38,507 nucleotides of DNA from an uncultured Neomegalonema sp. (lineage in GTDB: Bacteria > Pseudomonadota > Alphaproteobacteria > Rhodobacterales > Rhodobacteraceae), in NCBI GenBank assembly GCA_937948985.1, contig CALFAK010000177.1:1-38507 (forward strand), given 5' to 3'. Below, piece after piece: positions 1 to 38,507 of this stretch. Position 1 is the first letter of the stretch. Each line of letters begins with the position of its first letter. The position numbers and the translations under genes are program-made. The notes under the pieces were generated by a model. It was not told where the DNA came from, ran no database searches, and saw only the letters and a list, made by a program, of their open reading frames with translations.

Positions 1-339
1 CTGCACCTGACCGAGGGACAGACCAGTGATTATCGCGGGGCAGACAGTCTCATCGACGGTCTGCCAAAGACCGGAACGCTCATCGCAGATCGCGGCTATG
101 ACAGCGATGCCCTTCGCGAGGCACTGAAAAACCGCGATATCGTCCCCTGCATTCCCGGGCGCAAAAACCGCAAGACAACCATCGTATATGACACCGCAAT
201 CTACAAACAGCGCAACGGCATCGAACGCATGTTCGGCAGGCTAAAGGACTGGAGGCGCGTCGCAACCAGATACGACCGATGCGCCCACACTTTCAAAAGC
301 GCCATCGCTCTCGCTGCTACAATCATATTCTGGCTATGA
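1..339 (+). CDS. IS5-family transposase, C-terminal part (5' end outside window)
   Basis: The reading frame is open from the first base to a TGA at 337-339 and gives about 112 residues of a DDE transposase. Visible motifs are the second catalytic aspartate context IADRGYDSD (about residues 29-37) and the C-terminal N-x-I-E-R-x-F-x-R-L-K-D-x-R-R-x-A-T-R-Y-D block that carries the catalytic glutamate. Both are typical of IS5/IS427-type transposases, which cut and paste their own element. The protein ends FWL, as in many members. Only the second half lies in the window, so whether the element is intact or made by frameshifting cannot be judged. It ends 14 bases before the stop codon of the convergent dipeptidase gene. 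Confidence 0.85.
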   Translation: MHLTEGQTSDYRGADSLIDGLPKTGTLIADRGYDSDALREALKNRDIVPCIPGRKNRKTTIVYDTAIYKQRNGIERMFGRLKDWRRVATRYDRCAHTFKSAIALAATIIFWL

Positions 340-349
340 GTCCTGAACC
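1..349 (+). mobile_element. IS5-like insertion sequence, right end
   Basis: The transposase stop codon is directly followed by GAGTCCTGAACC (338-349), a plausible right terminal inverted repeat for this class. The left end is outside the window, so the repeat cannot be matched and the exact border is inferred. Confidence 0.5.
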
Positions 350-353
350 TAAA

Positions 354-1337
354 TCACCGTCCCCCGAAGCTCTCATCGAAAAACCGCAGCCAGTTTTCGC
401 CCATAATCCCGGCGGTTTCGCTGTCCGAGAAGCCCACGGCCCTCAAGCCCGCTTCGATGTTGCCGAAATCGCGGTTATCGGCAAACCATGATGGCATCGG
501 CGGGAATCCGGCATCGCTGGCCGAGCCTTCGCCGTAATCGATCTTTTTGGTCCACCGCCCCACGCGCATCCACTCGACCACGCTGTCCGGTTGATCCTGA
601 CACAAATCAGACCCGATCCCCAACCGTTCCGCACCCATCAGTTCAGCGGTTGTGGCGATCATCCCGCAAAAGCTGTCTAACGTGCAGTCCGATTTGCCTT
701 TCAGGTGGTGCGGATACATTGAAAAGCCCAGCATCCCGCCGCTCTCGCCCAGCGCCCGCAGCACATCATCCGACTTGTTGCGCAACGCGGGTTGCCAAGA
801 CGCTGCATTCGCATGGGTAATCGCGATGGGCCGCGCGGAATGCTCAATCGCCTCCAGTGTCGAGCGTTCGCCCGAATGACTCATATCCACCACGAGGCCG
901 ACGCGGTTCATCTCCGCCACCACTTCGCGGCCCATACGGGTCAGGCCCGTATCATCGGTCTCATAACAGCCCGTCGCCAGCAGCGATTGGTTGTTATAGG
1001 TCAACTGCATAAACCGCCCGCCCAGCGTGTGGACGATCTCAACCAGCCCGATGTCATCCTCAATCGGGGATGGGTTCTGGAAGCCGAAGAAAATCGCCGT
1101 CCGGTTCGTCTCCCGCGCGCGGCGCACATCATCCCCGGAACGACCCATCATGATCAGATCGTCATGTAACTCGAACCAGCGGTTCCATTGCTCGATATTC
1201 AACACCGTCTCGCGGAAGTTCTCGTGATAAGCGATGGTCACATGCACCGCATCGACCGCGCCCTCGCGCATTTGCCGGAAAATCTCCGGCGACCAGTTGG
1301 CGTATTGTAGACCGTCAATGCGGTAAGGGCGGCTCAT
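354..1337 (-). CDS. Peptidase M19 (membrane/renal dipeptidase-like) protein with altered metal site
   Basis: This 327-residue protein belongs to the M19 dipeptidase family, zinc enzymes that cleave dipeptides. The ATG at 1337 has a strong AAGGAG seven bases upstream, so it is preferred over the longer frame. Conserved features are the VDMSH block (His154), the AITHANA block (His175), RNKSDDVL (Arg186) and GIGSD (Asp244). The N-terminal HxD zinc pair is replaced by IDGLQY (residues 7-12), and the bridging glutamate of the family's EGG motif is a glutamine (Gln87, in FGFQNPSP). The alpha zinc site therefore looks lost. This may mark a divergent subfamily with another substrate or a single metal. 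It is divergent from a peptide-binding protein, which suggests a role in handling imported peptides or amides. No signal peptide is visible. Confidence 0.85.
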   Translation of the reverse strand: MSRPYRIDGLQYANWSPEIFRQMREGAVDAVHVTIAYHENFRETVLNIEQWNRWFELHDDLIMMGRSGDDVRRARETNRTAIFFGFQNPSPIEDDIGLVEIVHTLGGRFMQLTYNNQSLLATGCYETDDTGLTRMGREVVAEMNRVGLVVDMSHSGERSTLEAIEHSARPIAITHANAASWQPALRNKSDDVLRALGESGGMLGFSMYPHHLKGKSDCTLDSFCGMIATTAELMGAERLGIGSDLCQDQPDSVVEWMRVGRWTKKIDYGEGSASDAGFPPMPSWFADNRDFGNIEAGLRAVGFSDSETAGIMGENWLRFFDESFGGR

Positions 1338-1529
1338 GGTGATCTCCTTGTAAGCGTCACACAGGGCTAACGCGAGCCGATAGCCTGACAAAGCGGAATT
1401 TCTTCAAATGGCTGCACAGGAACAGTTTTTCCGATACAAGGGTTTACATCGGCGGCGTCCTGACGAAAATTACGTCGCGTAAATGATAAAGCCGCGATCA
1501 GTTTTGCGGTCAAAAAACGGGAGAAAAGA

Positions 1530-3068
1530 ATGAGCCTTCTTGAGATCAACCGCCGCGAGGCTATGCAATATGGTGGTGCTGCGGCGCTTGCCATGTCCGC
1601 TGGAGGCGCGTTTGCCGCTCCAAAATCGGGCGGCACCTTGCGCGTTGGTAAGGCCCACGGTCAGACGACCGATTCGTACGATCCGGCAAACCACGAGAAC
1701 GGTTTCATGCTGGCCTTCACGCATACGCTTCACAACTATTTGACCGAAGTGGCTCCTGATGGCTCGCTGGTCGGTGAATTGGCTGAAAGCTGGGAAGCAT
1801 CGCCGGATGCGAAGGAATGGACCTTTAAAATCCGCAGTGCCGAGTTCCACAATGGTGACAAGGTCACGGCGGCAGATGTGATTGCCTCGATCAACCACCA
1901 CCGTGGTGAAGACTCCAAATCGGCGGCAAAAGTGCTGGTTGAGCCGATTGAAGACCTGACAGCGAAAGGCGACGACGCTGTTGTCTTCACGTTGAGCGCG
2001 GGCAATGCCGACTTCCCGTTCATCCTCAGCGATTATCACCTGCCAATCGGCCCGGCAGCAGACGGTAAAGTCGACTGGTCCAACGGTATCGGTGCCGGTG
2101 CATATAAGCTCGACAGCTTTGAGCCGGGCGTTCGGGCCAAATTCACCCGCAACGACAATTACTGGAAAAAAGGCCGTGGCCACTTTGAAGCGGTTGAGCT
2201 GCTTGCCATCGTCGATCCGGTTGCCCGCACCAATGCGCTCGTCACGGGTGAGGTCGATGTTATCGACCGTGTTGAACTGAAAACCGTCAACCTGCTCAAG
2301 CGCAAGCGTGGCCTCAAGGTTCTGACCACCGAAGGGACGCAGCACTATACTTTTGTCATGGACACCCGCGCTGCGCCGTTCAACGATGTGAATGTGCGCC
2401 TCGCCCTCAAGCACGCGATTGATCGTGATGTGATGGTTGAGAAAATCCTTCAGGGCTATGGCTCCGTCGGTAATGATCACCCGATCGGACGCGGTCAGCC
2501 GTTCTTCGCAACGGATCTGGAGCAACGCAGCTTTGATCCGGATAAATCCAAGTTCCACCTGAAAAAGGCGGGCATGGAAGGTCTGAAAATCTCGCTGAAA
2601 TCTGCTGACGCGGCGTTTGCCGGTGCGGTTGATGCGGCGGTTCTGTTCTCTGAAAGCGCTAAAGAAGCGGGCATCGATCTTAAAGTCGAGCGTGTGCCGA
2701 ATGATGGTTACTGGTCAAACGTCTGGATGGCCGAGCCATTCTGTGCGTGTTACTGGGGTGGCCGTCCGACGTGCGACTGGATGTTCTCCACCGCTTACAA
2801 GAGCGGCGTGAATTGGAATGACGCATACTGGGCCAATGACCGCTTCGACACGCTTCTTCTCGAAGCGCGTTCCGAGCTGGATGAAGCCAAGCGCGAAGAA
2901 ATGTACGCGGAAATGCAAGGCCTCGTTCGTGACGATGGAGGCACCATTGTTCCGATGTTCGCGCAATACGTCTTCGCGATTTCGGAAAAAGTCGGCCACG
3001 AGGAAAGCATGGCTTCCAACTGGGCGATGGACGGCGAGCGCTTTGCTGAGCGCTGGTGGTTCGCGTAA
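1530..3068 (+). CDS. ABC transporter substrate-binding protein, peptide/opine family (SBP_bac_5)
   Basis: A 512-residue periplasmic solute-binding protein of the DppA/OppA family, which captures peptides or related solutes for an ABC importer. It starts with a twin-arginine-type leader (NRREAM, Arg8-Arg9, then an Ala/Gly-rich hydrophobic stretch ending AGGAFA-AP), so export is probably by Tat. Family features include SGGTLRVG at the mature N terminus, LAESWEASPDAKEWTFKIR around residues 80-98 and the FNDVNVRLALKHAIDR block. GGGAGAAAAGA precedes the ATG. No permease or ATPase genes follow: a strong terminator lies about 115 bases downstream. It is therefore an orphan binding protein, divergent from the M19 homologue with which it may share substrates. 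The substrate cannot be named from sequence. Confidence 0.9.
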   Translation: MSLLEINRREAMQYGGAAALAMSAGGAFAAPKSGGTLRVGKAHGQTTDSYDPANHENGFMLAFTHTLHNYLTEVAPDGSLVGELAESWEASPDAKEWTFKIRSAEFHNGDKVTAADVIASINHHRGEDSKSAAKVLVEPIEDLTAKGDDAVVFTLSAGNADFPFILSDYHLPIGPAADGKVDWSNGIGAGAYKLDSFEPGVRAKFTRNDNYWKKGRGHFEAVELLAIVDPVARTNALVTGEVDVIDRVELKTVNLLKRKRGLKVLTTEGTQHYTFVMDTRAAPFNDVNVRLALKHAIDRDVMVEKILQGYGSVGNDHPIGRGQPFFATDLEQRSFDPDKSKFHLKKAGMEGLKISLKSADAAFAGAVDAAVLFSESAKEAGIDLKVERVPNDGYWSNVWMAEPFCACYWGGRPTCDWMFSTAYKSGVNWNDAYWANDRFDTLLLEARSELDEAKREEMYAEMQGLVRDDGGTIVPMFAQYVFAISEKVGHEESMASNWAMDGERFAERWWFA

Positions 3069-3182
3069 AGCCATGACCTTCGGACTTGTTCTGTAGGTCC
3101 GGTTTCAGCGGAGATGCTGTTCCGGATTATCGGGACGAGAGCGATAATGGCGGCGGAAGTCACCGTTACCGATAACCGGATC

Positions 3183-3215
3183 AGCCCTCCCTGCGCACGC
3201 GGGGAGGGCTTTTTC
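3183..3215 (+). terminator. Rho-independent terminator after the substrate-binding protein gene
   Basis: Perfect 9-bp arms AGCCCTCCC (3183-3191) and GGGAGGGCT (3202-3210) with a 10-base loop run straight into TTTTT. A weaker hairpin, CGGACTT/AGGTCCG (3081-3101), lies just after the stop codon. The strong terminator explains why no transporter genes are co-transcribed downstream. Confidence 0.85.
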
Positions 3216-3309
3216 ATGCCGGGTTATGCGAAGCTGTTAACGCCGCCGTCTGCGCCGCGATGGGCGTATGACGCTGATGTCTATCCGGCCCGCAGACAAG
3301 AAACCCGGA

Positions 3310-3522
3310 ATGAACGTCGCGCGTTTGACGCCGCCGCAAATCGAACACTGGTAATCGGCACTTGCTTTGTTGAAAATCGACGCGGGCCTGACCGAGACCA
3401 ACATCATGCGTGTGGGGCGTGATGCGCAGCCGCACATCATCTCCAAATTCCGTTCAGGACTATTACTATGGCGGCTCATGATAGTATCCTCCCAGTATAA
3501 AGCCGTCAGAAATGGTCGCTGA
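3310..3522 (+). pseudogene. Decayed small gene with in-frame stop, possibly HTH-repressor-like
   Basis: From the ATG at 3310 one frame reads MNVARLTPPQIEHW, hits a TAA (3352-3354), and continues as SALALLKIDAGLTETNIMRV followed by GRDAQPHIISKFRSG before turning into unlikely sequence and a TGA at 3520-3522. The two halves join naturally around the single stop. The pattern 'LLK..GLTET....GRDAQPHIISKFRSG' recalls short alphaproteobacterial helix-turn-helix proteins (first helix, turn, recognition helix ending in 'RxG'). This is recognition by eye. It is best treated as a truncated remnant; a read-through selenoprotein-like reading is not supported. Confidence 0.35.
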
Positions 3523-3982
3523 CACAATAAAGTGACAATCGAAACCTCGATTTAATCAGTCACAACATGACGCAATGCTTTTCACGATGCGAAGAAATGC
3601 AAAAAGCTGTGTTAAGGGTTGATTGAATCAGCAGAAAATACGCTGATGAACTAGAGGGTAAGCCCACAACCTGAAAACACGTGCGGACTTGGGGTTCTTC
3701 CAATGCAAATCAGGCAGATAGTGTTAGATTTGCTGTGGACGGGCGAACAGAATGTTCGCCGTTAGCGACAATTTCCAAAAATGGATTTAATTGCCGGATT
3801 GTGCCATGCGAGGGCGGTATAAAATATCATTTAATTCAACCTCCCTGCTTGATGTTGATGATTCATGATCACCGTACAATCTTCGATAACCGATCTTTTC
3901 TTCACTGACAACTTTTAATACATGTATTATCCGAAAATAATCTTTGTTCCCCTTTTTTACTCATACAACAAGTGACAAATTC
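3523..3982. other. Gene-poor AT-richer stretch
   Basis: No convincing coding region is visible; the 75-codon frame at 3681-3908 has no recognisable protein character or good ribosome binding site. The stretch holds one strong hairpin (listed separately) and presumably the promoter of the following hydrolase. It looks like decayed DNA, in keeping with the pseudogene upstream. Confidence 0.5.
3742..3760. repeat. Perfect inverted repeat, GGCGAACA-gaa-TGTTCGCC
   Basis: Eight-base perfect arms with a three-base loop lie in otherwise gene-free DNA. There is no T-run on either side, so it is not an intrinsic terminator. The core CGAAC-N5-GTTCG resembles a dyad operator, but its spacing differs from the alphaproteobacterial SOS box (direct GTTC repeats). 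Its function is unknown. Confidence 0.45.
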
Positions 3983-4858
3983 ATGCCATTCGATCCGCAA
4001 ATCCGTGCCTTTATTGAAAAGATAAACGCCTACGCCGGGACTTCAGAATCGGGTATTGAGGCGATTCGGTCCGCATATAATTACAGCCGTGCCAAGCTGT
4101 CACCATCACGTCCCGCGGGCCTCAGCATAACTGAGCTAACGCTCGCCGGGTGCCCATCGCGTCGTTATCAACCCGACGCGCCGCAGGGGCAGGCGCTGTT
4201 CTTTCACGGTGGCGGCTATAATCTGGGTAATCTCGATAGCCATGATACCATCTGCGCCGAGCTGGCCGTGCGCGCCGGATGTACCCTGACCGCCCTTGAG
4301 TACCGCCTCGCGCCGGAGCATTTGTTCCCTGCGGCCCATGATGACGCACTGAATGCGGCAAAGGCGCTGTCCGTGGATGGGCCTATCGTGCTGATTGGCG
4401 ATTCTGCCGGGGCCAACCTTGCCGCCGCCACCGCCATTACCCTGCGCGAGACCGACCGCATCAAAGGCCAAGTGCTGATCTACCCTGAACTTGGCGGCCA
4501 AGCCCTTGCCCTGCCGTCCTATGCTGAGAAAGCCGAGGCAGAGCTTCTCACCGCATCTGAAGTGATGCTGCTTCGGGCCGAAGCCGGATTGTCCGACACA
4601 GACCCCCGCGCAACGCCGTTGCTGGCCGATGATCTTGCGGGGGTGGCCACGTGCGTTGCCTTCGCTGCCGCTGAAGATCCGCTGCGCGATGATGCGACAG
4701 CTTTTGCCGAAAAGCTGCGCGCCGTCGGCGTCTCAGCTTCCGCCATCATTGAACCGGGATTGCCGCACGGATACCTGGTCGCACGGCACAGCTCAGATCG
4801 CGCCCGCGAAGCCTTTACAGCAATCGTGGGTGCACTCGCCGGATTTACGCGATCCTGA
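3983..4858 (+). CDS. Alpha/beta hydrolase, hormone-sensitive-lipase (family IV) type esterase
   Basis: A 291-residue esterase-like protein. The oxyanion motif HGGG is at residues 75-78, the nucleophile elbow GDSAG puts the serine at 141, the likely acid is Asp232 in AAAEDPLRDD, and the catalytic histidine is His262 in LPHGYL. The set is typical of the HSL family, which hydrolyses short-chain acyl or aryl esters; the true substrate is unknown. No signal peptide is visible, so it is probably cytoplasmic. The ATG at 3983 gives the family's usual start; its ribosome binding site is weak. A second hydrolase follows on the same strand after 73 bases, which suggests co-transcription. Confidence 0.88.
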   Translation: MPFDPQIRAFIEKINAYAGTSESGIEAIRSAYNYSRAKLSPSRPAGLSITELTLAGCPSRRYQPDAPQGQALFFHGGGYNLGNLDSHDTICAELAVRAGCTLTALEYRLAPEHLFPAAHDDALNAAKALSVDGPIVLIGDSAGANLAAATAITLRETDRIKGQVLIYPELGGQALALPSYAEKAEAELLTASEVMLLRAEAGLSDTDPRATPLLADDLAGVATCVAFAAAEDPLRDDATAFAEKLRAVGVSASAIIEPGLPHGYLVARHSSDRAREAFTAIVGALAGFTRS

Positions 4859-4931
4859 CACCGGTATAACGCTGTTTGACATTCACGGCAGTGTTTCGCA
4901 CCGTCGGGCCTTAGCTTTTGCGAGGCATCCC

Positions 4932-6914
4932 ATGACCAATCCCATCCGGTTCGTTGAAAATCTCTGGATACCGCTACCCGACGGGCGGCGGTTGGCGGCG
5001 GCGGCTTGGTTGCCGGGGGCCAAACCGCAAGGCCCGGCGCCGACGATCCTCGAGTATCTGCCCTACCGCAAGCGCGACGGGACGGCCCCGCGTGATGCGA
5101 CCACGCATCCCGTATTCGCGCGCGAGGGCTATGCCTGCATCCGCGTCGATATTGCCGGAACGGGGGATTCCGATGGCGTGTTTGACGACGAATATTCAGA
5201 GCAGGAACTCAGCGACGGTGAGGCGGTCCTGGCATGGATCGCCGCGCAAGACTGGTGCGATGGCAACATTGGTATGATCGGGATCAGCTGGGGCGGCTTT
5301 AACGGCTTGCAACTGGCCTTCCGCCGTCCGCCCGCGCTGAAATCCATCGTCACGGTGTGCTCAACGGTGGATCGCTATGCGGATGATATTCATTACATGG
5401 GCGGCGCGCTGCTGACGGATAATTTCAACTGGTCCGGCCAGATGCACGCCTACCAGACCCGTCCGCCGGACCCGGCTTTGCGCGATGACTGGCGTGAGCG
5501 GTGGCTGGAGCGGATTGAGACGCTGCCGTTTTGCGCCGCCGACTGGCTGCGCCATTCCACGCGCGATGCGTTCTGGAAGCATGGTTCGGTCTGCGAGGAT
5601 TGGAGCGCGATAGAGGCGGCGACGCTGGCTATTGGCGGTTGGACCGATGCTTATATCAACGCACCCGCTGCGCTGACCGCCAATCTCAACGCGCCTGTCA
5701 AAGCCCTGATGGGGCCGTGGGAGCACAAATACCCCCACATCGCGCGCACCAATCCGGCGGATTTTCATGGCGAGGTGCTGCGCTGGTTTGACCGCTGGTT
5801 GAAGGGCATCGATAATGGCGCGGAGGCATTGCCTGATTACCGGGCCTATATGCTCGATTACGACCCGCCCTCGGCCAATTACCGCAATCGTCCGGGGCGT
5901 TGGGTCGCAGAGGCGGATTGGCCTTCGCCCAACGTCAAACCGCTGACGCTGCATATGAATGACGGTCTGCTGTCGGAGCGCGCGGGCAGTGGCACCCGCA
6001 CGATTGCCTCGCCGCAGACTGTCGGTGCGGCGTCAGCTTATTTCTGTGTCGGGATGCGGATCGAGAATGAGCTGGCCACGGATCAGGCAATTGATGATGC
6101 TCATTCCGCGTGTTTTGACACCGTGCCGTTGCCCGAGGATATGGAGTTGCTGGGACGGGCGGAGGCGGTGTTGTCGTTCTCTGTCGATAAGCCCGTGGCG
6201 CAAGTTTGCCTGCGCCTGTGCGATGTCGCGCCTGACGGTAAGTCTGTGCGGATCAGCTATCGCCCGTTCAACCTGACCCACCATGCCGGGCACGAGACAC
6301 CCGTGCCGTTGGAGCCGGGTAAGCGCTACACCGCCAGCATCGCGCTGAACGAGTGCGGGTATCGGGTGGCGGCGGGGCACAGGCTGCGCTTTGCGATCTC
6401 GACCGGATATTGGCCCGTAATCTGGCCTTCGCCGGAGGCCGCGACCGTGACGTTGCATGAGGATTGTACCCTGACCTTGCCCGTTCGCGTGGTCGCTGCG
6501 GAGATCGACGCGCAGTCGCCCGCTCCGCCGCGTGATTATCCAACGCGCGACGCGAAAATCCTGCGCAAATCCGACAGCCACACAGATCGGCGTGTTGAGC
6601 CGGACGGGACGCTGGTGCTGGAAACGTTTGATGATTTCGGCAAAGCGGAAGACCTGACTCACGGTATGATTGACGGCTCAACCGTCAGCCAGCGCTTCGC
6701 GATCCACCCCGATGATCCGCTCAGCGCGGATCACTGGTCACAATGGGAATTCACCTTCGAGCGGCCAGGTTGGTCAACGCGCATCGTCACCGAAAACCGC
6801 ATGACCGCCACCGCCACCCACTTCACCCTGTGGCGTAAGACAACTGCGTATGAGGGTGAGCGGGTCGTTGCGGAGCGCGAATTAAGCGAAGAAATGCCAC
6901 GCGGGCTGCACTGA
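4932..6914 (+). CDS. CocE/NonD family hydrolase (S15, X-Pro dipeptidyl-peptidase-like)
   Basis: A 660-residue enzyme of the CocE/Xaa-Pro dipeptidyl-peptidase fold. The N-terminal hydrolase domain shows the strand 'IPLPDGRRLAAAAWLP', the 'YLPYRKRDGT' block, 'DIAGTGDSDG' near residue 73 and the nucleophile motif GISWGG with Ser119. 'GPWEHKYPH' supplies the likely catalytic histidine, and the C-terminal half forms the jelly-roll domain seen in CocE. Family members cleave acyl esters, cocaine-like esters or N-terminal X-Pro dipeptides, or act on beta-lactam esters. Sequence alone does not choose. The ATG at 4932 begins the conserved N terminus. It follows the HSL esterase closely and is convergent with the DNA ligase gene. 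Confidence 0.88.
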   Translation: MTNPIRFVENLWIPLPDGRRLAAAAWLPGAKPQGPAPTILEYLPYRKRDGTAPRDATTHPVFAREGYACIRVDIAGTGDSDGVFDDEYSEQELSDGEAVLAWIAAQDWCDGNIGMIGISWGGFNGLQLAFRRPPALKSIVTVCSTVDRYADDIHYMGGALLTDNFNWSGQMHAYQTRPPDPALRDDWRERWLERIETLPFCAADWLRHSTRDAFWKHGSVCEDWSAIEAATLAIGGWTDAYINAPAALTANLNAPVKALMGPWEHKYPHIARTNPADFHGEVLRWFDRWLKGIDNGAEALPDYRAYMLDYDPPSANYRNRPGRWVAEADWPSPNVKPLTLHMNDGLLSERAGSGTRTIASPQTVGAASAYFCVGMRIENELATDQAIDDAHSACFDTVPLPEDMELLGRAEAVLSFSVDKPVAQVCLRLCDVAPDGKSVRISYRPFNLTHHAGHETPVPLEPGKRYTASIALNECGYRVAAGHRLRFAISTGYWPVIWPSPEAATVTLHEDCTLTLPVRVVAAEIDAQSPAPPRDYPTRDAKILRKSDSHTDRRVEPDGTLVLETFDDFGKAEDLTHGMIDGSTVSQRFAIHPDDPLSADHWSQWEFTFERPGWSTRIVTENRMTATATHFTLWRKTTAYEGERVVAERELSEEMPRGLH

Positions 6915-6966
6915 CAAGCTCATTTTCTTGTGCGGGGCAGAATGGATTTGATTGGCATGAACATTC

Positions 6967-8646
6967 CTAGCCCGCGATCATCCCCTCCAGTGTGCTTAGC
7001 CTGTCCGCTTCGTGGGCGGGCTTGTCCCAGCGGATGCGTTTGATGCGGGGAAAGCGCATGGCGATGCCTGATTTGTGGCGGGCGGAACGCTGCACGGCGT
7101 CAAAGCTGATCTCCAGCACTAGCGCGAATTCGACGGCGCGGACGGGGCCGTAGCGGTCTGTGGTGTGGTCACGGACCCATTTGTCGAGGCGCTTGAGTTC
7201 GGCATCGGTGAAGCCGGAATAGGCTTTGCCGACAGGGGTAAGCTCCCGCCCTTCCGGCCCGTCGCGCCATGCGCCGAAGGTGTAGTCGGAATAGAAGCTG
7301 GAGCGCCGCCCGTGGCCGCGCTGGGCGTACATCATCACGCAATCGGCGCTGAGGGGATCGCGCTTCCACTTCCACCAAGGCCCGGTGGGACGCCCGCCGA
7401 CATAGGCAGAATCGCGGCGTTTGAGCATCAGCCCTTCCTGCTCGGCCTCGCGGGCGGTGGCGCGGATGGCGGCGAGTTCGGGCCAGTCGGTGAAGGGGAT
7501 CAGGGGCGAGACATCGACACCGCCGAGGACGGGTTGGTCCGCGAACCATGCTTCCAACCGCGCGCGGCGGTCGGTGAATTGCAGGGGGCGGATGTCGGTT
7601 TCGCCGTCATGCAGCAGGTCGTAAAGGCGGATATGGGCGGGGGAATCGCGCAGGGTTTTGGCCCCCGGTGACTTGCGGCCCAGCCGCTTTTGCAGGTCGG
7701 CGAACGGCGCAACCGCGCCATCGCGCACAACCAACAACTCGCCGTCGGCGGCTCCTTCAAAGGCCATATTGGCGATGACATCGGGGAAGCTGCCACCGAT
7801 TTCCTCGCCCATGCGGGTGTAGAGGCGGCGTTCGCCGTTCATGCTGACGGCTTGGATGCGGATGCCGTCCCACTTCCATTCGGCGGCGTAGTCGGCGGGT
7901 TTGAGGCGCTCGGCCATGCGGGTGGCGGTCCAGTCGCCGGACCCGTCCGTTTCGTGCAGCCCGCCCTTGCGCTCGTCGGCGGAGTAAAGGCCGTTGTCGA
8001 GCGGGTGCGCCAGCATCATCGGCCTGAAGGCCAGCGTGAGGTCAATTTGCGGGGCGGCGCGGGAGCCGTCAAGCCACTGCATCAGGCTGGTATAGGGCGG
8101 CTCCAGCCCGTGCCACATCTCTTCGATCCGGTCGAGTGTGCCCTCTTCTTCGCTCATCGCTGCCAGCGCGGTTTTGGCAAGACGCTCGGACACACCGACC
8201 CGCAACCCGCCCGTGGCCAGCTTGAGCAGTGCCAGCCTTTCGGAGGGGTTGAGACGGTCAAGCCATGCGGCGATATGGTCAGCCGCTTGGGCACGGGTGC
8301 AGGATTTGAGTGTCTCGACCACTTCGGACAGGTGCAGGGGCGTGGTGTTTTGCGCAATGCCGGGTGGCGTCTGCGGCGCGGGCCAGATCAGCGCCACCGT
8401 CTCGGCCAGATCACCCACATAATCGTAGGACATGCGGAACAGGACCGGGTCCACACGCTCCTCGGCCATCTTGCGCAGAGTCGAGCCGGTGGCATTACGC
8501 AGTTCCAGTGATCCCGCGATGCAGGCCAGTGCCCACCCCCTGTCCGGGTCGGGTTGTTGCCGGAAATAACCCGTCAGCAATGTCAGCTTCGCGTTACGCG
8601 AGGGCGTCATCACGAGAGATTCCAACAGGCGCGCGAAGGCTTTCAT
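6967..8646 (-). CDS. ATP-dependent DNA ligase
   Basis: A 559-residue ATP-dependent DNA ligase of the bacterial type that carries an N-terminal DNA-binding domain (about residues 1-200) before the nucleotidyltransferase core. The adenylated lysine is Lys258 in AEWKWDGIR (motif KxDG). Later motifs include 'GEEIGGSFPDV', 'DGELLV' and 'EGLMLKRRDSAY' with 'WWKWKRDP', and an OB-fold C terminus follows. Such ligases act in DNA repair beside the essential NAD-dependent LigA. In many relatives the gene sits with a DEXH helicase, a nuclease and a phosphoesterase. Here none is adjacent, so it is a lone copy. The ATG at 8646 is chosen over an upstream TTG at 8670 because it fits the conserved N terminus. 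Confidence 0.92.
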   Translation of the reverse strand: MKAFARLLESLVMTPSRNAKLTLLTGYFRQQPDPDRGWALACIAGSLELRNATGSTLRKMAEERVDPVLFRMSYDYVGDLAETVALIWPAPQTPPGIAQNTTPLHLSEVVETLKSCTRAQAADHIAAWLDRLNPSERLALLKLATGGLRVGVSERLAKTALAAMSEEEGTLDRIEEMWHGLEPPYTSLMQWLDGSRAAPQIDLTLAFRPMMLAHPLDNGLYSADERKGGLHETDGSGDWTATRMAERLKPADYAAEWKWDGIRIQAVSMNGERRLYTRMGEEIGGSFPDVIANMAFEGAADGELLVVRDGAVAPFADLQKRLGRKSPGAKTLRDSPAHIRLYDLLHDGETDIRPLQFTDRRARLEAWFADQPVLGGVDVSPLIPFTDWPELAAIRATAREAEQEGLMLKRRDSAYVGGRPTGPWWKWKRDPLSADCVMMYAQRGHGRRSSFYSDYTFGAWRDGPEGRELTPVGKAYSGFTDAELKRLDKWVRDHTTDRYGPVRAVEFALVLEISFDAVQRSARHKSGIAMRFPRIKRIRWDKPAHEADRLSTLEGMIAG

Positions 8647-8724
8647 CGGAACTGCACTCTCTGATTGCAATAATCGTTAATTTCACTACGCTGCAAGACA
8701 GTTTTCAGAATGAATTTAATTCGT

Positions 8725-8731
8725 GGAGGAG
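8725..8731 (+). promoter_or_regulatory. Strong ribosome binding site fixing the S8 peptidase start
   Basis: GGAGGAG lies seven bases before the ATG at 8739. It fixes that start against the much longer open frame, which extends back into the divergent ligase gene. Confidence 0.8.
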
Positions 8732-8738
8732 AAATTCA

Positions 8739-9947
8739 ATGCCAAATTTTGATCGCTCACCTGATGCCAACGATGGCTATTTCAAAAACCTGACGCTAAA
8801 CGCAAGTCACCGATACGATCGCGCCGTTGAGGCGCTTGCCGGATCTGATCAAACTCAAATCGCACATCTTGATAGTGGGGTTGCACCCCACCCCGCATTA
8901 AATTGGCATGATTGGAATGACCCGGCGCCAAATAATATTCTGCTCCATACAGGCCGGAATTTCTTTGATCCGGGCGGTGAGTTTGGTGCCTTGCCCGTGT
9001 CACCTCTGACGCGCAGTCCGTCGATGTTATCAGGTTTTCTGGAATATCCTGCGCATGGTGTGAAAACACTTTCGGTAATCCTTTCTGACCGCCCCGGTAG
9101 CTTGGTTGGTATCGCTAGAGGAGTAACGGTTGTACCTTATCGTATCGCGAACGGCCCGCTTTTCAGGGATAGCGGCTTAAACAGCAGACGGGATGCGGCG
9201 CACTTTAATGAACAACAATCCGTTCATGCGCTTGCAAAAGCAATCTCCCACGCAACTTTATTGCCGAATGTAAAAGTAATGAGCATCAGTATGGGAAATC
9301 CGGGTTGGCTGGGTATTCTTGAAGAAGCCAGGAGAGCCGTAGGCGGGCGCGCCGGATTCGGACAAGTGGTCGCAAAAAGTGTGGATGCGGCATACGAAGC
9401 GGGGAAAATAATCGTCTGTGCAGCCGGACAAGTTAATGACAGTGTTGTTTATCCTGCCGCTTACGCAAGAACGATCACAGCAGGTGGCTTCAATCGAACG
9501 GGACAAACCTATGATCACTATCCGGTATGGGGTTACTCCAACAGCAATGAAGTTGACGTTTGGGCGCAGGCTGAGCGGATCAACCGTGGTAGTTATCGTT
9601 TAAACGGACGTGCTTCTGAGCCGATTCACGCGAATGAAGCATCTGGTTCGGAGCGCTTTGCGTCTGGCACGTCATATGCCGCGCCGCAGGTAGCATCTGC
9701 CGCCGCGCTTTGGGTTCATAAATATGCATCCGATCTTGAAGCGATGTTTGGAAATGAACAGTGGAAAATCGTCGAGGCTTTTCGGACAGCTTTGCGTGAG
9801 GGGGCGGAGACCGTAACTCTTCGCAGGAGAAGTAAATCCGATCTTCGTGCACGCAAACTCGACATTGACGGGTTGCTCAAAATCGAGCCATCGGCTGTGT
9901 CGCAGTCCCAGAAGAAAGTTGCGTCAACTGAGCGTGGCTTTTGGTAA
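8739..9947 (+). CDS. S8 family (subtilisin-like) serine peptidase with atypical oxyanion motif
   Basis: A 402-residue subtilase. Asp45 lies in IAHLDSGV, the histidine in 'YPAHGVKTLS' (His106) and the serine in FASGTSYAAPQVAS (Ser312), so the catalytic triad is complete. In the usual AAGN motif that supplies the oxyanion-hole asparagine, this protein has CAAGQVND, putting Gln231 at that place. There is no signal peptide or propeptide, so it appears to act in the cytoplasm, unlike secreted subtilisins. Base usage looks more AT-rich than the flanking ligase and rlmJ genes, which suggests transfer. The neighbours do not point to a pathway. It could be a housekeeping protease of a divergent subtilase clade or part of an accessory or defence module; nothing here decides. 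Confidence 0.85.
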   Translation: MPNFDRSPDANDGYFKNLTLNASHRYDRAVEALAGSDQTQIAHLDSGVAPHPALNWHDWNDPAPNNILLHTGRNFFDPGGEFGALPVSPLTRSPSMLSGFLEYPAHGVKTLSVILSDRPGSLVGIARGVTVVPYRIANGPLFRDSGLNSRRDAAHFNEQQSVHALAKAISHATLLPNVKVMSISMGNPGWLGILEEARRAVGGRAGFGQVVAKSVDAAYEAGKIIVCAAGQVNDSVVYPAAYARTITAGGFNRTGQTYDHYPVWGYSNSNEVDVWAQAERINRGSYRLNGRASEPIHANEASGSERFASGTSYAAPQVASAAALWVHKYASDLEAMFGNEQWKIVEAFRTALREGAETVTLRRRSKSDLRARKLDIDGLLKIEPSAVSQSQKKVASTERGFW

Positions 9948-9968
9948 GTTTCTTCGCCATAAGGGCAT

Positions 9969-10706
9969 ATGCTGTCTTATCAACACGGATACCATGCGGG
10001 TGGTCCCGCCGACATCCACAAGCATTTTGCGCTGGCGGGGGTTTTGTCGCTGCTGACCCGCAAACCGCGACCCATAACGTATATGGAAAGTCACGCGGGT
10101 CGAGGGGTGTATAACCTTGGCGGTGAGCAGGCCCGGAAAACTGGGGAATGGAAGGCGGGAATCGGCAAGGCGGAGCGCCGGGATCATCCGTTCTGGACCG
10201 CGATTGACGCCACCCGCGCCCGCTATGGCGCGACCGCTTATCCCGGCTCTCCGGCTGTGGCGCGGGCGTTATTGCGGCCGCAGGACCGTATGGTTCTGAT
10301 GGAACTGCACCCGACCGAAAACGCTGAATTGCGAGAGGCTATGGCGGGGGAGGTGGTCGAGATTCACAAGCGCGATGGCTGTGAGGGGTTGCTTGCGCTG
10401 TCACCCCCCGACCCGAGACGCGGTTTGGTGTTGATCGATCCCAGCTATGAACGCAAGGACGATTATGATGAGATTGGTGACTTCGCGGTAAAGCTGGCGC
10501 AAAAATGGCCGCAAGCGGCGATTATGATCTGGTATCCGATCCTGAAGGCCGCACGGCATGAGCGTTTGGCGCGGGCGCTGTCCTCCGCTTCACCGCTGCG
10601 TCATGAGGTCCGATTCCCACCACATGGGGGGCGTGAAGGCGGTATGACCGGGTCCGGCCTACTGATACTGAACGCGCCGTTCGGCAGTGAAAAGGTAATG
10701 GCGTGA
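9969..10706 (+). CDS. rlmJ: 23S rRNA (adenine(2030)-N6)-methyltransferase RlmJ
   Basis: A 245-residue SAM-dependent methyltransferase that modifies A2030 of 23S rRNA in E. coli. The characteristic N terminus LSYQHGYHAGGPADIHKH, the SAM-site 'MESHAGRG' near residue 40, the catalytic DPSYE motif (DPPY type, around residue 159) and 'MIWYPI' identify it clearly. The length matches the family. The start at 9969 is 22 bases after the S8 peptidase stop, with only a weak ribosome binding site. Its TGA overlaps the GTG start of the following broken acetyltransferase gene, so the two were probably translationally coupled. Confidence 0.93.
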   Translation: MLSYQHGYHAGGPADIHKHFALAGVLSLLTRKPRPITYMESHAGRGVYNLGGEQARKTGEWKAGIGKAERRDHPFWTAIDATRARYGATAYPGSPAVARALLRPQDRMVLMELHPTENAELREAMAGEVVEIHKRDGCEGLLALSPPDPRRGLVLIDPSYERKDDYDEIGDFAVKLAQKWPQAAIMIWYPILKAARHERLARALSSASPLRHEVRFPPHGGREGGMTGSGLLILNAPFGSEKVMA

Positions 10707-11179
10707 CAGGAAAGGTGACCTGCACGTATCGCCCCGCTAAACCTGCTGACGCCGCGTATGCGCCGGAATTTTCCGCGATTGGGGCGCGGAAACACCTTGG
10801 ATGGTCACGATCTATGATCTTGAGCCACTGACCCGTTTTTGGGCTGGAGAGTTCACAACCGACCCGGCTTGGGTAGTGGAAACGGGCGGGAGTATCGTCG
10901 GTTTCTGCGCCCGGCATGATGACAATATCAGCGTCCTGTACATCGCCCCTGCCGCGCGGAATGCCGGATTCGGAAAAGGCGCTGCTGGATTTGGCAAAGG
11001 CAGATCGCGATTGGATTACTGTCTGGGCATACGAAAAGAATGAACACGCACGGCGTTTCTATCGCCGCGAGGGTCTGGTCGAAATCTGCCGGGAAATGGA
11101 AGTTTTCGACGATGGCTCACGCCTGATGGACGTGGAGCATCGTTGGACCAGGCCAGTTCATTCACTCTCTGAGAAATGA
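10703..11179 (+). pseudogene. GNAT-family N-acetyltransferase gene broken by two opposite frameshifts
   Basis: The gene starts at a GTG overlapping the rlmJ stop (GTGA). The first frame reads TYRPAKPADAAYAPEFSAIG, typical of a GNAT N terminus, up to 'KHLGW' near 10801. The protein then continues in the -1 frame as VTIYDLEPLTRFWAGEF, VVETGGSIVGFC and LYIAPAARNAGFGK. At about 10975 it returns to the first frame as ALLDLAKADRDWITVWAYEK and RRFYRREGLVEI. A base appears to be missing near 10802 and an extra G present in the GGAAAAGGCG run near 10975. A reading with both corrected gives an ordinary acetyltransferase of about 158 residues with the acetyl-CoA loop 'ARNAGFGKALL'. Sequencing error is possible. 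The substrate is unknown. Confidence 0.75.
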
Positions 11180-11262
11180 AAAAAAACAAAAATATTCATT
11201 TTTCAGTTGTCAGCGGAGAAAAATTGTCTACCGTCTGAGTCAAATCAAAGGCGGGGGCCGCA

Positions 11263-14200
11263 ATGACTCACGAAAATACACACGCATCAACGACGGTCGG
11301 ATTGGCGGGGTGGATTGTCAAAACCCGCTGGCTGTGGATCGTGTTGGGCCTCGCACTGACAATGGCCGTCGGGTATGGCGGCCAGTTTATCCACTTTAAC
11401 CCCGACGCGCGGGTGTTCTTCGCCGAGGAAAATCCGGATCGCGTGGCGCTGGACCGGTTCGAGGCTGAGTTTGCGAAAGATGATAACCTCATCGTTGTAA
11501 TCACCCCGCGCGAGGGGAAGGTTTTCGAGCCTGATGTTTTGCAAGCGATTGGTGAACTGACCGAGAAAGCATGGCTGCTGCCCTATGTGCGCAGCGTCAA
11601 TTCGCTGACGAATTTCCAACACACCTATGCCATCGATGACGATATGATCGTCCGCGATCTGGCCCCTGATCCCGCCGCGATCACAGTTGAGGAAGCCAAG
11701 GCCGCCGAGGAAATCGCGCTCTCACGGCCCGAACTGGTGCATACGCTGATCGACCCGACGGGCAAATACAGCGCGACGCAAGTGATGTTCCGCTTGCCGG
11801 GCGTCGATCCGGCGAACGAAGTGCCCGACATCGTTGCCGAAACCCAAGCGCTTGCCGCTGATCTGCGGGCCGCGAATCCGGGTTTGGAGGTACGCCTGAC
11901 CGGATCGGTCATGATCAACAACCAATTCGCGCTGTCGGGTCAAGAAGACGGCAAAACACTGACACCGTTGATGTTTTTGGCGATTCTGCTGATTGTTTTT
12001 CTGGCGTTCCGTTCGTTCTTTGGCGTGCTGATGACGGTTGCGGTGATTGCGATGTCTGCGATTATCGGCATGGGTGCGCTGGGCTGGTCCGGTGTGGCGC
12101 TCAACTCTGTGACTGTACTGGCACCGCTGATCATCATGACGCTGGCCGTCGCGAGTGTGGTGCACATGCTGGCGAGTGTGCGGCAAACGATGGTTGAAAC
12201 ACCGGACCGTAAGGAATGGGCGCGGGTGGCACTGGCTGAACATGGCGGCGAGATTGCCGTGGCCTGCCTGACGACTGCCATCGGGTTTCTCGCCCTGAAT
12301 TTCTCGATTTCGCCACCCTTCCGAGAGTTAGGCAATGTTGTTGCTATTGGCATATTGGGTGCGCTTTTCTTAACGCTCACTTTCCTGCCCGCACTGATTT
12401 CCCTGTTGCCGATGAAGCGCCACACGACGCCTGCGACGACGGATAAATTCATGCGCCCCATCGCGGAATTCGTCATCAGTTGGCGCAAGACGCTGTTGTG
12501 GGTGATGAGTTTCTTTGTCATTGCGATGGCGTCGGGTATCCCGAAGCTGGCGCTGGAAGACGATTTCATCCGGTATTTCGATGAGCGGTACGAGTTCCGG
12601 CGCGATTCCGATTATTTCGAGAAAAACCTCGGCGGGATGAATATCCTCGAATACGCGCTGCCTGCGGGGCGGTCGGACGGGATCAATGACCCTGAATATC
12701 TCACATCCGTGAAAGACTTCACGGAGTGGCTGCGCGCGCAGCCTGAGGTGACGCATGTGCGATCAATGACGGATACGATCCAGCGGCTGAACATGAACAT
12801 GCACGGCGATGATCCGGCTTACATGCGGTTGCCGGATGACGAGCAATCGGCGGCGCAGTTCCTGTTTCTCTATGAGCTGTCGTTGGGTTACGGCATGGAC
12901 CTGACCGATCAGATCAATGTGGACCGCTCGGCCCTGCGCATATCGGCCTCGATGGCGGAGGCGACGACCAAGCAAATGCTGGCGCTGGATGCCAAGGCAC
13001 AGGATTGGCTGGCGGCGAATGCGCCCGCGATTGCGATTGCGCCGACGGGGATGAGCCAGGTTTTCAACCTGATCGCCTACCGCGATGTGCGGGCGATGCT
13101 GACGGGCACAGTGCTGGCGCTGGTGGCGATTTCCTTCCTGATGCTTCTGATCCTGCGCGATGTGAAGCTGGGGCTGCTGAGCCTGATCCCGAACCTGATC
13201 CCCGCCGCGATGGCATTCGGGATTTGGGGCTACACGGTGGGCGCGGTCACGCTGGCGATTGCGGTGGTGATCGCGATGACGCTGGGGATTGTGGTCGATG
13301 ACACGGTCCATTTCCTGTCTAAATACAAGGAAGGGAAGACGCAGGGCAAATCGCCTGAAGATGCCGTGCGTCACGCCTTCGATAAGGTGGGTATGGCCCT
13401 GTTCGTGACCACTTTCGGCCTCGTTGCGGGGTTCGTGATCCTGTCCACATCGGGCTTCGCGGTGAATGGCGATATGGCCAAACTGACCGCTTTGACGATT
13501 TCTCTGGCGCTGTTTGCGGATTTCCTTCTGCTGCCCGCGCTGCTGATAACTCTTGATAAAAGGAAACAGACGATGAGCATGGGTAAAGTTGCGACGGGTG
13601 CGGCGACGCTGGCACTGGCAATCGGTCTGGGTGGCGCGATGCTGCCATTATCGGCACAGGCGCAATCCGCTGAGGAAAAGGGTCTGGCCATTGCGTTAGA
13701 GGCGGAGCGCCGCGATCTGGGTTGGGGGGATTTCACGTCCGATGGCGAGATGATCCTGCGCGATTCGCGCGGGACGGAAAACCGTCGTGTCTGGCGCGGG
13801 ATGAACCTTGAGCGGGATTCGGCCAATGGCGATGGCGACTGGTCGATCATCGTGTTCTCTGCCCCGCGTGATATTGACGGCACGGCGACGATGACGCACT
13901 CGAAGATCGAACCCGCCGATGATGACCAATGGCTCTACCTGCCTGCGATCAAGCGTGTGAAGCGGATCTCTTCGTCGAACCGCACAGGCAAGTTCGTGGG
14001 GTCGGAGTTCTCTTTCGAGGATCTCGGCTCTCAGGAAGTGGCGGATAACAGCTATAAGTGGCTGCGCGATGAAACCTGTCCGGGTCAGCCGTCGCTGACT
14101 TGCCACGTGGTTGAAAGCTATCCGAAAAACGCGCGTTCCGGCTATTCCAAACGCATCGGCTGGACGGATACACAGGAATTCCGCCAGCAAAAAGTGGATT

Positions 14201-14409
14201 TTTACAACCGTCGAGGTGATCTGGAAAAGACGCTGGTGGCGAGCGGGTATCAGCAATACCTGGGTAAATACTGGCGTCCCGCGCTGTTGCGGATGGAAAA
14301 TAAGCAGACGGGTAAATCGACAGATCTGTCGTTCACCAACTATCAGTTTGGCACAGGTCTGAGCGATGGCGACTTCAACGCCCAGCGCCTGCCCCGTTTG
14401 TCGCGGTGA
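11263..14409 (+). CDS. RND/MMPL-family permease fused to a periplasmic LolA-like (outer membrane lipoprotein-sorting) domain
   Basis: One 1048-residue frame joins two proteins. Residues 1 to about 765 are an MMPL/RND permease with two halves, each with one leading and a cluster of five membrane helices around a large periplasmic loop; GIVVDDTVHFLSKYKEG is the hallmark motif in the second half. Residues 771-1048 begin with Met-Ser-Met, a signal-peptide-like helix ending LSAQAQ-SAEE, then a LolA-like beta domain (WRGMNLERDS, 'DDQWLYLPAIKRVKRISSSN', 'DLGSQEV'). In relatives these are usually separate adjacent genes. Such pairs are thought to move lipids or lipoproteins outward. The internal ATG at 13573 still has an AGGAAA six bases upstream, so the second part may also be made alone. 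The next gene overlaps by GTGA and encodes a predicted outer-membrane protein, which suggests a three-part envelope export system. Confidence 0.88.
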   Translation: MTHENTHASTTVGLAGWIVKTRWLWIVLGLALTMAVGYGGQFIHFNPDARVFFAEENPDRVALDRFEAEFAKDDNLIVVITPREGKVFEPDVLQAIGELTEKAWLLPYVRSVNSLTNFQHTYAIDDDMIVRDLAPDPAAITVEEAKAAEEIALSRPELVHTLIDPTGKYSATQVMFRLPGVDPANEVPDIVAETQALAADLRAANPGLEVRLTGSVMINNQFALSGQEDGKTLTPLMFLAILLIVFLAFRSFFGVLMTVAVIAMSAIIGMGALGWSGVALNSVTVLAPLIIMTLAVASVVHMLASVRQTMVETPDRKEWARVALAEHGGEIAVACLTTAIGFLALNFSISPPFRELGNVVAIGILGALFLTLTFLPALISLLPMKRHTTPATTDKFMRPIAEFVISWRKTLLWVMSFFVIAMASGIPKLALEDDFIRYFDERYEFRRDSDYFEKNLGGMNILEYALPAGRSDGINDPEYLTSVKDFTEWLRAQPEVTHVRSMTDTIQRLNMNMHGDDPAYMRLPDDEQSAAQFLFLYELSLGYGMDLTDQINVDRSALRISASMAEATTKQMLALDAKAQDWLAANAPAIAIAPTGMSQVFNLIAYRDVRAMLTGTVLALVAISFLMLLILRDVKLGLLSLIPNLIPAAMAFGIWGYTVGAVTLAIAVVIAMTLGIVVDDTVHFLSKYKEGKTQGKSPEDAVRHAFDKVGMALFVTTFGLVAGFVILSTSGFAVNGDMAKLTALTISLALFADFLLLPALLITLDKRKQTMSMGKVATGAATLALAIGLGGAMLPLSAQAQSAEEKGLAIALEAERRDLGWGDFTSDGEMILRDSRGTENRRVWRGMNLERDSANGDGDWSIIVFSAPRDIDGTATMTHSKIEPADDDQWLYLPAIKRVKRISSSNRTGKFVGSEFSFEDLGSQEVADNSYKWLRDETCPGQPSLTCHVVESYPKNARSGYSKRIGWTDTQEFRQQKVDFYNRRGDLEKTLVASGYQQYLGKYWRPALLRMENKQTGKSTDLSFTNYQFGTGLSDGDFNAQRLPRLSR
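13561..13575 (+). promoter_or_regulatory. Internal ribosome binding site and ATG at the RND/LolA junction
   Basis: AGGAAA (13561-13566) precedes an in-frame ATG (13573-13575), exactly where a signal-peptide-like segment begins. The site looks like the start of a formerly or still independent gene whose upstream stop codon is missing. Confidence 0.5.
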
Positions 14410-15659
14410 ACGGGATGAGAAAAGCCCTCACCGCTGCCCTGTGTGCGATGACCTTTCCCGCCCTTGCGGGGGAGGAGATACTCGGCGCTGATTTCGCTGA
14501 ACTACGTGGCGAAGGGTCCGTTGAGTTGACGCTGTTCCCGGAAGACCCGCTGTTTGCGGGGCAGGAGGACCAACAGGTTTCCTTTGCGATCAAGCCTATG
14601 GGCACGCTGGAATGGAACGAAGTCGGGGCACTGGGCGGTGCCGATGTTATCGGCACAATCACACCGTTTCTGCGCATCGACACGCAGGATCGGGAACGCA
14701 CGCATTTCGACTTCCGCGAGGCGAAACTCGACCTGCGCTTCGGTAAAACCGATGTCACAATCGGCGCGGATACCGTGTTTTGGGGCAAGACAGAGTCCGA
14801 TCAGATCGTCGATATCGTCAATCAGACCGACGGTGTCGAGGGTACGGATGGCGAGGATAAGCTGGGTCAGCCTATGGTGGCCGTGCGCCGCTTGGTCGAT
14901 TGGGGTGATTTCAGCGGCCAGATCAGCGGATTCTACTTCCCCTATTTCCGCGAACGCACATTCCTGGGCACCGAAAGCCGCTTGCGCAGCGGGATTGTCG
15001 TCGATGGCGATGATGCGCGCTATGAGACGGGCGCCGAAGAATGGACACCAAGTTTCGCGGCGCGCCTTGCCGGATTCTACGGTGATATCGACGCTGGCGT
15101 GCACGTATTTCACGGCCTCAGCCGCGATCCCGCGTTTCGTCTGACCCCCGGCTTCACGTTGCGCCCTGTCTATGGCGAGATCACGCAGGTCGGACTTGAT
15201 GGCCAGTATACCAGCAACGCGACGTTGTGGAAACTGGAGGCGATCGGGCGCTTTGACCAACGTGATGCCGCCTTCGAGAAAAACGACTATGTCGCGGCCA
15301 TCGCTGGGGTCGAGCACACGCTTTACGGCATCGCGGGGACCAATGCAGATCTCGGCCTGATCGCTGAATACGCCTACGACAGCCGCGATGAGACCGCGCT
15401 GACATTTTTGGAGCATGACGCCGTAATCGGCGCGCGGCTTGCACTGAATGATGCGCAAGACACATCGGCCCTATTCACCGCCGCCATCGATACGGACACC
15501 GCCGAAACGGTGTTGCGGTTGGAAGCGGAAAGACGGATCGGGGAATCGTTCAAACTGGAATTGACAGGATTGGCTTTCGTGAACACCGACAACCGCTCAC
15601 CCCTTGACGATTTGCGCGATGACAGTTCGTTGCGCATCACATTCTCGGCGTTCTGGTGA
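14406..15659 (+). CDS. Predicted outer-membrane beta-barrel protein, DUF1302-like
   Basis: A 417-residue exported protein. A signal peptide (MRKALTAALCAMTFPALAG, cleaved before EEI) is followed by many alternating polar/hydrophobic strands. The features 'KLDLRFGKTDVTIGADTVFWGKTESDQIVDIVNQTDG' and a final SLRITFSAFW with C-terminal aromatic residue fit a barrel inserted by BAM. The pattern 'VFWGKTES..IVDIVNQ' recalls DUF1302-type porins that partner RND/MMPL exporters; this family call is by eye. The GTG at 14406 overlaps the preceding stop (GTGA), and an ATG at 14415 is an alternative. It is probably the outer-membrane partner of the permease/LolA fusion. Confidence 0.75.
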   Translation: MNGMRKALTAALCAMTFPALAGEEILGADFAELRGEGSVELTLFPEDPLFAGQEDQQVSFAIKPMGTLEWNEVGALGGADVIGTITPFLRIDTQDRERTHFDFREAKLDLRFGKTDVTIGADTVFWGKTESDQIVDIVNQTDGVEGTDGEDKLGQPMVAVRRLVDWGDFSGQISGFYFPYFRERTFLGTESRLRSGIVVDGDDARYETGAEEWTPSFAARLAGFYGDIDAGVHVFHGLSRDPAFRLTPGFTLRPVYGEITQVGLDGQYTSNATLWKLEAIGRFDQRDAAFEKNDYVAAIAGVEHTLYGIAGTNADLGLIAEYAYDSRDETALTFLEHDAVIGARLALNDAQDTSALFTAAIDTDTAETVLRLEAERRIGESFKLELTGLAFVNTDNRSPLDDLRDDSSLRITFSAFW

Positions 15660-16261
15660 GCGGCTCCAAGTCGGATATCGAGGACGGCTCGCCGGAATGC
15701 CAGATCATGGAACACGCGACTGCGCTGTTCTGTGAGTTTGGCTATGGCAAAACCAATATTGGTGACATCGCCAAGCGTGTCGGCATGTCGTCGGGCAATC
15801 TTTATCGCTATTTCCGCAACAAACAGGCGATCGGCGAGGAGGTTGTGCGCTGGTATCTGTCCCAAAGCGAATTGGCGATGCAGATGGCCGTCGACAGGCC
15901 CGGCCTTGATCATGAGCAAAAGCTGCGGGCGGTATTCCACATCGGTATCGGCGGATTGATCCAGGAACTGCGCAAGAACCCACGCCTTGTTGAACTGGCT
16001 GAAATGATTTGCGAGAGCAACAGCGGCATCTTGCCTGTGCATCTGGAATGGAAGGTCGGGCTGTTTGAACGCTTGCTGCGCGAGGGTGCGGAATCCGGCG
16101 CTTGGCATATTGCCGACCCCGCCGCCGCCGCCGAAACCCTGCTGGACGCAACCCGCGCCTTCTGGATGCCTTTTGCGCTGGCGCAGCTTGATCTTGAGCG
16201 CGTCCCCGCGCGGGTGGATGCGGTTCTGGATGCTGTCTTTGCCGGATATCGGGTCCGCTAA
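15656..16261 (+). CDS. TetR/AcrR-family transcriptional regulator
   Basis: A 201-residue regulator. The N-terminal DNA-binding domain is clear: 'ATALFCEFGYGKTNIGDIAKRVGMSSGNLYRYFRNKQAIGEEVV' (residues 21-64) with the helix-turn-helix and the YRYFxNK signature. The C-terminal half is the variable ligand/dimer domain. It starts with a GTG overlapping the stop of the barrel gene (GTGA), so it is the last gene of the export operon and probably its local repressor, released by a lipid-like or toxic ligand. A likely target is the AT-rich region at 11180-11262 before the permease gene. That region contains a TTTTTC-N13-GAAAAA dyad, which is weak evidence for an operator. Confidence 0.9.
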   Translation: MSGSKSDIEDGSPECQIMEHATALFCEFGYGKTNIGDIAKRVGMSSGNLYRYFRNKQAIGEEVVRWYLSQSELAMQMAVDRPGLDHEQKLRAVFHIGIGGLIQELRKNPRLVELAEMICESNSGILPVHLEWKVGLFERLLREGAESGAWHIADPAAAAETLLDATRAFWMPFALAQLDLERVPARVDAVLDAVFAGYRVR

Positions 16262-16321
16262 ACCCTTTGCCTTGCCGCCGTACAGCGTTAGAAAGCCGCA
16301 TTCACGTAAGGAGTGCGGGCT

Positions 16322-19300
16322 GTGTTTCAGAAAATCCTTGTCGCCAACCGGGGCGAAATTGCCATCAGGGTGCTGCGTGCCGCCAATGAGTTGGGCAAGC
16401 AAACCGTCGCAATCTACGCTGAAGAGGACAAGCTGAGCCTGCACCGCTTTAAGGCGGATGAATCCTATCAGGTTGGCGAGGGTTTGGGGCCGGTCGCCGC
16501 CTACTTGTCGATTGATGAGGTTATCCGCGTGGCGCGGGAGTCGGGCGCGGATGCGATCCACCCCGGCTATGGCCTGCTGTCCGAGAACCCCGATCTGGTC
16601 GATGCCTGCGCCGCCAACGGCATCGCCTTTATCGGGCCAAAGGCTGAAACCATGCGAATGCTGGGCGATAAGGCCAGCGCCCGCCGCGCCGCTATCGCTG
16701 CCGATGTCCCCGTCATCCCCGCCACTGAAGTGCTGGGCGATGATATGGATGCGATCCGCAAGGAAGCGGGCGAAGTCGGCTACCCGCTGATGCTCAAGGC
16801 CAGTTGGGGCGGGGGCGGTCGCGGGATGCGACCTATCCATGAAGAAGGTGAACTTGAGGATAAAGTCCGCGAGGGACGCCGCGAGGCCGAGGCCGCGTTC
16901 GGCAATGGCGAGGGCTATCTGGAGAAGATGATCATCCGCGCCCGCCATGTGGAAGTACAAATCCTCGGCGATCATCACGGCAATGTCTATCACCTCTACG
17001 AACGCGATTGCTCGGTACAGCGGCGCAACCAAAAGGTCGTCGAGCGCGCGCCTGCGCCGTATCTGAGCGAAGATCAACGCGCCGAAATCTGCGATCTGGG
17101 CCTGCGCATCGCCCGCCACGCCAATTACCAATGCGCGGGGACGGTCGAGTTCCTGATGGATATGGACACGGGCAATTTCTACTTCATCGAAGTGAACCCC
17201 CGCATTCAGGTCGAGCATACTGTGACCGAAGAGGTCACAGGCATCGATATCGTCAAGGCGCAAATCCGCATCACCGAGGGGGCGACGCTGGGCGAGGCGA
17301 CGGGGGCGGCGTCTCAGGATGCTGTAAAGCTGCGTGGTCATGCCTTGCAGTGCCGGATTACCACCGAAGACCCGCATAACCAGTTCATCCCCGATTATGG
17401 CCGGATCACCGCCTATCGCGGGGCGACCGGATTCGGCATCCGGCTGGATGGCGGGACGGCCTATTCAGGGGCGGTTATCACGCGGTTTTATGACTCGCTG
17501 CTGGAGAAGGTCACGGCATGGGCGCCGACGCCGGAAGAGGCGATCCTGCGGATGGATCGGGCGTTGCGGGAATACCGGATCAGGGGCGTGGCCACGAATA
17601 TCGCGTTTGTAGAGAACCTGCTGAAGCATCCGACCTTCCTTGATTACAGCTATACGACCACGTTTATCGACAAGACGCCGGAGTTGTTTGAATTCACCAA
17701 GCGCCGCGACCGGGCGACCAAGCTGCTGACCTTCATCGCCGACATCACCGTGAACGGGAACCCCGAAGTGATGGACCGTCCGCGCCCCGAAGCGGAGGCG
17801 CACCCGCCCCGCGCGCCGAAATTCATCACCGGTACGCTTCCCGACGACACGCCGAAAATCCTGCTCGACAGCAAGGGCGCGAAGGCGGTGGCCGACTGGA
17901 TGTTGTCGCAGAAACGCCTGCTGATTACCGACACGACCATGCGCGACGGGCACCAGTCTTTGCTTGCCACACGAATGCGCTCGATTGATATGCTGGGGGT
18001 CGCGCCGAGTTATGCGCATAACCTGCCGGGCCTGTTCTCGATGGAGTGCTGGGGCGGGGCGACGTTTGATGTCGCGTACCGTTTCTTGCAGGAATGCCCG
18101 TGGAAGCGCCTGTCCGACCTGCGCGAAGCCATGCCGAATATGCTGACGCAGATGCTTGTGCGCGCGTCGAACGGGGTCGGCTACACCAACTATCCCGACA
18201 ATGTGGTACAGGGCTTTGTTAGCCGCGCGGCGGAGTCAGGGATGGACCTGTTCCGTGTGTTTGACCCGCTCAACTGGGTCGAAAACATGCGCGTTTGCAT
18301 GGATGCGGTGATCGAAAGCGGCAAGATTTGCGAGGCGTGTATCTGCTATACGGGCGATATTCACGATCCGACGCGGTCGAAATATTCCCTCGCTTACTAC
18401 GTCGATCTGGCAAAGCAGTTGGAGGCGGCGGGCGCGCATATCCTGTGCATCAAGGATATGGGCGGGCTGGTCAAACCCGCCGCCGCCAAGGCGCTGGTTG
18501 AGGCGCTCAAGAACGAGATCAGCATCCCGATCCACTTCCACACCCACGACACCAGCGGCATTGCCTCCGCCTCAATCCTTGCGGCGGGTGAGGCGGGCGT
18601 GGATGCGGTTGACGCGGCGATGGATGCGTTCTCCGGCCTGACCTCGCAGCCGTGCCTCGGCTCGCTGGTCGAGGCGCTGCGCCATCAACCGCGTGACACG
18701 GGGCTGGACCCTGAAGTCGTTCGCGAAATCTCGACTTATTGGGAGGGTGTGCGCGGCCTTTATGCCGGATTTGAGAGCGATATGCGGGCGGGTACGTCCG
18801 AGGTTTATCTGCACGAGATGCCCGGCGGGCAGGTCACAAACCTGCGGGCGCAAGCGCGCTCGATGGGGATGGAGGACCGCTGGCACGAGATTGCGCGGAC
18901 CTATTCGGACGTGAACCGGATGTTCGGTGATGTGATCAAGGTGACACCGATTGCGAAGACGGTCGGGGATATGGCGCTGTCGATGGTCTCGGCGGGCCTG
19001 ACGGCTGAGGATGTGCTTGATCCTGAACGCGATATTTCTTTCCCGGACTCGGTGGTGACGTTCTTCAAGGGTGAGGTCGGCCAGCCCTATGGCGGCTTCC
19101 CTGCGGCCTTACAGGCGAAGGTGTTGAAGGGCGCGGAACCGCTGACCGAACGCCCCGGCGCGCATCTGCCGGCGGTTGATCTGGAGGCCGCACGCACGGA
19201 AGCGATGGACGAGATGGAAGGGCAGCGGGTCGATGATGAAGACCTCTACTCCTACCTTATGTACCCGAAAGTCTATCTCGATTACATGGGCCGCCGCCGG

Positions 19301-19762
19301 AAATACGGCCCTGTGCGGGTGCTGCCGACACCGACGTTTTTCTATGGCATGGAGCCGCGCGAGGAGATCGCCGTCGACCTGCGCCCCGGCGTGCGCCTGA
19401 TGATCCGCCTGCAAGCGATTTCGGAGGCCGATGAGAAGGGCGAGGTGAAGTGCTTCTTCGAGCTGAACGGCCAGCCGCGCGTGATCCGCGTGCAGGACAT
19501 GCGCTTTGCTGCCAGTGCGCAGCGGTCGGAGAAAGCGGACCCTGATAACGCGAACCACGTTGCGGCCCCGATGCCGGGCGTGGTCGGCAGTGTCGCTGTG
19601 ACGGTCGGACAGGCGGTCAAAGCGGGCGATATGCTGCTGACGCTGGAGGCGATGAAGATGGAAACCGCGATCCATGCCGAACTCGACGGCACAGTCATCC
19701 GCGTCGTCGCGCCTGTTGGTTCTCAAGTCGACGCGAAGGATTTGCTGGTGGAGATGGGGTAG
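16322..19762 (+). CDS. pyc: Pyruvate carboxylase
   Basis: An 1146-residue single-chain biotin enzyme that makes oxaloacetate from pyruvate, bicarbonate and ATP to refill the citric acid cycle. In order: biotin carboxylase domain (about 1-450; FQKILVANRGEIAIR, 'KASWGGGGRGMR', 'FIEVNPRIQVEHTVTE'), carboxyltransferase domain (about 535-800; 'LITDTTMRDGHQSLLATR', 'CWGGATFDVA', 'HFHTHDTSG'), a linker/allosteric region, and a C-terminal biotinyl domain with EAMKMET (biotin lysine near 1112). The GTG at 16322 has AAGGAG eight bases upstream and gives the usual N terminus, so it is preferred to the GTG at 16313, which lies inside that ribosome binding site. The gene stands alone and is convergent with dapE. 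Confidence 0.97.
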   Translation: MFQKILVANRGEIAIRVLRAANELGKQTVAIYAEEDKLSLHRFKADESYQVGEGLGPVAAYLSIDEVIRVARESGADAIHPGYGLLSENPDLVDACAANGIAFIGPKAETMRMLGDKASARRAAIAADVPVIPATEVLGDDMDAIRKEAGEVGYPLMLKASWGGGGRGMRPIHEEGELEDKVREGRREAEAAFGNGEGYLEKMIIRARHVEVQILGDHHGNVYHLYERDCSVQRRNQKVVERAPAPYLSEDQRAEICDLGLRIARHANYQCAGTVEFLMDMDTGNFYFIEVNPRIQVEHTVTEEVTGIDIVKAQIRITEGATLGEATGAASQDAVKLRGHALQCRITTEDPHNQFIPDYGRITAYRGATGFGIRLDGGTAYSGAVITRFYDSLLEKVTAWAPTPEEAILRMDRALREYRIRGVATNIAFVENLLKHPTFLDYSYTTTFIDKTPELFEFTKRRDRATKLLTFIADITVNGNPEVMDRPRPEAEAHPPRAPKFITGTLPDDTPKILLDSKGAKAVADWMLSQKRLLITDTTMRDGHQSLLATRMRSIDMLGVAPSYAHNLPGLFSMECWGGATFDVAYRFLQECPWKRLSDLREAMPNMLTQMLVRASNGVGYTNYPDNVVQGFVSRAAESGMDLFRVFDPLNWVENMRVCMDAVIESGKICEACICYTGDIHDPTRSKYSLAYYVDLAKQLEAAGAHILCIKDMGGLVKPAAAKALVEALKNEISIPIHFHTHDTSGIASASILAAGEAGVDAVDAAMDAFSGLTSQPCLGSLVEALRHQPRDTGLDPEVVREISTYWEGVRGLYAGFESDMRAGTSEVYLHEMPGGQVTNLRAQARSMGMEDRWHEIARTYSDVNRMFGDVIKVTPIAKTVGDMALSMVSAGLTAEDVLDPERDISFPDSVVTFFKGEVGQPYGGFPAALQAKVLKGAEPLTERPGAHLPAVDLEAARTEAMDEMEGQRVDDEDLYSYLMYPKVYLDYMGRRRKYGPVRVLPTPTFFYGMEPREEIAVDLRPGVRLMIRLQAISEADEKGEVKCFFELNGQPRVIRVQDMRFAASAQRSEKADPDNANHVAAPMPGVVGSVAVTVGQAVKAGDMLLTLEAMKMETAIHAELDGTVIRVVAPVGSQVDAKDLLVEMG

Positions 19763-19777
19763 GCGACCTGCCTACCC
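19757..19777. repeat. Perfect hairpin spanning the convergent pyc and dapE stop codons
   Basis: GGGTAGGC-GACCT-GCCTACCC has eight perfect base pairs and a five-base loop. The left arm contains the TAG of pyc and the right arm contains the TAG of dapE read on the other strand. No T-run follows on either strand. It probably acts as a bidirectional end-of-transcript or stabilising structure and need not be a classic terminator. Confidence 0.6.
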
Positions 19778-20902
19778 GTCGAAATACGCGCTTACTATCG
19801 TGCCGTAGACCCTTTTCAGCGCGTGAATGTCTGCAACGGCGACATGCTCATCCGCCTTATGCATCGTCTGCCCGACCAGCCCGAATTCAACGACGGGACA
19901 GACTTTGCGCACAAACCGGGCATCTGAGGTGCCGCCTGATGTCGAATGCTCAGGCGATACACCGGTTTCGGCCTGCACAGATTCGCTCACCAGCTGCGTG
20001 AACGGGCCGGGGGCGGTCACAAAACTCTCACCGCTCACCTTGATATCCATAGCGATTTTCACGCCTTCAATCTCGTGCTGCGCCAGCATTGCCGAGATTG
20101 TCTCGGTCAGCGAGGCAGAGCTGTGCGCATCATTGAAGCGGATATTCACCGTCGCCCGCGCCTCTCCCGGAATGACGTTATTCGCGGGATTGCCCACATC
20201 AACCGTGGTTATGGCCAGCGTTGACGGGTCAAACTGCGCCGTCCCCTCATCCAGTTGCCATGCTGACAGGCTTTTGAGAAACCCGATCAACGGCGGCAAC
20301 GGGTTGCGCGCACGGTGCGGATAGGCGGCATGGCCTTGGCTGCCCGTCGCGGTCAGGTACAGCGTCATAGACCCGCGCCGCCCGACCTTCATCATCTGTC
20401 CCATAAAATCCGGGCAGGTCGGTTCCCCGACGATGCAGCAGTCAAGCGTTTCCCCGTTTGCCGTCATCCAATCCAGGATCGCAACGGTGCCGTCCCTGGC
20501 ATCGCCTTCCTCATCTCCGGTGATCAGGATAGCGATAGAACCGGGAAACTCAGGATTTTCCTTTACAAAATCAATCGCCGCACAGGCAAAAGCGGCCACA
20601 CCGGATTTCATATCGGCGGCCCCGCGCCCCCAGATTTTCCCGTCCCGTATCTCTGCCGCGAAAGGATCGACTGTCCAGTTATCGCCGGGGGGAACCACAT
20701 CCGTATGGCCGTTAAAGCCGAAAACCGGGCCTGCCGTGCCATATCGCGCATACAGATTGGCAATGCCGTTGCGGTCCGTGCGGGTACAAACAAACCCCGC
20801 TTGGCCCAACACCGTCTCAAGCAGAGAGATCGCCCCCGCCTCCGCTGGTGTGACGGAGGGACAGCGCAGCAAATCTGCGGTCAGCGTAACGGGATCGGTC
20901 AT
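19772..20902 (-). CDS. dapE: Succinyl-diaminopimelate desuccinylase
   Basis: A 376-residue M20 zinc hydrolase of the lysine/diaminopimelate pathway, which releases succinate from N-succinyl-LL-diaminopimelate. Metal-site motifs are GHTDVVPPG (His66, Asp68), [10 protein letters not shown] (Asp97) and TGDEEGDA (catalytic Glu131 and ligand Glu132); [13 protein letters not shown] and '[14 protein letters not shown]' complete the DapE signature. Length and N terminus ([15 protein letters not shown]) match DapE and are unlike generic M20 peptidases. It follows the DUF805 gene by 59 bases on the minus strand and is probably in one transcript with it. Confidence 0.95.
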
Positions 20903-20961
20903 ATCGGGTATCCTGCGGCAAAAACTGATGCGTCAGGACATATCCGTGTGGCCGCTTGTGA

Positions 20962-21354
20962 TCAATCCGTAGCGCGGGGGCTTGATCCATAGTCATCCGC
21001 ATCGTCGCGCCCCGGCATAAACGACATCGCCATCGTCAGTCCGAAAAGCGCCAAAACCGCCACTTCTTTGAGCGGCACAAAGCAAAGCCCCAGCCAGAGC
21101 GGATTATACCCCATATCGCGCATCCGCCGGATCGAGCAGGCAACCGCGCTCCACAGACCAACGATTACGAACAGAACGCCCGCGATCACGCCCAGCCCCA
21201 CAGACAGCGTTTGTCCGCCGCTCAATTGCGATGCCACCAGCGGCATTGTGATGGAGAATACGCCGATAATCAGCATCACCATCGACAAAAAAGTGAGCTT
21301 GGCATAGTCCAACCGCCCCAACCGACCATCAATCGTAAAAAGACTTCTGAACAT
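20962..21354 (-). CDS. DUF805 membrane protein
   Basis: A 130-residue integral membrane protein with four predicted helices. The N-terminal signature FTIDGRLGRLDYAK and the 'SIRRMRDMGYNPLW' loop identify DUF805, a family of small inner-membrane proteins of unknown function. The ATG at 21354 has AGGAAA upstream and starts directly at the conserved FRSLFTIDGR; the longer frame to 21411 adds unrelated residues. It precedes dapE on the same strand, probably by simple co-transcription. Confidence 0.85.
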   Translation of the reverse strand: MFRSLFTIDGRLGRLDYAKLTFLSMVMLIIGVFSITMPLVASQLSGGQTLSVGLGVIAGVLFVIVGLWSAVACSIRRMRDMGYNPLWLGLCFVPLKEVAVLALFGLTMAMSFMPGRDDADDYGSSPRATD

Positions 21355-21487
21355 GACATTTTCCTGTTGCGTGTCGTCGAAGGCGTGATTCTGAGTCACG
21401 CCGCACATCAACAGATTTGGTATACGAAAAGCCTCAACAGCGGATTAAATCGCTTGATTACAGCATCTTAACAAGGCTGTGGGTCTC

Positions 21488-22192
21488 TCAAACAGCGCCG
21501 ATTTCCGCCAACACCGCCCGCGCCGCCGCCGCCGGGTCGCCCGCTTGCCAGATCGGACGCCCCACCACGATATGATCCGCCCCGGCCGCAATCGCCGCCG
21601 CAGGCGTCTCCACCCGCTTCTGATCGCCCAGCGCCGCCCCGGCGGGGCGCACACCCGGTGTCACGATCAAGCGCCCCTGCGCCTCCGGCAATGCCCGTAT
21701 CGCAGCCGCCTCACGCGGGGAAGCGATTACCCCGTCGGCCCCGGCAATAAACGCCAGCCGCGCCCGCTCCACCACCAAATCGGCAATAGCACCTTCACGG
21801 ATCAACCCCGCATCCAGATCTTCCCGATCCAGTGAGGTCAGAATGGTCACGGCGAGGATCTTCAGCCCCGTATCCCCCCGCCCGGCAACAGCCGCCCGCA
21901 CAACATGCGGGTCACCATGTACCGTTAAAAAATCATGCCCGAACTGCGTTAACCCGCGCACAGCCGCCTCCACCGTGGCCCCGATATCGAACAGCTTGAG
22001 GTCGATAAACGTGCGCTTTCCCAGTTCTTTCAGCTCATTCGCCAAGGCTAGACCGCCCCCCGTGAGCATTCCCAGCCCGATCTTGTAGAAACCCACCGTA
22101 TCGCCCAGCCTCTCGGCCAGCGCGAGGCCGTCAAGCGCGTTTGGCACATCAAGTGCTACAATCAGAGCATCAGATCGGGTTGAGCGGGCCAT
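21488..22192 (-). CDS. pyrF: Orotidine 5'-phosphate decarboxylase
   Basis: A 234-residue TIM-barrel enzyme catalysing the last step of UMP synthesis. The catalytic array DLKLFDI (Asp64, Lys66, Asp69) is intact, as are LIVALDVP at the N terminus, 'TVHGDPHVVRAAV', 'LIVTPGVRP' and 'GADHIVVGRPIW' for phosphate binding. The ATG at 22192 has GGAGAAAT a few bases upstream. It is divergent from the membrane-anchored hypothetical gene at 22312, with a 119-base shared promoter region. Confidence 0.96.
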   Translation of the reverse strand: MARSTRSDALIVALDVPNALDGLALAERLGDTVGFYKIGLGMLTGGGLALANELKELGKRTFIDLKLFDIGATVEAAVRGLTQFGHDFLTVHGDPHVVRAAVAGRGDTGLKILAVTILTSLDREDLDAGLIREGAIADLVVERARLAFIAGADGVIASPREAAAIRALPEAQGRLIVTPGVRPAGAALGDQKRVETPAAAIAAGADHIVVGRPIWQAGDPAAAARAVLAEIGAV

Positions 22193-22311
22193 TGCAATTT
22201 CTCCGTTTGGGATAAGGCGTGGGGCTACTTGTCTCGGAATGCGAAAAAGTCTTTCTGTTTGGGCTGTTGAGCCGTATTACGCTGCAATGCAATAGGCAAG
22301 GAAGTGTGACG

Positions 22312-23043
22312 ATGTCTTTTTTCAGGTTTTTGGTCGGTCTCTTGATTGCGGCAGGCGTCGGTTTTGGCCTTTATAAGCTTACTCTCGACCAGGGGTTGGG
22401 CGGTGATACGACGCTGAGGACAACCCCTCAGCTTTCCGGCGAGACCACCGCCGTCCGCGCCCCTATAGAAGAACCGGAGCAACCCGCTTCGAGCGAAGCG
22501 CAAAGTTTCACCGAGCGTACCGAGGCAGCGGTCAATGCCGCCGACGCGCAGGAAACCCAGGAAACACCGGAATTAACCATCACCCGCTCCGAACCCGCGC
22601 CGGAGGCACCGTCTGAAAGCGCGCCGGAAACCGCAACTGAAGCGGCGGCGGAGACTGCCTCAGAAACTGCTCCCGCCGCTGTGGAAACTGAAACTGAAAC
22701 TGAAACTGAAACATCGGCTGCCGCCGCAACCGCAGGCTCGACCGAGGTTCTGGGCACGGTCACCAGCGGTATGAATTACGCCGAGGCCCGTCAGGCGATG
22801 GTTGATGCGGGCTGGCAACCGCGCAGCATCGACGCCGCCGACCGGACCGGAATTATAAAAGACAGCGAGCAAGCCCTGCTGACCAGCGGTTATGAAGAGC
22901 TTGAAGGGTGCAGCGATGCGGCCCGTCCGATCTGTCGCTTTGAGTTCATTGACGGCGGCGACCGGATTGCGGCGGTCATCACGGCGGGTGCGGATAGTGA
23001 CCCGTCAGTCATCGACGCCTTTCTGATGAACGTCCGGCCATAA
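22312..23043 (+). CDS. Membrane-anchored hypothetical protein with acidic Ala/Glu/Thr-rich linker
   Basis: A 243-residue protein, family not recognised. One N-terminal membrane helix (SFFRFLVGLLIAAGVGFGLY) probably anchors it in the inner membrane with the rest outside the cytoplasm. Residues about 40-145 are a low-complexity Pro/Glu/Thr/Ala linker with a Glu-Thr repeat. The C-terminal domain (about 150-243) begins 'GMNYAEARQAMVDAGWQPR' and has two cysteines in 'EGCSDAARPICRFEF', which may form a disulfide. The 'YxxARxxLxxAGWQP' block occurs in small periplasmic domains of unknown role. The ATG at 22312 has AAGGAAG upstream and begins at the helix, so it is preferred over the longer frame to 22219. 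Confidence 0.75.
   Translation: MSFFRFLVGLLIAAGVGFGLYKLTLDQGLGGDTTLRTTPQLSGETTAVRAPIEEPEQPASSEAQSFTERTEAAVNAADAQETQETPELTITRSEPAPEAPSESAPETATEAAAETASETAPAAVETETETETETSAAAATAGSTEVLGTVTSGMNYAEARQAMVDAGWQPRSIDAADRTGIIKDSEQALLTSGYEELEGCSDAARPICRFEFIDGGDRIAAVITAGADSDPSVIDAFLMNVRP
22684..22712 (+). repeat. Hexanucleotide tandem repeat (GAAACT) inside the linker coding region
   Basis: Four full GAAACT units plus five bases of a fifth encode the Glu-Thr run. The unit length is a multiple of three, so slippage would change linker length without breaking the frame. Confidence 0.85.
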
Positions 23044-23075
23044 AACCAAAGCACAGCGCTCGAAACGACTACACT

Positions 23076-23119
23076 AAAAACGGCCCGCGCCCCTGAAACA
23101 GACTTTCAAAAGCGCGGGC
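23076..23119 (-). terminator. Terminator-like hairpin oriented to the minus strand
   Basis: The arms GCCCGCGC (23083-23090) and GCGCGGGC (23112-23119) pair perfectly, and a second inner stem TGAAA/TTTCA closes the loop. Read on the minus strand, the stem is followed by CG and TTTTT (23080-23076). No minus-strand gene lies upstream of it, so it either ends an unannotated minus-strand transcript or also serves the gene ending at 23043. Confidence 0.55.
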
Positions 23120-23183
23120 GGCGCGGCCCTCCAAATCCTCGCTAAACCCGCAATAATTACAATATTCTAGTTTTGTTCTGCAA

Positions 23184-23199
23184 TGTTTCACGTGAAACA
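23184..23199. promoter_or_regulatory. parS: parS centromere-like site (ParB binding)
   Basis: TGTTTCACGTGAAACA is a perfect 16-base palindrome identical to the canonical bacterial parS consensus. The dyad extends by one base each side (23183-23200). ParB loads here, spreads as a CTP-dependent clamp, and recruits ParA and SMC to segregate replication origins. In most bacteria such sites cluster near oriC, so the window may lie in the origin-proximal part of a chromosome or on a large replicon with its own ParABS. No parA or parB gene is in the window. Confidence 0.92.
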
Positions 23200-23277
23200 T
23201 CCGGCGAAACCCCCATAAACCCCGCCATAGCGATGCACGTTAATTAACTCTCCTTAAAGGTGATGAGGGTATATTTA

Positions 23278-23511
23278 ATGTTCAATAACAATTGCTTAGC
23301 ACCTCAAATCACTGCGGCACCCGAAATCACTAAAGCACGTAAAACCGCTCAACCGAAGCCGCAACGGTGCCAGAGCGCTATTGCTCCGGATGCCGTGCGT
23401 GCCAAAAAACCACAAAACGCTCTCCTCCCGGTTGAATTTCCGGAAGCAAATTTAATGCACACCAACATCACGCCGCATAGCGATGCGGCCAAGGGTGCGT
23501 TTCTCCCCTAA
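23278..23511 (+). CDS. Doubtful small hypothetical protein
   Basis: A 77-codon frame starts at an ATG with GAGGG eight bases before it and ends at a TAA lying inside the first Fic-upstream palindrome. The product is basic, Ala/Pro/Lys-rich, with no recognisable domain, signal peptide or membrane helix. It could be a small regulatory or structural protein, or chance. No family is recognised. Confidence 0.25.
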   Translation: MFNNNCLAPQITAAPEITKARKTAQPKPQRCQSAIAPDAVRAKKPQNALLPVEFPEANLMHTNITPHSDAAKGAFLP

Positions 23512-23611
23512 GAAAAATCTTATGGGAGAAAGTGGGGGTGTTTCTGACATAAGGATTTTCTTATTGCAAAAAATGGGGGTTTTCTGACATAAGAAAATTC
23601 TTATTGCAGAA
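23500..23611. repeat. Three tandem ~40-bp repeats, each with an ATAAG-N6-CTTAT-type palindrome, before the Fic gene
   Basis: Palindromic cores lie at 23508-23523 (CTAAG-N6-CTTAT), 23549-23564 and 23589-23604 (both ATAAG-N6-CTTAT), spaced 41 and 40 bases, close to four helical turns. Copies 2 and 3 share TTTCTGACATAAG before the core and CTTATTGCA with a G-rich tail after it. Copy 1 sits in a larger inverted repeat, TTTCTCCC/GGGAGAAA (23500-23531). The last copy ends about 27 bases before the Fic start codon. The regular phasing suggests cooperative repressor binding, plausibly by the Fic protein's own C-terminal winged-helix domain. The alternative, replication iterons, is less likely without a rep gene. 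Confidence 0.75.
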
Positions 23612-23631
23612 AGTAGGGCAGTTTGTGAGAT

Positions 23632-24768
23632 ATGGACCTCAGCGAGTATCAAGCGGGTAGAGTCGAAGCCCGGCATGAATACAAAAGTTTTGTACCATCT
23701 AAGATAAACCATTCGTGGGTTATCGCAGATCCGGAAGTTCAAAGATTGCTGGGTCAGGCGGACCGGGCACTCGGCGAATTGAACGCCTTCTCGGCACTGG
23801 TTCCAGACATTGACTTTTTTGTACGCATGTATGTTGCGAAAGAAGCAACGCAATCGAGCCGTATCGAAGGCACACAAACCAGTATTGAGGATGCTTTTAA
23901 GGATAAGGATGATCTTGACCCCGAAGCGATAGATGACTGGTCAGAAGTCCAGAATTACATCAGAGCTATCAATCATGCGATTGAACGATTGGAGACTTTG
24001 CCTCTGTCCAATCGTTTGCTTCGCGAAGCCCATGCTATTCTAATGCAAGGTGTTCGCGGTGAAAACAAGATGCCTGGAGATTTCCGGATCAGTCAAAACT
24101 GGATCGGAACGAGCCTCAAGAACGCGGTCTTCGTGCCACCTCACCATGAGCATGTGCCTGACTTGATGAGCGACATGGAGAGGTTTCTCCATGAGGATGA
24201 GCTGTTTGTGCCGCCACTTATCCGGATTGCTATCGCTCATTATCAATTTGAAACCATTCATCCTTTTCTCGACGGAAACGGACGTTTGGGGAGGTTGATG
24301 ATTTCGCTTTACCTTGCGTCGACTGACTTGCTGCGACAGCCTGCCCTTTATCTCTCTGATTACTTCGAACGCAACAAGACATCCTATACCGATCATTTGA
24401 TGGGAGTCAGGCAGGGCGACCATATGAGGGAATGGTTGATCTTCTTCCTAATCGGCGTGGAAGAAACGGCGAATGCGGCCGTAAGTGTTTTCCGGTCAAT
24501 TCTTGATTTGAAAGCCGGAATAGAGGCAAGCGTTTTACCTAAATTTGGTATCAGGCGCGTTAACGCTGCTCAAAAACTCATAAAACATTTATATGCGTCT
24601 CCGATTATTGATGTGAAATCCACATCAGAATTGATCGGAATTGTGCCGAACACGGCGACCAAACTGATCGCCGATTTTGTTGAGTATGGCATACTGACCG
24701 AAATCACCGGACAAAAGCGCAATCGACTGTTCATATTCAAAGACTACGTCGCGCTTTTCAAAACCTGA
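23632..24768 (+). CDS. Fic-domain protein with C-terminal winged helix-turn-helix
   Basis: A 378-residue Fic protein, predicted to transfer AMP from ATP to a target protein side chain (AMPylation). The catalytic motif HPFLDGNGRLGR (residues 210-221) is intact. The N-terminal segment carries the inhibitory motif S-x-x-x-E-G (SSRIEG, Ser75-Glu79), typical of self-inhibited class II Fic proteins. The C-terminal 80 residues ('AQKLIKHLYASPIIDVKSTSELIGIVPNTATKLIADFVEYGILTE' region) look like a winged helix, so the protein may bind DNA. It is preceded by a triple palindrome, an obvious candidate operator for autoregulation. Base usage appears more AT-rich than the fab genes, which suggests transfer. 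Its stop lies eight bases from the convergent fabB stop. The start codon lacks a strong ribosome binding site, and the target is unknown. Confidence 0.92.
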   Translation: MDLSEYQAGRVEARHEYKSFVPSKINHSWVIADPEVQRLLGQADRALGELNAFSALVPDIDFFVRMYVAKEATQSSRIEGTQTSIEDAFKDKDDLDPEAIDDWSEVQNYIRAINHAIERLETLPLSNRLLREAHAILMQGVRGENKMPGDFRISQNWIGTSLKNAVFVPPHHEHVPDLMSDMERFLHEDELFVPPLIRIAIAHYQFETIHPFLDGNGRLGRLMISLYLASTDLLRQPALYLSDYFERNKTSYTDHLMGVRQGDHMREWLIFFLIGVEETANAAVSVFRSILDLKAGIEASVLPKFGIRRVNAAQKLIKHLYASPIIDVKSTSELIGIVPNTATKLIADFVEYGILTEITGQKRNRLFIFKDYVALFKT

Positions 24769-24776
24769 CCGCGCCC

Positions 24777-25994
24777 TCAAACCTTACTGAAGCACAGCGT
24801 CGCATTCGTCCCGCCAAATCCGAAGCTGTTGCTCATGACGGTGTCAACACCCGCCCCGTCGATGCGCTCGCGGACGATGGGCATGTCGGCGAAGTCGGGG
24901 TCAATCTCGTCGATATGGGCCGAAGCCGCTACGAAATCGTTTTGCATCATCAACAGGCAATAGATTGCCTCCTGCACACCCGTCGCGCCCAGCGAGTGGC
25001 CGGTGAGGGATTTGGTGCTGCTCAGATGCGGGATGTCACCGCCGAACGTGTCGCGCAGGGCTTGGATTTCGCGGGCATCGCCGACCGGGGTCGAGGTTCC
25101 GTGGGTGTTGACGTACTTGACCTTGCGGCCCTCCAGCGTGCTCATCGCGAGGTTCATGCAACGGACCGCGCCTTCGCCGGATGGGGCGACCATGTCGAAA
25201 CCGTCCGAGTTCGCACCGTATCCGGTTAGCTCGCCATAGATGGTCGCGCCCCTTGCTTTGGCGCGTTCATATTCTTCCAACACCACCGTGCCCGCGCCCC
25301 CTGCGATGACAAAGCCGTCGCGGTTCTTGTCATAGGCACGGCTGGCAACGCCCGGCGTCTCGTTATAGCCGGATGACAGCGCACCCATCGCATCGAAAAG
25401 GCAGGTGAGTGTCCAGTCCAGCTCCTCACCACCGCCCGCAAACACGATGTCTTGCTTGCCAAACTGGATCAATTCCGCGCCGTGGCCGATGCAGTGGGCT
25501 GAGGTCGAACAGGCGGACGAAATCGAGTAGTTCACACCCTTGATCTTGAACGGTGTGGCCAGCGTGGCGGAGTTGGTGCTGGACATGGCACGGGGCACAA
25601 AAAACGGCCCGATGCGCTTGGTTGCGCCCGTCCGGCGCACAATGTCTGCCGCCTCCACCTGATTGCGGGTCGAGGGGCCGCCGGACCCCATCACGAGGCC
25701 CGTGCGCACGTCGCTGACCTCTTCTTCGCTGAGGCCGGAATCGGCAATCGCCTGCTGCATGGCGATATAATTCCACGCCGCGCCGTCGCCCATAAACCGC
25801 CGCACCCGCTTGTCCACGAGAGCGGTGATGTCCACATCGGGCCTGCCCGCCGCGTGGCTGCGGAAACCGTGTTCGGCTTGTTCTTCGGAGAAACTGATAC
25901 CCGATTTCCCCGCGCGCAGAGACTCGCGCACGGCGTCAACGTCGCTGCCGATTGACGATACGATACCCATTCCGGTTACGACCACACGGCGCAT
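24777..25994 (-). CDS. fabB: Beta-ketoacyl-ACP synthase I
   Basis: A 405-residue condensing enzyme that elongates acyl-ACP and is needed, with FabA, for unsaturated fatty acids. The N terminus [16 protein letters not shown], active-site Cys162 in [10 protein letters not shown], and the histidines in '[12 protein letters not shown]' and '[11 protein letters not shown]' are intact. Pairing with fabA 40 bases upstream on the same strand supports FabB over FabF. GGGAGAA precedes the ATG at 25994. Confidence 0.95.
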
Positions 25995-26034
25995 GGCGAT
26001 TCTCCCTTAAGTCTTATTATTGTTTTTAGTTTTA

Positions 26035-26550
26035 TCAGGCCGCGTCAGCGCCGAACAGACCCACGCGCATGTCTTTGACCGTGTAGGCTTGCTTGCCGTC
26101 GACTTCCATCGTGCCGTCGGCGCTCGCCATTTTCAATTTGCGGTCGATCACACGCTTAATATCGACGGTATAGCGCACCAGCTTTGCTTCCGGCGTAACC
26201 ATCTCGGCGAATTTCACCTCGCCCGCACCAAACGCACGGCCACGCCCCGGCATTCCACGCCAGCCGAGATAGAATCCGGTCAGCTGCCACAACGCATCAA
26301 GGCCGAGGCAACCGGGCATGACCGGGTCGCCGAGGAAGTGGCATTGGAAGAACCACAGGTCCGGTTTCACATCGAGTTCGGCGATAACCTGACCCTTGCC
26401 ATGCGCGCCACCCTCATCCGAGATATGCGTGATCCGGTCGAACATCAGCATCGGCGGGGCGGGCAGTTGGGCATTGCCCTCGCCAAACAACTCGGCCCGG
26501 CCACAGGCCAGCAGCCCCTCGTAATCATAGCTGTTTGCGCGTTCGCTCAT
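26035..26550 (-). CDS. fabA: 3-hydroxydecanoyl-ACP dehydratase/isomerase
   Basis: A 171-residue hot-dog-fold enzyme that dehydrates 3-hydroxydecanoyl-ACP and isomerises trans-2- to cis-3-decenoyl-ACP, the branch point to unsaturated fatty acids. The catalytic His71 and Asp85 lie in [20 protein letters not shown]. 'PMLMFDRI' and '[12 protein letters not shown]' also match FabA. The ATG at 26550 begins the usual 170-residue protein; the longer frame adds unrelated sequence. It forms the first half of a fabA-fabB operon. Confidence 0.96.
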
Positions 26551-26678
26551 GCAGTCCCCCGACGTATTTTTCATGCGCTCCCAGTCGCGCAACATTTCGT
26601 AACATCGACGCCCATAGCGGCGCAAGCATTCGACGTGAGGCGGTCACGGGTTGCGCATTTTGAGCAACAGGAGGGCGC

Positions 26679-27530
26679 TCACAAGTACCCGAAATGGCGC
26701 ATTGTACGTCCGTGATCACTGATCACTTTGTCGATAACAGCTTGGGGCAGTGTGGTTTTGCCGTGGCCGGAACCGCCCTGACGGAAGAATCGGTCCTGAT
26801 GCGCGGCACGTTCCGAAAACCCGTTTTGCGCCTCCATCGCGCTCAATGTCTCGAACGAGGCATAATCGATGGCGCGCAGCAGATGCGCCTTATCGATGGG
26901 CGCGCCAATGGCTTTAAGGGCGCGGGAGAAGGTGGCTTCGGGATCAGCGCGCATATCCTCATACCGCAAGGTCTCGACTTTGAAGGCTTTCGCACGGGTC
27001 CAACCGTCCACATGCGCGCTCCATGAACCCAAGATCTGTTTTACGGTGGCGGCGTTGGTGGGGACGTGGTTTTCAGGGTCGGCAATCGATTCAGCGGCCT
27101 GTTCAGGCGTCTGCGCGAGGTGATCCATGTAAGAAACCAGCATATCGAGCGGGTCACGGATCACATAAAGCGCGGTTTTGGTCACTTCCGGCGGGATCAG
27201 CGGCAGACCGGCCCGCTTGGCGTTGACGCTGTGTGTTTTGACCAGATTAACCGGCGCTTGCCCCGCGATACGGTGCAGCACTTGTTGACGCACTTGCGCG
27301 CGTTGCGGCGCGGTCAGCATCGTGTACCGCCCGCCAGCGACCTGCTGATAATGCGGCAGCGAGGAATCGCCCGAACTGATGCGCTTCAATGCATCCAACG
27401 GCAACGGCCCGTCGGCCTCGAACAGATAATTGCCAAGGAAGGCCCGCAACCACGTGTTGCCGGATTTCGGATAAGACGCCAGCCAGACCAGCGATTTTTG
27501 TGGTGTCGGTTGGCGCATGTTCTTGCTCAT
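26679..27530 (-). CDS. Sulfotransferase domain protein
   Basis: A 283-residue PAPS-dependent sulfotransferase. The 5'-phosphosulfate loop SYPKSGNTWLR is at residues 19-29, the 3'-phosphate site is 'YVIRDPLDMLVSYMDH' and the C-terminal 'FFRQGGSGHGK' completes cofactor binding; 'VKTHS' carries the likely catalytic histidine. It transfers sulfate to a hydroxyl or amine of an unknown acceptor. There is no signal peptide, so it acts on cytosolic precursors. It sits between fabA and a DUF1330 gene, which gives no functional hint. A second sulfotransferase gene lies about 8 kb away in the polysaccharide cassette. The start at 27530 (ATG) has a poor ribosome binding site, and a second ATG 12 bases in is possible. 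Confidence 0.88.
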   Translation of the reverse strand: MSKNMRQPTPQKSLVWLASYPKSGNTWLRAFLGNYLFEADGPLPLDALKRISSGDSSLPHYQQVAGGRYTMLTAPQRAQVRQQVLHRIAGQAPVNLVKTHSVNAKRAGLPLIPPEVTKTALYVIRDPLDMLVSYMDHLAQTPEQAAESIADPENHVPTNAATVKQILGSWSAHVDGWTRAKAFKVETLRYEDMRADPEATFSRALKAIGAPIDKAHLLRAIDYASFETLSAMEAQNGFSERAAHQDRFFRQGGSGHGKTTLPQAVIDKVISDHGRTMRHFGYL

Positions 27531-27646
27531 ATCCGGTGGTTTTGATGGGAGACGCAGCCCACATATTTTACGAAAAGTCCCGCATTACATACAGAGCTGA
27601 TTGTAAACGCCACATGCGGGCGGGGCGGTCATTAAAGCGTTCAATT

Positions 27647-27934
27647 TCAAACCCCCTCGGCAATAACAATCTCGGAGTCCGAATAAGCCTGACGCAGTTT
27701 GGCCGCCTCCTGATACGCATCGGAGTGGTAGCATTCGAGGGCGCGGGCGTAGCTTTCAAACTCGATCACAACATGGCGCGAGCGTACCGGACCCTCCGGC
27801 CCTTCGTTCTGACCGCCCCGAACATGGAAGACGCCGCCATATTGTTCCAGAACCGGGGTGTCTAATGCCACATATTTCGGGTAATTGTCGGGGTCCGTGA
27901 CATCCACGTGCACGATCCAGTAACCTTTTGGCAT
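27647..27934 (-). CDS. DUF1330 domain protein
   Basis: A 95-residue alpha/beta ferredoxin-like (dimeric alpha-beta barrel) protein. The pattern MPKGYWIVHVDVTDPDNYPKY, 'RSRHVVIEFESYARALECYHSDAYQEA' is typical of DUF1330, a family of unknown function. AAGGAT precedes the ATG at 27934. It is divergent from sppA, with 43 bases between starts, and its downstream neighbour is the sulfotransferase gene. Confidence 0.88.
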   Translation of the reverse strand: MPKGYWIVHVDVTDPDNYPKYVALDTPVLEQYGGVFHVRGGQNEGPEGPVRSRHVVIEFESYARALECYHSDAYQEAAKLRQAYSDSEIVIAEGV

Positions 27935-27977
27935 GTCTTTAATCCTTGCATAGCGTTTTCAACACAGGCCGCCCGTC

Positions 27978-28883
27978 ATGAACCAGATCGAAGAATACGA
28001 ACAGCGTAAGAAGCTCCGCGGCTCTCGATTCCGGTGGCGGATTTTTGCCGTGCTTGCCGTTCTGGCGCTGATTGCGGTGATTGCAAAGGATTTTAAACCT
28101 GAGATGGGGCCGCATATCGCACGATATGATGTGTCGGGCGTTATTTTGGGCGATCTTGAGCGGGAAAAACTGCTGCGCGACATCGCCGGGAACGACCAGA
28201 TCAAGGCGCTGATGGTACGGATTAACAGTCCCGGCGGCACGGTCACGGGGTCCGAGGAGCTTTACGAATCCCTGCGGGAGGTGGCGGAGTCCAAACCTGT
28301 GGTCGCAACGATGGTCGATGTTGCGGCGTCGGGCGGCTATATCACCGCGCTGGCGGCGGATCAGGTATTCGCGCGCGGCAGCACGATCACCGGATCAATC
28401 GGGGTGGTCTTTCAGGCACCGAACGCGCACGGGCTGATGGAAAAAATCGGCGTGCAGATGGTCGAGATCAAAAGCGGCAAACTCAAAGCCGAACCGACGC
28501 CCTTTAAACCTGTCTCAGCGGATGTGATCGCGGCGGAGCGGGAGCTGGTGGATGATTCCTTCAAATGGTTCCTTGATCTGGTGCGCGAACGGCGCGGGAT
28601 TGGTGAGAATGTAATCGCCGAAGTGCGCGATGGCGGCGTTTACACGGGCCGCATGGCGCTGGAGCTTGGCTTGATCGACGGGATCGGTGATCTTGATGAG
28701 GCCCGCACCTGGCTGACCGCCGAATACGATATTGATGAGTCGCTGGAGGTCGTTGAGTACGAGCCTGTGGTCGAAGGTAGGGGGCCGTTGGACCTCTTTA
28801 TCCACGCCGTTGACCGGTTTCGTCCTGATCCAGCGGCACTTAGTCAGACTTTTTCAACGGGGTTATGGGCAATTTACAGATAA
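27978..28883 (+). CDS. sppA: Signal peptide peptidase SppA (S49)
   Basis: A 301-residue, single-domain (short) SppA that degrades cleaved signal peptides at the inner membrane. A short cytoplasmic N terminus is followed by one membrane helix (about residues 19-36). The nucleophile is Ser118 in DVAASGGYI, and the general base is a lysine in SGKLKAEPTPF (probably Lys170). 'RINSPGGTVTGSEE' is the conserved S49 strand. It precedes ihfB on the same strand by 112 bases, an order familiar in Rhodobacterales-like genomes. Confidence 0.94.
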   Translation: MNQIEEYEQRKKLRGSRFRWRIFAVLAVLALIAVIAKDFKPEMGPHIARYDVSGVILGDLEREKLLRDIAGNDQIKALMVRINSPGGTVTGSEELYESLREVAESKPVVATMVDVAASGGYITALAADQVFARGSTITGSIGVVFQAPNAHGLMEKIGVQMVEIKSGKLKAEPTPFKPVSADVIAAERELVDDSFKWFLDLVRERRGIGENVIAEVRDGGVYTGRMALELGLIDGIGDLDEARTWLTAEYDIDESLEVVEYEPVVEGRGPLDLFIHAVDRFRPDPAALSQTFSTGLWAIYR

Positions 28884-28995
28884 TCGCATCTTCAAGGCTG
28901 GACATAGACACGCTGATCTGGGACGGTTATGTACAAACAGTTAACGCTGCCTAACATGTTGGCTTCGTTGCGCGATTAAGCCTGAGGACGTTCTA

Positions 28996-29289
28996 ATGAT
29001 TAAATCCGAGTTGATTGCCATCCTGTCGGAAGAGAATCCGCACCTGTATCAACGCGATGTGGAACGTGTGGTTTCGACTATTTTTGACACGATTTCCGAC
29101 GCGCTCGCAGAAGGTGATCGGGTCGAATTGCGCGGTTTCGGGGCATTCTCGATAAAAGAACGTGACAGCCGCACGGGCCGCAACCCGCGCACGGGCGAGT
29201 CGGTACAGGTTCCCAAAAAGCATGTTCCGTTTTTCAAAACGGGCAAGGAATTGCGCGAAAGGCTGAATGATGGGTATAATGGCGCGTAA
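28996..29289 (+). CDS. ihfB: Integration host factor subunit beta
   Basis: A 97-residue HU/IHF-fold protein. It bends DNA as a heterodimer with IHF-alpha in transcription, replication and recombination. 'MIKSELI..L', '[28 protein letters not shown]' with the DNA-intercalating Arg-Asn-Pro turn, and '[15 protein letters not shown]' are diagnostic, and the length matches IhfB. GAGGACG lies before the ATG. lapA and trpF follow, as in many alphaproteobacteria. Confidence 0.96.
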
Positions 29290-29354
29290 TGTCATTATAC
29301 GATCAATCTGATCGCTGTTGACCGTAATCGCTGGTATGCCATGAGGGGTGAACA

Positions 29355-29654
29355 ATGCGCTTTCTCACGATTCTGATATCGATTTTGGTTGGCATGGCGA
29401 TGTGTGCGGTGTTCACCTTTAATCGCTGGCCTGTCAAAGTGAGCCTCGCCCCGTTCTTCAGCGGCCCTCACAATACGCAGCACATCGTTACATCGCCGTT
29501 GTGGGTTGTGATGTTTGTCAGCGCGCTTGTCGGATTGTTCTTCGGGTATTTACTGGGCGCGACCAGCGGTCACTATTCCGCACCGCCAAAAGCGCCGTTT
29601 AAGCGCGAAGATGAAGTCGACTACCTGCTCGGTGTCCGCAAACAAGAGAAGTAA
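29355..29654 (+). CDS. lapA: LapA-type (DUF1049) inner-membrane protein
   Basis: A 99-residue protein with two membrane helices (about 5-22 and 47-68) and a short charged C-terminal tail, matching LapA/DUF1049 family organisation; in E. coli LapA/LapB control lipopolysaccharide synthesis. The 'FNRWPVKVSLAPF' stretch between the helices fits the family. GAGGGGTG precedes the ATG. Its place directly after ihfB supports the call. No lapB follows here, so a role identical to the E. coli protein is not certain. Confidence 0.8.
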   Translation: MRFLTILISILVGMAMCAVFTFNRWPVKVSLAPFFSGPHNTQHIVTSPLWVVMFVSALVGLFFGYLLGATSGHYSAPPKAPFKREDEVDYLLGVRKQEK

Positions 29655-29660
29655 GAAGCC

Positions 29661-30314
29661 TTGGCTGACGTTAAAATTTGCGGCCTCTCGACTGCCGGAA
29701 CCGTAACGGCGGCGGTTGAGGCCGGAGCGCGGTTTGTCGGGTTTGTGTTTTTCCCCCCCTCACCGCGTAATATCAGCATCGAAACCGCACGCACGCTGGC
29801 GGGCGACGTTCCCCCCGGTATCGCCAAAGTGGGGCTGTTTGTTGAACCTGACGATGCGCTGCTCGATGCGGTATTGGCGCAAGTGCCGCTTGATTTTATC
29901 CAGGTCCACAAAGTCCATGACCGCACCCGGTTGCAGGAAATCCGCAAGCGCACAGGCTTGCCCCTGATCCTCGCATGGCCCGTCGCACAGACGGAAGATG
30001 TCGATGCGGCGCTGCAGATGGCCGGGGTCGCAGATATTCTGCTGTTCGATGCCAAAGCTGTCGAGGGTGCGCCCCTGCCCGGTGGCAATGGCGTTGCATT
30101 TGACTGGCGTTTGCTCGCCAATCGGCGGATTCCGGTGCCGTGGATGCTGGCGGGCGGGCTGAAACCCGAAACGGTCGCTCATGCGGTGACTTTGACGGGC
30201 GCGCGCATGGTAGACGTGTCTTCGGGGGTGGAATCGCAACCTGGAGAGAAAGACACGGGCGCGATCAAAGCATTTGTTGCCGCCGCAACGGGCAAACTAC
30301 CTCCTATTTTATAG
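29661..30314 (+). CDS. trpF: Phosphoribosylanthranilate isomerase
   Basis: A 217-residue TIM-barrel enzyme of tryptophan synthesis. 'VKICGLSTAGTV' carries the catalytic cysteine, and the catalytic aspartate is in 'ILLFDAK'. 'VGFVFFPPSPRNIS', 'PWMLAGGLKPETV' and 'VDVSSGVESQPGEKD' are hallmark blocks. It starts with TTG at 29661, six bases after lapA, with an AGAAG-like site; no ATG is available upstream. In relatives trpB usually follows, but here a secreted DUF3011 protein does, so the order may be broken at this point. Confidence 0.95.
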   Translation: MADVKICGLSTAGTVTAAVEAGARFVGFVFFPPSPRNISIETARTLAGDVPPGIAKVGLFVEPDDALLDAVLAQVPLDFIQVHKVHDRTRLQEIRKRTGLPLILAWPVAQTEDVDAALQMAGVADILLFDAKAVEGAPLPGGNGVAFDWRLLANRRIPVPWMLAGGLKPETVAHAVTLTGARMVDVSSGVESQPGEKDTGAIKAFVAAATGKLPPIL

Positions 30315-30369
30315 ACTTTGTAAATATTTATGATCACGATCCCTCTCAATTGAAGTAGGGAGAAGATCA

Positions 30370-31077
30370 ATGAAACAGCTTACCGTTTTCGCCGCCGCGC
30401 TCACCGCAATGGGTGCAATGGGCGCCCCCGCCGCTTTTGCCCAAGATCAGGAAGTGAAGCGTTTGCAATGCCAATCCGGCGTTGGATTGCGCAGTTCATG
30501 CGCCGCCGGGGGCGAGATCGTCAATGCCGGGATCGTGCGTGTGAACAGCGAAACACCCTGTATCCTTGGCTACACATGGGGCTTTGAGGAGAATGGCATC
30601 TGGACAGGCTCCGGCTGCAGCGCGGATTTTGAGGTGACAATCGTAACCCAACAGGCGCAAGCGCAAGCCAACCCCGACCGCCTTCGTGAACGTCTGCGTG
30701 AATCGCGCCGCACCATCCGTGATCTGCGCAAAGAAGTGGCACAGGAGCGCCAGTCACGTCAGGCGATTGAGGCGGAACTGAGTGAAGCCCAAGCCGCATT
30801 GGCGCAGGTGGCAAAACCTGCCCCGAATAAGAAGGGCGTGAAAAACTGGGTCGTTCAATCGGTCGCCGCCTGTAGCCGCACATCTCTGCGTGACGCCCGT
30901 AACTCCGGCGCGAAAAAGGCCCGTATCGCGGAAATTATCTCAGCACGTCCCACCGAGGGCGCATGGCTGGTCATTGGCCGCCGCACCGCTGAAGTCGCAA
31001 GCGGCGGACGCAAACCGAGCTATTTCCGCTGCTGGGTCGAAAAGGGCCAGGTGCGCAGCTACGAGAACTCGATCTGA
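30370..31077 (+). CDS. Secreted DUF3011 protein
   Basis: A 235-residue exported protein. The signal peptide MKQLTVFAAALTAMGAMGA ends at FAQ-DQ. Residues about 28-95 match the DUF3011 pattern of spaced cysteines ('RLQCQSG..LRSSCAAGGEIVNAG..RVNSETPCILGYTWGFEENGIWTGSGCSADFEV'), a small lectin-like beta fold. A coiled-coil-like Arg/Glu-rich segment (about 100-145) follows, then a C-terminal domain with two more cysteines. AGGGAGAA precedes the ATG. The role is unknown; it is probably periplasmic, with disulfides. Confidence 0.75.
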   Translation: MKQLTVFAAALTAMGAMGAPAAFAQDQEVKRLQCQSGVGLRSSCAAGGEIVNAGIVRVNSETPCILGYTWGFEENGIWTGSGCSADFEVTIVTQQAQAQANPDRLRERLRESRRTIRDLRKEVAQERQSRQAIEAELSEAQAALAQVAKPAPNKKGVKNWVVQSVAACSRTSLRDARNSGAKKARIAEIISARPTEGAWLVIGRRTAEVASGGRKPSYFRCWVEKGQVRSYENSI

Positions 31078-31078
31078 T

Positions 31079-31106
31079 TTATACGGTCCTGATCTGACCG
31101 TTATAA
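31079..31106 (+). terminator. Possible terminator after the DUF3011 gene
   Basis: ACGGTC/GACCGT with a seven-base loop, extended by A/T pairs past a one-base bulge, starts right after the stop codon and is followed by TTTC. The short U-tract makes it weak. Confidence 0.4.
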
Positions 31107-31111
31107 TTTCT

Positions 31112-31139
31112 CCTGTCCCGCAGATCGATGCGGGGCAGG
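31112..31139. repeat. Strong hairpin in the intergenic region before the polysaccharide cassette
   Basis: CCTGTCCCGCA-gatcga-TGCGGGGCAGG forms an 11-bp stem (one G-T wobble) with a six-base loop. There is no T-run after it. It may stabilise a transcript end or insulate the next operon. Confidence 0.5.
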
Positions 31140-31356
31140 GCGCATCTCACGACCGCAATAGGAACCACATCATTCGTCTAGAGGTCATCCGCGATCAGAT
31201 TCAGCCATAGAGTGTCAGAATTCACGCAAGTCTTGGCGGGAATTCTTATCCAAGTTGATCGCGAATGACTCCACGGGGCATGTAGTGATTGTCCCCACAC
31301 CGCGACATTCTTCTAGCGTAAGGCCTAAAGGGTGATAATACTGCGTTTCGGTGTCA

Positions 31357-31388
31357 GATTGCGACATAATTTGGTCCTGTTCGCAATC
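31357..31388. promoter_or_regulatory. Candidate operator/dyad upstream of the polysaccharide cassette
   Basis: GATTGCGA (31357-31364) and TCGCAATC (31381-31388) are perfect inverted arms, 24 bases apart start to start, about 60 bases before the first cassette gene. The spacing fits a dimeric regulator. The rest of 31140-31450 shows no gene. Confidence 0.4.
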
Positions 31389-31450
31389 GTACACCCATTG
31401 AAACAGCCTTGTGCAAATCCAGACGAGTTTGGGTTACCGGAGAAACCGTT

Positions 31451-32422
31451 ATGTCGTACGTGAGACGATTCTTTCTGACTATATGCCTTGTCTCTATCTG
31501 TTTGATATTGGCTGGACTTTATCTCCGCGTCGTTGGCTATAAATATGAAATCAATATGGAGGTTGCCAGCTCGGCGGAATCCCAAAACTCCATATCCGGG
31601 TCTTTGTTGGGCGCGCGTCGGTTGCTGGGGCTGCAAAGCGGCGGTGAATCCTTCGTCTCGCCCTTCAATATTTACCTGCAAAATCTTAAAACCAGAACGA
31701 CAGCCGCCGAGTTGTATAAAGACAAAGACCTCTTGAAGCGGCTTTTCCCCAGCCGGTGGGACGCAGAGAAAGGTGAATGGATTATCCCTGCGTCAATTGC
31801 GGGCAATGTTAAAAACGCGATCGCTGAACTTGTCGACTTTCCGTCACAGCAAGTCGCCGAGCCGGATGTGACAAATCTCTATGGTTTTCTGAGCCGCAAA
31901 ATCAGTATTGAAGAACGTGATTTTGGTAAATACCGCGTCTCTGTTTTGCTTAAAAATCGCGAAACGGGTCTGGAACTTCTCACAAAACTGCATGAAATCG
32001 CCGACCAGAGCACCAAAAGTTTCATCACAAATATATCCGATGAACGCATAGATCTTCTTTCAGAACGTGTCGCACGCTCCAATAATACCGAGATTCGCGA
32101 CAGTCTGGTTCAGACAATTCTGTCCAGCGAGCAAACCAAGACGATGGTTGATGAGAAAAATTTCTCCGCAATCGTATTCCAGCAACCTTCCACCACGAAC
32201 GTCCCGACGAAGCCGAATCCGACTTTGGTTTTGGGTATAGCGGGCCTGATGGGGCTGCTCATCAGCGCAATGTTCATCCTGCTATCGGCTGTCAGTGGCA
32301 GTGCGGCGCGTAATCGCACGAATGATCGGATGTCGGATGATTTCCAGCCGCTGGAATTGCGGCAAACCATAGATCATAATAAACAACAGCGCATTGAACA
32401 TCAAAGCGCTGGGGCGCGCTGA
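31451..32422 (+). CDS. Wzz-like polysaccharide chain-length/co-polymerase protein
   Basis: A 323-residue inner-membrane protein with the two-helix layout of polysaccharide co-polymerases: helix 1 near residues 7-28, a roughly 225-residue periplasmic part and helix 2 near 258-283, followed by a polar C-terminal tail of about 40 residues. 'FKVYLxNLK'-like 'FNIYLQNLKTR' and 'SISIEERDFGKYRVSVLLKNRETGLELLTKLH' resemble Wzz-family sequence; the match is by layout and weak similarity. No tyrosine-kinase domain is attached. GGAG precedes the ATG at 31451. It is followed two bases later by the Wzy-like gene, so the two are probably co-translated and set glycan length. Confidence 0.65.
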   Translation: MSYVRRFFLTICLVSICLILAGLYLRVVGYKYEINMEVASSAESQNSISGSLLGARRLLGLQSGGESFVSPFNIYLQNLKTRTTAAELYKDKDLLKRLFPSRWDAEKGEWIIPASIAGNVKNAIAELVDFPSQQVAEPDVTNLYGFLSRKISIEERDFGKYRVSVLLKNRETGLELLTKLHEIADQSTKSFITNISDERIDLLSERVARSNNTEIRDSLVQTILSSEQTKTMVDEKNFSAIVFQQPSTTNVPTKPNPTLVLGIAGLMGLLISAMFILLSAVSGSAARNRTNDRMSDDFQPLELRQTIDHNKQQRIEHQSAGAR

Positions 32423-32424
32423 TC

Positions 32425-33786
32425 GTGGGGATTTCCGCCCAAATAATGTATGGCTTCGCCGTATTATGGGGCGTGATCCTGCTCGAATTCTTTATTCGAA
32501 TTAGGCCCGGCATTGGTGTATACGCGCGCTCTGCCTGTGTGATTTTGTTTATTATGGCGTGCATGAGCCTGTATCTCAAGGGCGGTGCGCTGGCCTTTTT
32601 CTACCACGACCTTGTCTACGTGGCCGGTGGCCGTGACAGGTTTTTCAATGGTAATTACACGGAAAAATGGGCAATCGGCATGACGATGGGCACGATCATG
32701 CTCACCGCTTTGGTTGTCGGCTTCTGCGTGGCGGATCGTTTGGGCCTGTGCCCGCAAATCAAAACGACCGGCGTTCGGGAAGTGCCTTTTGAAGGCCGCG
32801 AAGGTCAGGTTGAGATGATGCTGATTGTCTTGCTGTTGCTTTCGATGTGCGCCTTTATTGGCTTGGTGGCTTCAATAGGCACAACGTCTTTGCTCGAGTC
32901 GCTCTCGACAAAACGGGACATCAGCGGCAGCCCGATGATCTATGTCATGATGAAGGTCGTCTATGTCTCCCGGATCGGCGCTTTGATTTCGATTTTGCTG
33001 ATTTTCTTGCGGTCAAAAGTGCGGTTCTTGGTTCCGTTTGCGATCTTATTCGGTGTGATATTATTTGCCTCAAGCGTGCTGCTCTCCAATCGCAGCTATC
33101 TGTTCGGCTTCTTCTTTGAAATATATATATTGGCGAAATTCTCCGGCTTGAAAATCCGGCCAATGCATATTCTGGGTGCTTTTCTCGGCTTGGGATCCCT
33201 CATGTGGATTTCCATCTCGCGCATGGGGGCAAAGCTGGAAGGTTTGGTCGATAATGTGGAATTGTTCATACTGGGGCGGCTGGTTGAGGGGCGCTATTTG
33301 TTTGATGTTACAAAGATTGGTGAGATTGGGCATTGGTTTGAAGAAAATGAATTCGGTGAGTTTGCGCCGTTCCTGACATGGCTCGTGGCACCGTTTATGA
33401 GTGTGTTTAGTTACAAGCAAATGGGGCCGTATATCTCGGATAAAGTTTATGGAGAGTCCACGAATGGTGTGACTCCGGGGTTTTATGTCGAGCTTATTAT
33501 CAGTTTTGGATTGTTGGGATCGATTGTCGCGATTTTCATTTTCGCGTTGATTTTTGCCGCGCTTTCAAAGGTAGTCATGAGCACTGTACCGCCAGAATTC
33601 CGGTTGCTGCTTCTTGCAATGATCCTTGCGAAACTGGTGTTGATCTTCAATAGCTCGCTGGGGGCGGGAGCTTTTTCTGCTTTTATTGACTGTGCTTATC
33701 TGTTCGTTGTTGCCGTGATGCTTGGGTGTGCAAAATTCTTGGAGGTATGGTTCGACCATGCAAAAAATCGTCAAATCCACTCGTGA
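32425..33786 (+). CDS. Wzy-like oligosaccharide repeat-unit polymerase
   Basis: A 453-residue protein with about ten to twelve membrane helices and a long periplasmic loop (about residues 270-345, 'RLVEGRYLFDVTKIGEIGHWFEENEFGEFAPFLTWL'). The topology matches Wzy-type O-antigen/exopolysaccharide polymerases, which join lipid-linked repeat units in the periplasm. Wzy proteins have little sequence conservation, so the call rests on topology and on the Wzz-like neighbour. It starts at GTG 32425, two bases after the previous stop; an ATG at 32446 is an alternative. Its end overlaps the start of the beta-helix gene by 29 bases. Confidence 0.7.
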   Translation: MGISAQIMYGFAVLWGVILLEFFIRIRPGIGVYARSACVILFIMACMSLYLKGGALAFFYHDLVYVAGGRDRFFNGNYTEKWAIGMTMGTIMLTALVVGFCVADRLGLCPQIKTTGVREVPFEGREGQVEMMLIVLLLLSMCAFIGLVASIGTTSLLESLSTKRDISGSPMIYVMMKVVYVSRIGALISILLIFLRSKVRFLVPFAILFGVILFASSVLLSNRSYLFGFFFEIYILAKFSGLKIRPMHILGAFLGLGSLMWISISRMGAKLEGLVDNVELFILGRLVEGRYLFDVTKIGEIGHWFEENEFGEFAPFLTWLVAPFMSVFSYKQMGPYISDKVYGESTNGVTPGFYVELIISFGLLGSIVAIFIFALIFAALSKVVMSTVPPEFRLLLLAMILAKLVLIFNSSLGAGAFSAFIDCAYLFVVAVMLGCAKFLEVWFDHAKNRQIHS

Positions 33787-35038
33787 AGATGATCTCTTGA
33801 TCCCGCGTCGTAATTTCCTTGTCGGTGCCACAGCGAGCACGTTTGCAATCGCAGGGTCCAGCGCGCGGGCGCAGTCGTATGGAGATTTGCAACAACGCAT
33901 TGCCAGTGCATCAGCATCCGGCGGTGGTACAGTTTACGTGAGCGGGCAAACCGGGCTTCGCGCAACGCTTAAAGTGCCGTCAAACGTTGTTTTGCGCGGT
34001 GAACCAGGTGCGGCGTTTTTTGCTGAAGGCAAGCTCAAAAATCTTATTCAGATTGAGCGCAATGCGGGTGGCGTGACCATATCGGGCTTTTTATTGGACG
34101 GCAGAGGCCTATGCCAAAACCTAATACAAGGATCGGGTGTTGAGAACTGCACTGTTGACAGCTGTGTTGGCATCAACTGGCAATATGGTATCGTGCTTGG
34201 CTCCCATCCCAAGCGGGCCGGGCGGAATATCCGGGTCAGTAATGTCCGCCTTACCAATCCCGCCTTGAATGCTATCTATCCCCTGTGGATCAAATCCGGG
34301 ACCGGGGGGCCGATGGTTGAGGGCTTCCTGGGCTCTGATATCTTTGTGCAGGGCATTCGCGGCGCGTACTCGCGCACTAATGCTTCGACTGCTGACCAGA
34401 TCACGCTGCATGGTGTTCGCAATTTTGAACTCGCCCGCGCCACCAGCCTTGATGGCGGAGAAGTGGGCATCACCGTGGCACGCCTGTGCGCTAACGGTGT
34501 GCTGCGTGATTGCGTTGCGAACACGGCCGACGGGCATGGGTATAACATCGGCAGCGGTTTCATCGTCGCTGACGTAATGGACGCCTCGGGGTTTAGTGAA
34601 GGCGAACGGTTCACATCAAATACGCGCTATGAAGGCTGGCTACAGAAAATCGAAGGGAACCGCGTCTATATCAACCGCGGTGTCAGGGGTCGTCTGGAAA
34701 TTGGTGATGAAATATTTTCAAACGGTCGCAGAAGTTATGTTCAGGCGACTTATCGTACTGAAAAAATTGCACTCGTTAATTGCCGCGCTCAAGACAATTG
34801 GCTCAATGGAGGTAATGTTGCCGGAACGGGAGCGGGCGCATTGATACAGCAAGCCGACGATATCGCACTTTACAATTGTGTTATGGGCAACACCGGTACT
34901 GGGTATCAGGCACTTGGCATGTTCGCCACTCAGGCCAGGGTTGGTTGGCAGAACTGTGATTTTTCAGGTAATATTAAGGGCGGAACCCGTCTGGCGGGTA
35001 AGAGTCAGCAAATATCGATTTCGCCTGTCGCCCCGTAA
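33758..35038 (+). CDS. Tat-exported right-handed parallel beta-helix protein
   Basis: A 426-residue exported protein. The leader IPRRNFLVGATASTFAIAGSSARAQ (Arg17-Arg18) is a Tat signal. The mature part has repeating short strands with Asn/Gly/Val-rich turns ('VTISGFLLDGRG', 'ENCTVDSCVGINW', 'RNIRVSNVRLTN', 'IALVNCRAQDNW', 'DIALYNCVMGNTG'), typical of pectate-lyase-like beta-helices. Such proteins in polysaccharide clusters are often lyases, hydrolases or epimerases that trim or modify the glycan during export. Catalytic residues cannot be assigned. GGAGG lies twelve bases before the ATG at 33758. The overlap with the polymerase gene supports one operon. Confidence 0.8.
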   Translation: MQKIVKSTREDDLLIPRRNFLVGATASTFAIAGSSARAQSYGDLQQRIASASASGGGTVYVSGQTGLRATLKVPSNVVLRGEPGAAFFAEGKLKNLIQIERNAGGVTISGFLLDGRGLCQNLIQGSGVENCTVDSCVGINWQYGIVLGSHPKRAGRNIRVSNVRLTNPALNAIYPLWIKSGTGGPMVEGFLGSDIFVQGIRGAYSRTNASTADQITLHGVRNFELARATSLDGGEVGITVARLCANGVLRDCVANTADGHGYNIGSGFIVADVMDASGFSEGERFTSNTRYEGWLQKIEGNRVYINRGVRGRLEIGDEIFSNGRRSYVQATYRTEKIALVNCRAQDNWLNGGNVAGTGAGALIQQADDIALYNCVMGNTGTGYQALGMFATQARVGWQNCDFSGNIKGGTRLAGKSQQISISPVAP

Positions 35039-35136
35039 CTTGACAATCGGACGGTAACTGTCGATTGAAATGGTTCTATTGCCGAGAACCGGAGTAGAGC
35101 GTTTTCAATTGATATGTGGTTCATCAAAAGTGCTGT

Positions 35137-36000
35137 ATGTCTTTGTTTGTCGCGATTTCCGAGTCGCGAAGTTTGCTCACTTCGCGCGAAATCGCTCTAA
35201 TCGAAAGAGTCGCTGTGTTAGATAAGTTTGAGTTTCCCAACAATTACGCCTTCATCGCCGTGCGCAGCGTCGCCCGTGAAGCCTTTATGAAAGCGCCGTG
35301 GGTTACCGGCAAGGCTGTACTTGTGAACGAGTTTCCGAAATCGGGCGGCACCTGGATGTGCCGGATGATGCGCGATATCACAGGCCTGACCTTTCAGGAC
35401 AACCGCATCCCGACAGTCAGTAAAGCGATCATCAAGCACCACACTCTCAAATCCTATCCCATCAAGAAGCGGGTGATCGTCTGGCGTGATCCGCGTGATG
35501 TGATGGTCTCACTCTACCACCACGTTTTTTTCGTTCACGAGGATTATCCGTTCAATCAGGTCGCCGTTGACCGTACCCGTGCGGAATTTGATTTCGCGGA
35601 TTACGATGATGTCAAAGCGAACATGCCGCGCTTTGTTGAGCAGCATTTCCGCAATCCCACCACCCCGCGTTTCACATGGGCGCAATTCGCGCAACAATGG
35701 GCGGATGACCCGAACGCTGTGCACACCAGCTATGAGGCGTTGCGCAGTGATCCGGCTGCCGAACTTGCTAAAGTGTTCGACGGCCTCGGCATGGATGTCG
35801 ATCCGGCTGAAATCACGCGTGTTGTGGGGCAGCATGATATAAAAAAAGTCAAACAACAAAGCGGCAATGCCAAGAACAGCTTTGTACGGCGCGGAAAAGT
35901 GGGCGGATTCAGTGATTATCTCGATAATGAAACGCTGGCATTGATCGAGGATAAATGCTCACCCCACATGCAAAAATTGGGATACGAGCGGCTCACTTAA
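35137..36000 (+). CDS. Sulfotransferase domain protein of the polysaccharide cassette
   Basis: A 287-residue PAPS-dependent sulfotransferase. The PAPS loop NEFPKSGGTWMCRMM and 3'-phosphate site 'VIVWRDPRDVMVSLYHHV' are clear; 'KHHTLKSYP' has a likely catalytic histidine. The C-terminal 'SFVRRGKVGGFSDYL' also fits cofactor binding. There is no signal peptide, so it would act on cytosolic glycan precursors. Its place about 100 bases after the beta-helix gene suggests that it sulfates the cassette's polysaccharide. The N-terminal 60 residues are not conserved and the start (ATG 35137, or GTG 35116 or 35214) is uncertain. The gene at 26679-27530 shares the cofactor motifs but is otherwise different. 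Confidence 0.85.
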   Translation: MSLFVAISESRSLLTSREIALIERVAVLDKFEFPNNYAFIAVRSVAREAFMKAPWVTGKAVLVNEFPKSGGTWMCRMMRDITGLTFQDNRIPTVSKAIIKHHTLKSYPIKKRVIVWRDPRDVMVSLYHHVFFVHEDYPFNQVAVDRTRAEFDFADYDDVKANMPRFVEQHFRNPTTPRFTWAQFAQQWADDPNAVHTSYEALRSDPAAELAKVFDGLGMDVDPAEITRVVGQHDIKKVKQQSGNAKNSFVRRGKVGGFSDYLDNETLALIEDKCSPHMQKLGYERLT

Positions 36001-36130
36001 GCGCATTTGCGCAGGTTAATCCGGCAATTCATCAATCGTTAATGTGATGATGCTGGAATTCGGCTTATAAGTTCGACTATAGTGAGCGCCAGACGTTTTC
36101 ACGGGCGGGTTTTATTGAGAGGTGATTGCC

Positions 36131-36835
36131 ATGACGAGAGACCAGCTTCGCGCATGGTGTGTGCATGTATTCACAATGAGCGGGGCCGTTTGCGGGTTTC
36201 TGGCATTGCTGAACATCACCAATAACAACCCTAAAGACGCGATCTGGTGGCTGATTGTGGCCCTGATCATCGATGGTGTCGATGGCTCGCTCGCCCGTAA
36301 GTTCAAGGTCACTGAGCATCTGCCCGATGTTGACGGCGCAACGATCGACAATATCGTCGATTATTTCACCTACGTCATCATTCCCGCTTACTACATCTGG
36401 TGGTTCGGTCTTGTGCCGGAGGGCTGGGCAACCCCCGCCGCCATCGCGATTTTGATGAGTTCGCAATACCATTTCTCCGACCTGCGCCACAAAACCTACG
36501 ACAATTATTTCCGAGGCTTTCCGGCGCTTTGGAACCTGGTTGTGTTCGGATTCTATGTCTTTGAGCCGACGCCGATTGTATCGCTGGTAATCATCTTTGC
36601 GCTTTCGCTGGCCACATTTGTGCCGATGAAGTTTGTCCACCCTTTCCGCGTTGAGCGTTTGAGAAGGACAAATCTCGCGGTCGCCGGTTTAGGCAGCTTG
36701 GCATTGATCGCTGCTGTGGCAACATCGCCGGAGCCTGCGGGCGCATCGAAGATCGTGATCGCGCTATCGATCCTCTATTTTCTGCTGATCGGCGCGCATC
36801 GCAGCCTGACACAGCGTGATAAACCCGAAATGTGA
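36131..36835 (+). CDS. pcs: Phosphatidylcholine synthase
   Basis: A 234-residue CDP-alcohol phosphotransferase with about eight membrane helices. It condenses choline with CDP-diacylglycerol to make phosphatidylcholine, an enzyme characteristic of alphaproteobacteria such as rhizobia and Rhodobacterales. The family motif D-G-x2-A-R-x(n)-G-x3-D-x3-D appears as 'DGVDGSLARKFKVTEHLPDVDGATIDNIVD' (residues about 49-78). 'TMSGAVCGFLALLNI' at the N terminus, 'SDLRHKTYDNYFRGFPALWN' and 'FVHPFRVERLR' distinguish Pcs from other members. The ATG at 36131 has GAGAGGTGA upstream. It is a single gene between the polysaccharide cassette and the cytochrome genes. Confidence 0.93.
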   Translation: MTRDQLRAWCVHVFTMSGAVCGFLALLNITNNNPKDAIWWLIVALIIDGVDGSLARKFKVTEHLPDVDGATIDNIVDYFTYVIIPAYYIWWFGLVPEGWATPAAIAILMSSQYHFSDLRHKTYDNYFRGFPALWNLVVFGFYVFEPTPIVSLVIIFALSLATFVPMKFVHPFRVERLRRTNLAVAGLGSLALIAAVATSPEPAGASKIVIALSILYFLLIGAHRSLTQRDKPEM

Positions 36836-36901
36836 TGTGACAAACTGTCCACCAATCTTATTCTCTTACATCATAAGACACAGACAATAGGATTGGAGAA
36901 C

Positions 36902-37372
36902 ATGATGCGCTTACAGAAATTTGTCGCCGTTACCGCACTCGCGGCGTGCTTTGCGCCCACATTTGTAAGCGCTGACGCCGCCGATGATGCGATCGATGCC
37001 CGTCGCGGTTATTATCAGGTCGTCAAACACAATGCCGGGATGCTGTTTGGCATGGCCAAGGGCGATATCGCCTATGATGCCGCGCAAGCGCAAACCTTTG
37101 CAGACAACCTCAAAGCGCTCGCGGATATGAATACCGGATCGATGTGGCCGCAAGGCTCGGACAACGCATCAAAGCCCGGCAAGACCCGCGCGTTGCCTGT
37201 CGCATGGGAAACCTATCCCGCAATTCTTGAAAAGCAGGAGGCATTCAAAGCGGCCTCCGCGAATATGGCGGCAAATGTCGGCGGCGGGCTTGATGCGTTG
37301 CTCGGCAATATCGGTGCGCTGGGCGCATCCTGCAAAGGATGTCACGACAATTACCGCGCCAAGGAATTCTAA
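36902..37372 (+). CDS. Cytochrome c prime (cytochrome c')
   Basis: A 156-residue periplasmic c-type cytochrome. The signal peptide ends at FVSADA, followed by a four-helix bundle pattern ('DAIDARRGYYQVVKHNAGMLFGMAKGD') and a C-terminal heme site CKGCHDNYR (Cys144-His148). The placement of CxxCH near the C terminus and the length are typical of cytochrome c', which binds NO or other small ligands. GGAG lies just before the ATG at 36902. The next gene, a membrane cytochrome b, starts two bases after its stop, so the pair probably forms one electron-transfer unit. Confidence 0.92.
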   Translation: MMRLQKFVAVTALAACFAPTFVSADAADDAIDARRGYYQVVKHNAGMLFGMAKGDIAYDAAQAQTFADNLKALADMNTGSMWPQGSDNASKPGKTRALPVAWETYPAILEKQEAFKAASANMAANVGGGLDALLGNIGALGASCKGCHDNYRAKEF

Positions 37373-37374
37373 GA

Positions 37375-38052
37375 TTGGCGTCTGAAGACAGCGGGGCAGG
37401 GCGCAATACCCTGATCCGCCGGAAAATCTGGGGCCTGCCAATCCGCCTGTTTCATTGGGCATTGGCAGGCAGCGTTCTCACGGGTCTGTATCTCGGCGAG
37501 TTCCGCAGCTTTTCCAATGTGAACCTGCATTTCTATTTCGGCTATGCGACGGGCGTATTGCTGCTGTTTCGCATGGTCTACGGTTTTGTCGGCCCCGAAC
37601 ACGCACGGTTTTCCAACCTTTTCCGGTCCCTGCGCGGGATGGGTTCCTACGTTATGAAAGTCCTGCGACGCGAGCCAAGCGGTGTTGCGGGCCACAATCC
37701 CCTCGGCTCCGCATCGGTCATCGCCATGCTGCTCGCGCTGGCGGTTCAGGTGATTACCGGGCTTTGCTCTGAAGATGACGCCCTGTTCTCGGAAGGGCCG
37801 CTGGCAACGTATCTTGATTCCGGCATGGTTTTGAAAATGACCGCGTGGCACTATTGGTCATCGCGCGTGGTTCTTTTTCTCGTCGCCACGCACCTTGCGG
37901 CAATCCTGTTCTATGCCCTGTGGAAACGCGAAAATCTCGTGATTTCCATGATAACGGGCTGGAAGCAGGTGGTCTTGCCCGGGGAAAGTGGAGGGGCTTC
38001 ATCTAGCTTGAGAAGCTATGGAGATCCTAATGACGAAACGAGCGAGACGTGA
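37375..38052 (+). CDS. Cytochrome b561-like membrane protein, C terminus probably altered by an IS
   Basis: A 225-residue di-heme cytochrome b of the b561/NiFe-hydrogenase b-subunit type, with four membrane helices. Likely heme ligands are histidines in 'IRLFHWALAG', 'NVNLHFYFGYATG', 'TAWHYWSSRV' and 'VATHLAAILFY'. It starts at TTG 37375, two bases after the cytochrome c' stop, with AAGGAA at good distance. The ending 'GESGGASSSLRSYGDPNDETSET' does not look like the family tail; it overlaps an IS3-type orfA remnant that starts at 38030, and the native C terminus is probably missing. The core is complete and the protein may still work. Confidence 0.85.
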   Translation: MASEDSGAGRNTLIRRKIWGLPIRLFHWALAGSVLTGLYLGEFRSFSNVNLHFYFGYATGVLLLFRMVYGFVGPEHARFSNLFRSLRGMGSYVMKVLRREPSGVAGHNPLGSASVIAMLLALAVQVITGLCSEDDALFSEGPLATYLDSGMVLKMTAWHYWSSRVVLFLVATHLAAILFYALWKRENLVISMITGWKQVVLPGESGGASSSLRSYGDPNDETSET

Positions 38053-38220
38053 TTTACGGATGATTTTCGGCGCGAAGCGGTGCGTCTTGTTGCGACGAGT
38101 GGCCGGACGGTTGGACAAGTTGCGGATGATCTGGGTATTGGCAAATCAGCTGCCCGTCTTTTATCGGAAAGCACGGAATGTCCGCCCGCCCGGCACCTTC
38201 ATCGATTTCCTGAAATAAAA
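38030..38220 (+). pseudogene. IS3-family orfA (transposase helix-turn-helix subunit) remnant
   Basis: An ATG with GGAG seven bases before it starts MTKRARRDLR; a frameshift near 38060 then gives DDFRREAVRLVATSGRTVGQ, VADDLGIGKSAARLLSEST, a typical IS3 OrfA N-terminal helix-turn-helix. The match fades after about 38170 and no orfB follows, so the element is a truncated relic. It overlaps the end of the cytochrome b frame, which suggests insertion there and later decay. Confidence 0.75.
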
Positions 38221-38280
38221 ATACGGCCCGAAACCTTATTGGGACCGACAGTGAAAATGGTCGTTTTTAACGCTTGAGAG

Positions 38281-38294
38281 GGTCCAATTAGACC
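38281..38294. promoter_or_regulatory. Possible operator dyad before the amidinotransferase gene
   Basis: GGTCCAATTAGACC has four-base inverted arms with a six-base centre, 52 bases before the ATG of the next gene. The shape is similar to GntR/MocR-type sites. The evidence is weak and single-copy. Confidence 0.2.
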
Positions 38295-38346
38295 TTGAAT
38301 TTCCAAAGATTGCTGGCTCCTATGCTGTTTTTTAAATGGGGGCGTT

Positions 38347-38507
38347 ATGAGCTGGTCTGCCGATAAAACCGAAGTCAAAAGCTGGAACGAGTGGGATACC
38401 CTGCGCCATGTGATCGTGGGCAAGGCCGATGATTGCCACATCCCGCCCCCCGAACCCGCACTCGATGCCAAAGTCCCCGAAGATAGCGACATGCGCGGTC
38501 AGTGGGG
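38347..38507 (+). CDS. Glycine/inosamine-type amidinotransferase, N-terminal fragment (runs off window)
   Basis: Fifty-three codons are visible. MSWSADKTEVKSWNEWDTLR and HVIVGKADDCHIPPPEPALD, then 'KVPEDSDM', match the N terminus of L-arginine:glycine amidinotransferase-like enzymes, which move the amidino group of arginine to an amine acceptor (glycine, lysine or others). A GGGGGCG sequence precedes the ATG. The catalytic Cys-His-Asp residues lie beyond the window, so the acceptor cannot be inferred. Its promoter region contains the IS3 relic just upstream. Confidence 0.85.
   Translation, partial: MSWSADKTEVKSWNEWDTLRHVIVGKADDCHIPPPEPALDAKVPEDSDMRGQW

Follow-up and report, generated by a model that had tools for sequence, protein, structure and literature searches.

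Which protein reads the phased palindromes that lie directly before the fic gene of an uncultured Neomegalonema sp., and what would its binding do to that gene? The whole stretch of DNA that was analysed (contig CALFAK010000177.1, 38,507 nucleotides) is referred to here as the window. A preliminary description, made from the letters of this stretch, had proposed that the Fic protein binds sites in its own promoter. On the comparative evidence given below, the Fic protein is most probably a single-gene, self-repressing AMPylase of the toxin type that binds its own array as a dimer.

The Fic protein and its upstream array

The fic gene (23632-24768, + strand) encodes a SoFic-like class II Fic protein of 378 aa, as determined by profile and structure searches. 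Pfam domains Fic_N and Fic were detected in the protein (Fic E 6.1e-20), and the catalytic motif HPFx[D/E]GN[G/K]RxxR is satisfied by HPFLDGNGRLGR at H210-R221 (residues 210-221; 24259-24294, + strand). In class II Fic proteins, an inhibitory (S/T)xxxE(G/N) motif precedes the Fic core. This motif is present as S75-S-R-I-E79-G80 (23854-23871, + strand), and S75, E79 and G80 are invariant in a 56-row alignment. Both motifs were located by sequence and alignment, and the class II assignment of the preliminary description is upheld by them.

An AlphaFold2 model of the protein (mean pLDDT 91.3) was used to predict the fold of its C-terminus. A winged helix is predicted at residues 308-376 (24553-24759, + strand), with helices at 310-322, 328-335 and 339-351 and two very short wing strands near residues 357 and 367. 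The third helix is the putative recognition helix (residues 339-351; 24646-24684, + strand; from AlphaFold2 and column scans) and includes N340, encoded at 24649-24651. The wing was placed at residues 353-371 (24688-24744, + strand) by AlphaFold2 and the independent-pair test described below. The C-terminal winged helix first suggested from the translation alone is thus also predicted at the level of fold, with Foldseek matches to SoFic and CbFic2. The nearest solved fold is SoFic from Shewanella oneidensis (SO_4266; PDB 3eqx and 3zcn; Foldseek TM 0.78). The PADLOC SoFic model matches residues 16-376 (E 7e-117, 388.8 bits; the library has no cut-off), and the NCBIfam SoFic equivalog NF046030 gives 175 bits, below its 550-bit cut-off. 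The protein is therefore a SoFic-like relative and is not classed as a SoFic ortholog.

Upstream of fic, three operator units were delimited from the sequence and by half-site search: unit 1 (23500-23531), an imperfect palindrome TTTCTCCCCTAAG..CTTATGGGAGAAA; unit 2 (23541-23572), TTTCTGACATAAG..CTTATTGCAAAAA; and unit 3 (23581-23612), TTTCTGACATAAG..CTTATTGCAGAAA. Their core, ATAAG-N6-CTTAT, starts at 23508, 23549 and 23589, in steps of 41 and 40 bases; the first copy carries a single mismatch (CTAAG) and the other two match perfectly. With at most one mismatch allowed, the core has three matches in the whole window, all of them in the array. Over 2000 dinucleotide shuffles of the window, the mean number of core matches was 0.30, and none of the shuffles had two matches within 50 bases or three within 100. 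The copies, order and spacing given in the preliminary description were therefore borne out, with nothing similar in any of the 2000 shuffles.

Each core copy lies within a 32-nt palindrome of the form TTTCTGACATAAG-N6-CTTATTGCAGAAA. A search without a preset motif returned six half-sites of alternating orientation at -131+, -113-, -90+, -72-, -50+ and -32-, with starts 18-23 bp apart and a unit of 40-41 bp. This array scored 60 bits; among 648 shuffled upstream regions from the family, the highest score was 29.0. Motif comparison across relatives added a seventh half-site, TTTGTGAGAT (23622-23631, + strand), which differs from TTTCTGACAT by two mismatches and abuts the ATG start codon at 23632. 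Within the set formed by the window and loci L016-L037, TTTCTGACAT with at most three mismatches stands exactly before the start codon in 14 of 23 cases, against a background rate of 0.33%. The phased palindromes before fic are real, and the array is larger than first described.

Promoter-like hexamers, TTGCAA (23564-23569) and CATAAG (23588-23593), were picked by eye on the + strand and are 18 bases apart (together 23564-23593). They fall on units 2 and 3, downstream of unit 1, and the palindromic sites thus sit at what appears to be the gene's own promoter. A TTG hexamer is found at about the same place in 9/12 relatives compared by eye; a consensus promoter scan returned nothing on the + strand, the putative hexamers included. 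In the window, the array is confined to the promoter side of fic and touches the start codon. At 23622-23634, and likewise in L016-L026 and L035, a half-site fills the usual spacer of the ribosome-binding site, and some loci with a half-site at the start codon have a GGAG-like stretch further upstream.

The array and its surroundings among homologues

The discovery set comprised 190 loci (the window, 80 from one-genome-per-species contigs, 29 from class genomes and 80 from viral contigs). Of these, 171 had a clean upstream stretch and encoded a protein no shorter than 340 aa, and 162 were retained after near-identical loci were dropped. The new set comprised 168 loci (some of them re-fetched discovery viral contigs), of which 165 had a Fic frame and 163 were usable; 61 loci, at most 85% identical to the discovery set or to each other, were kept. 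Arrays were called significant above the 95th percentile of 648 shuffles.

When the upstream regions of homologues were compared for the palindrome and its spacing, the pattern foreseen from the single locus recurred as a significant half-site array in 118 of 162 discovery loci (57/75 in the first set with the window; 61/87 in the others) and was not significant in the remaining 44. It was also significant in 40 of the 61 later loci. The array was absent in all five loci in which fic overlaps an upstream ORF on the same strand (L060, L081, L084, L088 and L094; by Pfam, three of these upstream genes are restriction-modification related and two have no match), so the array goes with possession of an own promoter. 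Operon position or, as judged by eye, weak arrays below the threshold account for only some of the 44 loci.

The spacing was also recovered by autocorrelation. Upstream of fic in the first set, the mean z was 1.67 at lag 40 (SE 0.11, n=76), and the other top lags were 41, 70, 71 and 80. The 40-bp lag was not among the eight best in control regions downstream of fic (n=80), within the gene (n=81) or 630-800 nt upstream (n=73). The best lag fell at 39-42 in 29/76 upstream regions versus 3.6 expected; the control counts were 9/80 downstream, 1/81 in-gene and 2/73 far upstream. The downstream count (L016-L095, window included) is itself above the 3.8 expected. In two more distant sets, lag 41 leads with z 0.94 (SE 0.19, n=29) and 1.03 (SE 0.12, n=70). 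Control Fic proteins were picked by a short open frame among the matches listed, regardless of operon position, and 33 of the 34 fetched were used. In these short proteins, which lack the winged helix, z at lag 40 was -0.32 (SE 0.17), the best lag was 39-42 in 0/33, and arrays were found in 3/33.

Adjacent palindrome centres are separated by steps of 20.0 or 20.5 bp in 48/91 spacings. Half-sites of opposite orientation are most commonly 20, 21, 22, 16, 18, 23 or 24 bp apart, pairing up to about 40, and those of the same orientation are commonly 30 or 40 bp apart. On B-DNA, 20-22 bp span about 68-75 A. Judged from these sequences, the phased multi-unit array is a trait of the family and is found in several bacterial phyla.

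Five relatives (L020, L021, L023, L024 and L025) carry lone half-sites without a partner arm at about -80 and -10, with 30/40-bp phasing. Their upstream regions hold two half-site triads (+ - +) at a distance of about 70 bp, and a 30-bp step crosses the putative -35 box; the window has an unbroken 40/41-bp series.

Searches of whole genomes placed the tandem array only at fic in the genomes searched. The exact 13-nt half-site TTTCTGACATAAG occurs twice in the window's own genome (3.4 Mb), both times in the array, and its matches with one or two mismatches were at control level. The exact core ATAAG-N6-CTTAT also occurs singly at two other places in this genome; 44 places were found with at most one mismatch and 40 with the reversed control pattern, so by itself the core is no commoner than expected by chance. 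No other pair of cores within 100 bases was present among the matches listed. The concern that the repeats might recur in this genome away from fic is thus answered by a half-site exact only in the array and by the lack of a second core cluster among those matches. Pedobacter cryophilus has three perfect operators and a fourth degenerate one before fic at 41-bp steps; five other places matched with three mismatches, versus two for the reversed control pattern. The window-type palindrome (at most three mismatches) was found in four of five further genomes at five places, and the positions are those of the fic loci L020, L021, L023 and L035; at this threshold it was not found in the genome of L026.

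The genes around fic were counted from 53/73 upstream and 60/76 downstream ORFs, the totals of 73 and 76 being defined by ORF length alone and those dropped being mostly small or doubtful. Among these 53 and 60, no conserved neighbour, regulator or antitoxin was common near fic. Restriction-modification families lead: the commonest upstream Pfam family was Methylase_S (4/53, among the best 25 of 78 families), and downstream N6_Mtase, HsdM_N and Eco57I were found in 4/60 each (among the best 25 of 93 families). A small ORF at 23260-23511 was considered as a partner and rejected; its best match near 80 related fic genes had E 2.0 over 12 residues, and it has no Pfam family.

In the window, fic and fabF are convergent and their ends are 8 bases apart (24768-24777), which leaves no space there for a downstream antitoxin gene like AS1 (described below). 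Seven loci of the same genus show no fic beside fabF, with 1.5 kb covered in six of them on the flank that would carry fic and 0.36 kb in L444, and the same-family genomes among the matches listed (4 and 20) gave no fic match at E <=1e-60; the gene therefore looks accessory. Many fic relatives are located on plasmids or viral contigs. Many SoFic-like genes were found on predicted viral contigs (L126-L205, L230-L307), some with arrays of their own, and phages or prophages may therefore carry them as defence against rivals.

Half-site sequence and the winged helix

The half-site reads TTTCTGACATAAG in the window's group and TGCAAATATAA, CTAAAATAAG, AAAGTAAAATAA, CTTTGACTAAG, ATCCTTTCTTTG or others elsewhere. 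Because it varies among homologues, a test of the reader is possible. Column scans were run on 97 of the 118 array loci, kept at a further 85% identity cut. Over all pairs of these 97 loci and with Fic-domain identity removed, alignment column 340 was the best of 333 for half-site similarity (partial r 0.276; next 0.196). In the model, residue 340 comes second in the putative recognition helix (339-351). A scan of 12-residue windows done in the same way put those at 295-301 and 199 first and the helix windows (334 and 337) fifth and sixth. In scans of distant pairs, residue 340 ranked 4th of 313 and 3rd of 340 columns, and is therefore supported without being singled out.

Half-site classes were defined by residue 340 together with residues 343-345, and the word belonging to each class was chosen on the 162-locus set itself. 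On this discovery set, class N has TGA[AC]AT in 35/41 versus 4/121 others, class S..R has TGC[AG]A in 15/17 versus 19/145, and class P.AKS has GAAAGGA in 11/12 versus 3/150. Class P.GK has TAAAGG in 5/6 versus 6/156 others, class A has TAAAATAA in 6/12 versus 2/150, class Q has GACTA in 4/7 versus 3/155 and class P..KA has ACTAG in 3/4 versus 4/158. The class words cover 99/162 loci, and 63 loci fall in classes without a rule. Three of the seven rules, once frozen, held on the 61 new loci: A (5/8 versus 0/53, p 9e-6), P..KA (7/16 versus 2/45, p 7e-4) and N (3/4 versus 3/57, p 0.002). On the same loci, S..R (1/2 versus 8/59), Q (0/3) and P.GK (0/1) were not confirmed, and P.AKS had no members. 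With up to 85% identity to members of the discovery set, these loci are related to it by descent rather than independent.

Common descent is the chief concern for this covariation, and contrasting pairs were drawn from a tree of the catalytic domain alone. The contrasts for and against each rule were 3:0 for N, 2:1 for A, 3:0 for Q, 4:1 for S..R, 1:0 for P.AKS, 2:0 for P.GK and 2:1 for P..KA. No single class among the seven was significant by sign test; pooled, 17 contrasts were for and 3 against, a count that serves as a guide only since tips are partly shared between classes.

In 55 phylogenetically independent pairs, the uncorrected correlation with half-site similarity was 0.40 for the winged helix and 0.30 for the Fic core. 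Winged-helix identity predicts half-site similarity beyond the Fic domain (partial 0.30, p 0.0075). Parts of the Fic domain were near zero after correction, as expected because their own identity is removed. The wing, a block singled out following an earlier window scan, was the strongest element (partial 0.40, p 0.002), and the best 7-residue window was 365-371 (family-wise p 0.006, 55 pairs). The recognition helix alone was no predictor in these 55 pairs (partial -0.15, p 0.86). The deep sorting of classes by residue 340 and the wing effect in close pairs together suggest that the helix separates deep classes and the wing finer differences. The half-site sequence covaries with the winged helix of Fic; at the level of sequence comparison, this is established alongside the array itself, its phasing, its place at fic and its presence across the family.

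A protein other than Fic might still be the reader. The array would then be recognized by an unlinked host regulator, and the winged helix of Fic would, for example, hold the enzyme on DNA or shape the dimer. Such a division agrees with the failure of the recognition helix to predict half-sites in close independent pairs, and with the account in PMC10628234 that a Fic winged helix, that of CbFic2, can bind DNA with no known sequence preference. It does not explain why winged-helix identity adds prediction beyond the Fic domain or why, in the genomes searched, the long sites are found only at fic, and among the families listed no neighbour exceeds 4/53 upstream or 4/60 downstream. Three Pedobacter loci (L071, L087 and L095) have three different helices and three different half-sites, which speaks against an unlinked regulator and equally against a host promoter consensus. 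We consider an unlinked reader unlikely.

Probable self-repression, its alternatives and known systems

In the reading preferred here, the Fic dimer would bind the half-site array through its C-terminal winged helix. The half-sites alternate in orientation about two helical turns apart and would span the region from promoter to start codon, and a dimer seated on them would block polymerase and shut off transcription of fic. That the protein binds, that it represses instead of activating, that a dimer is the unit bound and that binding is cooperative are what we infer. The core of the preliminary description, that Fic reads sites in its own promoter, is well supported by the comparative evidence and by the precedent of CccR. 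The preliminary description had added that binding would be cooperative and would tie expression to AMPylation state or ATP level, and for these proposals it is the phasing and the literature about relatives that may be cited. The DNA-bound dimer may also be an enzymatically quiet or deAMPylating form, as literature on relatives would allow, and expression would then be coupled to the state of the enzyme. Such coupling of operator binding to enzyme state is plausible because a deAMPylating dimer is proposed for CbFic2 and a turn of the C-terminal domain is described for EcSofic.

It is improbable that Fic binds the array and activates its own promoter, or both activates and represses it. Half-sites on both sides of the promoter-like hexamers, as well as over them, would be compatible with activation; the units overlap the putative -35 and -10, though, and a half-site reaches the start codon, which is the usual place of repressor sites, and the described relative CccR is a repressor (PMC9755527).

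The palindromes could also act in RNA, as hairpins or attenuators in a leader, since the units are inverted repeats and could fold. This reading has very little probability, because the lone half-sites of the five relatives above keep the 30/40-bp phasing without a partner arm, the promoter-like hexamers of the window lie downstream of unit 1 and fall on units 2 and 3, a search of 23000-24900 against Rfam gave no match at E <=1, and folding would give no reason for half-sites to change along with the winged helix. A mobile-element end or recombination site travelling with the gene is just as improbable: the acquired look of fic, absent beside fabF in the seven same-genus loci, and the many relatives on plasmids or viral contigs would suit it, but in the window the array flanks only the promoter side and runs up to the start codon, 5/5 loci with an overlapping upstream same-strand ORF lack it, and there is no common neighbour family.

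Self-repression through a private array might be extended to the whole family of winged-helix Fic AMPylases, in several phyla and on viral contigs and plasmids, although we hold this wider version to be doubtful. Specificity would have diversified with the wing and recognition helix, and each array would be both a transcription switch and a resting place of the enzyme, with dimers on one face of the DNA held quiet or deAMPylating. Loss of the array-bound state, whether ATP changes, a phage attacks the DNA or the protein is titrated, would free active toxin and derepress the gene at once. The result would be a one-gene circuit resembling a toxin-antitoxin system, with DNA as the antitoxin.

Self-repression is already known in one relative, CccR (PMC9755527). 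Searches of PMC listed no such arrays apart from the CccR case, and on that basis both the family-wide occurrence of a phased multi-unit array and the covariation of its half-sites with the winged helix are new. SoFic-type genes have been described as one-gene anti-phage systems, and the account in PMC12249575 calls the restraint of their toxicity open. A private, covarying operator array would be a general and testable answer to how this toxicity is held down. The family would also be a natural set for learning how winged helices encode DNA specificity, and its regulation would become predictable from sequence.

Four relatives were compared with the window protein. SoFic, whose fold match spans 351-356 alignment columns of 378, is about 26% identical to it, and its DNA binding had not been shown as of 2023, according to PMC10628234. 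CbFic2 of Coxiella burnetii, a class II Fic protein whose C-terminal winged helix binds DNA (PMC10628234), shares this architecture with the window Fic at lower similarity (TM 0.60). Its binding was tested with random DNA, the portion of that source available names no specific operator or sequence preference, and the DNA-bound dimer is proposed there to deAMPylate. EcSofic, as described in PMC12249575, is a dimeric class II Fic toxin and phage-defence protein with a C-terminal domain turned differently from that of the ATP-bound Shewanella relative. The window Fic is likewise class II and of the phage-defence type; EcSofic has the 47-aa antitoxin gene AS1 downstream, whereas the window has the convergent fabF.

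The closest parallel is with CccR of Yersinia pseudotuberculosis, a secreted effector in which a Fic domain is joined to a C-terminal HTH and which acts on a palindrome near -35 and -10 to repress its own promoter (PMC9755527). One operator, AGATAATCAT-N26-ATGATAATCT, is reported there; repression needs the dimer, and the DNA-binding helices are about 70 A apart. Both proteins have a C-terminal HTH or winged helix (predicted here) and a palindrome at their own promoter (putative here). By our own comparison, the ~70 A between the helices of CccR corresponds to ~21 bp, close to the half-site spacing of 18-22 bp seen here. The two systems differ in that the 26-bp gap between the half-sites described for CccR does not occur in the window array, and in that the window has three units and a further half-site, at 40-41 bp per unit, in a pattern that is family-wide.
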